Assembly (NCBI GenBank): GCA_002717655.1
Contig: PBAY01000039.1
Coordinates: 62,001-126,000, forward strand
Reading direction: 5' to 3'
Origin: Phycisphaerae bacterium
Lineage (GTDB): Bacteria; Planctomycetota; Phycisphaerae; Phycisphaerales; SM1A02
Length of the DNA stretch: 64,000 nt
The notes under the pieces are model-generated. The model worked only from the letters and a program-made list of their open reading frames with translations, had not been told where the DNA came from and did not search any database. The translations under genes were made by a program, and so were the position numbers. Below, piece by piece: positions 1-64,000 of this stretch (position 1 is the stretch's first letter; every line of letters starts with the position of its first letter).

Positions 1-1
1 A

Positions 2-1564
2 TTGACACGATGGATCGAACGTCCGATTGAAGGCCTGCCGCGTTATCGGGAATACATCCAGTTCAAGGAGGATGTCTGGCTTCCGGAGGGGAATGATGCG
101 GTTGATACGGGATCCCTGCTCCTGGAGATCCCATCAGTTGATGAGAAGGATCCGATCCGCAGTATGGATCTGCAAGTCACTTCCTATCTTCCGTATGCCG
201 GACTGGAGTCCCGTGACACCCCTGGCGGCACGGTTCTGAATCCCGTGGCGAATCTTTCTCTTGATACTTCCAATGGTCGAAGTGTGAAACATCGGATGTT
301 CGCCTTTGATGAGAATCCCACGAGTCCGGATCCGACACTCATGCGTTTCATCTGGGTCGGTGAAGAAGACGAGATGGATGCCTTGTTGAATCCGGAAGGA
401 CCTCGGCTTCAGTTTGGCGTTCCTGCTGCTGATGTGATGGTGGAAGTCCCGATCACGGGTTATGTGGAACTTGATCCCGACACGCCATGGACGGCGATTG
501 AAGGAACCGATTATTCGTTCAGGGTTCGACGCGTTGACAACGACATCCAGATCCGTGGCCGGTCGCTGGACATGGCGCGTGTCGAACTTCGCAACAGTAA
601 TCGTTCCTGGCTTCGCTGGGCCTTCGACAACCCGTCTATGAATGGAGACTTCGAGCTTGATGGCCCGACCGATCATCAGGTCGCCGCGGATCGAGTCGTC
701 GATGAGTCCATCAACACGACGTATCTGGCGCCGGTGGGACCTCCAGCTCCCGTGACATTGGTAGCCGGGCCTGGTGAATCACAGCTTCGCCTGGTTTCAA
801 CCCTGTCTCCCGGTCCTCCTCAGGTCAGTGACGTGACTGTGGGTGAGCCTTTGGAACTGGGACCGGATGTTGCCATGACGGTGGGGACGTATGACTCACG
901 GATGCAGATGGAGCAACGACCGCGAGTAGTCGCCACGCGTGCACGACAGCCCCGGGCTGGTGGCCAGCTTTCGATGATCAAGGTTCGCATGCCTGGTGAG
1001 GCAGGACAGTCCAGTCGATCAGCCTGGCTTTCCTATCATCATTATCCATTCGAGAATGATCTCGATCTGCTTCATCGATTCCGTTATCAACCGACGCTCA
1101 TGACCCTCCCTGACGGGCGCATGATCGAATTGCTCTATTCCAGAAGGTCGGCACCGCTTCCATCCAACGTCGAGCTGACAGGATTCGATGTTCAATCCCA
1201 TGTGGGTGGATTCACTGGCGAAGTGTCGAGTGTCCTGAACTGGATCAGCAACATCCGATTCGAGGATGAATCCGGAGAGCAGTTGGCTGCGGTCAGTGTC
1301 AATGACCCCAAGGAACGACATGGATACTGGTATTTCCAGGCGCAGTGGGATCCACCTGAACAAGCCACTGGCGCAGGGCAGATGGGTTCACCTGGGTTGA
1401 ACTATACGATTCTCGGTGTGGGTAATCGCAATGGAGTCTGGACCATGCTCTTCGGGAGCGTGCTGTCGGTCATTGGCATGCTCTATGCCTTCTATGTGAA
1501 ACCCATGATTCGAAGACGTCAGACCATGGCGGTGTATGAATCGATGGGAGGAGCATCCTCATGA
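2..1564 (+). CDS. resB: ResB-like cytochrome c biogenesis protein (5' partial)
   Basis: The gene is open at the left edge, so its true start is outside the window. About 520 residues are present. They form a long soluble beta-rich region followed by one hydrophobic segment near the C-terminus (about residues 478-500) and a basic tail (KPMIRRRQ). In the ResB family three N-terminal membrane helices precede a large extracytoplasmic domain and a last helix; only the domain and last helix are seen here, which fits an N-terminal truncation by the window edge. ResB and CcsA form the System II haem delivery and attachment complex for c-type cytochromes. The stop overlaps the start of the CcsA gene by 4 bases (ATGA), so the two are likely co-translated. 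The family call rests on architecture and on this neighbour more than on a catalytic motif. Confidence 0.8.
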   Translation: MTRWIERPIEGLPRYREYIQFKEDVWLPEGNDAVDTGSLLLEIPSVDEKDPIRSMDLQVTSYLPYAGLESRDTPGGTVLNPVANLSLDTSNGRSVKHRMFAFDENPTSPDPTLMRFIWVGEEDEMDALLNPEGPRLQFGVPAADVMVEVPITGYVELDPDTPWTAIEGTDYSFRVRRVDNDIQIRGRSLDMARVELRNSNRSWLRWAFDNPSMNGDFELDGPTDHQVAADRVVDESINTTYLAPVGPPAPVTLVAGPGESQLRLVSTLSPGPPQVSDVTVGEPLELGPDVAMTVGTYDSRMQMEQRPRVVATRARQPRAGGQLSMIKVRMPGEAGQSSRSAWLSYHHYPFENDLDLLHRFRYQPTLMTLPDGRMIELLYSRRSAPLPSNVELTGFDVQSHVGGFTGEVSSVLNWISNIRFEDESGEQLAAVSVNDPKERHGYWYFQAQWDPPEQATGAGQMGSPGLNYTILGVGNRNGVWTMLFGSVLSVIGMLYAFYVKPMIRRRQTMAVYESMGGASS

Positions 1565-3252
1565 GATCGTGCATGATCATCATCCTGGTACTGCTTACTT
1601 CACTGTTTGCTCAGGCTCAGACGGAATCGGAAGGTCTCACCTTCGAGCAGTCCGTCGATCTTGCTCCATTGAATGAAGTAGCAGTCTGGCAGGATGGTCG
1701 CATCAAGTCATGGGAATCCTTCTCACGTTCGATGATGCAGTACGTTTCCGGATCCCGGAACATCGATGATCAGACGGCCGCCTTCACCTATCTAGATCTG
1801 GCGCTTCGACCTGAAGCCTATGAAGGCCGCGACATCGTCTTCGTCAAGAAGAAGCCCATGCGGGCTGCGATCATCACCGCGATCATCGAAGGAATGGACA
1901 CTCGTCCGGAAGCGGCGACGGATGAACGCCTTGAGGAGTTCATGAAGACCGGCTTGATCGCCAGAGAGTTCATTCTCACCCCTGCAGTCATTCAACTGCT
2001 TGATGGCATGCAGGGTGATGTGCTTCGATTCGCGAAACCCATCGAGGCGATTCAGACCTCGGTGAGCGTTGCTCGACCAGAGGTTCTGCGTCGATCCATG
2101 ACGATGGTTCCGCCTCAGGGCGAGGATGCGATGGAACGCCCATGGGAAAGTCTGGACAACTGGTCCGGCACCGCCATGAGCCATCCGGTTTCCGTTGCCT
2201 GGCTGAAACTTCAGCAGGGTTGGCGGGCTGAGGACGCCATGGCTGTGAATGCAGCGTTGATTGAACTGACCGCTGCGCTTCGTGCGACCAACCCGGAGTT
2301 CTATCCATCGGCGAGCCGGCTGCAGTGGGAGAGCTTCTATTTCCAGTGGGGTCATCTGACCTGGGTCTGGATCATCTATCTCTTCAGCATCGCCTTGCTG
2401 CTGATGTGGCTGGTGTATCACTGGCGAGGAGCCTTCTGGGCCGGCATGTTCATCTTCATGCTCGGCTTCGCCGGACAGACGGCAGCGGTCATGTTGAGGT
2501 GGTATGTAGCGGATCGCTGGCCCAACACGAACATGTTCGAGGCCATCACGACCTCAGCCTGGTTCGCAGCCTGTTTTGCGCTCATCATGGAGTTCTTCCT
2601 TCGAAGAACGAAGATGGCCGGTGTCTTTGCACTCACCAGTGCCGTCTGCTCGATGGTCGCGATGATGGCCACGCGGCTGTATCCACTTGAGCTGTCCGCA
2701 GGTATTTCCAACAAGATGCCGGTGTTGCATGACATCTGGCTGTACATCCATACCAATGTCATCATCTTCTCGTACGCGCTGATCTTCCTGGCGGCGATCT
2801 CGGCCGCCATGTACATGGTGTGGCGTGCATTCGTGTCACGCGGTGAACGTGATGGAATCGACGCCTGGGCTCGTGCCGGTGGCGCCGGCTTCCTTCTTGT
2901 TCCACGAGCCGGTGGCAAGACGGGCATCGCCGCTACGAAGACGACGTTCGGTCATGTACTGGACGGCACCACCATGATTCTGGTGGAGCTTTCCTTCATC
3001 CTGCTCTGGGCGGGTCTGGTGATGGGCGCCATCTGGGCGGATCATTCCTGGGGTCGACCATGGGGCTGGGATCCCAAGGAAGTCTTCGCGTTGAACACGT
3101 TCATCATCTACGCGATGCTGATCCATGTCCGGTTGAAGTCCAAGGACAAGGGCATGTGGACGGCGGTCCTGTCGATCATCGGTTGTGCGGTGATGTTGTT
3201 CAACTGGATCATCATCAACTTCACGATCTCCGGGCTGCATTCCTACGCTTGA
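1561..3252 (+). CDS. ccsA: CcsA/ResC cytochrome c biogenesis protein with long exported N-terminal region
   Basis: This protein of 563 aa is the haem-handling partner of ResB in System II cytochrome c maturation. Residues 1-20 look like a signal peptide. A soluble stretch follows to about residue 260, then a bundle of membrane helices starting near WVWIIYLFSIALL. The tryptophan-rich haem-binding motif of the CcmC/CcmF/CcsA superfamily is visible near residue 500 as WGRPWGWDPKEVF, and conserved-looking histidines sit in the loops (for example HDIWLYIHTN). The start overlaps the resB stop. The N-terminal soluble region of about 240 residues is longer than in the compact CcsA proteins (roughly 300-400 aa) and has no obvious motif. 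Confidence 0.9.
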   Translation: MRSCMIIILVLLTSLFAQAQTESEGLTFEQSVDLAPLNEVAVWQDGRIKSWESFSRSMMQYVSGSRNIDDQTAAFTYLDLALRPEAYEGRDIVFVKKKPMRAAIITAIIEGMDTRPEAATDERLEEFMKTGLIAREFILTPAVIQLLDGMQGDVLRFAKPIEAIQTSVSVARPEVLRRSMTMVPPQGEDAMERPWESLDNWSGTAMSHPVSVAWLKLQQGWRAEDAMAVNAALIELTAALRATNPEFYPSASRLQWESFYFQWGHLTWVWIIYLFSIALLLMWLVYHWRGAFWAGMFIFMLGFAGQTAAVMLRWYVADRWPNTNMFEAITTSAWFAACFALIMEFFLRRTKMAGVFALTSAVCSMVAMMATRLYPLELSAGISNKMPVLHDIWLYIHTNVIIFSYALIFLAAISAAMYMVWRAFVSRGERDGIDAWARAGGAGFLLVPRAGGKTGIAATKTTFGHVLDGTTMILVELSFILLWAGLVMGAIWADHSWGRPWGWDPKEVFALNTFIIYAMLIHVRLKSKDKGMWTAVLSIIGCAVMLFNWIIINFTISGLHSYA

Positions 3253-3263
3253 TGCTTTGGTTT

Positions 3264-3288
3264 CACGAGGTGATCCGTTAACCTCGTG
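3264..3288 (+). repeat. Perfect 8-bp inverted repeat just before a start codon
   Basis: CACGAGGT and ACCTCGTG flank a 9-base loop. The right arm ends two bases before the ATG of the phosphoribosyltransferase gene. As RNA this hairpin would hold the only purine-rich stretch (GAGGT) that could serve as a ribosome binding site. It could act as a translational control element or as a weak terminator after ccsA; no T-run follows. Confidence 0.5.
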
Positions 3289-3290
3289 TC

Positions 3291-3920
3291 ATGAATCAAC
3301 AACGTAAGGCAGAGACTCGTGCCATCATCGAAGCATGTGGTGCACTCATCGAGGATGACCATCTGGTCTACGCCTCGGGTGACCATGGCAATGGATGGAT
3401 CGCCAAGGACATCATCAATCTCGATCCTCGTCTTCCACAACGACTAAGTGAACTGCTTGCTGAAGCAGCTGGGCATCTTTCCTTCGATGTGGTGTGCGGG
3501 CCCGCGGTCGGAGGACTCATCTGCGCCCAGTTCACCGCACTGGCTCGATCCTGCAACTGCGTCTATGCGGAACGAGTCATGGTCGAGGGTGAAGAGCAGT
3601 TCGAGCTTCGTCGAGGACAGGATGAGTTCGTCAAGGGGCGACGCGTGCTGGTCGTGGATGACGTGGTCAATACGGGTTATTCCATGAAGCTCGCCATGCA
3701 GAGCGTCCGGGCTTGCGGTGGCGAAGTGGTGGGGGCCGCGACCTGGATCAACCGGGGCAACATCGCCGCTGCCGAGCTTGGAGTGGATGAATTCATCTTT
3801 CTTGATGAGGTGTCCCTGCCATCCTGGCCGGCCGAGACCTGCGAACTCTGTGCCCGCGGTGTTCCGATCAATACTCGATACGCCCATGGTGCCGAGTTTC
3901 TCAGCGCGACCAGTTCCTGA
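3291..3920 (+). CDS. PyrE-like type I phosphoribosyltransferase
   Basis: A protein of 209 aa with the PRPP-binding loop VLVVDDVVNTGYSMK at about residues 120-134, preceded by the CGPAVGGLICAQ segment that usually forms the PPi loop. The C-terminal motif CELCARGVPINT resembles the cysteine pair and short proline segment near the end of some orotate phosphoribosyltransferases. The family transfers a base to PRPP or releases it; orotate is the most likely substrate class, but a purine is possible. A second, more typical PyrE is encoded further right in the window, so this copy may have another substrate. It follows ccsA by 38 bases that hold a hairpin and no clear ribosome binding site. Confidence 0.8.
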   Translation: MNQQRKAETRAIIEACGALIEDDHLVYASGDHGNGWIAKDIINLDPRLPQRLSELLAEAAGHLSFDVVCGPAVGGLICAQFTALARSCNCVYAERVMVEGEEQFELRRGQDEFVKGRRVLVVDDVVNTGYSMKLAMQSVRACGGEVVGAATWINRGNIAAAELGVDEFIFLDEVSLPSWPAETCELCARGVPINTRYAHGAEFLSATSS

Positions 3921-3925
3921 ACCGT

Positions 3926-3964
3926 AAAAAAGCCCGACGGAGTCTCTTAGGACTCCGCCGGGCT
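3926..3964 (-). terminator. Rho-independent terminator reading leftwards
   Basis: A 14-bp stem (AGCCCGGCGGAGTC and GACTCCGTCGGGCT on the minus strand), a 6-base loop and then TTTTTT. The one imperfect pair is G-U when read on the minus strand but A-C on the plus strand, and the T-run exists only on the minus strand. The element is therefore built to stop leftward transcription, although the nearest annotated gene on its left runs rightwards. Confidence 0.85.
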
Positions 3965-4180
3965 GCGAGGAGAGGGGAGATGGGTTGTCTGTTGCTTCAG
4001 CAGCCTCGCAATGCTGCTGAGATCAAACCCCTCTGCACCCGGGACCGCAGTCTGCTGCGATGAGACGTCCTCTGGGTGCCGCACTGGTTCAACGCCCTGA
4101 TGCCCACCTCCATTGCGTTGGGCCTTGGTTTTTTCACTATTTGTCCCCAAGAGGTCCAAATGGACTTGTTGAACGTGCAT
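3947..4180 (-). CDS. Possible small protein (77 aa) or small RNA, minus strand
   Basis: No family is recognised with confidence. The frame has an ATG with GAGG five bases upstream and codes for a hydrophilic, Gln/His-rich protein whose C-terminal part, GFDLSSIARLLKQ, is amphipathic. That stretch faintly recalls the start of the conserved region of FlgM anti-sigma factors, but the resemblance is too short to rely on. The stop codon falls in the loop of the leftward terminator, which is unusual and counts against the frame. A second frame (ATG at 4191, stop at 3997) ends 33 bases before the terminator and is an alternative. The same stretch could instead be a non-coding RNA. The terminator is good evidence for a transcript here; the coding call is weak. 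Confidence 0.3.
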   Translation of the reverse strand: MHVQQVHLDLLGTNSEKTKAQRNGGGHQGVEPVRHPEDVSSQQTAVPGAEGFDLSSIARLLKQQTTHLPSPRSPAES

Positions 4181-4219
4181 TTGACCCTCATGCACCACCA
4201 GTGGCCAGATCTAGTAAAT

Positions 4220-4234
4220 CGTTGTCAAACAACG
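4220..4234. repeat. Short dyad overlapping the putative addBA promoter
   Basis: CGTTGT and ACAACG with a 3-base centre. It overlaps the proposed -35 box of the rightward promoter and contains TTGACA on the opposite strand, so it could be an operator. Confidence 0.4.
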
Positions 4235-4249
4235 GCTTAAATTTATTAA
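4222..4249 (+). promoter_or_regulatory. Putative sigma-70-type promoter for the addBA operon
   Basis: TTGTCA, a 16-base spacer and TATTAA. Five of six and four of six bases match the general consensus, within the most AT-rich stretch of this gap. Transcription would begin at about 4256, within the large dyad that follows. Confidence 0.45.
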
Positions 4250-4284
4250 CCCCTGGCAGATTCCAAATTGGAATCCTCCAGGGG
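4250..4284. repeat. Large 35-bp inverted repeat at the putative addBA transcription start
   Basis: Outer arms CCCCTGG/CCAGGGG and inner arms GATTCCAA/TTGGAATC around a single central A, broken only by a 2-base mismatch on each side. The dyad lies about 60 bases before the addB start codon. It could be a repressor site or a 5' leader hairpin. No T-run follows on the plus strand, so it is not a rightward terminator. Confidence 0.75.
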
Positions 4285-4346
4285 CACTTGATTGCCCACA
4301 CCGGATTCCAGTCCAGACACACCCATGGTCGAGGTGGAGATAATCA

Positions 4347-7082
4347 ATGTCCATGCTTGATCGGGTCTTTCTGGGTTCTGGTGGTCCGCTTCTCCCTGCA
4401 CTTGCCGGCTGGGTCATTGATCAACATGTAGAAGGTTCGTCGGCTGATTGCAGTACCCATGTCGTGGTCTTGCCAACAGGGCGTGCTCGCCGGCGACTGG
4501 AACAGCTTCTGCTTGAAGCTGCATCTGAGCGACAGGTTCGATTGATTCCACCTGAATTGACGACACCATCAGGTCTCATGAGCCACTTTCTGGTGCCTGA
4601 TCTCGCCTCGGCTGATGCCTTGACCAGCCAGCTGGCCTGGCTGCAGGAGATCAAGAACGCCAGTCAGGATCATTTGAAATCCATCACAGGACATTCCAAT
4701 CCACTGACGGATCGGGAGTCTGCAGCACTGGCAGTTCGTCTCCAGAAACTGATGCATGAATTGGGTGCAGGTGGCTATACGCCGGCTGAAGCGATGAAGC
4801 AGAGTCTCAAGGCGGGCCTGCCGCTGGAAGAACAGCGATGGTTGGCGTTGGAATCCCTCTGGTCGGCTACGAATGAATCCCTCAGGAAGATCGAGCGAAT
4901 TGATCCCAATGCAGCACGCCGAGAGGCGTTGGATGCAAATCGTGTTTTCACCGGAGTTGCCACAAAGATCAGCATCGTCTCAGCTGATCCAAGTCTGCTT
5001 CTGGCGAGGCTCCTCTCCGCTCTTGATGATCAGGGAATCCAGATCAATACGATCATTCACGGTGAAAAAGAATCACTCGAGGGACTGTTTGACCAGTTCG
5101 GTGGTGTCGACATCGATGCCTGGGAAGAACGTGCTATTGACCTTGCAGATCATCCGGTAGTGACCTGTGATCGAGTTGATGATCAGATCGCAGTCGTCCT
5201 CGAACATCTGGCTGATCGAACTGAATCAGATGGTGAAGTTGAGGGTGGTACAACGACGGTCGTGGTTCCTGATGAAGAACTTCTTCCATTGATGGAGCGA
5301 CATCTCCACCGTCAAGGTGTTCCGGTATCACCAACCACAACCCGATCGCTGGCCGATGGGCGAATCGGGAGACTGCTCATCATCCTCACGAATCTTCTTG
5401 AGGATGGAAGAGCTCGGCATCATGGCGATCTGCTTCGCCATCCAGATGTCGAACAATGGATGATCCAGCAGGGCATCCAGCATCCTGTAGCTCGGTGGGA
5501 CCGACTTTGGAACAGACATCTTCCTCGCCGATTGGATGATCTATCCGAGGGTTCGCGTGCCCAACATCAATTCCAGGAACTCCTCAGTCCTCTTGCGGAG
5601 TTGATCTCTCCACTTCAGGAGGACGATCGCTCAGCCTGTGGGTGGGCCCGGTCCATCATGGAGATCGTGGGGACCCTGGTGGCATCATCAGATGTTCCAC
5701 TGGGTTCACAGGACAGCAGGGCACTGCGAATCATTCGTGATTGCCTGGAAGCACAGCTTGATCTGTACGGCGCCCCGACTCCTGATGTCACCGCTTCGGA
5801 TCTGATGCACCTGCTTGTCGAACAACTTCGATCAGGAAAGACTTCACGTCCTGACACCGATGCGATTGGTCTTATTGGCTGGCTTGAGGCACATCTTGAT
5901 GACACGCCGGATCTGGTGATCACAGGATTGAATGAAAATACGATTCCAGCCGGATCATCGACTGATCCATGGCTTCCCGAGGCCGTCAGAGAACTTCTGA
6001 GTCTGTCGTCCCAACGTCGACGAACATCACGTGATGCATGGCTGCTTTCCGCCATTCTGCAGAGTGGGAGAACCGTAAAACTGGTTACCGCTCGCCGCGC
6101 CTCCGCAGGTGATCCCTTGATACCAAGCCGTCTGCTCCTGCGTTCATCCGGCCGGGCCCTGGCTGAGCAGGTTCTCAAGCTGAGTGGTGAAGAGAAGGAT
6201 GCACGAGAACCGGAATTGAGCAAATGGCGTCCGCTGGCTGAATCGGATTCCGGATTCCATGAAGAACCAATGCCTGCCGGGGATCCGATCATTCGGCATA
6301 TTTCAGTTACGGCATTCAAGCGGTATCTGAGTGATCCCTACAACTTCATGCTTGAGCGTGATGAGCGAACCAGAATCTCAGCGGTTGAAACACTGGATTC
6401 ACTTGATCATGCAGGATTCGGATCACTCGTTCATGATGTTCTGGAGCAGTGGGGGCGTGAAGAACATGATCGGAATCAGCCAACGACCGATGTCGAGCTC
6501 ATCGAGAAACAACTGATCGAAGCGTTGCGGATCCACGCACTTAATCGCTTCGGCACAAAGCCGATTGCTCCAGTCCGACTTCAACTGGCCATTGCTGAGC
6601 AGCGTCTTCGATCCTTTGCGCCTCATCAGGCTGCACATGCTGCTGCGGGCTGGAGAATTCATCTTGTAGAAGCGAGCTTTGGACCCCGGGGATATCCCGA
6701 ACCACTGTTTCCCGGTCAAGTTGGACTTTTGCTTCGTGGAAAGATCGATCGTGTTGATCAACATGATGACCACGGATTCATGGCGGTCGACTACAAGACC
6801 GGCGCATCGGTCGACTCGCCCGAGAAGGCTCACCGATCCAAATCGAACTGGAAGGATCTTCAACTGCCTCTCTATCGATTTCTTCTTGAAAGCATCGACC
6901 TGCATGTGTCTCCTGCTGGACTTGGTTACATCCTGCTTCCTCCCGATGCGTTGCATACCGGCTTCCATCTTGCTTCATGGCAGGAGAAGGACATGGCTGA
7001 GGCCATGGAGCAGGCTCGAGAAATCGTCGAAGTCATCACCAGCGGCCGACTGATATCTCTTGTCGCAGGAGATCCGGCATGA
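4347..7082 (+). CDS. addB: AddB-like PD-(D/E)XK nuclease subunit
   Basis: A protein of 911 aa, the likely partner of the AddA-like helicase whose gene overlaps it by 4 bases. The start is supported by GGAG seven bases upstream. The N-terminal two thirds resemble the inactivated helicase body of AddB, with PTGRARRRL near residue 45 in the degenerate P-loop position. The C-terminal nuclease domain begins near residue 650 (ISVTAFKRYLSDPYNFML) and carries GSLVHDVLE (about 691), the acidic residue in GKIDRVD (about 800), FMAVDYKTG (about 814) and LQLPLYRF. These form the D-DxK core plus the QxxxY-like motif of RecB-family nucleases. No cysteine follows residue 640, so the iron-sulfur cluster of Bacillus AddB is absent. 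Inferred role: end resection in double-strand break repair. Confidence 0.85.
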   Translation: MSMLDRVFLGSGGPLLPALAGWVIDQHVEGSSADCSTHVVVLPTGRARRRLEQLLLEAASERQVRLIPPELTTPSGLMSHFLVPDLASADALTSQLAWLQEIKNASQDHLKSITGHSNPLTDRESAALAVRLQKLMHELGAGGYTPAEAMKQSLKAGLPLEEQRWLALESLWSATNESLRKIERIDPNAARREALDANRVFTGVATKISIVSADPSLLLARLLSALDDQGIQINTIIHGEKESLEGLFDQFGGVDIDAWEERAIDLADHPVVTCDRVDDQIAVVLEHLADRTESDGEVEGGTTTVVVPDEELLPLMERHLHRQGVPVSPTTTRSLADGRIGRLLIILTNLLEDGRARHHGDLLRHPDVEQWMIQQGIQHPVARWDRLWNRHLPRRLDDLSEGSRAQHQFQELLSPLAELISPLQEDDRSACGWARSIMEIVGTLVASSDVPLGSQDSRALRIIRDCLEAQLDLYGAPTPDVTASDLMHLLVEQLRSGKTSRPDTDAIGLIGWLEAHLDDTPDLVITGLNENTIPAGSSTDPWLPEAVRELLSLSSQRRRTSRDAWLLSAILQSGRTVKLVTARRASAGDPLIPSRLLLRSSGRALAEQVLKLSGEEKDAREPELSKWRPLAESDSGFHEEPMPAGDPIIRHISVTAFKRYLSDPYNFMLERDERTRISAVETLDSLDHAGFGSLVHDVLEQWGREEHDRNQPTTDVELIEKQLIEALRIHALNRFGTKPIAPVRLQLAIAEQRLRSFAPHQAAHAAAGWRIHLVEASFGPRGYPEPLFPGQVGLLLRGKIDRVDQHDDHGFMAVDYKTGASVDSPEKAHRSKSNWKDLQLPLYRFLLESIDLHVSPAGLGYILLPPDALHTGFHLASWQEKDMAEAMEQAREIVEVITSGRLISLVAGDPA

Positions 7083-10000
7083 GCCATGATTGCACACTCA
7101 TCACGGCCAATGCCGGTTGCGGCAAGACCTGGACGTTGGCGAACCGCTGCATTGGTTGGATGGTGGCCCAGCGCAGGGCCACCGGCCACGCCCAGCCTTC
7201 TGGACTTGTGGCGGCGACGTTCACACGAAAGGCCGCCGGTGAGATTCTTCACCGTTTGCTGGCTCATCTTTCGCAGGCATCACTTGATCCATCCTCGATC
7301 GATCTGTTCAAGGAGGGATTTGGTCTCGATCCAGTGCCCACTCAGGACGAACTTCTGGGTGTTCTCGAGGATGTCGTCGCAGCACTGCATCGGCTTCAGT
7401 TCGGCACACTTGATGGTTTCTATCATCGGATCGCCGCAACCTTCGCGGGTGAGATCAACATGCCTTCCGGCTGGACCATCGGTGATGAGCCGACGCTTGC
7501 AGCCATCCAGATCCAGTCATTCGATGAACTGCTGAGTCAGTGTGATGATGAGATGATCGAGACGCTTGTTCTGCAGGCTGAACGAGACATCATCAAATCC
7601 CAGGTACACGAAAATATACTTCCGACCATTTTCGGGAAAGCGCATGGCGGGGGTCTTCTTTCACTCTGGCGCCAGACACTCCTTGATTGTGGAGACGATC
7701 GAGCCTGGAGATTCCTTCTTGAACTACCAGCGGATTCAATCTCTCCGGGCGCTTCAAGACTTGCAGATGATCGGATTCTTGATGCATGTCATTCAATCAC
7801 GCGGGCTCCACTTCCACTGACCAAGAAGGAAGTCGAAGATAAACGCTGGGATACCGCTCGTCAGAAGCTTCTTGATGCCGTGAGTAACCGGCAATGGCAA
7901 GCAGTACTTGATTCATCATTGGTTGCCTCAATTGCCTTCGACAATACCTATTACGGACATCTGGCTCCTGAGGAATTGGCGAATGCCATTGAGCCAATAC
8001 TTGGCCACGCCAGAGCCTGTCTTGTCGATCGGTTGAAGGCAAGAATGACCTCATGGATCATTCTTCTGACTGGGCTCGACAAGACCACGGATCGCTGTCA
8101 GCGTGAACGGGGGGTCTACAGTTTTCAGGATGTCGCCTACTACCTGGCGCGTGCGAATGTTCTGAACACGATTGATCGGGATGTTCTTCAATTCAGATTG
8201 GATTCGGAAATCCGCGATCTGGCGTTGGATGAGTTCCAGGACACCTCCGAATCACAGTTCACGGTGATCAAACCGGTCATCGAAGAGTTGTTTTCCGGCC
8301 AGGGCTCCCACGATCTTCCACGCAGATTCCTTGTCGTGGCTGATCCAAAGCAATCCATCTATGGATGGAGAGGGGGCACGCCCTCGTTGCTTGGCAAGCT
8401 TGAGCACATGGGCGATGAACGCCTGAATCATGGAACATTGGCGAAGAGTTATCGTTCCGGACCTGAAGTAATCGACTTCGTGAACATGGTCTTTGATGAT
8501 TTGAAGGGAAATGAAGCGCTGGTGAGTGAGGCACATCCTCATGTGCCCATTGAAACCTATGAAGCGTGCGGGCTTGAAGCTCCATCCGACGAACAGACTC
8601 CGGTCATGCGAGCGATCGGGAACTGGAAGTTTCAGGAACATCTGACTGCCCGGACGGATCTCAAAGGCGGCATTCTTGCCTGGCGATTCGATCCGAGAGC
8701 TCGACTTGATCCTGATGAGAAGTTGAACAAGGAAGCCGTCATCGGATCAATGGCTGATGAGATCGTCCGCGTCGTGAAGGATCGCATGACGCGTTCCAGC
8801 ACGATTGGAATTCTGCTTACGACCAATGATCAGGTAGCCGAAGTCGTTGCCGCACTTCGTGAAGCGGGTATCGAGGCCAGTCAGGAGGGTGGTGGTGCGC
8901 TGGCTTCCTATCTGGTGATCCAGACCATTCTTGATCTACTCAGGTTGGCGGAACATCCGGATCACCGCGAGTCGGCCTACTTAGTTTCTCATTCACCATT
9001 GGGTGAACTGGTGGGCCTGCCTCCACTTGAGACGATTGATCCTGATCACCGCAGCGATGTTCTGGGACAGGTATCTCGAACTGTTCGACGTCGAATCATT
9101 GATGAAGGGCTGGAAGGCTTTCTGATATCACTGTCTGACGATCTGCTTCCTCACACGGATGCTGAAGACAGACAGGCGATTCGTCATTGTGTTGATCAGG
9201 CTGCAGTCTGGAATCCATCGGATGTCTCGCGGCTGGAGGATTTCATTCGGCATATCGAGAGCATCTCAGCCGGTGAGCCTTCGGGTTCACCGATTCGAGT
9301 GATGACGATGCACTCGGCCAAGGGTCTGGAATTCGAGGAAGTCATTCTTCCACTTCTTGATGAGTTGATGGTGAAGCAGTCATCCGGCAATGGCTGCATG
9401 GGCTGGTCTCGATCAACACTCGATCCTCCTTCATTCGTCGTCCCGGAGCTTTCAAAGGATCTTCGTCCACATGTTCCATTGATCGAAATCGCGGCTCAGC
9501 GTCAGTGGGAGTTGAATCTGGGAGACCGCCTGTCACTCCTGTATGTATCACTGACACGTGCCTGTCGTGTCTTGAATCTGGTCTTTGCTGGAAGTACCAA
9601 GCCCGCCAATGACAAGTTGACGGCTGGAAACATCATTCGTGCTGCCATCCCTGAACTCGATGCTGCCGTCATGAATGGAGAAGAGGATGAGCGAGGGCGG
9701 ATCTGGATATCCGCAGACAGTGACTGGAACGATGAAGTTCTTGATGAATCAGGATCTGACCCCGTGCCGATTGGCACCCGTCCGATACGAGTCAGTCTGC
9801 CGAAGGCTGAACCTGCTGGCGCTGTTGCGCCTTCATCTTCAACCGAGCAGCAGCTCCGTGACCAGTTCAGTATCTGGGATACCCGTGCCCGCCGTCGTGG
9901 TGTTCTGATTCACGAGTTCTTCCGAGAAATCGAATGGCTTGAAGATGGACGACCAGGCAAGGAGCATCTGGAGCGGGCACTCATTCATGCCTCGATGGGA

Positions 10001-10419
10001 ACAAGCCAGCGACCGGGAAAGGCTGAGTGGGAAGAAGCCGTTGGTGTATTTGAATCGGCCATGGACGATCCAGCCATTGCCCGGCGTCTTACTCGAGCTG
10101 CCTATGAGGATCGAGGCTGTGATCGGCTCGAGGTTCTCAACGAATGGCCCATTCTCGACCATGTTGATGGTCAGCTGGTCCGAGGCCGGATCGATCGCAT
10201 GGTGATCGGATGGCGGGGAAGTGAGATAGCCTTCATCGAGATCGTTGATTTCAAGTCCGGGCGTCTCGAGGATGATGCCGCCGCTGCCGAGTCTGTCGAG
10301 CATTATCGATCCCAGATCGAGTTCTATGTCGCATCGGTTCTGGCCCACTATGGCTCTGATGTCGATCCAGCGACGGTCAGCGGGAGACTCCTGTTCATTG
10401 AAGCCGGTCGCGACCTACC

Positions 10420-12674
<2,255 letters not shown>

Positions 12675-12675
12675 T

Positions 12676-13536
12676 TCACCTGGTCACGATGTCATGTGCT
12701 TCGAGGAACTGCCGTATTTCGGCTCGTTCTCTGCGCATCTCATCATCATCATCCAGCCAGTTGTGCGTTCCCCGGAGGGTGACAAGTCTGCTGTCCGGTG
12801 CCAGTTGATCCAGCATTGATGCGTGCTGAGGCGGAATGATCTGATCTCGATCACGTGTCAGGATCAGAATCGGCATGTCCACCTCCTGTACGGCAAGATC
12901 GGTTCGGAAGGGGCTGCGGACCATGAATGGCGGCACTCCGAATTTCCATGCCATCGTGTCCAGTCTCGCCGGTGGAACGATCATGGCCATGGCGTTTGGA
13001 GGATGAGTTCTGGCTACTTGCGAGAGAACGCCCGTTCCGATCGATCGCCCCAGATATCCAACGCGAGTTTCATCGATATCCGTTCGCTTGAGTATCTGTT
13101 CAACAAGTTGGACTGTGTCGGCAACGATTGCCCTTTGTGAAGGTGATCCACTGGATCGCCCATATCCACGATATTCAATCAGCGCGACAGCTGTTCCTGA
13201 TTCAGCCAACCATTGCAGGTCGAGGTTGTCGTCAATCACCTCACCATTACCGTGTGCAAAGAACACGATTGGAGCAGGCTGATCTGGTTCAAGGCCTTCT
13301 GCAGGCATGAGCCATGCTTCGACACGATTTCCATCGGCTGTATCAAGCCAGATGGACTCGATCCCGGGTGGCGTGGATTTCATGATTCGATAGTCTTCGA
13401 TCATTCCGCGGGGAAACATGATGCGATGCTGAAGTGACCACACGGCGGCTATCCACAGCAGCCAGACAATGATGATGAGCAGCAGCATTCGAAGAAGTCT
13501 AGCAATCCAGTTGTGCTTCTTGGTTTGAGTCGTCAT
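12676..13536 (-). CDS. Membrane-anchored alpha/beta hydrolase (Bem46/ABHD13-like)
   Basis: A protein of 286 aa with an N-terminal membrane anchor (about residues 12-33) followed by QHRIMFPRG, a sequence type common in the Bem46/ABHD13 group. The oxyanion motif is FFAHGNGE, the nucleophile elbow is GRSIGTG, the acid is likely Asp in TRDRDQIIP, and the His is in RGTHNW. Substrate is unknown; esterase or thioesterase activity is likely. The ATG at 13536 is preferred over a TTG one codon earlier and lies directly after the permease stop codon, so the gene is probably the last of the peptide-transporter operon. Confidence 0.8.
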   Translation of the reverse strand: MTTQTKKHNWIARLLRMLLLIIIVWLLWIAAVWSLQHRIMFPRGMIEDYRIMKSTPPGIESIWLDTADGNRVEAWLMPAEGLEPDQPAPIVFFAHGNGEVIDDNLDLQWLAESGTAVALIEYRGYGRSSGSPSQRAIVADTVQLVEQILKRTDIDETRVGYLGRSIGTGVLSQVARTHPPNAMAMIVPPARLDTMAWKFGVPPFMVRSPFRTDLAVQEVDMPILILTRDRDQIIPPQHASMLDQLAPDSRLVTLRGTHNWLDDDDEMRRERAEIRQFLEAHDIVTR

Positions 13537-13539
13537 CAA

Positions 13540-14496
13540 TCAGGCCATCCTGATTCTGGGATCAAACCAGCTGTAGAGCAGATCAACTGCAAGATTGAAG
13601 AGAACCAGCAGGCCGCTGTATACGAGTACGACACCCATGATCAAGGTGATGTCCTTCCCAAGGACAGCTTCAACAAAGTGATTGCCGACACCAGGCACGG
13701 CAAAGACACGTTCGACGACGAATGAACCAGTCATGGCGGCGGCTGTTGCAGGCCCCAGATAGGACAGGACGGGCAAAAATGCATTGCGAAGTGCATGACG
13801 AAGCAGAATCGTGTGCTCGGGTATCCCGAGAGATCTCAAGGTTCGAACATGATCAGAAGCAAGCTGTTCCATGACTCCAACCCGTATCAGTCGACTGATA
13901 TAGGCCGCGAATGGAAGAGACAGGGCCAGTGATGGAAGAATGAGGTGTTTCAATTGTCCCCACCCGCTTACCGGGAACCAGTCGAGCCAGAGCCCGCCTG
14001 CGACAAGCATGGCGGTGCCCGTAACGAATGCCGGGAGACTGATACCGGCCAGCGCAACAAGGAGGCTGCAGAAGTCGAAGAATGATCCAGGCTTTGCTGC
14101 AGCAAGTACGCCGGTGAAGATTCCGATGAAGCAGGCGAGCATGATGGCTGACAGCCCGAGTGTCATCGAAATGGGCAGTTGTTCAAGAAGAATCTCATTG
14201 ACCGTCCAGTTCTCATGCCGAAGGCTCGGGCCCAGATCAAACACGGGCCCCTGTTGATCACCGATGACCCAGGAGACGCCGCTGGCCTTTCCGAGATAGT
14301 CCCAATAGAAATACCAGGGGTCGTCAAGGTTGTATTGCTTGTTCATCGCCTCGATGACTTCATCAGGAGGCCTTCGTCCATCAGACTTCTCAAGAGGACT
14401 TCCAGGTATCAGCCAGACGAGCGAGAAAGTAACGGTATAGACCGCGAGCAGGATCAGTGGAAGCTGTAGAAGTCGTCGCAGGAGCAGGCGTTTCAT
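13540..14496 (-). CDS. ABC transporter permease, OppB/DppB type
   Basis: A protein of 318 aa with an N-terminal helix, a 100-residue loop typical of OppB (including LDDPWYFYWDYLG) and five further helices. The coupling-loop region reads HVRTLRSLGIPEHTILLRHALRN, close to the EAA motif that contacts the ATPase. It forms the membrane channel for peptides or related solutes. Its start overlaps the binding-protein gene stop (ATGA). The usual partners, an OppC-type second permease and one or two OppD/OppF ATPases, are not encoded nearby in this window. Confidence 0.88.
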   Translation of the reverse strand: MKRLLLRRLLQLPLILLAVYTVTFSLVWLIPGSPLEKSDGRRPPDEVIEAMNKQYNLDDPWYFYWDYLGKASGVSWVIGDQQGPVFDLGPSLRHENWTVNEILLEQLPISMTLGLSAIMLACFIGIFTGVLAAAKPGSFFDFCSLLVALAGISLPAFVTGTAMLVAGGLWLDWFPVSGWGQLKHLILPSLALSLPFAAYISRLIRVGVMEQLASDHVRTLRSLGIPEHTILLRHALRNAFLPVLSYLGPATAAAMTGSFVVERVFAVPGVGNHFVEAVLGKDITLIMGVVLVYSGLLVLFNLAVDLLYSWFDPRIRMA

Positions 14497-16598
14497 GGCT
14501 GAGCTCCGGGATCACGCAGATTCCAGAAGTAGTGGGTGAGGCGAGGGTGGTGAGTGACACCGGTCAGGCTTCCAGGGTCGTACATGGTGACGTCGATGGC
14601 CTGACAGATCGGAAGCATTGGAAGATCCTGCTGGAAGAGTCTCGCCTCGAGTGCAGCCAGATCACGCAGACGCTTGTCAGGATCTGCTTCCAAGGTTGCA
14701 GCCAGCAGTACGTCATCAACTTCCTGATTCTTGAACCCTCTCACATTGTTCCCATCCTTTGAATGGAAGAGATCGAGAAAGGTCGTCGGGTCTCCATAAT
14801 CGCCATACCAGCGTGCGCCGCCAATCATGTAGTTGCCCTGCCGAAGATCATCCTTGTAGAACTTGATTTCCTGTCCGATGAGGATGACTGGAATGCCAAG
14901 TTCCCGTTCCCATTGATCCCGGAGCTCGACGGAGATCCGTCCGAATCTGGGAGAGCTTGTTGAATACAGCAGTTCAACATCGGGGAATGGTTCACCGGCT
15001 TCATTTTCCAGACGTCCATCTCCATCGCGATCGACCCAGCCCGCGGATGCAAGTTCAGCACGAGCCTGTTCCGGGTCATACCCCAGACCGACAGGAGAGA
15101 CATATCCGGGTATAGAGTTCGGAGGTACGAACGTAGAGGCAATTGGCTCCTTCATGCGTGTCACGCCTTCGACGATATTCTGCTTGTTGGACGCCAGTGC
15201 GAAGGCACGACGCACACGAGCATCCGCAAATGGATTTGGTCGTCCATCTGAGAGCAGGGGACGACAGTTGAAGGAGAAGTAGTCGGTTCCGAATCCAGGG
15301 ATGGCGTGTATGTCCGCCCGTTCTCCATCCGACTTCTGTTTCAACAGATCAATTCTGCATTCCGCGCTTACGCCAGGCAGCCAGTCCACTTCACCCTTGA
15401 GAAATGCCAGAACTGCTGTATTTGGATCTGCAATTGAACGAATCTCGATCGAGTCGAAGCCAGCAAGATCCGGGTTGTGAAACTTGGGTGATCGCGAGAG
15501 CCGCAGATCACGCTTGTATCGCCACTCATCAAGCTGGTACGGCCCATTGCCGACCAGCTTTCCTGCCCGAGCCCAACCATGTGATTGAATGGCGCGACCG
15601 GTGACCGGTGAAATCTCGATTCGTTCCTGATCGATCAGAGGAGGCTGCTCAACCGTATGCCACCCGGATTGCAGTATCGCTTGATTGGTTTCTTCATCAA
15701 CCACCCAACCTTCCACGACCGGGCGATAGACCGGACTTGAGGGACCGAATGCCAGCAGATCTGGAAAGTAGGGGACTGGTGTTTCAAGTTCGATGGTCAG
15801 TTCATGATCATTGTTGACGACCACACCTACATCTCGAGTGTAGACCTGTTCCGCCTGTTTCCACATCCATTCGGCTTCCGCCTGCCTTGACGCGGAATCC
15901 TGCAGAGACAGAAACAGAGCTTCATGCGCTGGCGAAAGAAGGAGTTGCTTCCTGATGTGATCCGGGTCATCCGTCTTGAGAGCGTCCAGGAGTAACAGAC
16001 GCTCATTCTGAAGTTCGATCGCTGGATTCCAGGCCACGGCTTCAGGGAGATCATCAGCTGATCCGAGTACCTTGAATCGCTCAAGCATGTTCGCCGTGCT
16101 CTTGCCAACATTCTTCTTGTCTTCCCAGGGGTTGGCCGTGAACCCATCGAGTTGTGCAGTCCGCCATGTCCAGAAGTCCGTTGAACCTCTGATCTTCCAG
16201 AAGAGCTTGGTGTAATCCGCGGCGGTATCGGGCAGCAGAAGCCGCATCCAGGACCACGCGAAATCATGAGCTGTCACTGGTGCGCCATTGCTCCAACGAG
16301 CATCCGGTCTGAGTTTGAATTTCAGAACACGTCCACCATCTTCTGCTGTCCAGCTGGAAGCAGCAGCTGGTTCAAGTGTGAAATCCTCGATGTTCCATCG
16401 CAGCAGCCCTTCGTACAGGGCATAGGCCATGCGGAGATCGACTAGATAAGCCATTCGTTGTGGATCAAGCGTGAAGACTTCATTCTCGTTGGCTACCACC
16501 AGATCCGCACGGGGTCGTGAATCTCCGAAGGACATCACGAAACCGATCAGAAGAACAAGAAGCAGCAATGGAAGCAGCAGACGACTCACGACAGGCAA
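14493..16598 (-). CDS. ABC transporter substrate-binding protein, OppA family (SBP type 5)
   Basis: A 701-aa exported protein that should bind peptides or similar solutes outside the membrane. A hydrophobic leader (about residues 6-25) is followed by the family's opening pattern, with LVVANENEVFTLDPQ and ALYEGLLRWN. Characteristic blocks appear later: SSWTAEDGGRVLKFKLR, APVTAHDFAWSWMRL, VGNGPYQLDEWRYK, the DARVRRAFALASNKQNIV block and GYDPEQARAELASAGW. It is longer than the usual 500-600 aa because of an insert around residues 110-280. The first possible start is TTG; a GTG at 16589 is as likely. It is the first gene of the OppA-OppB-hydrolase unit. Confidence 0.9.
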   Translation of the reverse strand: MPVVSRLLLPLLLLVLLIGFVMSFGDSRPRADLVVANENEVFTLDPQRMAYLVDLRMAYALYEGLLRWNIEDFTLEPAAASSWTAEDGGRVLKFKLRPDARWSNGAPVTAHDFAWSWMRLLLPDTAADYTKLFWKIRGSTDFWTWRTAQLDGFTANPWEDKKNVGKSTANMLERFKVLGSADDLPEAVAWNPAIELQNERLLLLDALKTDDPDHIRKQLLLSPAHEALFLSLQDSASRQAEAEWMWKQAEQVYTRDVGVVVNNDHELTIELETPVPYFPDLLAFGPSSPVYRPVVEGWVVDEETNQAILQSGWHTVEQPPLIDQERIEISPVTGRAIQSHGWARAGKLVGNGPYQLDEWRYKRDLRLSRSPKFHNPDLAGFDSIEIRSIADPNTAVLAFLKGEVDWLPGVSAECRIDLLKQKSDGERADIHAIPGFGTDYFSFNCRPLLSDGRPNPFADARVRRAFALASNKQNIVEGVTRMKEPIASTFVPPNSIPGYVSPVGLGYDPEQARAELASAGWVDRDGDGRLENEAGEPFPDVELLYSTSSPRFGRISVELRDQWERELGIPVILIGQEIKFYKDDLRQGNYMIGGARWYGDYGDPTTFLDLFHSKDGNNVRGFKNQEVDDVLLAATLEADPDKRLRDLAALEARLFQQDLPMLPICQAIDVTMYDPGSLTGVTHHPRLTHYFWNLRDPGAQP

Positions 16599-16671
16599 AG
16601 TGTAGCTCTGCGATGATCGTGGGTGTCGGATCCCTTGATTTCAATGAAAGACAGCTGCCTGACAGCTGTTC

Positions 16672-17757
16672 CTACTTGTAGGGAGCTGCGGTCAGAATCG
16701 ACTTCCATCGATCCTGACTTCGCTCAAGAGCAGAGAGATCGCCTTTGCTCCATGAGACTCCACCATCAGTCGTATCCGGAGAAGTCTGGCTTGATCGAAT
16801 ATTGGAATCGATCAACTTCAACGTATTTTCCATTGAATTGATCAACATCGGAACGCTTCTGGACAACTCTGGATCGGCACGGAGCTTGTCATTGTTGACG
16901 ATGATCACTTTGTAGACACGGCCCATGAGCGGGGCGGATTGAAGTCCAATGGCTCGTTGTTGTTGCTGAAGGTTCGGATCGATGTATTGATTCCGAATCA
17001 GGATCAGTGAAGGTTGAAGGGCCTTCACCATCATTGATGCAGCCTTTCCTTCCTCCAGAGATTTGATCTGTTCATCAAGTACTTCCATCTCGAACTGGAT
17101 TGCCGTGGCACGAAGTTCCTCACCACCGAGATTCTTTGGACGACCATTGAGAACAGCCTGATTCAGTGTTTCCATGGCTCGTTGCAGCACAAGTGGATTG
17201 GTTTCAACCTGAGCGCTTCCTGCGAGTGTCCGTAGAATTCCCCTGAGCTTGTCAAATCGGATTGTTTCGTCATTGATGAAGCGACTCACACCAATGACGG
17301 ACCAGAGCCGTATTTCAGGACGTGACTCATCATCAATGTGGATATGCTCCTCCAGGAGCGACAGGGCACTTGGCGTCGAGAGTGCCGTAGCGACTTGAAT
17401 GGCATTGACCGCGTGATATCGACTGTCACCATTGATGATTTCACGTAGCTTCGGAATGAGCGCTTTGCCGTAGGTTGTCCGGAACATCAGGCTTGCCGGT
17501 CTGCCTGAGATGACCCGTAGTGGTCGAGTCAGTTTGTTTCTCGCTTCACGGACAGTTTCAGAATCCTTGTTTCCAAGTTGCTCAACCCAGTAGGTCGCGT
17601 ATTCATTGATCTGGGCAATCTGTGAATCATTCAATGAAGTGGCAGTGCTGAGCCGTTCAATGCTCTCCGGAGCAGCCATGGCCGGGCCATGCCAGACGGT
17701 GATGGTGGCAATCAGAACAAGAAGGTGTCGAAGTCGAATGGGCATTTCGTAAGCCAT
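16672..17757 (-). CDS. Secreted HEAT-repeat-like protein of unknown function
   Basis: A 361-aa protein with a signal peptide (RHLLVLIATITVWHGPAMA). Translation may start at the second Met (17745). The mature part is helical. In the middle, SRYHAVNAIQVATALSTP and EIRLWSVIGVSRFIND have the look of HEAT-type repeats, consistent with a binding scaffold. No catalytic motif is seen. It lies 73 bases upstream of the oppA-like gene on the same strand and is divergent from the large repeat protein to its right. Function unknown. Confidence 0.7.
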   Translation of the reverse strand: MAYEMPIRLRHLLVLIATITVWHGPAMAAPESIERLSTATSLNDSQIAQINEYATYWVEQLGNKDSETVREARNKLTRPLRVISGRPASLMFRTTYGKALIPKLREIINGDSRYHAVNAIQVATALSTPSALSLLEEHIHIDDESRPEIRLWSVIGVSRFINDETIRFDKLRGILRTLAGSAQVETNPLVLQRAMETLNQAVLNGRPKNLGGEELRATAIQFEMEVLDEQIKSLEEGKAASMMVKALQPSLILIRNQYIDPNLQQQQRAIGLQSAPLMGRVYKVIIVNNDKLRADPELSRSVPMLINSMENTLKLIDSNIRSSQTSPDTTDGGVSWSKGDLSALERSQDRWKSILTAAPYK

Positions 17758-18057
17758 AATGAAGGAAGCACTTTCAAGAAATCGAAATAGCCAATCGGCT
17801 TGATTGACGATGCTGGGCGGTCCCCAGATGGGGGGTCAGGAGCGTGACGGTATCAACGCTGGCTGGCCATTGTCAACGATTTGAGGCAAGCCGCCAAGGG
17901 CCTGCGATTTCTTCCAGATCTGCCCAGTGGCAGTCCTCACGGCCCCTTCCTACCATCGAATGGGTTGGAAGGGCCCTTGTGGCCGCCTTTCCGCCCGAAT
18001 TGCCTGATAGCATTGGTCTTCAACACCCCTCCAGGCCCTCTGAGAAATCCAATTCCC
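17758..18057. other. Divergent intergenic region with a GC-rich hairpin
   Basis: These 300 bases separate two divergent secreted-protein genes, so both promoters should lie here; I see no convincing -10/-35 pair. The main structure is an inverted repeat at 17941-17975, with arms GGCCCCTTCC and GGAAGGGCC around an inner ACCAT/ATGGGT pairing. No T-run follows. A smaller CCCC-AGAT-GGGG hairpin lies near 17823-17836. An open frame running from 17881 into the next gene has no signal peptide or ribosome site and was not used. Confidence 0.5.
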
Positions 18058-20571
18058 ATGATCGGAAGCTTGTCCAGACCCCTCTTTCTCGTCCTGAGCA
18101 GCCTTGTCCTTATGCTCGGGGCTACCTCGAGCCAGCTGAGGTCTGAGGATGTCTTTCGTCCTGTTGAGGGAGGATCCCAGATCATACGTGACCGCCTGGC
18201 GACGGTCTTCGCTCGGTATGCGAACGATCTGCTTTCCAGCCAGCTGCTCAATGTTGCTGGGATGCAGGTTTCGATGGATCTCCTGATCGAATCGGCACGA
18301 TTGAATCCCGCTGAACCCGCAACATGGCGGAAGATCATTCTTCTCGCACTGTCAACCGATCAGGAAGAATTGCTTGAGGAAGCGACTCATAACCTTCTTG
18401 TTCATGCTCCGAATGATCTGAAGGCACAACTGAGTCGACTTGATGCAGCCATTGATCAATTCAATACCGCGGATGAAATGATTGCAGCATTGGAGCAATT
18501 GCTTTCACCTCAGGCGATTGGTTCAATTGGACCTGAACTCGCTGCACGCATGTCTTTCCGTCTGGCCGACCTTCATCGCCGCAGAGGCGATATCCAGGAA
18601 TTCAGTCGTTGGCTTGGTGAATCGATAGCACTTGATCCCACCTATTCCGACGCAGTTGGTCTTGCCACTGGATTCCTCAAGGACCGAATGCCCAACCGGG
18701 TGGCTTACACCGAGTTGCTGCTTGAGCTTCTGACGGCTGATCTGACGGACGATCAGATCATGGAAACACTCAACATGTATCTGCTGGATTCAGGTTCATA
18801 CAAAGCAGCGGACCGAATGGTTCGCATGCGACTGGATCAGCTTGATGCAGCTGGAGCTGCTGCAGGCAGTGGCATCTATGCCAAGATGGCGCTGGCTCAA
18901 TGGGGCAATCGAAAACCGGATGATGCGATCCAGACCATCACACGTCGCAAACAGATGTTGAACAACGTCTATGAGTCACTCTGGAAGCTTGAAAACCCAT
19001 CCAGAGCTCCCATGGAACCAGCGACAGCTGAAGCACCATTGCCACCAACACTGGCGGCTATTCAGGCGATTCTGCTGCGAGATGCGGAAGATTTCATTCG
19101 TCAGGATGCCATTGAAGATCTCATTCTGTCAGTCAACTTTGAAATCGGGTTGTCAGACATGGCCTCTGAGAGCAATTCAGCTCGTGTGGACCGAGTGTTG
19201 CACAACTACTGGTTCATGTTGTGGCTTGATGTTGACGACGCCTTGATCAATACGACTTTCAAGGACATGGAGTCGCTGAAAGCGAGCCTTTCGGACAGTG
19301 CTTTGCAGCGTATTGAGGCATGGAATCTGCTCAGAGCAGGGGACCCTGCTGCTGCAGCCGAAATGTTCAAGGAAGATCAATCGGATCATGTCATGACGCA
19401 GATCGGTCTGGCCAAGTGCTATCTGCAAATGGGTCATGATCGAGATGCTGCCGAGATATTGCTGGGCATCTGGAACAACAGCAAGAACCAGATCAGCGGA
19501 CTCTGGGCGCGTGATGAACTCGAGCGTCTCCTCGGCGTTGAACTGCCGATGTCAGAAGAAGCCGTTTTGATGGAGCAGGCAGTCGATCGTCTGCCAGATC
19601 TGTTTGACCGTGTTCCAAAGGATCCTCGTCTTGCCTTGACCATGAGACTCCGCCCCGTGTCGGAGTCCTATCAAGCCTATGAGCCGATCCTCATCGAGAT
19701 CACGATTACCAACAACACACCGTTGCCATTGGCCATTGATCAGGATGGTCCGATCCAGAACCTGATTCTGCTTGAAGGCATGGTCGACGTTCCCTATGGG
19801 GGCGATACGACAGGACCGGGAACCATCATCGAACTGGAGGAGAAGCTCCGGTTGATGCCATTCCAGTCATTGACCAATGTGGTGGATCTTCGCCGTTACT
19901 GGATTGGCAGCTACATCGATCGATATCCACTCTATGGCGCAACCATCAATCTCACAGCCATGTTGAATTGGCGCATCGAGACAGGTCCGACGACAAGAAA
20001 ACCCGCACATCTACCTGGATTGATGGGCATTGAGACCGAATTGAAGGATATCCGGGTTGATGGTCAGCGAGTCAATGAAGTCTGGGCCAGACGGGTAATC
20101 GAGAATCTCAAGGGAGAGGATATTTCTCCATCGGAGTTGACTGACGCAGTCCTTCTTACCTTTGTCATCGCAAGTAATGAAGGAAGTCTCATCGCCGAGC
20201 CACTTCCTGAGGAAGTGATCGTAAGTGCCATTGACACGATCATCGCGACCTATCCAAGGCTGGACACTGTTTCGCAAGCCTGGTTGTTATCCATGATGAA
20301 GCGCTCGCCACGCCTTGAACCTCTTTGGGAAATGGGTTTCAACAGTGTTGAGACGATGACGAAGATCATTCAGTTGATGCGGATCATGGATTCAGCCCGA
20401 GAAGCGGATAATCTCGAATCGATTCTTGATAATGCAGATGTGATCTCCGCCTTGAATTCCCCGGATCACATCGTCAACGGTCTGGCTGTCTGGATGGAAC
20501 AGACTGCCCAACTTGTGCGTGACAGGCGACTCGAGCGACTCACGGGTGAAGATGGCAAGGACGACGAATGA
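18058..20571 (+). CDS. Large exported TPR-like repeat protein
   Basis: An 837-aa protein. The ATG chosen starts a signal peptide (SRPLFLVLSSLVLMLGATSSQ). The long middle part is helical with TPR-like units such as PATWRKIILLALSTDQEELLEEA, SFRLADLHRRRGDIQEF and IGLAKCYLQMGHDRDAAEILLG. From about residue 550 the sequence becomes beta-rich (LTMRLRPVSESYQAYEPILIE), then ends in another helical region. It probably acts in the periplasm as a scaffold. Its stop overlaps the start of a membrane protein gene (ATGA), which suggests the two work together. No enzyme motif seen. Confidence 0.75.
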   Translation: MIGSLSRPLFLVLSSLVLMLGATSSQLRSEDVFRPVEGGSQIIRDRLATVFARYANDLLSSQLLNVAGMQVSMDLLIESARLNPAEPATWRKIILLALSTDQEELLEEATHNLLVHAPNDLKAQLSRLDAAIDQFNTADEMIAALEQLLSPQAIGSIGPELAARMSFRLADLHRRRGDIQEFSRWLGESIALDPTYSDAVGLATGFLKDRMPNRVAYTELLLELLTADLTDDQIMETLNMYLLDSGSYKAADRMVRMRLDQLDAAGAAAGSGIYAKMALAQWGNRKPDDAIQTITRRKQMLNNVYESLWKLENPSRAPMEPATAEAPLPPTLAAIQAILLRDAEDFIRQDAIEDLILSVNFEIGLSDMASESNSARVDRVLHNYWFMLWLDVDDALINTTFKDMESLKASLSDSALQRIEAWNLLRAGDPAAAAEMFKEDQSDHVMTQIGLAKCYLQMGHDRDAAEILLGIWNNSKNQISGLWARDELERLLGVELPMSEEAVLMEQAVDRLPDLFDRVPKDPRLALTMRLRPVSESYQAYEPILIEITITNNTPLPLAIDQDGPIQNLILLEGMVDVPYGGDTTGPGTIIELEEKLRLMPFQSLTNVVDLRRYWIGSYIDRYPLYGATINLTAMLNWRIETGPTTRKPAHLPGLMGIETELKDIRVDGQRVNEVWARRVIENLKGEDISPSELTDAVLLTFVIASNEGSLIAEPLPEEVIVSAIDTIIATYPRLDTVSQAWLLSMMKRSPRLEPLWEMGFNSVETMTKIIQLMRIMDSAREADNLESILDNADVISALNSPDHIVNGLAVWMEQTAQLVRDRRLERLTGEDGKDDE

Positions 20572-21578
20572 ACGTCTCCGGTAACGGTGCTCCATCCGAG
20601 GGTGAACCCCTGAAAAAACATGACAGCACGGACTCCACTTCCGTTGCTCAGGCAAGAGGCCGTCGCTGGTATTACTGGCGCCTTCTGGCCATGGTCATTG
20701 GGATTCTTCTTCTTGTCGGTGCCATTGTCATGGTGGCCCTTCAGCGTGACACGATTGCTTCTGCATTCCAGGCGATGGCACAACCTCAACCAGGACCGAT
20801 TCTTCTCCTGATTGCTTCGATGCTTGCGACCATTTTCGTAACTGGAGTTCAATTCAATCTCCTGCTGTCCCGGCATCGTCTTCCCATGCTCGAAATGCAG
20901 GGTCTCATTGCAGGTTCAGCGTTGTTGAACTTCCTGCCACTCAAGGCAGGACTGCTTGGTCGTATTACCTACCATCAGGTCGTCAACGGCATCAGGCCTC
21001 TGGAGACGGTGCAGGCCATGCTGTTGGCTCGCGGTTCTGGTCTGGTCGTCATTGGTTTCACGGCACTCGCCTTGTTCCTGCGTGATCTCGCGGATGGTCC
21101 ACTCTGGGCCTATGCGCTTCTACCAGCCGTCGTACCAGGCTGGTTCTTGATGGCTCGATTCACTCGAATCACTGCATTGGTCGTCATCCTCAAATACGGC
21201 GACCTTCTACTCATGGCAATTCGCTATTACTGCGCGTTCATGCTGATGGGGGAGACGATTGGATTCGATGTCTGCATGGGTCTTGCCTGCATCGGCATGC
21301 TGGCTGGAGCCATACCGTTCCTGACGGGCGGACTCGGCCTGCGGGAGTGGCTTGTGGGCTGGTTCACGACGATTCTGGTTGTCATGCCCGGCGCACTGGA
21401 GCTTGGTCTGCTCGCGGATCTCATCAACCGTGGAATCGAACTGGCTGTCCTGATTCCAGTGGGCGGCGTATCGATACTCTGGCTTCGACCCAGATTCGTT
21501 CGTTCATTGAAAGAGGCTCAGGCGAGACAACAGGCGGAACTGGCTTCAGTCAGTCAGCCTCGATCCCCAGATCCCTGA
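20568..21578 (+). CDS. YbhN/LPG-synthase-TM-type integral membrane protein
   Basis: A 336-aa polytopic protein with about eight hydrophobic segments. Two features match the lysylphosphatidylglycerol synthase transmembrane (UPF0104/YbhN) superfamily: a loop FLPLKAGLLGRITYHQ and, near the end, TGGLGLREWLVG, the family's GG-G-RE signature. There is no C-terminal aminoacyl-transferase domain, so it is probably a lipid-handling membrane protein rather than an aminoacyl-PG synthase. It is translationally coupled to the exported repeat protein upstream, and its 3' end overlaps the convergent pyrE gene by 29 bases. Confidence 0.75.
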   Translation: MNVSGNGAPSEGEPLKKHDSTDSTSVAQARGRRWYYWRLLAMVIGILLLVGAIVMVALQRDTIASAFQAMAQPQPGPILLLIASMLATIFVTGVQFNLLLSRHRLPMLEMQGLIAGSALLNFLPLKAGLLGRITYHQVVNGIRPLETVQAMLLARGSGLVVIGFTALALFLRDLADGPLWAYALLPAVVPGWFLMARFTRITALVVILKYGDLLLMAIRYYCAFMLMGETIGFDVCMGLACIGMLAGAIPFLTGGLGLREWLVGWFTTILVVMPGALELGLLADLINRGIELAVLIPVGGVSILWLRPRFVRSLKEAQARQQAELASVSQPRSPDP

Positions 21579-22077
21579 CCGTGAACAACGATTCAAAGGC
21601 ATATCCAGCGGCTTCGATATTTTCACGTGCACCTTCAAGTCGATCAACCGTCGCGATGATGATGTTGATCTTGGCGCCAGCCGCCTCCAGATCACGCGCA
21701 GCTTCTAGAACCTGACCACCGGTCGTGGCTACATCCTCCAGCAGAGCGAGTTGATCACCTTCCTGGAGTTCGCCCTCGAATCGCTTCGCGGTTCCATAAT
21801 CCTTCTTCTGGTTTCTCACGAAGAGGCAGGGAAGTCCACTGGCCATCGAGGTGGTGGTCACGAGCGGAATGCCTCCAAGTTCGGCTCCTGCTAGTCGATT
21901 TGTTCCAGCCGGAAGCTTCTCTGCAAACATGGTTCCCAGCGACTTCAGAATGTCCGGATCGGTACTGAATCGATACTTGTCGATGTACCACGTACTGGTT
22001 CTGCCACTACGGAGCGTGAAGTTTCCATGAAGGACCGATAGTTCCCTGATGCGTTGTGCGATCTCATCACGTGTCAT
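21550..22077 (-). CDS. pyrE: Orotate phosphoribosyltransferase
   Basis: A 175-aa enzyme that converts orotate and PRPP to orotidine 5'-phosphate in pyrimidine synthesis. The start MTRDEIAQRIRELS was chosen because the family pattern GNFTLRSGRTSTWYIDKYRF follows at the usual distance; a longer in-frame extension to 22452 would run through the divergent GH57 gene and was dropped. The lysine-containing loop (VRNQKKDYGTAKR) and the PRPP loop LALLEDVATTGGQV are intact. This is the more canonical of two PyrE-like genes in the window. Confidence 0.92.
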   Translation of the reverse strand: MTRDEIAQRIRELSVLHGNFTLRSGRTSTWYIDKYRFSTDPDILKSLGTMFAEKLPAGTNRLAGAELGGIPLVTTTSMASGLPCLFVRNQKKDYGTAKRFEGELQEGDQLALLEDVATTGGQVLEAARDLEAAGAKINIIIATVDRLEGARENIEAAGYAFESLFTVRDLGIEAD

Positions 22078-22131
22078 GCCCACATCGTAACGATCTCCAT
22101 GCCGGCTGTGCGGTACTGGTACCATTCCGGG

Positions 22132-23346
22132 ATGGCTTCTGTCTGCTTCTACTTCCAGGTCCATCAGCCCTATCGATTGCGTCGTTACTCGGTGTTCAGC
22201 ACCGATCCCTTCTACTTTGACAATGACGCCAATCGTGAAATCATGGAGAAGGTGGCCAACAAGTGCTATCGGCCCACGACCAGCCTGCTGCTTGATCTGA
22301 TCAGAAAGCACGAAGGCCGGTTTCGTGTCTCTTTTTCCGTTACCAAGACGGCGCTTGACCAGATGGAAGAGTGGGCACCTGATGTCATCGAAACCCTGCA
22401 GGCCTGCAGTGAAACAGGAGCCTGTGAGTTTCTGGCCGAGACCTCCCATCACTCGCTTTCAGCGCTGTTCTCACCTTCAGAGTTCAGAGCTCAGGTGGAC
22501 GACCACCGAGAACGGATTCAGCGACTGTTTGGCCAGGATCCCAAGGTCTTCCGGAATACCGAGTTGATCTATTCCAACCGGATTGCCGGCATGGTGACTG
22601 AAATCGGTCGCTTCAACGGGATGTTGTGCGAGGGAGTCGATCGTCTGCTCGGAACTCGCTCTCCAAACTACGTCTATGCACCCGCCGGCGCAGGTGACTT
22701 TCTTCCCGATGCGCCAATCAAGCTTCTTCTCAAGAACTACAAGCTGAGCGATGACATTGCCTTCAGGTTCGGAAACCGGGACTGGTCGGAATGGCCGTTG
22801 AAGGCGGAGACCTTCGCCGAATGGGTCAATCAGATCAATGGTGATGGCTATCTCTGCAACCTCTTCATGGACTACGAGACCTTCGGGGAGCATCAGTGGG
22901 AGGACACCGGAATCTTCTCGTTCCTGGAAGCCCTGCCGGAGAAGATCTTCGATGTCCAACCTGGCCAGAATGATTTTCTGACGGTCAGCGAGGCGATTGA
23001 GAAGCATGCACCCGTCGGTGTCTATGACGCAGCAGACCCCATTTCCTGGGCGGATCAGGAACGCGATCTGAGTGCCTGGCTAGGAAACGCGATGCAGGAA
23101 AATGCAGCCGTCGAGTTGTTCCGGCTTGAGGGAGCCGTCAAGCATCGCCATCAGGAGGGGGATGAATACATCCTCGAGGATTGGCGAAAGCTGACGACCT
23201 CGGACCACCTGTACTACATGTGCACGAAGTTCTGGGCGGATGGAGACGTCCACAAGTACTTCTCACCCTACGACAGCCCCTATGATGCCTACATCAACTT
23301 CATGAACGTGCTCGACAACATCCGATCACGTGTCGGCGAGGATTGA
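22132..23346 (+). CDS. Glycoside hydrolase family 57 alpha-amylase-type enzyme
   Basis: A 404-aa cytoplasmic enzyme (no signal peptide) acting on alpha-glucans. The start MASVCFYFQVHQPYRLRRYS carries the first GH57 region (HQP). Other conserved blocks are LAETSHHSLSALF and FMDYETFGEHQWEDTGIF, where the Asp of DYETFG is the likely acid/base. It is compact compared with branching enzymes of the family. The gap to the divergent pyrE gene is only 54 bases, and gatB follows 12 bases after its stop. Likely role: storage-glucan turnover. Confidence 0.88.
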   Translation: MASVCFYFQVHQPYRLRRYSVFSTDPFYFDNDANREIMEKVANKCYRPTTSLLLDLIRKHEGRFRVSFSVTKTALDQMEEWAPDVIETLQACSETGACEFLAETSHHSLSALFSPSEFRAQVDDHRERIQRLFGQDPKVFRNTELIYSNRIAGMVTEIGRFNGMLCEGVDRLLGTRSPNYVYAPAGAGDFLPDAPIKLLLKNYKLSDDIAFRFGNRDWSEWPLKAETFAEWVNQINGDGYLCNLFMDYETFGEHQWEDTGIFSFLEALPEKIFDVQPGQNDFLTVSEAIEKHAPVGVYDAADPISWADQERDLSAWLGNAMQENAAVELFRLEGAVKHRHQEGDEYILEDWRKLTTSDHLYYMCTKFWADGDVHKYFSPYDSPYDAYINFMNVLDNIRSRVGED

Positions 23347-23358
23347 TGCTGAGGGACC

Positions 23359-24882
23359 ATGGCTGAGATCGTTTCAACACAATTGAAGATTGGCATGGAA
23401 ATCCATGTCGAGCTTGCCACTCGCAGCAAGATGTTCACTCGATCTGCGGGTGCCGCGTTCCCGGACCATTATGACGCTGATCCCAACACGCTTTGTGATC
23501 CTCTGGTGCTGGCGCTTCCCGGCTCCCTGCCCGTGTTGAACCATGCGGCCATCGACATGTCGATGATGGTGGGCATGGCCTTGGGTTGCCGAATCGCTTC
23601 CTTCACCAAATGGGATCGCAAGAACTACTTCTATCCTGATCTGCCCAAGGGATATCAGATCAGTCAGTATGACCAACCACTGTGTCTTGAAGGTTCGATT
23701 GATATTCCTTCAGCAGATGGAGGTGTCCTGACCGTCGGCATCACCCGGGCACATCTGGAAGAAGACACGGGAAAGACCGGTCATGAACTTCCCGGTGGCA
23801 AGCCCTACGCTGGTTCACTGGTCGACTACAACCGTGCGGGCACGCCTCTGCTTGAAATCGTGACGGAACCGGATTTCAGTTGTGCAGAGGATTGCGTGAC
23901 CTTCGGCCGTGAACTTCGCAACATCTGCAGGTTCCTTGGTGTGACCGAAGGGATCATGCAGCGAGGCCACATGCGATTTGAGCCGAATGTCAATGTCCTG
24001 ATTGAACTTGATGATGGACGCCAGATCGCGACCCCCGTGGTTGAAGTGAAGAATCTGAATTCCTTCCGCGCCGTGCTTGGAGCCATTCAGCACGAGGAAA
24101 AGCGACAGGTTGAAGCCTGGAAGGAAGATGGGCGTGAAATGGGACCTGGCATGAAGGCCACACGTGGCTGGGATGATCAGCAGAACATCACCCTTCTTCA
24201 ACGGGAGAAGGAAGACGCGCATGACTATCGCTATTTCCCGGATCCGGATCTGCTGCCTGTCGTGATCGACGATGTTTGGCGAGATCGCATCCGCGAACAG
24301 CTGCCCGAACTTCCAATGCAGCGGCGTGCTCGTTATCGCGAGACGTTCGGGTTGTCGGAGAAGGATGCCAGTGCAATCACGGATGATCGTGACCTCTGTT
24401 TCTTCTTCGAGGCGTGTGCGGCTCGAGCTGCGGAAGTCGCCACGGAGATGAAGCCGGGCGAAGCATCGGCGCAGGCTGCGAAGTGGCTGCTGAATGCCGG
24501 GGCCCGCGTTGCGCGCGAACGCGAGGTGGCCATCGAGGAACTGGGCGTGACCCCGGACCAGCTTGCAGGCATCATCGCCTTGAGAGCAACGAATGCAGTG
24601 GGCTCCACGGCGGCGGATGAACTCTTCGTACTGCTGTGTGATCATGATGGTTCCGCTGAAGAACTGGCCGAATCCAGAGGTCTCATGCAGGTCAGTGACA
24701 GTGGCCAGCTTGATTCCTGGATTGATGAAGCGATTGCTGCACATCCCCAGGCAGCAGAGGATTTCGGGGCGGGGAAGGATGCTGCCATGGGCAGGATCAT
24801 GGGACACATCATGAAAGCAAGCGGCGGCAAGGCGGACGCGAACATGATTCGTCAGAGTCTGATCGAGCGTCTTCGCAGCTGA
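23359..24882 (+). CDS. gatB: Asp/Glu-tRNA amidotransferase subunit B
   Basis: A 507-aa kinase/tRNA-binding subunit of GatCAB, which converts misacylated Glu-tRNA(Gln) or Asp-tRNA(Asn) to the amide form. Family blocks are clear: LKIGMEIHVELATRSKMF at the start, then LPGSLPVLN, the KNYFYPDLPKGYQISQYD block, LEEDTGK, NRAGTPLLEIVTEPD, MQRGHMRFEPNVNV and YRYFPDPDLLP. A C-terminal YqeY-type helical domain ends the protein. A GAGG sits eight bases before the ATG. GatA and GatC are not in the window. It probably shares a transcript with the GH57 and cyclophilin genes. Confidence 0.97.
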   Translation: MAEIVSTQLKIGMEIHVELATRSKMFTRSAGAAFPDHYDADPNTLCDPLVLALPGSLPVLNHAAIDMSMMVGMALGCRIASFTKWDRKNYFYPDLPKGYQISQYDQPLCLEGSIDIPSADGGVLTVGITRAHLEEDTGKTGHELPGGKPYAGSLVDYNRAGTPLLEIVTEPDFSCAEDCVTFGRELRNICRFLGVTEGIMQRGHMRFEPNVNVLIELDDGRQIATPVVEVKNLNSFRAVLGAIQHEEKRQVEAWKEDGREMGPGMKATRGWDDQQNITLLQREKEDAHDYRYFPDPDLLPVVIDDVWRDRIREQLPELPMQRRARYRETFGLSEKDASAITDDRDLCFFFEACAARAAEVATEMKPGEASAQAAKWLLNAGARVAREREVAIEELGVTPDQLAGIIALRATNAVGSTAADELFVLLCDHDGSAEELAESRGLMQVSDSGQLDSWIDEAIAAHPQAAEDFGAGKDAAMGRIMGHIMKASGGKADANMIRQSLIERLRS

Positions 24883-24915
24883 GCAACCAACCAACTGTTA
24901 TCCAAGGAGCGGGAA

Positions 24916-25380
24916 ATGACCGACTATCGCAAAGCGAATATCGACACCAGTGAGGGCCTTGTTGTTGTGGAACTCTGGGATGATGTGGCCCCCGGCCATG
25001 TCGAGAACTTCGCCAAACTGGCTGACCAGGGTTTCTACAACGGACTCTGCTTCCATCGAGTGATTTCCGGATTCATGATCCAGGGTGGTTGCCCCGACGG
25101 CACTGGAATGGGTGGTCCAGGCTGGAATATTCCAGCTGAGTTCAATGATCGTGAGCACGCAGAAGGTGTTCTGTCCATGGCTCGAAGCCAGGATCCCAAC
25201 TCCGCAGGCAGTCAGTTCTTCATCTGCCTTGACCGTTGCCCGCATCTGGATGGTCAGTACAGTGCCTTTGGCAAGGTCGTCGACGGTATCGAGGCGGTTC
25301 GTTCCATCGGCAGCACGGCAACGGATCCAGGCGATCGTCCGCTTGAGACGGTCACGATCAATTCGATCTCAATGGCCTGA
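24916..25380 (+). CDS. Cyclophilin-type peptidyl-prolyl cis-trans isomerase
   Basis: A 154-aa single-domain cytoplasmic PPIase that speeds proline isomerisation during folding. It has the usual order of motifs: the strand GLVVVELWDDVAPGHVENF, FHRVISGFMIQGG with the catalytic Arg, VLSMARSQDPNSAGSQFFI, and HLDGQYSAFGKVVDG. A strong ribosome site (AAGGAGCGGGAA) precedes the ATG. It follows gatB by 33 bases and ends 9 bases before a convergent gene. Confidence 0.95.
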   Translation: MTDYRKANIDTSEGLVVVELWDDVAPGHVENFAKLADQGFYNGLCFHRVISGFMIQGGCPDGTGMGGPGWNIPAEFNDREHAEGVLSMARSQDPNSAGSQFFICLDRCPHLDGQYSAFGKVVDGIEAVRSIGSTATDPGDRPLETVTINSISMA

Positions 25381-25389
25381 GCAGTCTGT

Positions 25390-26256
25390 TCAGCGAATCA
25401 GATTAGGGCGTTCCCGAACCATCTTCCAGGCAGTTGGCCGGAGGAAATGGCGTCCGCGGTAGGTGAAGACCTCGCCGCTGATGAGCATGGGCTGGCCGAG
25501 CCAACCGTAGCCACCATACGTTTCGAGTTGGGTGAGTCGCTTTGAAGGCAGCAGGATCATCGATGGATCATTCAGTCCGGTGATGTCTGCATCCAATACG
25601 AAGGTCCAGGCGCCGGTTCGACCCCTGGCCAGTCGTCCGCGGCGTGAGACAAGTCGCTTGCCTTCGGCAGGACCGGCAACAGGTTCTGCCGTCTCCTGAT
25701 CACCGGCATCGACGCTGCGACGAAGCGGGCCGACACTGGACTGCAGGTCGGCGACGATGTCGGCAATGCTGTCTCCCTGATCTCGATCAAAATCGTCGAC
25801 CGGTACCGCATCGGAGGAAGCATCCTCTTCGGTCAGCTCATCCGATGGACTGGATGGAAGCGTATCGGTTTCATCCCGATCAGCGTGATCAGTCATCCAC
25901 TCCACATGCTGTGGCAGTAGCCAGTTCTTGTTTCCATAGGTGAGCACTTCACCTGAGACACTGAACATGGCTTTGGCCGGAGCAATCGAATCCGCCTTGG
26001 CTTCCATCTCCTGCAGGAGTGCACAGGGAAGCAGGACGAACTGTCGTTGATCTTGTCCACCCGCATCTTCACCTGTGAGCCGGAAGAGGCGAAGCGGGAG
26101 CTTCCCATCCTGAACCATGATGCCTTCGGCGTTGGTGATCAGGGTGCCTTCTGAGAGCAATGGCGATCGTCTGACGGGGTTGGGCTGAGTAGGCTCAGCG
26201 ACCGGCAGGAGGGCGGGAATCATCAGTATCAGTGCAAGAAGTGCAGCCATGACCAC
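25390..26256 (-). CDS. Exported protein with two copies of an unrecognised beta domain
   Basis: A 288-aa protein with an N-terminal hydrophobic leader (ALLALILMIPALLP). Two similar blocks flank an acidic, Ser/Asp-rich linker (about residues 125-195). The first reads FVLLPCALLQEME, then FSVSGEVLTYGNKNWLLP. The second reads MILLPSKRLTQLE, then LISGEVFTYRGRHFLRP. The shared pattern is a LLP strand, about 20 residues, then SGEV-TY-G--(W/F)L-P. No known family is recognised. GTG at 26256 has GGGA seven bases upstream; an ATG two codons later is the alternative. It could be a cell-envelope protein. Confidence 0.75.
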   Translation of the reverse strand: MVMAALLALILMIPALLPVAEPTQPNPVRRSPLLSEGTLITNAEGIMVQDGKLPLRLFRLTGEDAGGQDQRQFVLLPCALLQEMEAKADSIAPAKAMFSVSGEVLTYGNKNWLLPQHVEWMTDHADRDETDTLPSSPSDELTEEDASSDAVPVDDFDRDQGDSIADIVADLQSSVGPLRRSVDAGDQETAEPVAGPAEGKRLVSRRGRLARGRTGAWTFVLDADITGLNDPSMILLPSKRLTQLETYGGYGWLGQPMLISGEVFTYRGRHFLRPTAWKMVRERPNLIR

Positions 26257-26318
26257 AGGGTAGTCCCTTTTGATGCCGGAGTCCCATCAGGGAAATTCCG
26301 ATCCCTACGGATGATCCT

Positions 26319-26347
26319 TTGCTGAGGGATCATGGTGGGTGTATGCT
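26319..26347 (+). promoter_or_regulatory. Putative promoter of tRNA-Cys
   Basis: TTGCTG, a 17-base spacer and TATGCT. A start at about 26354 would give a 23-base leader before the mature tRNA. The match is moderate (3 of 6 and 4 of 6), but spacing and position are right. Confidence 0.4.
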
Positions 26348-26376
26348 TCTCGTTCGCTGCTGGATTGGCAGCATCT

Positions 26377-26450
26377 GGCCGAGTACCCAAGTGGACTAAG
26401 GGAACGGATTGCAAATCCGTCATTCGTGGGTTCGAATCCCACCTCGGCCT
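26377..26450 (+). tRNA. tRNA-Cys (GCA)
   Basis: A full cloverleaf of 74 bases. Acceptor stem GGCCGAG pairs with CTCGGCC, the D stem is CCC/GGG, the anticodon stem is ACGGA/TCCGT with loop TTGCAAA, and the T arm is GTGGG-TTCGAAT-CCCAC. Anticodon GCA reads UGC and UGU. The discriminator base is U, as expected for tRNA-Cys. CCA is not encoded. Confidence 0.97.
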
Positions 26451-26477
26451 CTTCTTTGACGCATTGGAGACCGCTGA

Positions 26478-26495
26478 GAGGAGCACAGGCTCCTC
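26478..26495. repeat. Hairpin between tRNA-Cys and the response-regulator gene
   Basis: A perfect 7-bp stem, GAGGAGC/GCTCCTC, with a 4-base loop ACAG. It could help end or process the tRNA transcript, or sit in the leader of the regulator mRNA. No T-run follows. Confidence 0.4.
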
Positions 26496-26528
26496 CTGTA
26501 TCCAGGCATAGGTTCGTGGACCTGAGCA

Positions 26529-27245
26529 ATGGTGGCCAAGACACCAATTTTGATTGTTGAGGACGAACGCCAGATTGGCGAACTTGTCAGACTCAACCTG
26601 CACCGCGAGGGCTATCAGACTCATCTGGTTGAATCAGGCGAAGAGGCCCTCAGGTATCTTGCTGCGCATGATGTGCTGCTCGTCGTACTTGATCTCATGC
26701 TTCCAGGAATTGACGGCAAGGAAGTCTGCCGTCAGTTGAAATGGAATCAGCAGACCCGGCACATACCAATCATCATGCTCACGGCCAAGGGTGAGGAATC
26801 GGACATCGTTTCTGGCCTTGAATTGGGCGCTGATGATTACATGGTCAAGCCGTTCAGTGCGAAGGTGCTGATCGCCAGAATTCGAAAGGCACTTCGTTGT
26901 GATGAGACCATGACGACGAGGATGGATTCACTGTCCCATACAAGAATCGGATCGATTCAGATCGACAAGGATCGACATGAGGTCTGTGTCAATGGTATTC
27001 CGGTGAACATGACTGGAAGCGAGTTCAAGATCCTCATGTTTCTGGCCAGCCGTCCAGGCTTTGTTCGGACACGCGAACAGATCATCGAGGCAACGCATGG
27101 TTCACGAGTGGTCATGTCCAGCCGCACCGTCGATGTTCATATCACTTCTCTCAGACGAAAGCTTGGCGAGGCAGGGGATCTGATTGAAACCATTCGTGGC
27201 GTTGGCTATCGAATGGAAGAAAGTTCACGGATGGCCGGGAGATGA
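26529..27245 (+). CDS. phoB: PhoB-like OmpR-family response regulator
   Basis: A 238-aa regulator with an N-terminal receiver and a C-terminal winged helix. The receiver has the acidic pocket VEDE, the phosphorylation site Asp55 in VVLDLMLPG, and the conserved Lys in DDYMVKPF. The DNA-binding domain includes LTGSEFKILMFLASRPG-type sequence (here MTGSEFKIL) and RTVDVHITSLRRKLG. The gene overlaps the sensor kinase gene by 4 bases. Phosphate transporter and PhoU genes follow, so a PhoB role in phosphate response is likely; the symbol rests partly on this context. Confidence 0.88.
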   Translation: MVAKTPILIVEDERQIGELVRLNLHREGYQTHLVESGEEALRYLAAHDVLLVVLDLMLPGIDGKEVCRQLKWNQQTRHIPIIMLTAKGEESDIVSGLELGADDYMVKPFSAKVLIARIRKALRCDETMTTRMDSLSHTRIGSIQIDKDRHEVCVNGIPVNMTGSEFKILMFLASRPGFVRTREQIIEATHGSRVVMSSRTVDVHITSLRRKLGEAGDLIETIRGVGYRMEESSRMAGR

Positions 27246-29041
27246 GCAATTCTGGTTCGCGCCGATCTTTGCTTTTGCGTCTGGGACTGCCTATTGCCTT
27301 CATTCAAATCCTCGCATCGATCCCGGTAGCCTGGATCACGATCAGTATCGTTGAGGGCTTCAATCAATCCAGGGTGGAAAGTCTGCTTGCTCGATACACG
27401 AAGCATCTCGAGTCATTGATCGAGGCTGATCCGCAGCAGGAAAAAACTATTCTCAGCCGCTGGCATGGCAGCTCCCCTGATATCCGATTGACGCTCATCG
27501 CGGCATCGGGTCAAGTCAAATGGGACAGCGATCGCAATGCCGTCGAAATGGAAAACCACTCCAATCGACCGGAGGTTCTCGCCGCCATAAGAACCGGGCA
27601 AGGTGTGCAGACAAGATTCAGCCAGACACTGGGCGAAGGGATGACCTATTCAGCTAGGCAGTTCATGGCTGAAGGAGAACCCCTTGTCATCAGGGCGTCC
27701 ATGAGGAGTGATCTGACACGAGCTCAGATCATGCCGATCATCTGGTCGATTCTGCTGGTGCTGTCTGCATTGCTGATTGTGACACTTGGAGCCGTGGCAT
27801 TTGTTTCAAGAGATGTCGGCCTTCTTGTTGGGCGCCTGAGCGAGGGTGCAAGACAGTTGGCGGCAGGAAACTTCGACTATCGTTCGGATTCAGGATTGCC
27901 AGGAGTCCTGAATTCACTTGGTCTTTCTCTGAATCAAATTGCCGAGGATCAAGGCGAGCGTATTCGACAATTCTCCGTTCAGCAGAGTGAGATGCAGGGC
28001 ATCCTGTTTGCATTGAGAACCGGGGTCATCGCCATGGGGCTCGATGGACATGTGATCAGCATGAATCCAGCTGCCTCGAGCATTCTTGATGTGGATCAGA
28101 CGGATATTCGTGGCCAGGAACTGGATCAGCTTGGAATCGATGCCAAGTTGATTGAGTTTGCATGCTCGGCTGCGGATGCTGGAGGTCATGTCGTTTCGGA
28201 GATAACGCTTGATTCTCTGAGTGGACGCAAGGTCGTTGTGCAAAGCGAACCCATCCATGCCGACGATGGCCAGCAGGTAGGGACCCTGCTTGTGCTGGAT
28301 GATGTCACCAGAATGCGTCAGCTTGAGGAGATGCGGACCGATTTTGCTTCGAATGTCTCCCATGAGCTTCGAACTCCGATCACAGCGATTCAGGGTTATG
28401 CCGAATTGCTTATTGATGAAGAAGACAACTCCAAACGCCGACGTTACATCGATGTCGTCGTGAGTAACGCTGCACGACTTTCTGCCATCATCGAGGATCT
28501 CCTGTCTCTTTCGCGTCTTGAAGATTCAGATGACTCCCAGCTTCCCGAGCGTCAGACGCTTGCTGTCCATGAATTGCTTGATGAGGTCGTGACCGGGTGC
28601 AGTGATGAGGCGGAAGCGCGGAGCATCATTCTCGAGGTCAAGTGTGATGAACCGCTGACCTGTTTTGGGAGCAAACATCTTCTGGAGCAGGCTGTCAGCA
28701 ACCTGGTCGTCAATGCCATTCGATATGGACCAGCCAACTCCACGGTCCAACTCGCTGCGAGTGCCATGGAATCGAAGCTCCAGATCACAGTGGCCGATGA
28801 GGGGCCGGGAATTGATGAAGGCTCCTGCCGCCGCCTCTTTGAGAGATTTTTCAGGGTTGATCGAGGACGCAGCCGAGAGGTGGGAGGCACTGGACTCGGA
28901 CTCGCCATCGTGAAGCATATTGCACAGGCACATGGTGGTTCAGTCGAGGTCCAAAGCACCCCGGGAGAAGGCTCCATTTTCACCGTCAGCCTGCCAAACT
29001 CTCCTGAACACAATCTTAACAACTCACCCATCGAATCCTGA
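27242..29041 (+). CDS. phoR: PhoR-like sensor histidine kinase
   Basis: A 599-aa membrane sensor. Helix 1 lies at about residues 10-37 and helix 2 at about 162-187, enclosing an extracytoplasmic domain of about 125 residues. A HAMP-like linker and a PAS domain (IAMGLDGHVISMNPAASSIL) follow. The phosphorylated His374 is in NVSHELRTPITAIQG. ATP-binding boxes are LVVNAIRYGP (N), VADEGPGI (G1) and VGGTGLGLAIVK (G2). This order is that of PhoR/WalK-type kinases. It is coupled to the regulator upstream, and a Na/Pi transporter gene lies 67 bases downstream. Confidence 0.9.
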   Translation: MSNSGSRRSLLLRLGLPIAFIQILASIPVAWITISIVEGFNQSRVESLLARYTKHLESLIEADPQQEKTILSRWHGSSPDIRLTLIAASGQVKWDSDRNAVEMENHSNRPEVLAAIRTGQGVQTRFSQTLGEGMTYSARQFMAEGEPLVIRASMRSDLTRAQIMPIIWSILLVLSALLIVTLGAVAFVSRDVGLLVGRLSEGARQLAAGNFDYRSDSGLPGVLNSLGLSLNQIAEDQGERIRQFSVQQSEMQGILFALRTGVIAMGLDGHVISMNPAASSILDVDQTDIRGQELDQLGIDAKLIEFACSAADAGGHVVSEITLDSLSGRKVVVQSEPIHADDGQQVGTLLVLDDVTRMRQLEEMRTDFASNVSHELRTPITAIQGYAELLIDEEDNSKRRRYIDVVVSNAARLSAIIEDLLSLSRLEDSDDSQLPERQTLAVHELLDEVVTGCSDEAEARSIILEVKCDEPLTCFGSKHLLEQAVSNLVVNAIRYGPANSTVQLAASAMESKLQITVADEGPGIDEGSCRRLFERFFRVDRGRSREVGGTGLGLAIVKHIAQAHGGSVEVQSTPGEGSIFTVSLPNSPEHNLNNSPIES

Positions 29042-29108
29042 ATAACGTCTCGTTAGCTTGCTGAAGTTGCTCGGTTGCCAATGCAGCTAAAGTAGACGAG
29101 AAGTTCAG

Positions 29109-30278
29109 ATGACCTTGCTTAAACCTAAAAAAATCCGTTCTCTCTGGCTACATGCCTTCATGGCACTGGTCTCTCTGTACTTCTTTCTCTGCGCCATCAA
29201 TGTGATGGGCTCAGGATTGAAGCAGATTGGAAAATCAACAGATTGGATCAATACAGCAATGGCTCAGGGGGACAACCCACTGGTCGCCTTGTTTGCTTCG
29301 GTTCTGGTTACCTCGATTGTTCAGAGCTCTTCCTTCACGACTTCCCTCATCATCACATTGGTGGCTGCGGGTGAGCTCAGCGTTGGCACAGCCATCTTCG
29401 CGGTCATGGGTGCAAACATCGGCACCAGCATCACCGGCCTGATTGTTTCACTTGGTACGGTTCGGATCAGGCGTCAATTCCGCCGTGCGTATGCAACGGC
29501 CCTGATGCATGCCATCCCGAATCTGCTGACCGTGCTCATGCTGTTCCCATTGGAATGGGCATCGCGTTCCTTGCCTGGCAGCAATGGCCATGGGTTGCTG
29601 ATGCGGGTTTCGATGTGGATCACGGAACTCATGGGACTTGATCCCGGGACAAAGCCCTCGAGTCCGATCAAGGCGATTACCAAGCCGGTTGTCTCCTTCA
29701 TAGATAGCACCGTCAGCTATGTCACGACCAATGTGACGGCGATCGGCGTAACGGTCGCCGTGATCGGCCTCTTGATTCTTTTCATATCGCTTCTGGGTCT
29801 GGTAAGCAATCTGAAGGGCGCGCTTCTCCAGCGACTTGAAGGCCTCTTCAGCAAGGTGATCTTCCGAAACGACTTCCTCGCCTGGATTTCAGGCATCGGC
29901 TCAACCGTAGCGGTGCAGTCCAGTTCGGTGACGACAAGTCTCATCGTGCCTATTGCCGGTGCAGGGGTAGTCAAGCTTCGTCGAGTCTTTCCATTCATGC
30001 TCGGTTGCAATCTCGGCACGACGGTGACCGGTGTCATCGCGGCGACGGCCAATCCCACCGCTGGTGCGGTGACGGTTGCCGTTTCCCATGTCCTGTTCAA
30101 TCTGTTTGACAACGGGATCTGGTATCCCTTCAAGATGTTCCCGATTAGACTTGCCAAGTGGTACAGCGGCCTGGCATCCCGTTCGCCTCGATATGCTCTG
30201 TTCTTCCTGTTGACGATTTTCGTGATCATCCCCATTGCAGGCTTGGTCATCACAGAGGTGTTCTTCTACAGCGACTAA
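29109..30278 (+). CDS. Na+/phosphate cotransporter, NptA/PNaS family
   Basis: A 389-aa membrane protein with two inverted repeats, each holding the QSSS signature of the Na/Pi-II family: IVQSSSFTTSLIITL (about residue 75) and VAVQSSSVTTSLIVP (about 276). Each is followed by a glycine-rich segment (FAVMGANIGTSITG and FMLGCNLGTTVTG). It should import inorganic phosphate with sodium. It lacks the C-terminal PhoU-like domain often fused to bacterial members; that function is supplied by the separate gene 44 bases downstream. A GAGAAG precedes the ATG. No clear Pho box could be identified in the 67-base gap upstream. Confidence 0.92.
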   Translation: MTLLKPKKIRSLWLHAFMALVSLYFFLCAINVMGSGLKQIGKSTDWINTAMAQGDNPLVALFASVLVTSIVQSSSFTTSLIITLVAAGELSVGTAIFAVMGANIGTSITGLIVSLGTVRIRRQFRRAYATALMHAIPNLLTVLMLFPLEWASRSLPGSNGHGLLMRVSMWITELMGLDPGTKPSSPIKAITKPVVSFIDSTVSYVTTNVTAIGVTVAVIGLLILFISLLGLVSNLKGALLQRLEGLFSKVIFRNDFLAWISGIGSTVAVQSSSVTTSLIVPIAGAGVVKLRRVFPFMLGCNLGTTVTGVIAATANPTAGAVTVAVSHVLFNLFDNGIWYPFKMFPIRLAKWYSGLASRSPRYALFFLLTIFVIIPIAGLVITEVFFYSD

Positions 30279-30322
30279 CTCGAGATCCCTGACGCGAATG
30301 CAGGGTTCAAGGAGATTCAACC

Positions 30323-31033
30323 ATGCTCGGCCAATTGATCGCGGCTTTGAAGACTGACAACAAGCTCGATGAGGCATTCTCGCAGTTTCGAGAGATGCTG
30401 GGTGCAGCGCAGTGGATGTTCGGCGAAGCCAATGATGTGCTTACTGGGAAAAAAGAAGGTGATGATGTACGTGAACCTCTTTACAACAAGGATCAGGAAA
30501 TCAACACATTGCTGCGTTCCATCCGCGGCAATATCCTGACACATCTATCCGTGAATCCAGTCGCCGACATTCCAGGATGTCTTGCACTCATGAGCATCGC
30601 CAAGGATGCGGAGCGGATCGGGGACTATTGCAAGAATGTGTTTGAAGTTGGCCGCTACTACGAGGGCGATTACGAGATCGATCGCTATCATCAGCCGCTT
30701 GAGGATATTCGGGGTCAGGCGACGGCGCTATTTGAAGAAGTCATCAAGGCCTTCAGTGAATCCAGCACCAAGCAGGCCAAGAAAGCCATCAAGGCAGCCG
30801 ACAAGATTCGCAGTGAGTGCGATGCAGTTGAGGAGACACTGTTGCGGGATCGCCGTACGGTTGAGACTCATGCAGCTGTTGCCTATTCCTTGCTGGCCAG
30901 ACATTACAAGAGGGTTGCTTCTCATCTGGCAAATATCGCTACCGCTGTCTTTGGCCGAATCGAAGACCTTGATTTCCGCAAGCCAAAGAAGAAGTCAGCG
31001 GATGGCGACGCGGCGGAACCTGTTCAGGAATGA
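30323..31033 (+). CDS. PhoU-domain protein
   Basis: A 236-aa all-helical protein. A PhoU-type signature is seen in LMSIAKDAERIGDYCKNVFEVGRYY (central helix, E/D-x3-D metal ligands; only the core AKDAERIGDYCKN is diagnostic) and again in the second half as SLLARHYKRVASHLANIA. PhoU proteins restrain phosphate transport and modulate PhoR. The gene follows the Na/Pi transporter with a good ribosome site (AAGGAGATTCAACC) and overlaps the next gene by ATGA. It probably controls this transporter and the upstream kinase. Confidence 0.88.
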   Translation: MLGQLIAALKTDNKLDEAFSQFREMLGAAQWMFGEANDVLTGKKEGDDVREPLYNKDQEINTLLRSIRGNILTHLSVNPVADIPGCLALMSIAKDAERIGDYCKNVFEVGRYYEGDYEIDRYHQPLEDIRGQATALFEEVIKAFSESSTKQAKKAIKAADKIRSECDAVEETLLRDRRTVETHAAVAYSLLARHYKRVASHLANIATAVFGRIEDLDFRKPKKKSADGDAAEPVQE

Positions 31034-31455
31034 CTGATCGACCTCGGATCATGTTTTTGTGTACGGCCAACAGTGCACGCAGCCAGCTTGCAGAGGCCAT
31101 CCTCAGAGATCGGGCGGGAGATGAGATGACTGCCTGCAGCGCAGGCACACATCCTGCGACCGTCCACCCGCTTGCCATCAAGGTTCTTGAAGAAGTCGGA
31201 ATCAACGCTGACGGTTTGCGATCCACAACAGTCGAAGAAGTACTGGCTGAAGGTCCCGTCACCTTGACGATCGCCGTCTGTGCAGCCGCTTCCGAGAAAT
31301 GCCCGGTTGTTGCAGGTGAGCAGGTACAAGCCTGGCCCTTTGACGATCCGGCATCATGCCAAGGCGATGAAGAAGCTCGGCGGCAGGCTTTCAGGACCGC
31401 TCGGGACCAGATCGCGCAGAAGATCGACCGGTGGCTTGCTTCCGAAAGATCTTGA
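31030..31455 (+). CDS. arsC: ArsC-like low-molecular-weight protein phosphatase / arsenate reductase
   Basis: A 141-aa protein with the phosphatase loop C-x5-R at residues 11-17 (FLCTANSARSQLAE). AWPFDDPASCQGDEEA near residue 108 is the acid-loop region of arsenate reductases, where PF/DDP is typical. A further Cys in AVCAAASEKCP occupies the area of the redox cysteines of thioredoxin-linked ArsC. Arsenate enters cells on phosphate transporters, so arsenate reduction makes sense at the end of a phosphate operon. A protein-tyrosine phosphatase role cannot be excluded. It is coupled to phoU. Confidence 0.82.
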   Translation: MTDRPRIMFLCTANSARSQLAEAILRDRAGDEMTACSAGTHPATVHPLAIKVLEEVGINADGLRSTTVEEVLAEGPVTLTIAVCAAASEKCPVVAGEQVQAWPFDDPASCQGDEEARRQAFRTARDQIAQKIDRWLASERS

Positions 31456-31458
31456 TTC

Positions 31459-31956
31459 CTACTTGGTGTACCAGCCAGCGACCGCAGCAATGGCAGCATC
31501 CAGCTCATCGACGTTCTTGAGGTCGACCGTCTGCTTGCATTTCATGGCGGCTACGAGGATTCGGTGGAAGCCAGCCAGTTGAGCCATGTACGTATCGTGA
31601 CCTTCTTCACCGGCCGGGACGGCCTTCACGCGCTGTGTGAGGAAGTAGTAGGACGCCACATCCTGAATCATCTGGGCGTGCTGGTCCTTGGCGAGCACCC
31701 AGCGTGAGCCCTGATTGAACATCAGCAGATCGCCGGCCTCACCATGGGAATGATCCTGTGGACCCATCATTTCCTTCAGGGAGACAACAGCCTTTCGGAT
31801 GGTTGCGGCATCTTCCTTGAGACCTGCGATCCTGGCAGGATCGTCATAGATCCCACAGGGGATCTGGCAATGGGCAGAGGCTGATGGCTGCGCCATGGTC
31901 CACCAGGCGCCGGTGAGGAATGAGAAGAGAGCGATGGTCAATAGGGTGCGATTCAT
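31459..31956 (-). CDS. sodN: Nickel superoxide dismutase with a cleavable export signal
   Basis: A 165-aa Ni-SOD, which disproportionates superoxide. The nickel hook is HCQIPCGIYDD (His29, Cys30, Cys34), matching the family hook H-C-x-x-P-C-G-x-Y. Ahead of it lies a 28-residue signal peptide (NRTLLTIALFSFLTGAWWTMA) that ends ASA directly before His29. Signal peptidase cleavage there would expose the His amino terminus that the enzyme needs for nickel binding. The rest is the expected helical bundle. No SodX-type maturation protease is encoded nearby. It is convergent with the phosphate operon, and AAGGA lies upstream of the ATG. Confidence 0.93.
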   Translation of the reverse strand: MNRTLLTIALFSFLTGAWWTMAQPSASAHCQIPCGIYDDPARIAGLKEDAATIRKAVVSLKEMMGPQDHSHGEAGDLLMFNQGSRWVLAKDQHAQMIQDVASYYFLTQRVKAVPAGEEGHDTYMAQLAGFHRILVAAMKCKQTVDLKNVDELDAAIAAVAGWYTK

Positions 31957-32015
31957 CTTTCAGTTTCCTTACAGATCACAGGTGTCATGAGTGCAGCGTT
32001 CTGATGGTGATGGTA

Positions 32016-34505
32016 TCACTCAGACTCGATCAAACGTCTTCCGAATGACATTTGTTCCAAATCAATTGACCAGTCATCATCGAAGAAACCTGTTGCAACA
32101 ACGCCATCAGTCCCATTCATGAGTGCATCAGGCTGAAGGATGAACCAGTCGGGCCAGCCGACACCGGCGAAGAAGAACGGCATTTGATCACTCAGGCGGT
32201 CACCTGAGGGGCCCGTGCCCGCCACGACCCCTACGCTCGCCACATCGCTGTGCGGTCTGGGACGAATGAAGACAGCGGCCATGTCATCACCTTCAATGGA
32301 ACGACTGCCGATCTTCAGGGAACCGCGTTCGATCTGCAGTGGGCTGCTTCCCACCAGCGTATTCCAATGGGTGTGTGTGTCGGCATTGCCGTAGACGATG
32401 ACGTTTCGATCCGGATCCGCCTTGGGATCAAACTCCGAATCAGGAACAAAGGGAAGATGGCCATTACCCCGGTACCAGAATCGCTCCGAGTCCAGGCGAG
32501 CCTGAGCGGCATTGCGAGCCGTCTCCTCATCACTTCCCGCGGTTCCATAGACCAGAATGACATTGTTGTTGAAGGCATCACGGAAACCACTGCCACGATG
32601 GGGTCCTTTCAGATCCAGCGAAGGTTTCTCAGTGAGTGACCATTGGCCATCTGCGTTCGAGAGGTGGATCATGTTGCTGCTGGAAGGACGGTCTGCAGAC
32701 AAGGTCTGCCCATCAAGCTCAAGGGTGATCTCTTGCAGCTCAACAGGGAGATGGGACACATCAAGTGACAGACGGCGGACATTCCGAGTCGTCCCTGTGA
32801 TCATTCCCTCGGCACGGTCTCGGTTGATGGACACCTGACTGGGTTCAAGGCATGAATCCTGCGCTTCAATCGTCGCCCAACTGCTCGTCGCGGAAGCGCG
32901 AGGATCCACCGTGGTGAAATCGATCTCATCGATCGTCTCCGGATCAGGAAGCGTTCGCTGTTTGATGAACTCGAAGAGGGGAGGCCAGTCCATGCACTGA
33001 TTACCCCACCAGTGACCAGCGCCGGGCCGCTCGTAGTAGGTCCAGTCTCCGTGGAAGTCGGCCAGTTCCCCGCGCATGATGCGAGCCTGTTCAACCGGTA
33101 CGTTGTTGTCGGCATCACCATGGAGGATGTAGATGCCATAGTCGTCCAGGTTGTCTTTCATCAGAAGTGTTTCACTGGGGTTGGCAGCTCGATGGAGGAT
33201 CTCCTCCACGCCACCGTCTCTGGCGTATCGTTCAGGTCCGCCATACGTCCAGAAAGAGACCCATCCGGCGCTAGGTGCGATGGCTGCCCATTGATCCGGA
33301 AGCGTGGCACCCAGTTGCCAGGTCCCGTGGCCGCCCATGGAGTGTCCGGTCAACCATCGCCGTGACGGATCATTTGCATATCTTGAAGACGCGTCAGCCA
33401 GTACTTCCATGGCATCTCGTCGGCCCCAATGCTCCCAGTCGAATCCAAATGGTCTCCGATTGGTCGGCGCGACGACATGGACCCATGAGCGAGGTCGGTA
33501 GCACGCAGCCTGACCACGGGCCTCGACCGAGGCACCATGAAGCGACAGAGCAATGCCAGGTTTCAACTCATCCGCTTCTTCATCTGGTACTGCGGGACGA
33601 ACGGCGTAGTACTGCACACTTCCATCGATCTTGCTGACGAACGTTCTTCGATGGAGATCATCGGGTGCCTTGACCACCAGCTGGAATTCCTGTTCGTCAA
33701 GCACGGTTCCATTGCTCAGCAACGTCAGTCGCAAGGGCACCTTGTCCAATGTTTCAGGAGCCGTGCAGCTGAAGTCCAGGGGCACCTTGAGAAATGAGAG
33801 GGGCTGGATCGTCCCGATGCTGTTGGCGATGAGTCCGTTGGGTGTCCGGGCCTGTATCTCGACTCCACGCAATGGTTCTTCATTGATGTTGTAGATCAGA
33901 ACGGCTGCATGTCCCTCGAGTGCTTCGCCCTGAACCAGATCAGGCAGTGTCGGATCATTGGTTCCGATGAACGCGACCTGTTCAGCGGGATGGGACATCT
34001 CGGCTTCGGCGACAGCCTCCGGCAGATGAACGACCGGACGGATCGGTCCGCGTCCACTGCGAAAGAGGAATTCATTTGTTCCTTGCTTCATCATGAACGG
34101 AAGACGAAGTGTTCCGCGGTTGTACACATCTCCACCACGAGGCTGTCCATTGATGTAGCACAACGAGTGTCCCCGGCTTTCCAGCAGGGCTGGCCCGGCC
34201 TGGTCGGATTCGAATCTGTAATAGACATACCCACCGCGAGGTCCCGTGACTCTTCCCTTGTCATCCGGTTCGAGGATCTTCCAGGTCAAGGTTGTTCCAT
34301 CAGGATGTTGAAGTGTTGTTCCCTCGGTCGGCGCACGCCATGTTCCATTGACGATGGCAGACTCAAGTGCATCGGTGTGAACCGGTCGACGCCATCGGCT
34401 TCCCGTGGATTCGATTCCCAGCGCCGGTTCCGGCACGATGGTGGTCGGCGAAGGGTCGTTCAGGACCGACAGGAGGCCGATGGCAAGCAGATTGATCAAT
34501 GGCAT
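32016..34505 (-). CDS. Large exported prolyl-oligopeptidase-type esterase/hydrolase
   Basis: An 829-aa protein with a short signal-like leader (MPLINLLAIGLLSVL). The ATG chosen has AGGAAG upstream. Residues to about 300 are beta-rich and substrate-binding in appearance. A central alpha/beta hydrolase domain holds the nucleophile elbow WLTGHSMGGHGTWQ (about residue 388), an acid in LHGDADNNVPVEQ and the His in ERPGAGHWWGNQ. A further beta-rich region of about 250 residues follows. This plan is seen in planctomycete prolyl oligopeptidase-family esterases. Substrate is unknown: a polysaccharide ester or peptide. It is downstream of the dockerin protein on the same strand. Confidence 0.8.
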   Translation of the reverse strand: MPLINLLAIGLLSVLNDPSPTTIVPEPALGIESTGSRWRRPVHTDALESAIVNGTWRAPTEGTTLQHPDGTTLTWKILEPDDKGRVTGPRGGYVYYRFESDQAGPALLESRGHSLCYINGQPRGGDVYNRGTLRLPFMMKQGTNEFLFRSGRGPIRPVVHLPEAVAEAEMSHPAEQVAFIGTNDPTLPDLVQGEALEGHAAVLIYNINEEPLRGVEIQARTPNGLIANSIGTIQPLSFLKVPLDFSCTAPETLDKVPLRLTLLSNGTVLDEQEFQLVVKAPDDLHRRTFVSKIDGSVQYYAVRPAVPDEEADELKPGIALSLHGASVEARGQAACYRPRSWVHVVAPTNRRPFGFDWEHWGRRDAMEVLADASSRYANDPSRRWLTGHSMGGHGTWQLGATLPDQWAAIAPSAGWVSFWTYGGPERYARDGGVEEILHRAANPSETLLMKDNLDDYGIYILHGDADNNVPVEQARIMRGELADFHGDWTYYERPGAGHWWGNQCMDWPPLFEFIKQRTLPDPETIDEIDFTTVDPRASATSSWATIEAQDSCLEPSQVSINRDRAEGMITGTTRNVRRLSLDVSHLPVELQEITLELDGQTLSADRPSSSNMIHLSNADGQWSLTEKPSLDLKGPHRGSGFRDAFNNNVILVYGTAGSDEETARNAAQARLDSERFWYRGNGHLPFVPDSEFDPKADPDRNVIVYGNADTHTHWNTLVGSSPLQIERGSLKIGSRSIEGDDMAAVFIRPRPHSDVASVGVVAGTGPSGDRLSDQMPFFFAGVGWPDWFILQPDALMNGTDGVVATGFFDDDWSIDLEQMSFGRRLIESE

Positions 34506-34591
34506 GGAGTCACTTCCTTCCTGCCCCATGCTATCGGGAGGAAGGGGAGCGATGCTTCGTGTCTCGATTGGTTCAAGCGTTCAAATGGCAA

Positions 34592-36637
34592 TCAGTCGCT
34601 GATCTTGAAATCCACAAGCAGACTTCCATTGCCGGCGTCGCCTTCCTGCCATCCACCGACCCGCAGCATCAGGGCCTGACCATCCGTGACAGGTATCTGG
34701 AGGAATGAGGAATATCCCTCACAGCCCTCTCCGTCGTCATTGCAACCCAGCAGGTCGAGTTCATCACAGTTCCAACCGTCATAGACGACTAGATCGGAGT
34801 CGTAGTTGACCAGATTGCAGGTCGATACCGTCATCGTTCCGGTGCCCGGGCTGTTCACCCTGAACCAGACATCGTTGTACGTCTGACCATCAAACTGGCA
34901 TTCTTCATGAATCTGGCCATCAGTCGTCGCATTCATGGTGGAGAATTCAAAGGTACCCGGGCCGATCAGCCAGGCATCTGCACAATCATCGTTGTATTCA
35001 GCCTGAGAGCAGTCGATGTTTTCACAGCTGGTTCCATAGCCCCGGAATTCACCCGCCTGAAGTTCACACTCATCCAGATAGGTGACCACGCAGTCGGTCT
35101 CGTTGAGACAACACGCCCCTGGGACGGGACATGAGACGTCAAAGCATGGAATGCCCGATCCAGCGAAGGTTCCACCAGCATCTTCACAGGGTTGAGGTGT
35201 GGATTGGATACAGGCGCCATCGAAAAGGCAGCAGGCTCCCGGTTTCACGCATTCCTGACCCCATGCTTCGATGACATCCAGAACATCATTGACATTGACG
35301 CAGCAGTCCCCATTGACATCAGCAGCCGGGCGATAGGTTCCATCGCCACAGTTGAGATAACCATCAATCACAAGCAACACGTCACCGACGTCGACCAATG
35401 AGGAATTGTCGATGTCAACGGGACAGAATGGGAGCGGAAGATCGCAAGGATCCACCGGTTCGCCGCCTGGAACCGGTCCGGCGACGGCAATGGTTGGAAC
35501 CGACCCGGGCTTGAACATCTCAAGTGTCAGTTCACCATCCACAGGTGCAACCGGAAGATCGAAGCGGAAGTTGTACAGGGAATGCCATCGAATCGCATTG
35601 GCCATTGGATCCTGGCCATACGGAGTCGTGGACCAGCGAAGCTGACCGGTACTTGATTCCGGCGTCCAGTCGGTGCTGTCCCATGATTCACCACTGTGGT
35701 AATCGACGTCATGGAATCCGATGTTGGTCGGTTCGACACCCGCAGGCATGACGAACGAGACCCCGCCGATCGATTGATCACAGTTCATGTTGTAGACGGC
35801 GTATTCATACCGCCAGGTTCCATTGGAAAGCTCCGTCACCTTGGAACCAACGACGATCATTCCATCACCGGGCACCATGATCTCGGTCAAGGTGACGGTC
35901 GGATCAATCTCTTTCCAGACATCAATAGCTCGCTGGGCAACGTTGGTCGTACCGATGGCATTCAGATTCGAGATGCTGTTGAACTCGATCTCTCGCCATG
36001 AGGCGTTGTTGAACTGGGTTCCCCAGGGCGCTTCGTCGGTGCAGACGTAATAGCCTTCGAAGAAGTAGCGAGCACCCTCATTCAGTGCTGGATCGACATC
36101 ATCATTGTCGATGCAGAGATTTCCACGCACGGCCGCAGGACCTGAAGGACTGATCGAGAATGGATAGTCGTAGTAGCCACTGAAGGCATTGATATCGGAT
36201 CTCGGTCCGCTTGGATTCGTGTTGAGTCCGGCACCGTAGGTATCGGCACATCCGATTCCGAGCGTGTCACAATCTGTTGCCTGACAATCGCCGCAACCAC
36301 CTTCACTGAGTGCGCAGAAGGAATGCTTGAGCCAGCTGGTTCCGATCTGTTCGAACCGACCATTCTTGAGGCGATACGCATTCTGCGCAATCATCGGCGT
36401 GTTGTTGGTACCGCCATACCAGGCGGCTACCTCATCGCCGTAGTTGCACGAGGTCGTGCCAAAGGCATACCCACCGATCCCATCAACCGTCCCCAGATAG
36501 TTGATCGACTCTGCAATGATGAATCCCACCACGTCCGGTCCGATCTTCGTATCGCCAGCGTGACCTGGAGACCAGAGGGCAAGGCATGACATCAATGAAA
36601 TGGATGACAGCTGGACAGCACGTTGAAGGCGGATCAT
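34592..36637 (-). CDS. Secreted protein with dockerin-like repeats and GACCL cysteine motifs
   Basis: A 681-aa protein. The ATG has GGAGAG upstream and starts a signal peptide (RLQRAVQLSSISLMSCLALWSPGHA). An N-terminal domain of about 380 residues has no recognised family. Two dockerin/EF-hand-like repeats follow (DIDNSSLVDVGDVLLVIDGY and DVNGDCCVNVNDVLDVIEAW), then two cysteine-rich units each starting with GACCL. Last comes a PPC-like beta domain (DCADAWLIGPGTFEFS to the end). Dockerin-type repeats bind calcium and usually mediate surface assembly. The protein is probably exported and cell-surface or released. It lies upstream of the esterase on the same strand, with 86 bases between them. 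Confidence 0.82.
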   Translation of the reverse strand: MIRLQRAVQLSSISLMSCLALWSPGHAGDTKIGPDVVGFIIAESINYLGTVDGIGGYAFGTTSCNYGDEVAAWYGGTNNTPMIAQNAYRLKNGRFEQIGTSWLKHSFCALSEGGCGDCQATDCDTLGIGCADTYGAGLNTNPSGPRSDINAFSGYYDYPFSISPSGPAAVRGNLCIDNDDVDPALNEGARYFFEGYYVCTDEAPWGTQFNNASWREIEFNSISNLNAIGTTNVAQRAIDVWKEIDPTVTLTEIMVPGDGMIVVGSKVTELSNGTWRYEYAVYNMNCDQSIGGVSFVMPAGVEPTNIGFHDVDYHSGESWDSTDWTPESSTGQLRWSTTPYGQDPMANAIRWHSLYNFRFDLPVAPVDGELTLEMFKPGSVPTIAVAGPVPGGEPVDPCDLPLPFCPVDIDNSSLVDVGDVLLVIDGYLNCGDGTYRPAADVNGDCCVNVNDVLDVIEAWGQECVKPGACCLFDGACIQSTPQPCEDAGGTFAGSGIPCFDVSCPVPGACCLNETDCVVTYLDECELQAGEFRGYGTSCENIDCSQAEYNDDCADAWLIGPGTFEFSTMNATTDGQIHEECQFDGQTYNDVWFRVNSPGTGTMTVSTCNLVNYDSDLVVYDGWNCDELDLLGCNDDGEGCEGYSSFLQIPVTDGQALMLRVGGWQEGDAGNGSLLVDFKISD

Positions 36638-36723
36638 GGGCTTCTCTCCGTAAATCACGATCGGGATTGGTGACCCTTCAAGGTATCCCAAATGAAGTCC
36701 TCTCGGAAGTGTTGTCTTCCGGA

Positions 36724-37923
36724 TTAGCAGGATTCAAGCTGCTCAAGTGCTCGATCGGTGATCAGATCCGCAATGGCAAGTGATGCGGTCGCTGCAGGGG
36801 AGGGCGCATTGAGCACATGGACCACAGGCCCCTCGGCCTCGATCAGGAAATCATCAACGAGATTGCCACCAACATCGACTGCTTGAGCTCTGACGCCAGC
36901 AGGCGCTCGTTCGATATCTCCTGCCTTCAGTCCAGGAAGAAGATGTCTCATGGATCGAAGTGCCTGATTTCTCGAAAGAGAACGGTGTATTTCACTTGCA
37001 CCGTTCTTCCACCATCTTGCCGCCAGCTTCCAGCTACGCAGTGACAGCAAGGCTTGCGCCGTATCAACCAGATTGACGTCACGCCATCGATATCCTTCTC
37101 GGGAAAGTGCCGGTACGGCGCTGGGGCCTGCTTCGACTTCATCATGGATTGTTCTGGTGAAATGAACACCGAGAAACGGCATGGCAGGATCCGGTACGGG
37201 ATAAATGAGACCACGAACCAGTGCAGCGGCTTCGGGCTTGAGTTTCCAGTACTCGCCTCTGAAGGGAAGAATCCGTACAGGCGGAGAGGCGCCTGCGCGG
37301 CGTGCTATCCGATCAGCGTGCAGGCCGCCACAGACAATCACAAGATCCGCATCAATGCTCTCGTCGTGGGTCTTGACTGTTGCGTGACTTTGATTGGTCT
37401 GAATTGCGGTGACACGTTGATTCAGCAGCAGTTCACCATGCTGGCGGTGAGATTCAGCCAGAGATTTGCAGACGCCTACATAATCCACGACGCCGGTACT
37501 GGGAACATGCAGTGCGGCAACTCCATGAACATGAGGCTCATATTCCTTCAACTCTTCTGGTGTGATTCTGTGACAATCGACACCGTTATCAAGTCCGCGT
37601 TGATGCAGTTTTTCAAGACGCGGAATTTCTTCTTCACGTGTCGCAACGATGACCTTGCCACATCGTTTCCATGGAATGCCATGCTCATCACAGTAGGACT
37701 CCATCAGCTGAAGACCTGTTCGGCAGGTTCGAGCTCGCATGGAACCTGGTGTGTAGTAGATGCCGGAATGCAGAACGCCGGAATTGTGTCCGCTCTGATG
37801 AGCAGCAATCCTGTCTGCCTTTTCCAGAATGGTGATTCGGGCATCAGGCAATCTTCTGGCCACTGAACGAGCGGTCGCCAGCCCGATGATTACTGCTCCG
37901 ATGATGACAATTCGTGTCGTCAT
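36724..37923 (-). CDS. lhgO: L-2-hydroxyglutarate oxidase-like FAD enzyme
   Basis: A 399-aa flavoprotein of the DAO family. The LhgO signature HQSGHNSGVLHSGIYY (about residues 42-57) is intact, as are YCDEHGIPWKRCGKVIVA, FRGEYWKL and a C-terminal FAD contact (LNAPSPAATASLAIA). The enzyme oxidises L-2-hydroxyglutarate to 2-oxoglutarate at the membrane. The N-terminal dinucleotide loop is unusual: it reads IIGAVIIGLATA, so the middle glycine of GxGxxG is Val (codon GTA). One base change would restore glycine, so a real substitution or a sequencing error are both possible. The gene is divergent from a sulfatase. Confidence 0.88.
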   Translation of the reverse strand: MTTRIVIIGAVIIGLATARSVARRLPDARITILEKADRIAAHQSGHNSGVLHSGIYYTPGSMRARTCRTGLQLMESYCDEHGIPWKRCGKVIVATREEEIPRLEKLHQRGLDNGVDCHRITPEELKEYEPHVHGVAALHVPSTGVVDYVGVCKSLAESHRQHGELLLNQRVTAIQTNQSHATVKTHDESIDADLVIVCGGLHADRIARRAGASPPVRILPFRGEYWKLKPEAAALVRGLIYPVPDPAMPFLGVHFTRTIHDEVEAGPSAVPALSREGYRWRDVNLVDTAQALLSLRSWKLAARWWKNGASEIHRSLSRNQALRSMRHLLPGLKAGDIERAPAGVRAQAVDVGGNLVDDFLIEAEGPVVHVLNAPSPAATASLAIADLITDRALEQLESC

Positions 37924-37946
37924 CTCAAAAGCGTACTAGAACGAGC

Positions 37947-37956
37947 CCTCGCGAGG
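37947..37956. repeat. Palindrome CCTCGCGAGG in the lhgO-sulfatase divergent gap
   Basis: A perfect 10-bp palindrome centred in the 57-base gap between two divergent genes. It could bind a dimeric regulator acting on both promoters. Short palindromes also arise by chance. Confidence 0.3.
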
Positions 37957-37980
37957 AGTTCTCGAGAGTAGACTTCAGAA

Positions 37981-39471
37981 ATGATCTACCTTCTGATAGC
38001 TGTATCCATGTTTGCCCAGGAAGGCGCGAAGCCTGCTGATGGTTCCCTCTCGACGAAACCCAATATCGTCTATGTCCTTGCGGATGATCTTGGCTGGGGA
38101 GAAGTCGGTTGCTATGGCCAGGACAAGATTCGTACACCCCATATCGATCGCCTTGCCGAGCAGGGGATGTTGTTTACGCAGCACTATTCAGGCAGCACGG
38201 TCTGTGCACCTTCACGCTGTGTTCTTCTGACAGGAAAGCACACAGGCAATGCCATCGTGCGCAACAACTGGGAAAATGGTGGCTGGGGAGCGGATGAACC
38301 TGAAGGGCAGTATCCACTTCCTGAAGAAGAGGTCACCATTGCCGAGATCCTGAAGGATCAGGGCTATGCAACCAGTTGTGTCGGGAAGTGGGGTCTCGGG
38401 GGACCGGAGACGGTGGGGCATCCCAACAATCAGGGATTCGATCATTTCTATGGCTACCTGTGCCAGCGAAAGGCTCACAACTACTACCCCTCACATCTCT
38501 GGCGTAATCACGACAAGCATGTCATCAATGATGGCGAGTACTACCGTGCCCACCAGAAGATCACCGAACCTCTTGAGAGTGAAGCTGAATATCGCAGTCG
38601 ATACGACCGGAAGGACTATGCGCCGGATCTGATGCGTGATGAAGCGGTCAAATTCATCAGAGACCACTCTGATCAACCATTCTTCCTGTACTACGCAAGC
38701 CCCATTCCTCATGTGGCCATTCAAGCGCCATGGGATGACATTCATGCGTATCCGGCGGACTGGGATCAGGAACACTATCTGGGACAGAAGTCCTATCTTC
38801 CTCATCCTCGACCACGTGCGGCCTACGCCGCCATGATCACCCGGTTGGATGAAGAGATCGGGGCCTTGCTGGACGAACTGGACAGGCAGGGTGTTGCAGA
38901 CAACACCATCGTGATCGTCTCCAGTGACAATGGAACAACCTATGCAGGCGGGGTTGATTACGATTTCTTCGACAGCACGGCTCATCTTCGTGGCCTGAAA
39001 GGATCACTCTATGAGGGCGGTGTACGCGTACCCATGGTGGTTCGATGGCCAGGACAGGTTGAACCTGGAAGCACCACTGATTACATCAGCGGCTTTCAGG
39101 ACATCCTTCCCACGATTGCTGACATCACGGGTGCGGAAGCTGTTGAAAGTGATGGGCATTCCATCCTTCCCACCTTGAAGGGTCTGCACCAACCACCCCA
39201 TGGTCCGATGTACTGGGAGATCGGATCCAAGCAGGCTGTGCGAGATGGTCGTTGGAAGGCGGTTCGGAATGGACTGAGGAAGGGAGATATGACGATCCAG
39301 TTGTTCGATCTGGATGCGGATCCTTCCGAATCACGTGATGTCGCCGCTGAGCATCCTGAAGTCCTTGAACGCATGGCAACCTTGATGACCGAGTTGCGGA
39401 CTCCATCGAAGCAATTCCCGCTTCCATCAATCGACACCCCTCCACCAACGGCGGATAAGAAGGCTTCATGA
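37981..39471 (+). CDS. Exported Cys-type sulfatase
   Basis: A 496-aa arylsulfatase-family enzyme that removes sulfate esters, probably from polysaccharides outside the cytoplasm. A short signal peptide opens the protein. Metal ligands are in VLADDLGWG. The formylglycine-forming site is Cys75 in VCAPSRCVLLTGKHTG (C-x-P-S-R-x4-TG). GKWGLGGPE holds a conserved lysine, and VIVSSDNGTTY holds the second pair of calcium ligands. The formylglycine-generating enzyme is not in the window. The stop overlaps the start of the CxxCH toroid gene. Confidence 0.93.
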   Translation: MIYLLIAVSMFAQEGAKPADGSLSTKPNIVYVLADDLGWGEVGCYGQDKIRTPHIDRLAEQGMLFTQHYSGSTVCAPSRCVLLTGKHTGNAIVRNNWENGGWGADEPEGQYPLPEEEVTIAEILKDQGYATSCVGKWGLGGPETVGHPNNQGFDHFYGYLCQRKAHNYYPSHLWRNHDKHVINDGEYYRAHQKITEPLESEAEYRSRYDRKDYAPDLMRDEAVKFIRDHSDQPFFLYYASPIPHVAIQAPWDDIHAYPADWDQEHYLGQKSYLPHPRPRAAYAAMITRLDEEIGALLDELDRQGVADNTIVIVSSDNGTTYAGGVDYDFFDSTAHLRGLKGSLYEGGVRVPMVVRWPGQVEPGSTTDYISGFQDILPTIADITGAEAVESDGHSILPTLKGLHQPPHGPMYWEIGSKQAVRDGRWKAVRNGLRKGDMTIQLFDLDADPSESRDVAAEHPEVLERMATLMTELRTPSKQFPLPSIDTPPPTADKKAS

Positions 39472-40544
39472 TGCAGCATCCTCTGGTGCTGGTACTGGCC
39501 ATGCAGGCGGGGGCTGCTGATGTCCTCACTCCTGATCGTGATGAGCCAGTGCGTGCTGAATTCTCATTGCAGGCTGCGGATACCTATCTGGCAGAAGCGG
39601 CGGGCAACTGGAACACAACCTACAAGTGTGTCACCTGCCATACCAATGGTCTGTATCTCATCTCCGGGGCGATGGAACCCGCGGGCAAACCCTGGGATGA
39701 CACCCGCGCCTTTGCCTTGGAATACCTCGATGGATTCATGAACGGTACTTCCACCAGACGTGGCCAATATGGTGCAGTCGAGGGAGTCGTGGCAACAGCC
39801 TGTTTTCTCGCGATGGGTGACAGTATTCGTCATGGAACCCTTTCACCTGAAACCCGCCTGGCACTTGATTACGCCATTTCACTGCAGGATGACGCGGGCC
39901 ATTGGCCTGACTGGCTGGCGTGCAACTGGCCTCCTTATGAAAGTGATACTCATTTTGGAGTCACCTTGATGGCCATTGCCATCGGCCGTTCTCCGCGTGA
40001 CTATCAAGAAGAGGAGCATGTAAGGAAAGCTCATGCACGGCTTCAATCCTGGCTTGAACAGAACCCACCCGAGAACTTACATCAGAAGGCGATGTTGATC
40101 TGGGCTGCTGCCGAGGGAGACCTGAAGCTTGCTCCTGAATCCAAGGAAACCTGGATGTCGGAATTGAGTTCTCTACAACAGGAAGATGGCGGCTGGTCCA
40201 TGTCTTCGCTTGGTAACTGGCCTCGCCGCGATGGAACAGCACAGCTGACAACCAGTGAAGCGTATCCAACAGCTTTCTGCATCTGGGTTCTACGTCGAGG
40301 CGGCATGCCAACGGAATCCGACAGCATCCAGCAAGCGGTTGCTTGGTTGAAGGCCAATCAGCGTGAAAGCGGACGATGGTTCAGCCGTTCACAACGCGTT
40401 GACTCTCGCCATTATCTCTCCAATGCAGCAACAAACATGGCGACCATCGCCTTGCGAGCTACGGCACCCTCGGTCATCCGCCGGCCCTTCAACAGGAATG
40501 CCACGATATCGATTCAGTCGGATGGGATGGACCAGTCCCAGTAG
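39468..40544 (+). CDS. Toroid-fold protein with a single CxxCH haem motif
   Basis: A 358-aa exported protein with a short signal peptide (HPLVLVLAMQAGA). Cys54-Cys57-His58 in CVTCHTNG is a c-type haem attachment motif. The rest resembles an alpha/alpha toroid of the terpene cyclase/prenyltransferase fold, with repeat-like blocks LDYAISLQDDAGHWPDW, LSSLQQEDGGWSMSSLG and AVAWLKANQRESGRWF. The DxDD motif of squalene-hopene cyclase is not seen, so it is unlikely to be a cyclase. It is coupled to the sulfatase upstream (ATGA). Inferred: a haem-bearing binding or redox protein of the periplasm. Its end overlaps the convergent lipoprotein gene by 31 bases. Confidence 0.75.
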   Translation: MMQHPLVLVLAMQAGAADVLTPDRDEPVRAEFSLQAADTYLAEAAGNWNTTYKCVTCHTNGLYLISGAMEPAGKPWDDTRAFALEYLDGFMNGTSTRRGQYGAVEGVVATACFLAMGDSIRHGTLSPETRLALDYAISLQDDAGHWPDWLACNWPPYESDTHFGVTLMAIAIGRSPRDYQEEEHVRKAHARLQSWLEQNPPENLHQKAMLIWAAAEGDLKLAPESKETWMSELSSLQQEDGGWSMSSLGNWPRRDGTAQLTTSEAYPTAFCIWVLRRGGMPTESDSIQQAVAWLKANQRESGRWFSRSQRVDSRHYLSNAATNMATIALRATAPSVIRRPFNRNATISIQSDGMDQSQ

Positions 40545-41029
40545 CCTTCCGGATGACGGCAACGGATCTGAAGTGCCTGCACGCTGTAGCCATTGATGCG
40601 AGGCTTGAGAACTTCCCAGGCTTCATGACTCGGCGCTGTGGATTCCAGAATCGACGACTGCCCCTCGGCTTGCAGTTGCTCAAGCAGCAATACCTTTCGA
40701 GATTGAAGATCTCCGACAATCGAGTTGAGGGCATCACACACCTGCTGCTTGAGTCGTCCGTTTCGATTGACTCTTACGAACACTTCATATCCAGTGTCAC
40801 ATTCATCGACCAGCAACGCCCAGAGTTCCTGACGTAGATTCTGGGGAAGACCATCGAGACCAACTGCCTGTTGCAGGACATCTACCTGAGCCTTCAGAAG
40901 AACGTTCAGATGTCGTGCGGTTGTTTCAGGATCCCATTCTTCTGAATCATGCCAGGGATCCTGTTGTTTGCAGCTCATCAAAACAAGCAGCAGACCGAAT
41001 ACCCAGACGAAACGACTGATGTGGTTCAT
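40514..41029 (-). CDS. Small predicted lipoprotein of unknown function
   Basis: A 171-aa protein. The start MNHISRFVWVFGLLLVLMSC gives a lipoprotein signal with a lipobox-like LMSC at residues 17-20 and overlaps the stop of the upstream sulfatase (ATGA). A longer in-frame start at 41092 lies inside that gene and would destroy the signal. The mature part is helical and charged, with DPETTARHLNVLLKAQVDVLQ and VQALQIRCRHPEGYW near the end. No family is recognised. Context suggests a membrane-bound helper of the sulfatase unit. Confidence 0.7.
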   Translation of the reverse strand: MNHISRFVWVFGLLLVLMSCKQQDPWHDSEEWDPETTARHLNVLLKAQVDVLQQAVGLDGLPQNLRQELWALLVDECDTGYEVFVRVNRNGRLKQQVCDALNSIVGDLQSRKVLLLEQLQAEGQSSILESTAPSHEAWEVLKPRINGYSVQALQIRCRHPEGYWDWSIPSD

Positions 41030-42399
41030 GGTGAGTTCGTTGGCGAACCCGCAATGGAAACAGGCATTGGTGCTTGCACGTCCTTGCGCCACTGCTGCAT
41101 CTGCTTGAGAAGTCTGTTGCGCGTTTCTGGATGATCAGCTGCAACATTCTTCGTTTCACCAGGATCGGTTCGAAGATCGTAGAGTTCAACTCGACCGTCT
41201 TCGAAAAATTCGAGCAGCTTCCAATCGCCTTCCCGCACCACACCGACCGGCGTGGTTCGCCAGGGACCAGCCTTTCCACCGGCTTCCAGATAGGCCGGGA
41301 AGTGCCAGAACAGCGAACGTTTCTTGAAAGTTCCGTTGTTCTCCAGAAGAGGTACGAGACTGTGCCCATCCAGCTCATTGGATGGATGGTCGATGTCAGC
41401 AAGTTCAAGAATCGTCGGCACGACGTCCATGAGTGTCACAGGGACCTCGCATGTCCCTGACTCGATGCCAGGCATCGTGATGACCAGAGGTACTCTGATT
41501 CCGCCTTCATAGAGCATGCCCTTGGCGCCGCGCAGATCACCGTTTGAACTCACACCACCCGAACCACCGTTGTCCGAGCAGAAGATGATGATCGTGTCAT
41601 CATCCATACGTTCCATGAGTCGACCAATATTGCGGTCAGTGCGTTGCATCATGGCGGCATAGGAAGCTGCACGTTTGTTCAGACCTGGCGTGGCCGCCTG
41701 AAGTGCCGCCACTTCTTCCGGCGTCGCCTGGAAAGGTGAGTGCACGGCATAGGGCGAGAAGTACAGGAACAAGGGCTGGTCCTGATCGGACTCGACAAGT
41801 GCAAGCGTTTCATCCGTCAGCCTGTCGGTCAGCGATTCACCTTCGGGTCCATCGGGCAGATCAGCATTGCGGTAAGGACTGAAGTAGGACTTGGGATGGC
41901 CAGCTCGATTGCCTCCGATGTTGTGATCAAATCCCTGATCAAGAGGATCATCGCCCAGATGCCATTTCCCGACGTGTACGGTTCGATAGCCGGCTTCCTT
42001 CATTCTCTCAGCAAGAGTCACGGCATCATCGGTCAGATACTTGCCGTTCGGCGGTGGTTTCAGCTTCCGATTTTCCGCTTTGCCACGAGTCGGTGTCCCG
42101 ACCGTGGTGATGCCATGTCTGGGTGACCATTGTCCAGTCATGAGCGTGGCGCGACTGGGGGCACAATTGGGACCATCACTGCATGCCTGAGTGAATACTT
42201 TGCCTCGTGCAGCAAGTGCATCCATGTGAGGGGTCTCGTGTGCGCCGCCAGGCATGAAGCCTGGGTCAGCCCAACCCATGTCATCAATGATGATGACGAC
42301 CACATCAGGCTTTGATGCAGAATTGGTGGTGTCAGCCATGGAAGCCATGGCGATTGATGCAACAGCAAGAACAACGAGCCATGGACTTCGAAGGTTCAT
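41026..42399 (-). CDS. Exported Cys-type sulfatase (second copy)
   Basis: A 457-aa sulfatase with a clear signal peptide (PWLVVLAVASIAMASMA) and a good ribosome site (GAGGTACTGAC). Motifs are VIIIDDMGWAD for calcium binding, Cys79 in NCAPSRATLMTGQWSP for formylglycine, VHVGKWHLGDDP, and IIFCSDNGGSGG. It is shorter than and distinct from the first sulfatase in the window, so a different sulfated glycan is likely. The lipoprotein gene is coupled downstream, and the LolA/TlpA-type gene lies 28 bases upstream on the same strand. Confidence 0.93.
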   Translation of the reverse strand: MNLRSPWLVVLAVASIAMASMADTTNSASKPDVVVIIIDDMGWADPGFMPGGAHETPHMDALAARGKVFTQACSDGPNCAPSRATLMTGQWSPRHGITTVGTPTRGKAENRKLKPPPNGKYLTDDAVTLAERMKEAGYRTVHVGKWHLGDDPLDQGFDHNIGGNRAGHPKSYFSPYRNADLPDGPEGESLTDRLTDETLALVESDQDQPLFLYFSPYAVHSPFQATPEEVAALQAATPGLNKRAASYAAMMQRTDRNIGRLMERMDDDTIIIFCSDNGGSGGVSSNGDLRGAKGMLYEGGIRVPLVITMPGIESGTCEVPVTLMDVVPTILELADIDHPSNELDGHSLVPLLENNGTFKKRSLFWHFPAYLEAGGKAGPWRTTPVGVVREGDWKLLEFFEDGRVELYDLRTDPGETKNVAADHPETRNRLLKQMQQWRKDVQAPMPVSIAGSPTNSP

Positions 42400-42427
42400 G
42401 TCAGTACCTCACTGGATGGAAGATGAA

Positions 42428-43717
42428 TCAGGCGCCTTCCTTGCCAAGCGCCTTGTCGATCGCACCATTCATGATCTTGTTGGTGTGTTCTTCGCCTCTG
42501 AAGCCGATCTCGACCTTCACGATGGTTCCATCAGGTCCGATGACGACCGTATGAGGTATGCCGGAAACACCGTACTTGTTGCCGATGGCACCATCCCGAT
42601 CCATGAGAACAGGTAGATCCCAGTTGGACTTTTCAAGGAAAGCCTTGACCTTCTCAGGCGCTTCCCTCATATCGACTGACCAGAGTACGACACCATCGTC
42701 GGCTCGCTTCTTCGCGATGTCCATCAGAACAGGAAGGCCTTTCCTGCAAGGTCCACACCAGGTGGCCCAGAAGTCGAGAATGACGACCTTGCCCTTCAGT
42801 GATTCAAGTGAAATGGACTTGCCTTCAAGACTGTCGAGCGTGAACTCGGGAGCAGGCTTGCCGACCATTTCAGATTCCGGTTCCGCCTGACCTTCCGGCA
42901 TCGGTGGAGCCATGGCCTTCATCATGTGTTCAAGCACATTGTCGACCTTTTCCCAACCTTCCGGCTCCTTCCATGTGAAGTTTGAGGATTCTGCTGTTGC
43001 AGGCTTCCAACTCTTGAACACGAACTGCATGGCCTGTGGCCCAGGAGCACGAGCTTCAGGAGTATCAGGCATTTCAATCCGTATTCGCTTGATCCACGGC
43101 TCAGCTCCATCAGCAATTCCGAATGCCACGGTGGGGAACACCATGTTGGCTGGATCTGCTTTGAGTACGAGCTCGGTTTCGCCCGGATTCTTGCCTTTCT
43201 GAGCTGTAACGGATGCAGCCTCCATGAACGGTTGAGACTTCAGGAGATTCCCTTCAAGGAGATGGATCAGCAATGATCCAGGCCCCATCATTTCACCGAT
43301 GTCCTTGGCCACCGCCTTCAGGTCAGCTGGTGCTGGAGATTCGCTCCAGATCTTCCCCATGTCTGAATACGTCCAGAGTTCCTTTCCATCCGAAACGAAG
43401 GACATGTTGGCTTTTGATTCAACCCGGAACATGTTGGGCTTCACCACATCCATCGATGTATTCATGTCTTCCATACCTGGCATGCCGGGCATTCCAGGGA
43501 TTTCCATGCTCATGCTGGTGGAAGCTCCCGGAAGACTTCTGTAGAAGGCATTGATTCGATCGATGACTTTCTTGGCTTCTTCGCCGACCGTAACCGTTGA
43601 GGCGGGTGCTGCAGCCTGATCCTGACCAAGAACCATGCTCGAGGTCATCATTGGAAAACTGCTGGCAGCAGCGGTGCCAGCGATCATGAGAATGGGAGTG
43701 ATGATGAAACGGAGCAT
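42428..43717 (-). CDS. Exported fusion of a LolA/DUF2092-like domain and a TlpA-type thioredoxin
   Basis: A 429-aa protein with a signal peptide and a strong ribosome site (AGGAGG). The first part (about residues 40-270) resembles lipoprotein-carrier-type beta domains: RINAFYRSLPGASTSMSM, then FRVESKANMSFVSDGKELW. The C-terminal thioredoxin domain begins at APEFTLDSLEGKSISLE and contains FWATWCGPCRKGLPVL (CxxC near residue 322) and GISGIPHTVVIGPDG-like sequence (here VSGIPHTVVIG) with the cis-proline. It is a likely periplasmic thiol reductant, and it lies upstream of the second sulfatase. Confidence 0.85.
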   Translation of the reverse strand: MLRFIITPILMIAGTAAASSFPMMTSSMVLGQDQAAAPASTVTVGEEAKKVIDRINAFYRSLPGASTSMSMEIPGMPGMPGMEDMNTSMDVVKPNMFRVESKANMSFVSDGKELWTYSDMGKIWSESPAPADLKAVAKDIGEMMGPGSLLIHLLEGNLLKSQPFMEAASVTAQKGKNPGETELVLKADPANMVFPTVAFGIADGAEPWIKRIRIEMPDTPEARAPGPQAMQFVFKSWKPATAESSNFTWKEPEGWEKVDNVLEHMMKAMAPPMPEGQAEPESEMVGKPAPEFTLDSLEGKSISLESLKGKVVILDFWATWCGPCRKGLPVLMDIAKKRADDGVVLWSVDMREAPEKVKAFLEKSNWDLPVLMDRDGAIGNKYGVSGIPHTVVIGPDGTIVKVEIGFRGEEHTNKIMNGAIDKALGKEGA

Positions 43718-43830
43718 TGAGAGGCCTCCTTGGGGCTTGGTCTTTATGTCTTGGATGAATCATGGTACGCCGTGAATGAGCCGAAGGGAGCTGAAAGGGC
43801 TCCATCTTCTGGATCATCTACACTGGGGAC

Positions 43831-43916
43831 GGGTCCGTGGCGGAATTGGCAGACGCAGCGGCCTTAAAAGCCGCAGCCCCGATAGGGGCGTGTGGGTTCG
43901 AGTCCCACCGGGCCTA
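43831..43916 (+). tRNA. tRNA-Leu (TAA)
   Basis: An 86-base class II tRNA. Acceptor GGGTCCG pairs with CGGGCCT (one G-T), the anticodon stem GCGGC/GCCGC carries the loop CTTAAAA, a long variable arm CCCC-GATA-GGGG is present, and the T arm is GTGGG-TTCGAGT-CCCAC. Anticodon TAA reads UUA and UUG. The discriminator is A, as expected for tRNA-Leu. CCA is not encoded. TACACT seven bases upstream may be its -10 box. Confidence 0.97.
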
Positions 43917-43970
43917 TTGCAATGAGCTCCTGAAAGTTCAGGATCAACCCTATCAATCCGGAGTTCCGCC

Positions 43971-44513
43971 ATGCGAGTATCGGTTTCAAGAGAGCAGGTA
44001 CTCAAGGCGTTTGAACTTGTGGAGCAGGATCCTGTTTTCAGTAACAGCAGGAAGATCGTCAAGGATGGCGGGATGCCTCTGGAGATGATTCATGCCATGT
44101 GTGCCAATCCAGAGGTACTTCAGGGATTCGGTGCATTGAGTTCAACTCTGTATCCCGGAGGTTCTCTGGAGTCGGAAGTCAAGGAGATCGTGATCCTTGC
44201 TGCCTCGCGTGAAAATCAATGTCAGTTCTGCATGGAATCACATGTTGATCTTGCAGCAGCTGTCGGGATGGAGCATCCACTGGAACTGCTTGATCTTCCA
44301 GATCAACTCACGACACGTCAACAGCTCGCAATGAACTGGACGCTGGCGGTCATGCAGGACAGCAATCGGATTTCCGATGAGCTTTTCAATCAGGTGCACG
44401 AGTGCTTTGGTGATGATGGCATCATCGAACTGACGATGCTGGTCGGCTACATCAACATGTTGAACATGTTCAACAACGCGCTGCAGAACAGATACCACGG
44501 TGAGATATCCTGA
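43971..44513 (+). CDS. AhpD-like carboxymuconolactone decarboxylase-fold protein
   Basis: A 180-aa protein of the AhpD/CMD superfamily. The peroxidase-type motif E-x2-C-x2-C-x3-H is at residues 81-91 (ENQCQFCMESH), in the expected helix after LESEVKEIVILAASR. Members reduce peroxides or act in redox relay; the substrate here is unknown. CGGAG lies upstream of the ATG. The gene follows tRNA-Leu and is convergent with the zinc-ribbon gene. Confidence 0.85.
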   Translation: MRVSVSREQVLKAFELVEQDPVFSNSRKIVKDGGMPLEMIHAMCANPEVLQGFGALSSTLYPGGSLESEVKEIVILAASRENQCQFCMESHVDLAAAVGMEHPLELLDLPDQLTTRQQLAMNWTLAVMQDSNRISDELFNQVHECFGDDGIIELTMLVGYINMLNMFNNALQNRYHGEIS

Positions 44514-44521
44514 TCAATGCT

Positions 44522-44980
44522 TCAGATGGATACATCAATCCACTCGAACTGCATCCCACAACCGGCACATTGCCCTGACTGACCAGCGGCTCTTTCAGCC
44601 GGCAGAGGTGCACCGCACTCCAGACAGTTCAGTTCCGTGATGTCAACGATCATCCCGCCGCCGGCCAGTGTGATACCGGCCTTGTCCAGAAGTTCGATGG
44701 CTTGCATTCGATCAGCAGCAGCGACCGGCAGTACTCGGGAGTTCGCAGCTGATTCAAACACATAACCCATGGCTTGAAGTCCACCGAGCACACCACTCTG
44801 CTCGGCTTGTCCAACAAGCAGACCAGCGCCATCGAGCAGATTTCGAGCTCGCCCAAAATCCACGGTGAAAGCGGGTTGAAGCAGTTCCAACGCCGGTTCC
44901 TGACAGTCAGGGCAGTTATCCGGACCCGCTGGGCGTGTGTTCTGGCAGGACCAGCAGATGATGTTTTCTGGGGAATCCAC
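44522..44980 (-). CDS. Double zinc-ribbon protein of unknown function
   Basis: A 152-aa protein with a four-Cys ribbon at each end: CWSCQNTRPAGPDNCPDC at residues 9-26, and near the C-terminus CLECGAPLP followed by CAGCGMQFE. The middle 80 residues contain two similar segments, ARNLLDGAGLLVG and AIELLDKAGITLAGG, which suggest a small duplicated fold like those of DUF2007-type proteins (tentative). Start is GTG; GAGG is only one base upstream, so initiation is not well defined. No binding partner is evident. Confidence 0.65.
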   Translation of the reverse strand: MDSPENIICWSCQNTRPAGPDNCPDCQEPALELLQPAFTVDFGRARNLLDGAGLLVGQAEQSGVLGGLQAMGYVFESAANSRVLPVAAADRMQAIELLDKAGITLAGGGMIVDITELNCLECGAPLPAERAAGQSGQCAGCGMQFEWIDVSI

Positions 44981-45200
44981 ACCTCAATGGTAGCTCTCTG
45001 ACGGAAAGTTCATCTGATCCGGTGGCTGACCGCAGCAGAGAATCAACGTATCTTGAATTTCTCGGAAGTTCTGAATGAAACAGGGCCTAAGGCTGTTCTC
45101 AAGGCACGCCTGGCGGTCTTCTCTTCCCTCTGGGGGCGTTGCTATCGGTACCATGCAGAGCTGATGGCCTTCAAGGCTGAAGTCGGGAAAAGGAACCAGC
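44981..45200. other. Intergenic region between zinc-ribbon and FHA-protease genes
   Basis: 220 bases between two divergent genes. I see no hairpin with a T-run and no convincing promoter pair. A purine-rich ribosome site (GGGAAAAGGAACC) precedes the protease gene. Confidence 0.5.
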
Positions 45201-47480
45201 ATGTCACTCACGATTGAATTTCTGGACGGGGAACGCAGTGGCGAAGTTCTGTCATTCGAGGACAGCGTCGTCACCATCGCCATTGGCCGTGATCCTGAAC
45301 GCTGTCAGGTGGTTCTGCCACCAGATCTCCGCATGGTTGGTCGTGAGCACTGCACCATCAATCGTGTTCGTGGTCATTACTACATGGAGATGGGTGCTGA
45401 CCGGCGAGTCACGATGAATCAGGATCTGATGGAAACATCTCAGGTACTTGAATCAGACAGCATTCTTCAGATCGGACCAGATGGCCCTCGGATCAAGATC
45501 ACCATTCAGAAATCCGATGGGCTTGCGCCGACGCTTCAGCAGGGGATTGATCCTGAAGAAGTCAGTCGACGCAGCGCTTCACCGGCGAGTGCCGCAGATG
45601 TTGCAGAGGTTCAATCCGCAGCTGCCAAGGGGAGCCAACGTGCCGCCGTGGCTGTGGTCATGGCACTTGTTGTTCTTGTGATTGCAGGCATCTGGTTCTT
45701 TGTGATCAAAGGAAACATCGGTTCACTCGAAGAGCAGCAGGCCAGGCAGGGCAGTTCAGTTTCGGAAATGCAGGGCACGGTCGATTCACTTTCAGACGAA
45801 GTCACAAAGCTCGGCGGCAAGCTGTCCGATGCGTTGAATGTCGCCAAGGACTCGACCTATGTCGTCATTCGCGCCAATCGGGATGGATTGGAAGAGCCTT
45901 TCGGTACGGCCTGGGTGCTTGCACCTGGCGAACTGGCCACGAATGGCCATGTTGCGGCGCATTTCAATGAACTGTCCGAGGGACAGTCGCTCATCGTGAG
46001 ATCAATCGGGGGCAAGTCCACCTACGAAGTGACGGGCACCCTGATCCATCCCGGCTACGACGCGTTCACCAGCCTGTGGACCGACTATGTTCCGGTACAG
46101 ATTCATGGAAGCAAGGAATCGGATCCGATCCGATCTGCAGGCATGGCTGCTGATGTAGGTGTCCTGTATGTCTCAAGAGATTCCGATCTCGGCGAACCAT
46201 TGATTGTTGCACCTGAGGATTCACAACAGGAATTGCGAGCAGGGGATGTCGTCGGCTATGTCGGATATCCAGTCGAGGACATGGCGCTTGGAGGCATCAA
46301 TTTGCAGGAGCCTGTTCCCCAGACTCAGATTGGCTACATCACGGCCGTGACTGATTACTTCAATACGCCGGCAGCGGACAAGCCGGGACTGCTCATCCAG
46401 CATTCACTTCCAGGCACTGGCGGAGCAAGTGGTGCGCCATTGCTCAATGCGAATGGTGAAGTGGTCGGCCTTCTGAGTGCTGTCAACTTCATCGTTGTAG
46501 GCAATGAAAGAATCCCAAGCGGCATCGATGTCAACTTCGCTCAACGTTCAACGTTGCTTGAAGAGCTGCAGTCCAGAGATCTGAATGAAACACAGGCTGA
46601 GCGTACGGCAGGCTGGGAGCAACGGATCGAACAGCTCTATGCCTCGGGCCGTCTTCTCAACCGTTCTCCGGAACTTGATGATGTGATTGCCGGTTGGGAG
46701 CAGATGGTCAGCTCGAATACCGGTCAGGTTGTCCTTGGATCCGAAGTCGTGTCTTCAGAGCTGTTCCCGGTTGACTCACTTCAGATCGATGCCTTTGCGA
46801 TGGGCGCTGGTGATGCACTGGGCGCCCAGATCTTCAGTCGAGCAGTCGAGATGGAGGTCGAGGCAGGCAAGGAGTATCTGCTTACCATCGAGGGTGAAGG
46901 CGAGGTCATGGGTCGAGTTGATGGAAGCGATGTTCGAGTAACGAACACGATGAACATCAAGCCACGCCTGAAGGCGATTGCATTTCGTGCACAGCGCAGT
47001 GGAAGAATCAAGGCACATATCGGTACCACCGATGCGTCCGGTACGCTCGGTTATCAACTTCGCTCAGCGAATGTGACCAAGGCAACTCCTGAAGCGGTTG
47101 CGGAAGCGGCAACCAGAAGATGGTTGCAGGATCTGTCACGGCGGGACGGGGAGCAACTCGAATCACGTCGAATCCGCCAGTGGAAGAAACGCCTTCAGCC
47201 GGATTCTGCTGGCCGAGGTGAAGCAGTTCAGGCGATTGATCTTGATGCCGCAGGCCGATGGTTCCTGGTCGCCGTCTCAACGGACATGAATGACATCAAT
47301 CTTCGTGTGACTGATGCCGATGGCACCTTGATCGCCGAGGATAATCAGCGGGACTGGTATCCGTTCATTGCGATTGAAACACGCCAGAAGAAGAAGTTGG
47401 ATGTTCGGATTTCCTCACCAGATCCAGATGTCGAGTATCAACTCTATCTGTACCGGGCGGTACCTCAGTCGGGGAGCTGA
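45201..47480 (+). CDS. FHA domain - transmembrane - trypsin-like serine protease fusion
   Basis: A 759-aa protein. Residues 1-100 form an FHA phosphothreonine-binding domain (AIGRDPERCQVVL, VGREHCTINR). One membrane helix lies near 148-168 (VVMALVVLVIAGIWFFVI), followed by a likely coiled coil (to about 215). The protease domain has His in LATNGHVAAHF (about 249), an Asp candidate in SLWTDYVP or VGVLYVSRDSD, and the serine in GTGGASGAPLLN (about 410). The last 250 residues are beta domains of PPC type. With no signal peptide, the FHA should be in the cytoplasm and the protease outside, as in sensor proteases. Its 3' end overlaps the convergent FHA-HD-GYP gene by 16 bases. Confidence 0.85.
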   Translation: MSLTIEFLDGERSGEVLSFEDSVVTIAIGRDPERCQVVLPPDLRMVGREHCTINRVRGHYYMEMGADRRVTMNQDLMETSQVLESDSILQIGPDGPRIKITIQKSDGLAPTLQQGIDPEEVSRRSASPASAADVAEVQSAAAKGSQRAAVAVVMALVVLVIAGIWFFVIKGNIGSLEEQQARQGSSVSEMQGTVDSLSDEVTKLGGKLSDALNVAKDSTYVVIRANRDGLEEPFGTAWVLAPGELATNGHVAAHFNELSEGQSLIVRSIGGKSTYEVTGTLIHPGYDAFTSLWTDYVPVQIHGSKESDPIRSAGMAADVGVLYVSRDSDLGEPLIVAPEDSQQELRAGDVVGYVGYPVEDMALGGINLQEPVPQTQIGYITAVTDYFNTPAADKPGLLIQHSLPGTGGASGAPLLNANGEVVGLLSAVNFIVVGNERIPSGIDVNFAQRSTLLEELQSRDLNETQAERTAGWEQRIEQLYASGRLLNRSPELDDVIAGWEQMVSSNTGQVVLGSEVVSSELFPVDSLQIDAFAMGAGDALGAQIFSRAVEMEVEAGKEYLLTIEGEGEVMGRVDGSDVRVTNTMNIKPRLKAIAFRAQRSGRIKAHIGTTDASGTLGYQLRSANVTKATPEAVAEAATRRWLQDLSRRDGEQLESRRIRQWKKRLQPDSAGRGEAVQAIDLDAAGRWFLVAVSTDMNDINLRVTDADGTLIAEDNQRDWYPFIAIETRQKKKLDVRISSPDPDVEYQLYLYRAVPQSGS

Positions 47481-48997
47481 TTCTCTTCCCCTGAAACATC
47501 TTCAAGCATTCGGTTGTAGGCATCAAGATTGATCTTCAGGAAAGCTTCCGCCATCTCAGGATCAAACTGTGAACCTGAAGACTTGCGAATCTCTTCCAGT
47601 GCGTGTTCAGGCTTCATGCCGGAACGATAGGCCCGGGCTGATCGCATGGCATCAAATGCATCGACAACGGCAACAAGTCTGCCCAGCTCGGGAATGTCCT
47701 CTCCGACAAGGCCATCCGGGTAGCCACGACCATCCCATCGTTCATGGTGATGTCGCACGCCTCCAAGCAGTTTCTGCATGGCAGGTATGTCACTGAGGAT
47801 GCGGTAACCGATGTCGGGATGCTGCTTGATCAGATCGAATTCTTCATCAGAAAGTCCCCCGGGCTTCGTGAGTACTGATTCAGGAACCCCGATCTTGCCT
47901 ACATCATGTACCTGACCACATACACGAGCGGCTTCGATTGTGGATTCGGGATGTCCAAGCGCTCGTGCCAGTTGGGAGGAAAGCAGCGCAACTCGATCGG
48001 AATGGCCGCGGGTATATGGATCCTTGGCGTCAATCGCAGATGCCAGTGCACGAACCGTACCTTCGAACATGCTGCTGCGTGCTTCGGCGAACCGACGTTC
48101 CAGATCGGCACGAGAAAGATTCGCAAGTGCAATCGAAGCCAACTGGGAGAGGCCGATGATGAAATCGATATCACCTTCGACGGTGTCCTGAGGTATGGCT
48201 GGATCGACACTGTCGACATACAGAACCGAAGCAGTCGCATTGCCGAGGATGAATGGGGTGGCGACTGCTGCCTGAACCTGGAATCTGGAAAGGCTCTCAG
48301 CGATACTGCCTCCTGATTCGATGAATCGAGCGGGCTTGCCTCGGGCGGCCATGTTCAGAAGTGTGAAACTGAATCGATCAGGTGCTGCAGCCATGAGTTC
48401 TCCCGCAGCAAGCAGGATTTCGATCTGACCCGTTTCGTCAGGACTGCTGATGACGGCCGCATCCTTGAAAGCCGAACCGGTTGTTACGGCATGAAGCACC
48501 TTCTTGAATACGGATTGTTCATCAGCGGCATCATGAATACTTCGACTGAAGTCCAGGAGGCTTGCCAATCGATTCCGGTCGAGTTCCGCTGCGAGTTTTT
48601 CCGGGGTGGATTCGACCAGTTCCCCGGGGCTTTCGATCGTATCAAGCTGAATACGACGACTCGGATGTCCGAATGACTGATCAGCATCCTTGGGTCGGAA
48701 CTGCAGCATCAAGTCGGGTAGTCCGATTCGATCGCCTGGCCGCAGTGCGCACGGCAGTCCACTTGGAATTTTTTCGCCATTGAGTTGCGTGCCCGAACGA
48801 GATCCAAGATCCGTCAACATCCATGACTCATTGGTCGGCTGCCAGTTGATCTGGGCATGTTGTCTCGAAGTCTGTGGAGAATCCGTGATGACATCACAGT
48901 CCCGACTTCTTCCGATCAGGATCTGACGAGGGCCTTCCAGCATGATCTGGACAGACTGAGCACCTCCAATTGATACCAGTTGCATCGGTGCATTCAT
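47465..48997 (-). CDS. FHA-GAF-HD-GYP cyclic di-GMP phosphodiesterase-type protein
   Basis: A 510-aa cytoplasmic signalling protein. FHA domain: ILIGRSRDCDVI, SRQHAQINW and LGSRSGTQLNGEKI within the first 90 residues. A GAF-like domain covers about 135-300 (FKDAAVISSPDETGQIEIL, ATASVLYVDS). The HD-GYP domain covers about 310-495, with RGHSDRVALLSSQLA, HDVGKIGVPESVL and the signature HHERWDGRGYPDGL. HD-GYP domains hydrolyse cyclic di-GMP. The FHA suggests control by a Ser/Thr kinase. It faces the FHA-protease gene tail to tail. Confidence 0.92.
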   Translation of the reverse strand: MNAPMQLVSIGGAQSVQIMLEGPRQILIGRSRDCDVITDSPQTSRQHAQINWQPTNESWMLTDLGSRSGTQLNGEKIPSGLPCALRPGDRIGLPDLMLQFRPKDADQSFGHPSRRIQLDTIESPGELVESTPEKLAAELDRNRLASLLDFSRSIHDAADEQSVFKKVLHAVTTGSAFKDAAVISSPDETGQIEILLAAGELMAAAPDRFSFTLLNMAARGKPARFIESGGSIAESLSRFQVQAAVATPFILGNATASVLYVDSVDPAIPQDTVEGDIDFIIGLSQLASIALANLSRADLERRFAEARSSMFEGTVRALASAIDAKDPYTRGHSDRVALLSSQLARALGHPESTIEAARVCGQVHDVGKIGVPESVLTKPGGLSDEEFDLIKQHPDIGYRILSDIPAMQKLLGGVRHHHERWDGRGYPDGLVGEDIPELGRLVAVVDAFDAMRSARAYRSGMKPEHALEEIRKSSGSQFDPEMAEAFLKINLDAYNRMLEDVSGEENQLPD

Positions 48998-49043
48998 GAT
49001 TCAGGTTCACCAGTGTCTTGGCAGTGAGGCATTTCAGGATTCA

Positions 49044-50660
49044 TCAGAAGGAGGGCACGTAGGCCAGATTGTGGATATGGGCATCAAGATCCGAAGGCCG
49101 ATCAATACCAGCGAGATTTTCATCGAAGACGACCTCTGCCACCTTCGAGGCGATATGTTCGGCAACCGCTCGAATTCGATCACGAGAAGGATACAACAGG
49201 CCGATGCCGAGTTCCTCTTCCGTCAAGGTTTCGGCAAGTGCCTTTGCTGAAGCAAGAAACATGCTTTCCGTCACACGCCTGGCTTGAGTCGCAAAGACGG
49301 CCAGTCCGATGGCTGGGAAGATGTACACGTTGTTCCCCTGTGAGGGGGCGATCATGCGGCCGTTGACTTCAAGTTCAGGAAATGGACTTCCACTTGCAAA
49401 GAGCGCAGCACCACCTGTTGCGGCATAGGCTTCCTCGGCGGTGCATTCGCTTCGTTTGGTCGGATTGGAATAGGGAAAGATCAGCGGTCTTTCGTTGTAT
49501 TCCATCATGGCGGCAAGCACATCCTTGTCGAAGGCTCCGGCTGCCGTAGAGACCCCGATGATTCCGGTCGGCTTGAATTCATGAATGGCAGCAACGAAAT
49601 CGCTGCAGGGTTCATGATCCACTGCAAATGGTTGCTGGAATGATTCGAGTTGATCCATGCGTGAGCTGGTGAGAAGGCCATCGACATCGAACATTCTGAT
49701 TCGACTGTAGGCCGCTGCTTCATCCAGCCCTTCTGATTGCATGGCGCTTGCGATCAGATGTCCGATTCCACAACCTGCCGAACCAGCTCCAAGAAAGAGA
49801 ATTCGCTGATCGGTGATCGACTCCGATTTGGCTCGTGATGCGGTATAGATGCCTGCCGTTGCGACAGCCGCAGTGCCTTGGATATCGTCATTGAAGGTGC
49901 AGATCTGATCCTGATACTTCTCAAGCAGCGGTTCAGCATGATGAATGTTGAAGTCTTCGAACTGGATGCAGCATCCGGGGTAGACCGCCTGCGTCGCCTG
50001 AATGAATTCATCAACGAATTCATAGTAGGTATCGTTGTCCGTACGTTTCTGCTTCAGTCCCAGGTAGTACGGATCTTCACGCAGTTCCTCATTTTCGGTT
50101 CCGACATCCAGCACCACGGGCAGCGTGTGCTGTGGCGGCACACCGCCAGCGGCCGAGTAGAGCCCCAGTTTCCCGATGGGAATTCCCATGCCGTTGATGC
50201 CCAGATCTCCGAGTCCAAGAATGCGGGAGCCATCGGTGACCACGATGAATCTCACATCGGGCGAAAACCAGTTGCGTAGCGCTTCTTCCAGCCGACCTTT
50301 CAGGGTCAATGGAAGAAAGAGCCCCTTTGATTGTCTGTAGATGTGTCCAAACTGTTCACAGGCATCACCAACCGTCGGTGTATAGACCAGCGGCATGTAC
50401 TTTGATGGATCGGACATCATGAGCCCGTAGAAGACGGCCTCACTGGAGTCCTGCAGATGTGCCAGAAAGATGTACTTCGCCAGATCGTTTTCGCAGGCAT
50501 CACATTGGAGCGCGGCTCTTCCAATCTGTGTTTCCAACGATTCGCAGACCGGAGGAACCAGCCCGTGAAGCCCCCGGGCATCCCGTTCAGCTTCCGTGAA
50601 CGAAGTGCCCTTGTTGATCGTGGGATTGCGAATCAGATCAAACGCTTGCTGGTTCCGCAT
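49044..50660 (-). CDS. NAD-dependent malic enzyme (large SfcA/eukaryote type)
   Basis: A 538-aa enzyme for oxidative decarboxylation of malate to pyruvate. The start was set at MRNQQAFDLIRNPTINKG because the family begins near this motif; an extension to 50765 would overlap the divergent transporter gene. Conserved blocks are ERDARGLHGLVPP, MPLVYTPTVGDACEQF, RILGLGDLGINGMGIP, QFEDFN with the metal ligands, and the Rossmann motif ILFLGAGSAGCGIGHL. A PYSNPTKRSECTAEEAY block closes the substrate site. Length is close to the family norm of 540-570 aa. Confidence 0.94.
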   Translation of the reverse strand: MRNQQAFDLIRNPTINKGTSFTEAERDARGLHGLVPPVCESLETQIGRAALQCDACENDLAKYIFLAHLQDSSEAVFYGLMMSDPSKYMPLVYTPTVGDACEQFGHIYRQSKGLFLPLTLKGRLEEALRNWFSPDVRFIVVTDGSRILGLGDLGINGMGIPIGKLGLYSAAGGVPPQHTLPVVLDVGTENEELREDPYYLGLKQKRTDNDTYYEFVDEFIQATQAVYPGCCIQFEDFNIHHAEPLLEKYQDQICTFNDDIQGTAAVATAGIYTASRAKSESITDQRILFLGAGSAGCGIGHLIASAMQSEGLDEAAAYSRIRMFDVDGLLTSSRMDQLESFQQPFAVDHEPCSDFVAAIHEFKPTGIIGVSTAAGAFDKDVLAAMMEYNERPLIFPYSNPTKRSECTAEEAYAATGGAALFASGSPFPELEVNGRMIAPSQGNNVYIFPAIGLAVFATQARRVTESMFLASAKALAETLTEEELGIGLLYPSRDRIRAVAEHIASKVAEVVFDENLAGIDRPSDLDAHIHNLAYVPSF

Positions 50661-50785
50661 GAGAATTCTCGCTAGATGGTGCCAGCCAGCGAATCGCCAG
50701 CTTGTAGGAAGCAGCATCGGCATTCCATTGCCGCGCGTCAAGCGTTTCCGGAGTGTACGCTGCACTCATCGTGAATCAGCCCCAG

Positions 50786-52075
50786 ATGACAGATCATCAG
50801 ACTGCCAGCCTCAAGAGCCGTGGATTCATCGCCTTGCTCGTGACCATGGCCTGCGGCGCATTCAATGACAACATCTACCGTGGGATGCTTCTGGTGGCCG
50901 TCGTTGCAGGCGGAGCCTGGGCTGGTGAACTTGGTGATGGTGGTACAGGTTGGATTACGACCATGTTGTATGCACCATTCGTCATCCTGCTGGGTGTCGC
51001 AGGTGTCGTCGCTGATCGCTCACCGAAGCGACAGATCATCATCATCACTCGTTTCTTTGAAATCGGACTTGTGGCAGGAGTCATCATCGCGATGCTTCTT
51101 GGCAATCTCTCGCTTGCCTGTCTGATGCTCATTGGACTGGCAGCACAGAGCGCCTTCTTCTCACCAGCGAAGTATGGAATCGTTCCGGAGATCGTCGGTG
51201 ACTCGATGCTCAGTCGTGCCAATGGGCTGCTGAGTCTGATGAGCAATACCAGCATCGTCGCGGGCATGGCGGTCGCAGGCCTGCTGTTGGATCTTGGCGA
51301 GAACATCGGCATCTTTGGTGGCGTGTTGATTGGAATCGTCATGGCCATCATTGCCGTGATCAGCTTGTTGATGAGCCTGAATCTGCCCAAGTTGCCAGCT
51401 GGAAACGCTGAGCTGCCCATGTCCTTGAACTTTGTCAGGACCTACTGGCGAACACTCAGGGCCATGAAGGGAACGGGGCTGCTTGCCACAGCTGTGGCCT
51501 GGTGCCTGTTCTATGCTGTGGCGTCATTGCTGCTCCTGATCATTCCCAATTACCGAGAGATGTTTGATCTTTCAGCAGGTGAAACCAGTTACCTCATGGG
51601 GATCGTCGGAGTCGGCATCGCGATCGGAGGCTTTGTTGCAGGATTCGGCTCTGGCCATCGTATTCGTGCAGGGTTGGCGCCTCTTGGAGCAGGAGGCATC
51701 GGAGTCTGTGCCTTGCTGATGGGGCTCATCGGGACGAGTTATGGAACCGTGATGCTCCTTCTTGGTCTGACCGGTTTCTTTGGAGGGTTCTTCGTGGTGC
51801 CGATCCTCGCGATGCTGCAACACGCTCCGGAACCGGGCTTTCGCGCCCGGTGTGTCGGCACCGCCAATTTCCTGACCTTCCTGGCCATGACCGTCACAGC
51901 TGTTGCCTATGGTCTCCTGGCTGAAACCTCGATCGGTTCGGCACCGCCCCAATGGTTCCTGATTACAGCGAGCGTGATGTTGCTGGTCGTGGTCTGGCTC
52001 ATTCTGCTCATGCCAGTGTTGCGGGCCGTGGCTGCCAGTGACAACTTTGGTCGTGTGACGGACAGGATCGGTTGA
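50786..52075 (+). CDS. MFS transporter, LplT/Aas-like
   Basis: A 429-aa polytopic protein with about 12 helices. The first helix contains CGAFNDNIYRGMLLV, a form of the AFNDN motif seen in lysophospholipid transporter LplT and the MFS half of Aas-type acyltransferases. ADRSPKRQIIIITRFFEIG is the conserved loop 2-3 motif of the superfamily. No acyltransferase domain is fused. The ATG MTDHQTASL was chosen; GTG codons at 50753 and 50771 are alternatives. It overlaps the Gph gene by 4 bases. Confidence 0.8.
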   Translation: MTDHQTASLKSRGFIALLVTMACGAFNDNIYRGMLLVAVVAGGAWAGELGDGGTGWITTMLYAPFVILLGVAGVVADRSPKRQIIIITRFFEIGLVAGVIIAMLLGNLSLACLMLIGLAAQSAFFSPAKYGIVPEIVGDSMLSRANGLLSLMSNTSIVAGMAVAGLLLDLGENIGIFGGVLIGIVMAIIAVISLLMSLNLPKLPAGNAELPMSLNFVRTYWRTLRAMKGTGLLATAVAWCLFYAVASLLLLIIPNYREMFDLSAGETSYLMGIVGVGIAIGGFVAGFGSGHRIRAGLAPLGAGGIGVCALLMGLIGTSYGTVMLLLGLTGFFGGFFVVPILAMLQHAPEPGFRARCVGTANFLTFLAMTVTAVAYGLLAETSIGSAPPQWFLITASVMLLVVVWLILLMPVLRAVAASDNFGRVTDRIG

Positions 52076-52746
52076 TGAAGTTGCCCGACGTGGTGTTGTT
52101 CGATCTCGATGGCACGCTCATTGACTCTGTTCCTGATCTGACAACGGCGTTGAATCGAATGCTCGAGCAGCTGGACATGAACCCGGTCCGGCAAAGCGAT
52201 GTCCACAATTGGGTAGGCGACGGAAGCCGAGTGCTCGTTCATCGTGCCATGACAGGTCGAATTGATGGACGTGTTGATGAGAAAACGGCCAGCAAGGCCT
52301 ACGTGATCTTTCAGGATCATTATGCGGACTGCTGTCTTGTTGATACCCGGATCTTCGATCATGCCGAGGAACTCATCAAGACGCTTCGCGAACGAGGCAC
52401 GAAGACGGCGATCGTGACCAACAAGCCTGAGCGACACGCTGTCAGACTCATGAAAGCCTGGTCCGACCGCCTTCCAATGGATGTGGTGCTTGGTGAAGTT
52501 GAAGGAAGACCACGAAAGCCGGATCCGGCCATGCTGCTTGAAGCAAGCAGGCGGTGTGGAGCAGCCACAACCTGGATGGTCGGAGATTCCGAGGTGGATG
52601 GGCAGGCTGCCAGAGCCATGGGGGCCGAATTCATCGGTGTTCGACTGGGCTACAACCATGGAAGGGACATCGCGGAGATGGTTCCCACTCCTGATCATGT
52701 CTTCGATGAACTTGGTTCATTTCTTTCATGGATCAATTCGTTCTGA
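52072..52746 (+). CDS. gph: HAD phosphatase, phosphoglycolate phosphatase-like
   Basis: A 224-aa HAD-superfamily enzyme of subfamily IA. Motif I is VVLFDLDGTLIDSVPDL (both Asp present), motif II is TAIVTNKPE, the lysine is in GRPRKPDPAML, and motif III is TTWMVGDSEVDGQAARA. The helical cap starts at about residue 17. Closest in plan to phosphoglycolate phosphatase; other small phosphoesters are possible. Coupled to the transporter upstream (ATGA) and 32 bases before purU. Confidence 0.87.
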   Translation: MMKLPDVVLFDLDGTLIDSVPDLTTALNRMLEQLDMNPVRQSDVHNWVGDGSRVLVHRAMTGRIDGRVDEKTASKAYVIFQDHYADCCLVDTRIFDHAEELIKTLRERGTKTAIVTNKPERHAVRLMKAWSDRLPMDVVLGEVEGRPRKPDPAMLLEASRRCGAATTWMVGDSEVDGQAARAMGAEFIGVRLGYNHGRDIAEMVPTPDHVFDELGSFLSWINSF

Positions 52747-52778
52747 CCGAAGCAGTTGCTCGCCCGTATCATTCCAAC

Positions 52779-53648
52779 ATGTCTGTCAAACCTGATCGCA
52801 CAGAGGCTGTCGTACTGGTCACTTGTCCGGATCGTCCGGGAATCGTGGCTCGAGTCACGTCATCTCTCGATCAGGTGGGCGCCAACATTCTTGATGCTTC
52901 ACAGCACACTGATGTTGAAGGAAGCATGTTCCTTCAAAGGCTGCATGTTTCATGGCCAGATGAATCACCTGAACCAGAATCAGTTCATGATGTGCTGACT
53001 GAACTGGGCGAAGAACTCGATCTCTCCTGGCGAATCCGGTGGGGGCATGCTCCTCGACATGTCGCAATCTTCGTTTCGAAGATGGATCATTGTCTGCACG
53101 ATCTCCTGCTTCTTCGTCGTGATGGCGAATTGAATTGTCGTATTCCACTGGTCATCTCCAATCACCCTGATCTCGAAGAGACCGCGAATCAGTTCAACAT
53201 CCCGTTCCATCATGTACCGGTCGACTCATCAGGTGATCCTGAAGCCGAATCACGTCAGCTCGCGCTTCTGGAGGCACACGACATCGATCTGGTCGTACTC
53301 GCGCGTTACATGCGCGTGCTGAGCCCCGACTTCATCAATCGATATCAGGACCGGATCATCAACATTCATCATTCCTTTCTTCCTGCATTCGCCGGCGGTC
53401 GACCCTATCACCAGGCGCATCGGAAGGGCGTGAAGCTGATTGGTGCCACGGCTCATTATGCAACGCCTGAACTTGATGAAGGTCCAATCATCGAGCAAGG
53501 AGTGATTCGCGTCTCTCATCGTGATTCGGTGCAGGACATGGTTCGCAAGGGAAGAGACATTGAACGGACGGTTCTGGCCAGAGCGGTTCGATGGCATCTG
53601 GAAGACCGAATCGTCGTGCATGGAAATCGTGCGGTTGTATTTGATTGA
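52779..53648 (+). CDS. purU: Formyltetrahydrofolate deformylase
   Basis: A 289-aa enzyme that hydrolyses 10-formyl-THF to formate and THF, balancing one-carbon pools. The N-terminal ACT domain (VTCPDRPGIVARVTSSL, residues about 14-30) is followed by a linker and the formyltransferase fold. The catalytic region is INIHHSFLPAFAGGRPYHQA with the Asp in ELDEGPIIEQ. The ATG at 52779 gives the normal family length (about 280-290); an upstream ATG at 52728 inside the gph gene is less likely. A role in an operon with a transporter and a phosphatase is not explained by pathway. Confidence 0.94.
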   Translation: MSVKPDRTEAVVLVTCPDRPGIVARVTSSLDQVGANILDASQHTDVEGSMFLQRLHVSWPDESPEPESVHDVLTELGEELDLSWRIRWGHAPRHVAIFVSKMDHCLHDLLLLRRDGELNCRIPLVISNHPDLEETANQFNIPFHHVPVDSSGDPEAESRQLALLEAHDIDLVVLARYMRVLSPDFINRYQDRIINIHHSFLPAFAGGRPYHQAHRKGVKLIGATAHYATPELDEGPIIEQGVIRVSHRDSVQDMVRKGRDIERTVLARAVRWHLEDRIVVHGNRAVVFD

Positions 53649-53787
53649 TCAGCACCTGCTGACCGCAGTTCATCAGGGCGATTCTCGGAACCTCGGTTCA
53701 TTCATCAAGGAGTGATGGGCGAATCCTGCCTGTTGGGGTACCGTGCGCCATTCAAGAAGCCACTGTTTCCCGAGAGATACCGGATTC

Positions 53788-56460
53788 ATGTCCGAGACCC
53801 CGCATAACTCGAAAGCAACAAGCCCGGTTGCCACGTCTGTAGAGGCGGAGCGTCTGCATGATGAGGTCGATCATTGCCCATGGAGAGCCTTCGGTCCATA
53901 TCTTTCAGATCGACAGTGGGGCACCGTGCGTGAGGACTACAGCGCCGACGGGTCCGCCTGGGATTACTTCACTCACGATGATGCTCGACATCGAGCCTAC
54001 CGATGGGGGGAGGATGGTCTGGCAGGGTTCTGTGACAGTGCCGGCCGTCTCTGCTTCGCGATCGCCTTGTGGAATGGCAAGGATCCGATTCTGAAGGAAC
54101 GGCTTTTCGGTCTGGCCAATTCGCAAGGCAACCATGGCGAGGATGTCAAGGAGTACTACTGGCATCAGGATGCTGTTCCAAGTCATGCGTATCAGCGGAT
54201 GATGTATCGCTATCCACAAGCGGCTTATCCATATGACGATCTGGTCAAGGAAAATGCCCGACGCGGATTCAATGACCGGGAGTACGAACTCATCGATACC
54301 GGTGTTCTTGATGAGAACCGGTTCTTCGATGTTTCAGTCGAGTATGCCAAGGCTGACACGCAGGACATTCTCATGCGGATCGAGGTTCACAATCATGGGC
54401 CAGAAGCAAGTCCAATCGATGTCCTGCCTCACGTCTGGTTTCGAAACACATGGTCCTGGGACGAGGGAGCTTCTCGTCCTCTGCTTCATCAAGATGGAGC
54501 ATCGACGATTCGGATCCAACATCCTGATTTCAAAGACTGGTCCTGGACCATGGAGGGGCCTGACGAGTTGTTGTTCACGGAGAACGATACGAATCCAACA
54601 ATCATGTGGAATCTGCGTGCTGAGGGCTGGTTCAAGGATGCCTTCCACGAGTATGTCACAGGTGGTGATCAGTCAGCGGTGAACCCGGACGGCCAGGGCA
54701 CCAAGGCTGCCGGTCGTGTACGACATCTGATTCCCGCAGGCGAGTCCATGGTCATTCGCGTCCGGTTCGGCCAGCTTTCTTCTTCTGATCAGTTCAAGGA
54801 ATTCGATGAGATCGTTTCAAAGCGCCGTGCAGAAGCCGATGACTTCTATCAATCGCTTGCCGCAGGGATGGATGATCCGGAAAGCATCGACCTTCACCGT
54901 CGTGCACATGCCGGATTGCTCTGGACGAAACAGTGTTATCACTACGATGTTGATCGGTGGCTTGCGGGCGATTCAACGATGCCTCCGCCTCCGCCAGAAC
55001 GACTCACTGGTCGCAACCATCAATGGACACATCTGGACAATCATGATGTTCTGTTGATGCCGGATTCATGGGAGTATCCCTGGTACGCCGCGTGGGATCT
55101 TGCGTTTCATTGCGTAACGCTCGTAGAGACCGATCCTGCCCTGGCAAAGAAACAACTGAGACTGTTTACGCGCGAGTGGTACATGCACCCAAACGGGGAA
55201 CTGCCCGCCTATGAGTGGTCGTTGGGCGATGTGAATCCACCGGTGCATGCCTGGGCGGCCTGGCGAGTCTTCCAGATTGACCGGCGCAGGCGCGGTGACG
55301 AGGGTGATCTGGAGTTTCTCGAGTCCGTCTTCCACAAGTTGATGTTGAATTTCACCTGGTGGGTCAATCGAGAGGATGACGACGACCGCAATGTCTTTGA
55401 AGGTGGGTTCCTCGGGCTCGACAACATCGGCGTCTTTGATCGAAGCGCGGAATTGCCTACGGGTGGTTGTCTGGATCAAGCGGACGGCACGAGCTGGATG
55501 GCGATGTACAGCTTGAATCTTCTGCGCATCGCGATCGAACTTGCCCAGACCAGACCGGCCTATCAGGACATTGCTTCCAAGTTCTTCGAACACTTCCTGC
55601 GCATTGCCTATGCGATGAACAATGTCGGTGGTGATGATCTTGGTCTTTGGGATGAAGAAGACGAGTTCTTCTACGACGTTCTGCGAACGCCTGATGGCAG
55701 ATCACAACCGCTTCGCGTTCGTTCGATGGTCGGTTTGATTCCACTGTTCGCGGTGGAGGTCATCAATGGTTCGATGCTGGATAAGCTGCCTGAATTCATC
55801 GAACGTGCGAAATGGTTGCGCGATGCGAGACCGGAACTCGCCGCACTTGTTTCCCGTTGGCATGATCCAGGCAAGGAGGAGCGACGACTCCTGAGTCTGC
55901 TGCGAGCTCATCGGATGCAGAGAATTCTGGCGAGAATGCTCGATCCTGAGGAGTTCCTTTCGCCACACGGCATCCGGGCGCTGTCTCGTTACCACCTTGA
56001 TCACCCATACCTATTCAAGAACGGCAAGGAGACGTTGCAGGTCAAGTACGCTTCAGGGGAATCAAATCAGGGACTCTTCGGCGGCAATTCAAACTGGCGT
56101 GGTCCCATCTGGTTCCCTGTGAACTTCCTGATCATCGAGTCACTGCAGAAGTTCCAGTATTTCTATGGCGATGATCTGAAAGTGGAATGCCCTGTTGGTT
56201 CAGGTACCATGCTGACACTCGGACAGGTGGCGGATGAGATCCGCCAACGGCTTCTTTCCTTGTTCAAGATCAACGAGGATGGCAAACGGCCATTTTATGG
56301 CGACGATGAACAGTTGCAGAACAACCCGCTCTTTCAGAATGAGATTCTGTTCCATGAGTACTTTGATGGCGACACAGGTCGAGGTTGTGGTGCGTCTCAC
56401 CAGACCGGTTGGACGGCCTTGGCAGCCAAACTCTGCCTGCCTCGTCGCCCGGGAACCTGA
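53788..56460 (+). CDS. GH63-type glucosidase (MGH1-like)
   Basis: An 890-aa cytoplasmic protein (no signal peptide). The start MSETPHNSKATSP was chosen by the family's next motif ERLHDEVDHCPWRAFGPYLSDRQWGTVREDYS. A beta-sandwich N-domain of about 350 residues is followed by an (alpha/alpha)6 barrel with LWTKQCYHYDVDRWL, GLDNIGVFDRSA, LGLWDEEDEFFYDVL and WRGPIWFPVNFLI, where acidic residues of the DxFDR and WRGP-type blocks match the GH63/GH15 barrel. Likely substrates are mannosylglycerate, trehalose-like or other glucosides. Its stop lies 11 bases before the HD-GYP regulator. Confidence 0.85.
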   Translation: MSETPHNSKATSPVATSVEAERLHDEVDHCPWRAFGPYLSDRQWGTVREDYSADGSAWDYFTHDDARHRAYRWGEDGLAGFCDSAGRLCFAIALWNGKDPILKERLFGLANSQGNHGEDVKEYYWHQDAVPSHAYQRMMYRYPQAAYPYDDLVKENARRGFNDREYELIDTGVLDENRFFDVSVEYAKADTQDILMRIEVHNHGPEASPIDVLPHVWFRNTWSWDEGASRPLLHQDGASTIRIQHPDFKDWSWTMEGPDELLFTENDTNPTIMWNLRAEGWFKDAFHEYVTGGDQSAVNPDGQGTKAAGRVRHLIPAGESMVIRVRFGQLSSSDQFKEFDEIVSKRRAEADDFYQSLAAGMDDPESIDLHRRAHAGLLWTKQCYHYDVDRWLAGDSTMPPPPPERLTGRNHQWTHLDNHDVLLMPDSWEYPWYAAWDLAFHCVTLVETDPALAKKQLRLFTREWYMHPNGELPAYEWSLGDVNPPVHAWAAWRVFQIDRRRRGDEGDLEFLESVFHKLMLNFTWWVNREDDDDRNVFEGGFLGLDNIGVFDRSAELPTGGCLDQADGTSWMAMYSLNLLRIAIELAQTRPAYQDIASKFFEHFLRIAYAMNNVGGDDLGLWDEEDEFFYDVLRTPDGRSQPLRVRSMVGLIPLFAVEVINGSMLDKLPEFIERAKWLRDARPELAALVSRWHDPGKEERRLLSLLRAHRMQRILARMLDPEEFLSPHGIRALSRYHLDHPYLFKNGKETLQVKYASGESNQGLFGGNSNWRGPIWFPVNFLIIESLQKFQYFYGDDLKVECPVGSGTMLTLGQVADEIRQRLLSLFKINEDGKRPFYGDDEQLQNNPLFQNEILFHEYFDGDTGRGCGASHQTGWTALAAKLCLPRRPGT

Positions 56461-56471
56461 GCGAGTTTCAC

Positions 56472-58214
56472 GTGGCTACTGAATCAGGTTCCATCCATGT
56501 CATTCTGGTTGATGATCAAGCCATGGTCGGCGAAGCCATGCGTCGTATGTTGTCCGATGACAAGGAACTAAGGCTGACTCATGTGCAGGATTCCACCACG
56601 GCGCATGCGATCATCAGGGAAGCGCAGCCGACGGTTGTCATTGTTGATCTGGTGATGCCCGAGTTGGATGGAATGCATCTCATCCGGAAAATACGGATGG
56701 ATGAATCAACTCGCGATATTCCAGCAATCATGCTGAGCAGCGAATCAGATGTGCATCGCAAGGTGGAGGCTTTCCAGGCAGGAGCGAATGACTTTCTCGT
56801 GAAAATGCCGGATCGCCTTGAACTGGTGGCTCGAATCCAGGCGCTCGCAGCGAAGTCGATTGCGGAGCGGGAGCTCCGCCTCATGGCGGATCAGCTGCAG
56901 CAACAGGCCGTCGCACTGGATGAAGCCAATCGTTCACTTCAGGCGATCAACATCTCTCTTGAATCGGATGTGAGCGAACAGCGGGAGCGACTCAGATCGA
57001 TCGCGATGCTGGGCAATGAACTGGCCTTGATCCGGGATATCAACATCCTCATTGAGCGTCTGCTTCACGAGGCCTGTCACATTCTCGGTGCGGATGCCGG
57101 TGCGGCCTATCTGGTCGATGGTGATCACCTTCGATTGATGCATGCTCAGAATGAATCCATGGATGATCAGGAGCGTCTTGAACAGTTTCGAAAGTCAGCA
57201 GTGCATATCCCCATTGATACAACCAGTCTGGTTGGATGGGTGGCCAAGTCAGGGGAACTGGTGAACGTCGATGATGTCTATGACATTGATCCGGATCAGC
57301 CCTTCACGTTCAACACCGCCTTTGATGACAGTACGGGTTATCACACGAAATCAGTACTCGGAGCGCCATTGGTCGGAACTGCAGGTCAGGTCATCGGTGT
57401 TCTTCAGTTGATCAATCCGATGCAGGCCAATGGCGAACGAAGGCCGAGTTTCACTGATGATGACATGAACGCCGTTCGACATTTCGCATCGATGGCCTCG
57501 GTTTCAATGCAGAATGCGCAACTGACACGATCCATGATCCTGCGGATGATCCGGATGGCGGAACTTCGAGATCCATCGGAAACAGGTGCACATGCAAACC
57601 GAGTCGCTGAATACGCACTGGTGATCTACGAGGGATGGGCCAACCGTCAGGATCTCAGCAAGGAGGAGATCGCGGCTGAACGTGATCGTCTTCGAATTGC
57701 AGCGATGCTTCATGATGTCGGCAAGGTTGCGATCCCGGACAGCATTCTGAAGAAACCCGGAAAGCTGTCTGATGAGGAATTCGCGATCATGCAGGGCCAC
57801 ACCATGGTTGATGCAGCCTTGTTCGATGAGCTTCTCTCAGGTTATGACGAAGCGGCGGCCACGGTGGTTCGAGGTCATCATGAACGCTGGGATGGCACAG
57901 GCTATCCAGGGCTTCAGGAACTTGATCGAGATGAACAGGGGTATCTGATCTATCCAGATACGCCGATTCATGAGGGTCGGGCGGGTTCCGACATACCACT
58001 GTTCGCCCGGATCGTCGCGATTGCCGATGTGTTCGATGCATTGGGCTCGGCACGTTCCTACAAGGAAGCCTGGCCTGAAGATCGGATTCTGGAGCTTTTG
58101 AAGAAGGAGTCCGGCTCTCACTTCGATCCAGAACTTGTCGAGATCTTCATTGATGGAATCGAAGCCATTCGAACCATTCAGCATCGTTGGAGCGGCAACG
58201 CCGGTACCAGCTGA
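56472..58214 (+). CDS. Response regulator with GAF and HD-GYP output
   Basis: A 580-aa protein. GTG is the preferred start (GAG six bases upstream); upstream in-frame codons overlap the glucosidase gene. The receiver has VDDQ and phosphorylated Asp59 in VIVDLVMPELDG, but where a KP usually follows the conserved Lys it reads VKMP. A coiled-coil stretch (about 135-190) leads to a GAF domain (LADAGAAYLV-type; here ILGADAGAAYLVDG) and then HD-GYP: ETGAHANRVAEYAL, LHDVGKVAIPDSIL, HHERWDGTGYPG. It should hydrolyse cyclic di-GMP when its partner kinase, absent here, acts. Confidence 0.92.
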   Translation: MATESGSIHVILVDDQAMVGEAMRRMLSDDKELRLTHVQDSTTAHAIIREAQPTVVIVDLVMPELDGMHLIRKIRMDESTRDIPAIMLSSESDVHRKVEAFQAGANDFLVKMPDRLELVARIQALAAKSIAERELRLMADQLQQQAVALDEANRSLQAINISLESDVSEQRERLRSIAMLGNELALIRDINILIERLLHEACHILGADAGAAYLVDGDHLRLMHAQNESMDDQERLEQFRKSAVHIPIDTTSLVGWVAKSGELVNVDDVYDIDPDQPFTFNTAFDDSTGYHTKSVLGAPLVGTAGQVIGVLQLINPMQANGERRPSFTDDDMNAVRHFASMASVSMQNAQLTRSMILRMIRMAELRDPSETGAHANRVAEYALVIYEGWANRQDLSKEEIAAERDRLRIAAMLHDVGKVAIPDSILKKPGKLSDEEFAIMQGHTMVDAALFDELLSGYDEAAATVVRGHHERWDGTGYPGLQELDRDEQGYLIYPDTPIHEGRAGSDIPLFARIVAIADVFDALGSARSYKEAWPEDRILELLKKESGSHFDPELVEIFIDGIEAIRTIQHRWSGNAGTS

Positions 58215-58273
58215 TCTTCTGGATTGTCAACAGGCATCCGGGGATGCATACTGCTTCAATCAGGAGAACAACC

Positions 58274-58948
58274 ATGAGCCCAACTCTCACCTTCCACGGT
58301 CATTCGGCATTCATTCTTAGTGATGGCGAGATCACGATTGCAATTGATCCATTCTTCAGTGGAAATCCGGCAGCAACTATTTCTGCTGAAGAGGTGTCCT
58401 GCACACATATTGCCTTGACTCATGGTCATGAAGACCACTTCGGCGATACGCTTGAAATCGCCAAGAAGAATGATGCCACAGTCGTGGCCGCCTATGAAAT
58501 CATCAATTACCTGGCAGAGCACGATCACCATATCGGCGAGCCGGGAAATCCAGGTGGACGGATTCAGCTTTCGGATGATGCTTGGATTGCATTCACCCAT
58601 GCCTTTCACTCCTCCAGTTATCAGGGTCGCTACATGGGAATGCCCTGTGGGCTTGTAATTCATCTGGGCGGGAAGACGGTCTATCACTGTGGGGACACGG
58701 ATTTGTTCAGTGACCTTGAGCTCATAGGCGAGCTCTACAAACCGGATGTTGCGCTGATTCCGATTGGCGATCGCTACACCATGGGGCCGAAGTTGGCATC
58801 CAAGGCGGCGGATCTGATTGGTGCACCTGTTGTGGTACCAATCCACTACAACACGTGGCCGCCGATTGAAGTCGATGTGAAGGAATTCGCACCATCGAAT
58901 GCAGAGGTGAAGGTGCTTCAATCCGGTGATTCAATCAGATTTGATTGA
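58274..58948 (+). CDS. Metal-dependent hydrolase, UPF0173/UlaG-like metallo-beta-lactamase fold
   Basis: A 224-aa protein. AGGAG lies 8 bases before the ATG. Metal ligands are in ALTHGHEDHFGD, in the histidine of FTHAFHSSSY, and in VYHCGDTDLFSD and VPIHYNTWPPIE, the standard order for this family. The opening THFHGHSAF-like sequence (here LTFHGHSAFIL) and GDRYTMGPKLA are typical of UPF0173. Substrate is not known. It lies 59 bases after the HD-GYP gene and may be on the same transcript. Confidence 0.88.
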   Translation: MSPTLTFHGHSAFILSDGEITIAIDPFFSGNPAATISAEEVSCTHIALTHGHEDHFGDTLEIAKKNDATVVAAYEIINYLAEHDHHIGEPGNPGGRIQLSDDAWIAFTHAFHSSSYQGRYMGMPCGLVIHLGGKTVYHCGDTDLFSDLELIGELYKPDVALIPIGDRYTMGPKLASKAADLIGAPVVVPIHYNTWPPIEVDVKEFAPSNAEVKVLQSGDSIRFD

Positions 58949-59025
58949 ATGGCAATCATGACCACAAGCCGGTCTTTGCATGAGTAGATCAATTTTTGAT
59001 TTCTATTGAGGAGTAGAGTGCAGCC

Positions 59026-59592
59026 ATGGATATGTTCGTAGAAATCATGTGGTGGGTGTGTCTGGCAGGAGCAGTAATCGGTTTCCTGATCGGACTGATC
59101 GGCAAGCAGATGCTCGGCCAGAAGGATGGGCGATTTTCAACTGGATACAAGGGCAACAAGGTTCCCAACTTCGTCTCTGGATTTCTTACGATTTTAATTG
59201 GCTGCGGAATCATTTATCTCAGCCTGTATGGCCTGGGTCAATTTTCAGAAATGAGATCAAATCCGATTGTCGACCCCGTGACAGGCAAGTGGCATGGCAT
59301 CATTTACCCGAGTGATGCAAGGCACAACGCCAGAGGATTCGAGATGACACTCGAAATGTCTGAGGATCTAACTGTTACAGGCAGTTGGTCAGTTGATTCG
59401 ATTGACGAGTTGATGATCTATGAAGGCATCTGGTTTCCGGAAGACATGGAAATTCTCCAGACCAATACTGAGCGATTTGAAGACACGATTCATTTCAAGA
59501 TAGATTCACATCCTGGACGTACCGTTGTGCGTGGTGAAATCCACGAGGAGAATGGCACTGTTGTCATTGAGGCAGAGCGTGGCGGTGGCTGA
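59026..59592 (+). CDS. Small membrane protein of unknown function
   Basis: A 188-aa protein with two membrane helices (about residues 7-27, WVCLAGAVIGFLIGLIG, and 49-69, FVSGFLTILIGCGIIYLSL) followed by an extracytoplasmic or cytoplasmic beta-rich domain of about 110 residues (GKWHGIIYPSDARHN, LTVTGSWSVDSIDELMIYEG, VRGEIHEENGTVVIEAE). No family is recognised. The domain's strand pattern recalls small beta-barrel lipocalin-like folds, but this is only an impression. AT-rich DNA precedes it; the nearest ribosome site (GGAG) is 12 bases away. Confidence 0.6.
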   Translation: MDMFVEIMWWVCLAGAVIGFLIGLIGKQMLGQKDGRFSTGYKGNKVPNFVSGFLTILIGCGIIYLSLYGLGQFSEMRSNPIVDPVTGKWHGIIYPSDARHNARGFEMTLEMSEDLTVTGSWSVDSIDELMIYEGIWFPEDMEILQTNTERFEDTIHFKIDSHPGRTVVRGEIHEENGTVVIEAERGGG

Positions 59593-59697
59593 CTCACTGA
59601 TTCAAGCCAGACCCTCGTCGTACCGACCCCCGTCAGAGGAATTGACTTGTGTTTCATCACGGGGACTACGAAGTATGAGTCAGAGTAGAATTAGAAC

Positions 59698-60246
59698 ATG
59701 CCTGCCAGTCACCTGACCACATGGAATATCGTCATCGAAGCGGCCTCCATGGCTGCGGATCTGCATGGAGTCCAGGCCCGAAAGGACGGAACTCCCTATT
59801 TCCAGCATCCTGCTCGTGTCGCGACCTTGCTTGCCAGAGCAGGAGCGGATGATGAGCTTGTGGCAGCGGGCTTTCTTCATGATGTGATCGAGGATACACC
59901 CGCGGACTATGACGACATCCTTGAGAAATTCGGTTCGTCGGTTGCGGACTGGGTCGCTGCGATGAGCAAGGATCATCGAATGCGTGAGGATCTCCGGGAA
60001 CCTGCCTACAAGCAGCAGTTGATCGACGGCCCCTGGCAAGGACGTGCCATCAAGCTTGCGGATCAGATCGACAACTTCAGCGCCTCCATGATCGGCAAGA
60101 AGAAGATCGGAAATCGACGAATGGAAGCCGCGAAATGGGCGATTGACATCACGGATCAGGATCGTGATCCAGTCGCCATGTCCCTGCGCGGGACACTTCA
60201 GGCCATCCTCGACAAGGCTGTAGCGATCTATCAATCCAAGAGTTGA
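59698..60246 (+). CDS. HD-domain (p)ppGpp hydrolase-like protein (Mesh1 type)
   Basis: A 182-aa protein with the order of HD-superfamily motifs found in SpoT and Mesh1 hydrolases: H in AADLHGVQARKDGTPYFQHP, then HD in FLHDVIEDTPADY and the downstream Asp in IKLADQIDNF. No synthetase, TGS or ACT domain is present, so it would be a small alarmone hydrolase. The general family also hydrolyses other nucleotides. The 105-base gap upstream has TTGACT at 59642 but no convincing -10 box. Confidence 0.82.
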   Translation: MPASHLTTWNIVIEAASMAADLHGVQARKDGTPYFQHPARVATLLARAGADDELVAAGFLHDVIEDTPADYDDILEKFGSSVADWVAAMSKDHRMREDLREPAYKQQLIDGPWQGRAIKLADQIDNFSASMIGKKKIGNRRMEAAKWAIDITDQDRDPVAMSLRGTLQAILDKAVAIYQSKS

Positions 60247-60274
60247 ATTGAATGGCAGTACACTTCAAGTGATA

Positions 60275-60295
60275 CCGGCCGGTCCTACCGGCCGG
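60275..60295. repeat. Paired CCGGCCGG palindromes
   Basis: Two copies of CCGGCCGG separated by five bases; each is itself a palindrome and together they also form a hairpin. They lie between the HD-domain gene and the PhoD gene. No T-run follows, so a terminator role is weak; a binding site is possible. Confidence 0.4.
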
Positions 60296-60338
60296 GTCAT
60301 CACATCTTCGGACTTGGTCCTGAATCAGGAGATCCGCC

Positions 60339-63020
60339 GTGCGTCATGGATTCATCATCTTTCTGTTCATGTTCATGTCACTTCCACTTTCAGCCGAGGT
60401 GGTGATGACGGATACCTGGAGTACCACCCCGAATCGCACCTGGATCGGACGTGAGTGGTGGGCCAACCGACTGCAGGACTGGTGCATCGAAGATGGCCGT
60501 CTGGTGTGTCTGGAGTCACGACCGACGCGAGCGGTTCGTACCGCACACTGGATCACGAATTCCCTGGCTGAAGGACGAACAGGACTTCAACTCTCTGTCG
60601 ACATACGAACTGGTGAAGAGGGGGCACGCGCCGGAGCGGATGCGCTTGCAGGCTTTCTGATCGGTTCCGGTGGATCGCACGTTGATCATCGACTGACCGC
60701 TCAGGTGCATCATCAGCCTGCAGAGGACGGCGGCATGCTGGCCGTCGTGGATGGCAATGGAGTCGTCTCGATCCGGCAATTCGATGTTCCAGGCAGGATT
60801 CCCGGCAGCTGGTCGATCAGTTCGAAAATCGATCTTGAGGACATGCCTCTGGTACCTGGGCAGACGCGGACAGGAACTGGATTGGCAGAAGGAAAGCCTT
60901 CTCGATTCCGTCTGGTGGCTGAACGAAAGAATGATTCCTTCACAGTGAAGGCGATTGATACGGAAAGCGGAATGGAACTGTCACGAGCCGAGTTGAAGGA
61001 TCTTCCGACTCGATATCGTGATGGGGGAATCGCATTGGTCTCTCATCGAGGTCCGAAACGGAATGGTCGGGGATTCGCTTTCGAGAATCTGAAGTCATTC
61101 GGAGATGGAATCAGATCATCTTCGGACCGCGAGTTCGGACCCGTGCTGTCGAGCCTTTACACGATTGACGATGGCGTTCTCAAGCTGACCGCTCAGATGC
61201 CACCGCTTGGCGTTGATGACAGTCGGCAAGCAGATCTCGAGATCAAGCGCGACGGCGTCTGGAAGTCGATCGCTCGTGGAGACTGGGATCAGGACAGTGC
61301 AACCTTCACTTTTCGTGTTGAAGGCTGGGACGACAACTCAGCGGTTCCCTACCGGGTGGCGTATCAGGAGAAACGCCTTGGTGAGTCCGAACCATGGCTC
61401 GGCCGATATCAGGGTATCTTCCGTGCCGCTCCGGAAGATGAAGTGGTCGTTGCCGCCTTCACCGGACACAAGGTCTATACCGGGGCGCTCAAATGGAATC
61501 ATGACGGACTCTGGATGCCGCACAAGGAGACGGCTGCAGGTGTCGAGGCGAGAGATCCTGATCTGCTCTTCTTCTCTGGAGATCAGATCTATGAAGGAGA
61601 TCTCACGCCGGTGGATCGAAGATCCATGCAACATTCTCTTCACGACTATCTCTACAAGTGGTATCGCTTCTGCTGGTCATTCGGGGATCTGACCCGCAAT
61701 CGTCCCGCCATCGCGGTTCCGGATGATCATGATGTCTATCACGGCAACATCTGGGGTGCCGGGGGCAGAAAGGCTGAGAAGACCGAAGTCATGTCGGCCC
61801 AGGACAGTGGTGGCTACAAGATGCCGGCTCGATTCGTGAATGCCGTGCACAGAACTCAGACCAGCAATCTGCCAGATCCTCATGATCCCACCCCGATCGA
61901 ACAGGATATTTCGGTGTACTACACCGATCTGGACTGGGGCGGCGTGTCATTTGCCGTGCTTGCTGATCGCATGTTCAAGTCCTCTCCGACGGTTGCCGTG
62001 CCAGAAGGCGAATTCCGCAACGGCTGGCCTCAGGCGGAAGGCTTTGACGCATCCATATCAGCGGATGTCGAGGGAGCAGTGCTGCTGGGTCCAAGACAGG
62101 AGCAGTTCCTCGAGGAATGGGCCGTGGATTGGGACGAGGATGACTGGGCCAAGGCGGTTCTCTCCCAGACGTTGTTCTGCAACGTGGCGACGCTTCCTGA
62201 AGGCGCCAAGTCAGGGGGCGTCATTCCGAGTCTGCCGGTTCCAGAGCCGGGAGAGTATCCAGAGAATCATTCGATCGTCACGGATGGTGATTCCAATGGG
62301 TGGCCACAGACTCCTCGAGATCGTGCCATTGATCTGATGCGACTGGGGGGTGCGGTTCACATCTGTGGTGATCAGCATCTGGGTTCAACGGTTCGTTACG
62401 GAGTAGATGACTTCGATGATGCGGGATGGGCGTTCTGTGTTCCCGCAGTCTCCAATACCTGGCCCAGAAGATGGTTCCCGCCGGAACCCGGAGCAAACCA
62501 TCGTGCAGGAGATCCGCTTTATACGGGGCAGTATCTGGATGGCTGGGGCAATCGGATGACGGTTGCCGCTGTAGCCAATCCGGTGAAGACCGGTCAGTCA
62601 CCCTCCAATCTCTACGATCGAATGCCCGGCTACGGCATCATCCGTTTCCTCAGACCCAGCAGAGAAGTCGTCTTTGAATGCTGGCCTCGCTGGACGGATC
62701 CTGACGCTGCGGATGATGAGCAGTACTCGGGCTGGCCGGTACGCTTTCCAATAAACAGTGGATATGGCGAACCGGAATACGGCGTGGCCCGTATCGAGTG
62801 CGATCAGGCGGTATCTCCTCTGGTTCGCGTACGTTCGTCGTCTGATTCAAGCATTGAGTCGGTTCGTCGTCTTGAACCGGGAGGTGGGGTACTTGAATTG
62901 GGCGAGGCTGGCCCGTGGGATGTGGAAGCATCCCAGGATGGCCGCGATTGGGTCATCCTCGGCACAGGGCTGTCAGGTTTGGAGGATTCTGAGGATCTCC
63001 CGGTTCTGCGCTACCGCTAA
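60339..63020 (+). CDS. Large exported PhoD-like phosphatase
   Basis: An 893-aa protein starting at GTG with AGGAG upstream and a signal peptide (IIFLFMFMSLPLSAEV). Residues 20-260 form a beta-rich N-domain of the laminin-G/concanavalin look (NTWSTTPN-type opening; TGLQLSVDIRTGEEGARAG, VSIRQFDV). The PhoD-type metallophosphatase domain follows: LLFFSGDQIYEG, VPDDHDVYHGNIWG, VAVPEGEFRNG and GGAVHICGDQHLGSTVRYG supply the metal ligands. The C-terminal 100 residues form a small beta domain. It should release phosphate from esters or diesters outside the cytoplasm. It is larger than typical PhoD proteins (about 500-580 aa). Confidence 0.85.
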   Translation: MRHGFIIFLFMFMSLPLSAEVVMTDTWSTTPNRTWIGREWWANRLQDWCIEDGRLVCLESRPTRAVRTAHWITNSLAEGRTGLQLSVDIRTGEEGARAGADALAGFLIGSGGSHVDHRLTAQVHHQPAEDGGMLAVVDGNGVVSIRQFDVPGRIPGSWSISSKIDLEDMPLVPGQTRTGTGLAEGKPSRFRLVAERKNDSFTVKAIDTESGMELSRAELKDLPTRYRDGGIALVSHRGPKRNGRGFAFENLKSFGDGIRSSSDREFGPVLSSLYTIDDGVLKLTAQMPPLGVDDSRQADLEIKRDGVWKSIARGDWDQDSATFTFRVEGWDDNSAVPYRVAYQEKRLGESEPWLGRYQGIFRAAPEDEVVVAAFTGHKVYTGALKWNHDGLWMPHKETAAGVEARDPDLLFFSGDQIYEGDLTPVDRRSMQHSLHDYLYKWYRFCWSFGDLTRNRPAIAVPDDHDVYHGNIWGAGGRKAEKTEVMSAQDSGGYKMPARFVNAVHRTQTSNLPDPHDPTPIEQDISVYYTDLDWGGVSFAVLADRMFKSSPTVAVPEGEFRNGWPQAEGFDASISADVEGAVLLGPRQEQFLEEWAVDWDEDDWAKAVLSQTLFCNVATLPEGAKSGGVIPSLPVPEPGEYPENHSIVTDGDSNGWPQTPRDRAIDLMRLGGAVHICGDQHLGSTVRYGVDDFDDAGWAFCVPAVSNTWPRRWFPPEPGANHRAGDPLYTGQYLDGWGNRMTVAAVANPVKTGQSPSNLYDRMPGYGIIRFLRPSREVVFECWPRWTDPDAADDEQYSGWPVRFPINSGYGEPEYGVARIECDQAVSPLVRVRSSSDSSIESVRRLEPGGGVLELGEAGPWDVEASQDGRDWVILGTGLSGLEDSEDLPVLRYR

Positions 63021-63067
63021 GATGCAGGGCTTGACCATCACATTTCCTCAGGAAGAGTTTTGTTCCC

Positions 63068-64000
63068 ATGATTGAAATCGTTGCCATATCCGTACTCGCT
63101 TTCCTGCATGACCCACCGAAGCCGCCTCCTGGTGCGGAGCCACCTCCGGAGTTGACGACCCATTCCATTCTCGGCCCGGTGGATTCCTTGACCAGCAGTC
63201 GGGAGTTCGTCAAGGCTGGTGAGTCCTACATCTCTCCAGATGGAACCAAGGTGATTTTCCAGGCGATTCCTGTTCCGCCGGAAGGAGAGGAAGCCGAAGA
63301 CTATTACGGCATGTATCTGGCCGATGTGATCGAGGATGACACCAAGCATCACGGCATGGCCTTGAGCAATATCCAGCGGATCAGCCCGGAAGGTTCATCC
63401 AATACCTGCGGCTGGTTCCATCCATCTGATGATCGACGTGTGATTTTCGCTTCGACCATCGAGGGGTCTGGCAGCAAGGGCAAGTCGGGATATCAGCGGC
63501 AATCAAGTCGTTACAGCTGGTCGATGCCTCCGGAAATGCGAATCGTTGAATGTCGCATCGATGGATCAATGCCTCCTTCTCTTCGTCTCCTTGAAGGTGA
63601 CGAAAGTGGATACCAGGCGGAATGTTCCATCAGTCCGGATGGACGCCATCTGCTCTATGCTTCCAATGAAGAAGGTGACGTGGATATCTATGTCCGCGAT
63701 CTTAAGACCAAGAAGAGGCATCGCATTGTCTCCGCCGAAGGTTACGACGGAGGTCCGTTCTTCTCACCCGATGGACGGCGCATCTGCTATCGATCCGACC
63801 GCAAAGGCAATGATCTGCTTCAGATCTTCGTTGCGGAATTGAAATTCGATGATGAAGGCACCATCACTGGTATCGAAGATGAGTTTCAGTTGACAGACAA
63901 TGAACATGTCAACTGGGCGCCCTTCTGGCATGCAGACGGGAAATACCTTGTCTATGCAACCAGTGAAGAAGGCCACTACAACTACGAGGTCTTCATCATT
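63068..64000 (+). CDS. TolB/PD40-type beta-propeller protein (3' partial)
   Basis: The gene runs off the right edge with 311 residues present. A hydrophobic leader (IEIVAISVLAFLHD) is followed by a proline-rich segment (PPKPPPGAEPPPE), then propeller blades with the SPDG hallmark: YISPDGTKVIFQA, CSISPDGRHLLYAS, PFFSPDGRRICYRS and FWHADGKYLVYATSEEG. Such proteins act as exported scaffolds or binding modules. The ATG follows the PhoD gene by 47 bases; AGGA is 15 bases upstream, so initiation strength is uncertain. Confidence 0.82.
   Translation, partial: MIEIVAISVLAFLHDPPKPPPGAEPPPELTTHSILGPVDSLTSSREFVKAGESYISPDGTKVIFQAIPVPPEGEEAEDYYGMYLADVIEDDTKHHGMALSNIQRISPEGSSNTCGWFHPSDDRRVIFASTIEGSGSKGKSGYQRQSSRYSWSMPPEMRIVECRIDGSMPPSLRLLEGDESGYQAECSISPDGRHLLYASNEEGDVDIYVRDLKTKKRHRIVSAEGYDGGPFFSPDGRRICYRSDRKGNDLLQIFVAELKFDDEGTITGIEDEFQLTDNEHVNWAPFWHADGKYLVYATSEEGHYNYEVFII

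Follow-up and report, generated by a model that had tools for sequence, protein, structure and literature searches.

A conserved tail-to-tail gene pair in Phycisphaerales joins an FHA-like membrane protease to an FHA-GAF-HD-GYP protein

FHA domains usually read protein phosphorylation. At one locus of a planctomycete genome, two genes that meet tail to tail each encode a protein with an FHA or FHA-like domain at its N terminus, followed in one by a transmembrane helix and a serine protease domain and in the other by GAF-like and HD-GYP domains. We asked whether the two proteins belong to one signalling unit and whether Ser/Thr kinases could govern it. The explanation that we favour, tentatively and as something short of probable, is that they form an old, small signalling pair within the Ser/Thr kinase network of marine Phycisphaerales, consisting of a kinase-controlled membrane protease and a phosphothreonine-reading HD-GYP protein.

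Results

Domain architecture of the two proteins

The genes lie in a stretch of 64,000 nucleotides (hereafter the window), which belongs to contig C39 of a metagenome-assembled genome (MAG) of 3.07 Mb from the Phycisphaerales (Planctomycetota). The nearest named relatives of this genome are other Phycisphaerales MAGs, several of them from marine surveys. We confirmed the coordinates and strands that an initial annotation had given for both open reading frames, as well as the 16-bp overlap of their ends. The domain make-up that it had proposed also proved real, with the qualifications that Pfam misses the FHA-like domain of the protease and that the GAF-like domain is seen by the structural model alone. 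The features of the locus are as follows.

45201..47480, + strand: gene for the FHA-TM-trypsin-like protease, 759 aa
45201..45512, + strand: non-canonical FHA-like domain, residues 1–104; GR kept, Ser replaced by Gly47 (VGREH), Asn replaced by Arg
45531..45533, + strand: codon of Thr111 in the linker, a candidate kinase site
45648..45707, + strand: transmembrane helix, residues about 150–169, from hydropathy; helix 131–169 in the model
45723..45851, + strand: predicted helical or coiled-coil spacer, residues about 175–217, from the model at low confidence (helix 188–217)
45855..46565, + strand: HtrA/DegS-like serine protease domain, residues 219–455, from Pfam, fold match and the triad H250/D318/S410
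46728..47465, + strand: C-terminal beta-rich domains, residues about 510–755, from the model, without a Pfam match
47465..47480: 16 bp in which the 3′ ends of both genes overlap; relatives have overlaps of 25, 25, 10 and 4 bp or gaps of 3–4 bp
47465..48997, − strand: gene for the FHA-GAF-HD-GYP protein, 510 aa, predicted cytoplasmic
47540..48064, − strand: HD-GYP domain, residues about 312–486; metal ligands and GYP invariant; Tyr328
48128..48577, − strand: GAF-like domain, residues about 141–290, from the model only
48689..48985, − strand: canonical FHA domain, residues 5–103; R30, S44, R45 and H47 invariant; Asn of NGT replaced by Ser

Pfam detected Trypsin_2 in the protease (E = 3.5e-12, residues 235–424), and the catalytic residues H250, D318 and S410 are invariant in 15/15 orthologs. 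Like DegS and HtrA, the protein combines an N-terminal membrane anchor with an HtrA-type chymotrypsin fold (Z of about 19; in a model comparison with MucD, Z 19.7 and rmsd 3.4 over 188 aligned residues). It differs from them in the large, probably cytoplasmic FHA-like domain ahead of the anchor and in its C-terminal region, where Pfam found no PDZ match in the window protease and the model shows beta-rich domains. Hydropathy indicates one strong transmembrane segment, at about residues 150–169, a topology that would leave the FHA-like part in the cytoplasm and place the protease domain outside the membrane.

The HD-GYP protein matched the Pfam families FHA (2e-18) and HD_5 (6.6e-38). Pfam called no GAF domain; the model has an alpha/beta domain at residues 141–290 and aligns to the GAF and HD-GYP structure of PmGH (4mcw) over 372 columns. 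The HD-GYP protein has identical His and Asp metal ligands and the GYP motif in common with PmGH and, by the model, the order of the GAF and HD-GYP domains; H332, H364, D365, H393, H417, H418, D446 and GYP (motif HHExxDGxGYP) are invariant in 24/24 orthologs. The protein described here differs from PmGH by the additional FHA domain in front and by Tyr328, which aligns to a Glu of the PmGH sequence. We take this Glu to belong to the third-metal site of HD-GYP domains, and the site may hence bind two metals here. The genome also encodes three GGDEF proteins and one PilZ protein, which make c-di-GMP a plausible substrate of the predicted phosphodiesterase. Together with one further full-length HD_5 protein and a REC-GAF-HD-GYP protein within the window, they make c-di-GMP signalling plausible in this host.

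The pair is conserved in two genera and has moved together

The pairing could have been unique to this genome, which the initial annotation had named as an outcome that would speak against its proposal. This was not so: we found the genes tail to tail in nine genomes from two genera of uncultured marine planctomycetes, comprising all six sampled genomes of the window's genus (g1) and all three of a second genus (g27). Adjacency held in every genome with both full-length genes (9/9, counting one g27 genome whose contig ends inside the HD-GYP gene). Between the genera, the paired proteins are 38–42% identical; the flanking genes are wholly different, and in g27 the pair occupies another chromosomal site.

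Beyond g1 and g27, each gene was found without its partner, the protease gene in six genomes that lack the HD-GYP gene and the full-length FHA-GAF-HD-GYP gene in numerous further genera within the family. Proteases of genera g5 and g23 bear a C-terminal extension, giving total lengths of 1120–1272 aa. The g5 protease lies at the same genomic place as that of the window, in the order arylsulfatase, thioredoxin, CMD, protease, another gene, malic enzyme (one genome), MFS and HAD, with a gene for a secreted protein with dockerin-like repeats in place of the HD-GYP gene. No malic enzyme gene was found in the g27 genomes.

Retained adjacency does not by itself prove function, since in a 1.1 Mb sample of the two-genus comparison 48 of 55 neighbouring ortholog pairs are adjacent in both g1 and g27, including 7/7 convergent pairs. 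A comparison confined to two contigs showed this adjacency alone, which gave a false impression, since the greater part of contig C22 has its matches on other contigs. Less expected is the make-up of the eight units that have left collinear order in this comparison. Seven of them consist of one gene each, and the eighth is the pair of protease and HD-GYP genes, which in g27 stand exactly at the end of the block homologous to contig C51. We regard this joint relocation as moderate evidence for a functional unit.

These data bear directly on the strongest alternative, in which the genes are independent convergent neighbours kept together by inheritance only, the protease serving envelope quality control or signalling and the HD-GYP protein being one of the FHA-GAF output proteins of the lineage. 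The high background of retained adjacency, the existence of either gene alone in many relatives and the presence in the genome of sister FHA proteins (among them FHA-SpoIIE, FHA-GAF-HATPase and FHA-sigma70) are all as this explanation would have it. It accounts less well for adjacency in all nine genomes that have both full-length genes and for the different site in g27 of a pair that is the sole two-gene unit among eight displaced. We consider it a serious possibility, although one that also falls below an even chance.

The history of the pair probably reaches back beyond the two genera. In the HD-GYP tree, g27 groups with the unpaired genus g13 (support 98/96), and a single clade of paired genes is disfavoured (p-AU 0.018), which argues against the pairing having arisen once in a clade of paired HD-GYP proteins. 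From this placement, the pairing probably predates the separation of g1 from g27 and g13, and the absence of the protease from g13 is probably a loss. The tree of proteases does not resolve how those of g1 and g27 are related to the longer ones from g5 and g23. A mobile or viral origin was rejected, as the protease was on no viral contig and its Rhizobium relative had no plasmid match; so was a role as a defence system, since the PADLOC matches were generic kinase and protease ones.

Distant relatives of the protease are encoded beside or in clusters with Ser/Thr kinase genes

No kinase gene is in the window, as had been reported, and the sole kinase match on the contig lies about 8 kb past the left edge of the window. 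The genome as a whole encodes 17 kinases above the cut-off. Six distant loci for FHA-TM-proteases have a Ser/Thr kinase gene beside or clustered with the protease gene. The kinase gene adjoins the protease gene with a 4-bp overlap in Rhizobium terricola, stands directly beside it in one alphaproteobacterium, lies 127 bp away on the same strand in a planctomycete of family f2 and adjoins it in a planctomycete of family f59; in two gammaproteobacteria, a TPR-kinase gene, the protease gene and three others form a five-gene cluster. A genome of roughly 2,500 genes, about 17 of them for kinases, would be expected to place a kinase gene immediately next to a given gene in about 1% of cases. The proposed tie of this protease type to Ser/Thr kinases thus gains independent support from distant relatives in Proteobacteria and in other planctomycetes, but not from the window's own genus, in which none of the protease genes has an adjacent kinase gene. 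The paired genus g27 has a gene for a receiver-GAF-kinase about 4.6 kb from the protease gene.

The two FHA domains differ in their phosphothreonine contacts

The FHA domain of the HD-GYP protein matches phosphopeptide-binding FHA domains, among them those of DgcB, GarA, OdhI and MDC1. Its Arg30, Ser44, Arg45 and His47 are present in 24/24 orthologs, and the Asn position is taken by Ser, Ala, His, Gly or Trp. The N-terminal domain of the window protease, by comparison, was undetected in a Pfam FHA search. Its FHA-like nature is nonetheless supported by a weak match to a TagH model (1e-4), by its modelling as an all-beta domain (residues 1–104), by a family profile that found the FHA domain of Chlamydia CT664 (3gqs) as its first PDB match (E = 0.0024) and by one ortholog, from genus g5, that was weakly caught by Pfam FHA (8.3e-5). 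Arg30 of the pocket is kept in 18/18 relatives from planctomycetes and proteobacteria, the Ser of SxxH is Gly (Gly47 in the window protease) in 16/18, and basic or other residues replace the Asn.

A lack of phosphothreonine contacts in the FHA domains, named at the outset as evidence against the proposal, is hence borne out by half: the protease keeps Arg30 but has lost both the Ser and the Asn, and the HD-GYP protein retains Arg30 and Ser44 with loss of the following Asn. With its two changes, the FHA-like domain of the protease probably does not bind phosphothreonine as FHA domains usually do. The simple form of the proposal, in which one kinase output reaches both FHA domains as phosphopeptides, is therefore improbable.

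The altered pocket raises a further alternative, that the FHA-like domain serves phosphate-independent assembly, as in the secretion-ring proteins YscD and CdsD, and that the protease is part of a membrane complex and not of kinase signalling. The change of Ser to Gly and loss of Asn throughout the clade and the CT664 domain as best profile match in the PDB are consistent with such a role. Set against it are the repeated linkage of distant relatives to kinases, the inspected flanking genes, none of which is a secretion gene, and the canonical FHA motifs of two more distant FHA-proteases (L051 and L053), and we consider it unlikely.

The predicted cytoplasmic part of the protease also contains a candidate site for control. 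The linker between the FHA-like domain and the membrane is predicted to be disordered (pLDDT <50 at residues 106–151), and its Thr111 is kept in 21/25 FHA-TM-proteases, including 3/4 of the proteobacterial ones; it may be a phosphorylation site. Direct coupling of the two proteins through this residue can be imagined, with a kinase phosphorylating Thr111 and the FHA domain of the HD-GYP protein docking there, so as to bring c-di-GMP hydrolysis to the protease or report its state. Conservation of Thr111, of the phosphate pocket in the HD-GYP protein and of the pairing would suit this arrangement. However, Thr111 is kept equally in genomes without the HD-GYP gene and in Proteobacteria, so that the HD-GYP protein would not be its only reader, and we hold direct coupling to be very unlikely.

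Discussion

In the signalling pair that we favour, an HtrA/DegS-type serine protease anchored in the membrane would act outside it, and a Ser/Thr kinase would control its cytoplasmic part, the FHA-like domain together with the linker carrying the conserved Thr. Control would probably come through phosphorylation of the linker or protein–protein contact, and not through FHA reading of phosphothreonine. The largely canonical FHA domain of the neighbour, a predicted cytoplasmic phosphodiesterase of the HD-GYP class, would read a phosphothreonine and thereby gate c-di-GMP hydrolysis. This reading is favoured by the conservation of the pair in nine genomes at different sites and its status as the only pair among eight displaced units, by the kinase genes beside or clustered with those of distant protease relatives, by the invariant Arg/Ser pocket of the HD-GYP protein and its match to phosphopeptide-binding FHA domains, by the kinases, GGDEF proteins and PilZ protein that the genome encodes and by the precedent of DgcB. 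It is weakened by the loss of two phosphothreonine contacts in the protease, by the common retention of adjacency between genera, by the occurrence of each gene alone elsewhere, by the lack of an adjacent kinase gene in the window's genus and by the fact that convergent genes share no promoter. We conclude that functional collaboration of the two proteins is no more than moderately supported; they might jointly set envelope proteolysis and c-di-GMP. A more specific version, in which a kinase phosphorylates the conserved linker Thr and so switches the extracytoplasmic protease, a step joined in marine Phycisphaerales to c-di-GMP breakdown through the FHA-gated HD-GYP protein encoded tail to tail, appears distinctly unlikely. 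Such a circuit would run from phosphorylation through envelope proteolysis to a second messenger.

The FHA domain of Bdellovibrio DgcB, an FHA-GGDEF protein, controls a c-di-GMP enzyme through a phosphopeptide (PMC6733907). DgcB and the HD-GYP protein are alike in fusing an FHA domain to an enzyme of c-di-GMP metabolism. They differ in that DgcB synthesizes c-di-GMP and has its own N-terminal tail as the peptide that it reads, whereas the GAF-HD-GYP part is predicted to hydrolyse c-di-GMP and the protein has no such tail, its FHA domain beginning near residue 5. If our reading is true, threonine phosphorylation and c-di-GMP would meet at a second point, after DgcB, in an HD-GYP protein whose FHA domain has kept its Arg/Ser pocket. 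Control of the protease by a Ser/Thr kinase would run from inside to outside, a direction that is uncommon in envelope signalling, and the kinase linkage across phyla makes such control testable in a culturable species such as Rhizobium terricola S-51.

In the open-access papers searched, we found no description of the pairing of FHA-HD-GYP and FHA-protease genes or of the protease family. Among the closest known arrangements is a proteobacterial cluster of TPR-kinase, TPR-S, CorA-like and FHA-TM-trypsin genes (loci L166–L169), which encodes the same type of FHA-TM-protease. It differs from the locus described here in containing a kinase gene, in lacking an HD-GYP partner and in the shorter C terminus of its protease. 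The FHA parts are 27–36% identical, and in three of the four proteases the Ser is likewise replaced by Gly.

Relatives of the protease

FHA-TM-trypsin relatives of the window protease are encoded in Proteobacteria, where they are clustered with a TPR-Ser/Thr kinase at four loci:

L166, 4034-7779: TPR-Ser/Thr kinase and FHA-TM-trypsin cluster
L167, 399-7749: the same cluster
L168, 172-7698: the same cluster
L169, 959-6216: the same cluster

The L167 and L168 clusters additionally encode a TPR-S/DUF4145-like protein, a 304-aa protein that matches nothing in Pfam and a CorA-like membrane protein. The proteobacterial cluster looks like an undescribed kinase-protease system.

The protease of genus g5 (L047, 9678-13094; L119, 8609-12031) is extended at its C-terminus by ~380 aa that include a dockerin-like repeat. 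The gene convergent with it encodes a secreted protein bearing a repeat of the same kind.

FHA fusions and neighbouring genes in the window genome

The window genome encodes further FHA proteins:

L018, 1378-3036: FHA-SpoIIE phosphatase
L016, 121-1806: FHA-GAF-histidine-kinase-like ATPase
L020, 709-1890: FHA-sigma70

FHA-plus-output fusions are therefore a general theme in this genome. Its sole PilZ gene lies in the 12228-14469 region of L192 (contig G000:C30). Between it and a small Ser/Thr kinase gene there is just one gene, which is HslV-like, and an FHA-GAF-HATPase is encoded ~3.5 kb past the kinase gene.

Two other genes were noted within the window:

44522-44980 (-): small protein with a zinc ribbon and CxxC pairs at each end
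56385-58214 (+): receiver-GAF-HD-GYP protein, 7.4 kb from the FHA-GAF-HD-GYP gene

The zinc-ribbon gene lies near the protease gene in three genomes of the window's genus. Synteny of the second HD-GYP gene is kept in that genus, and the Pfam match of its product is split by an insertion within the HD-GYP domain.
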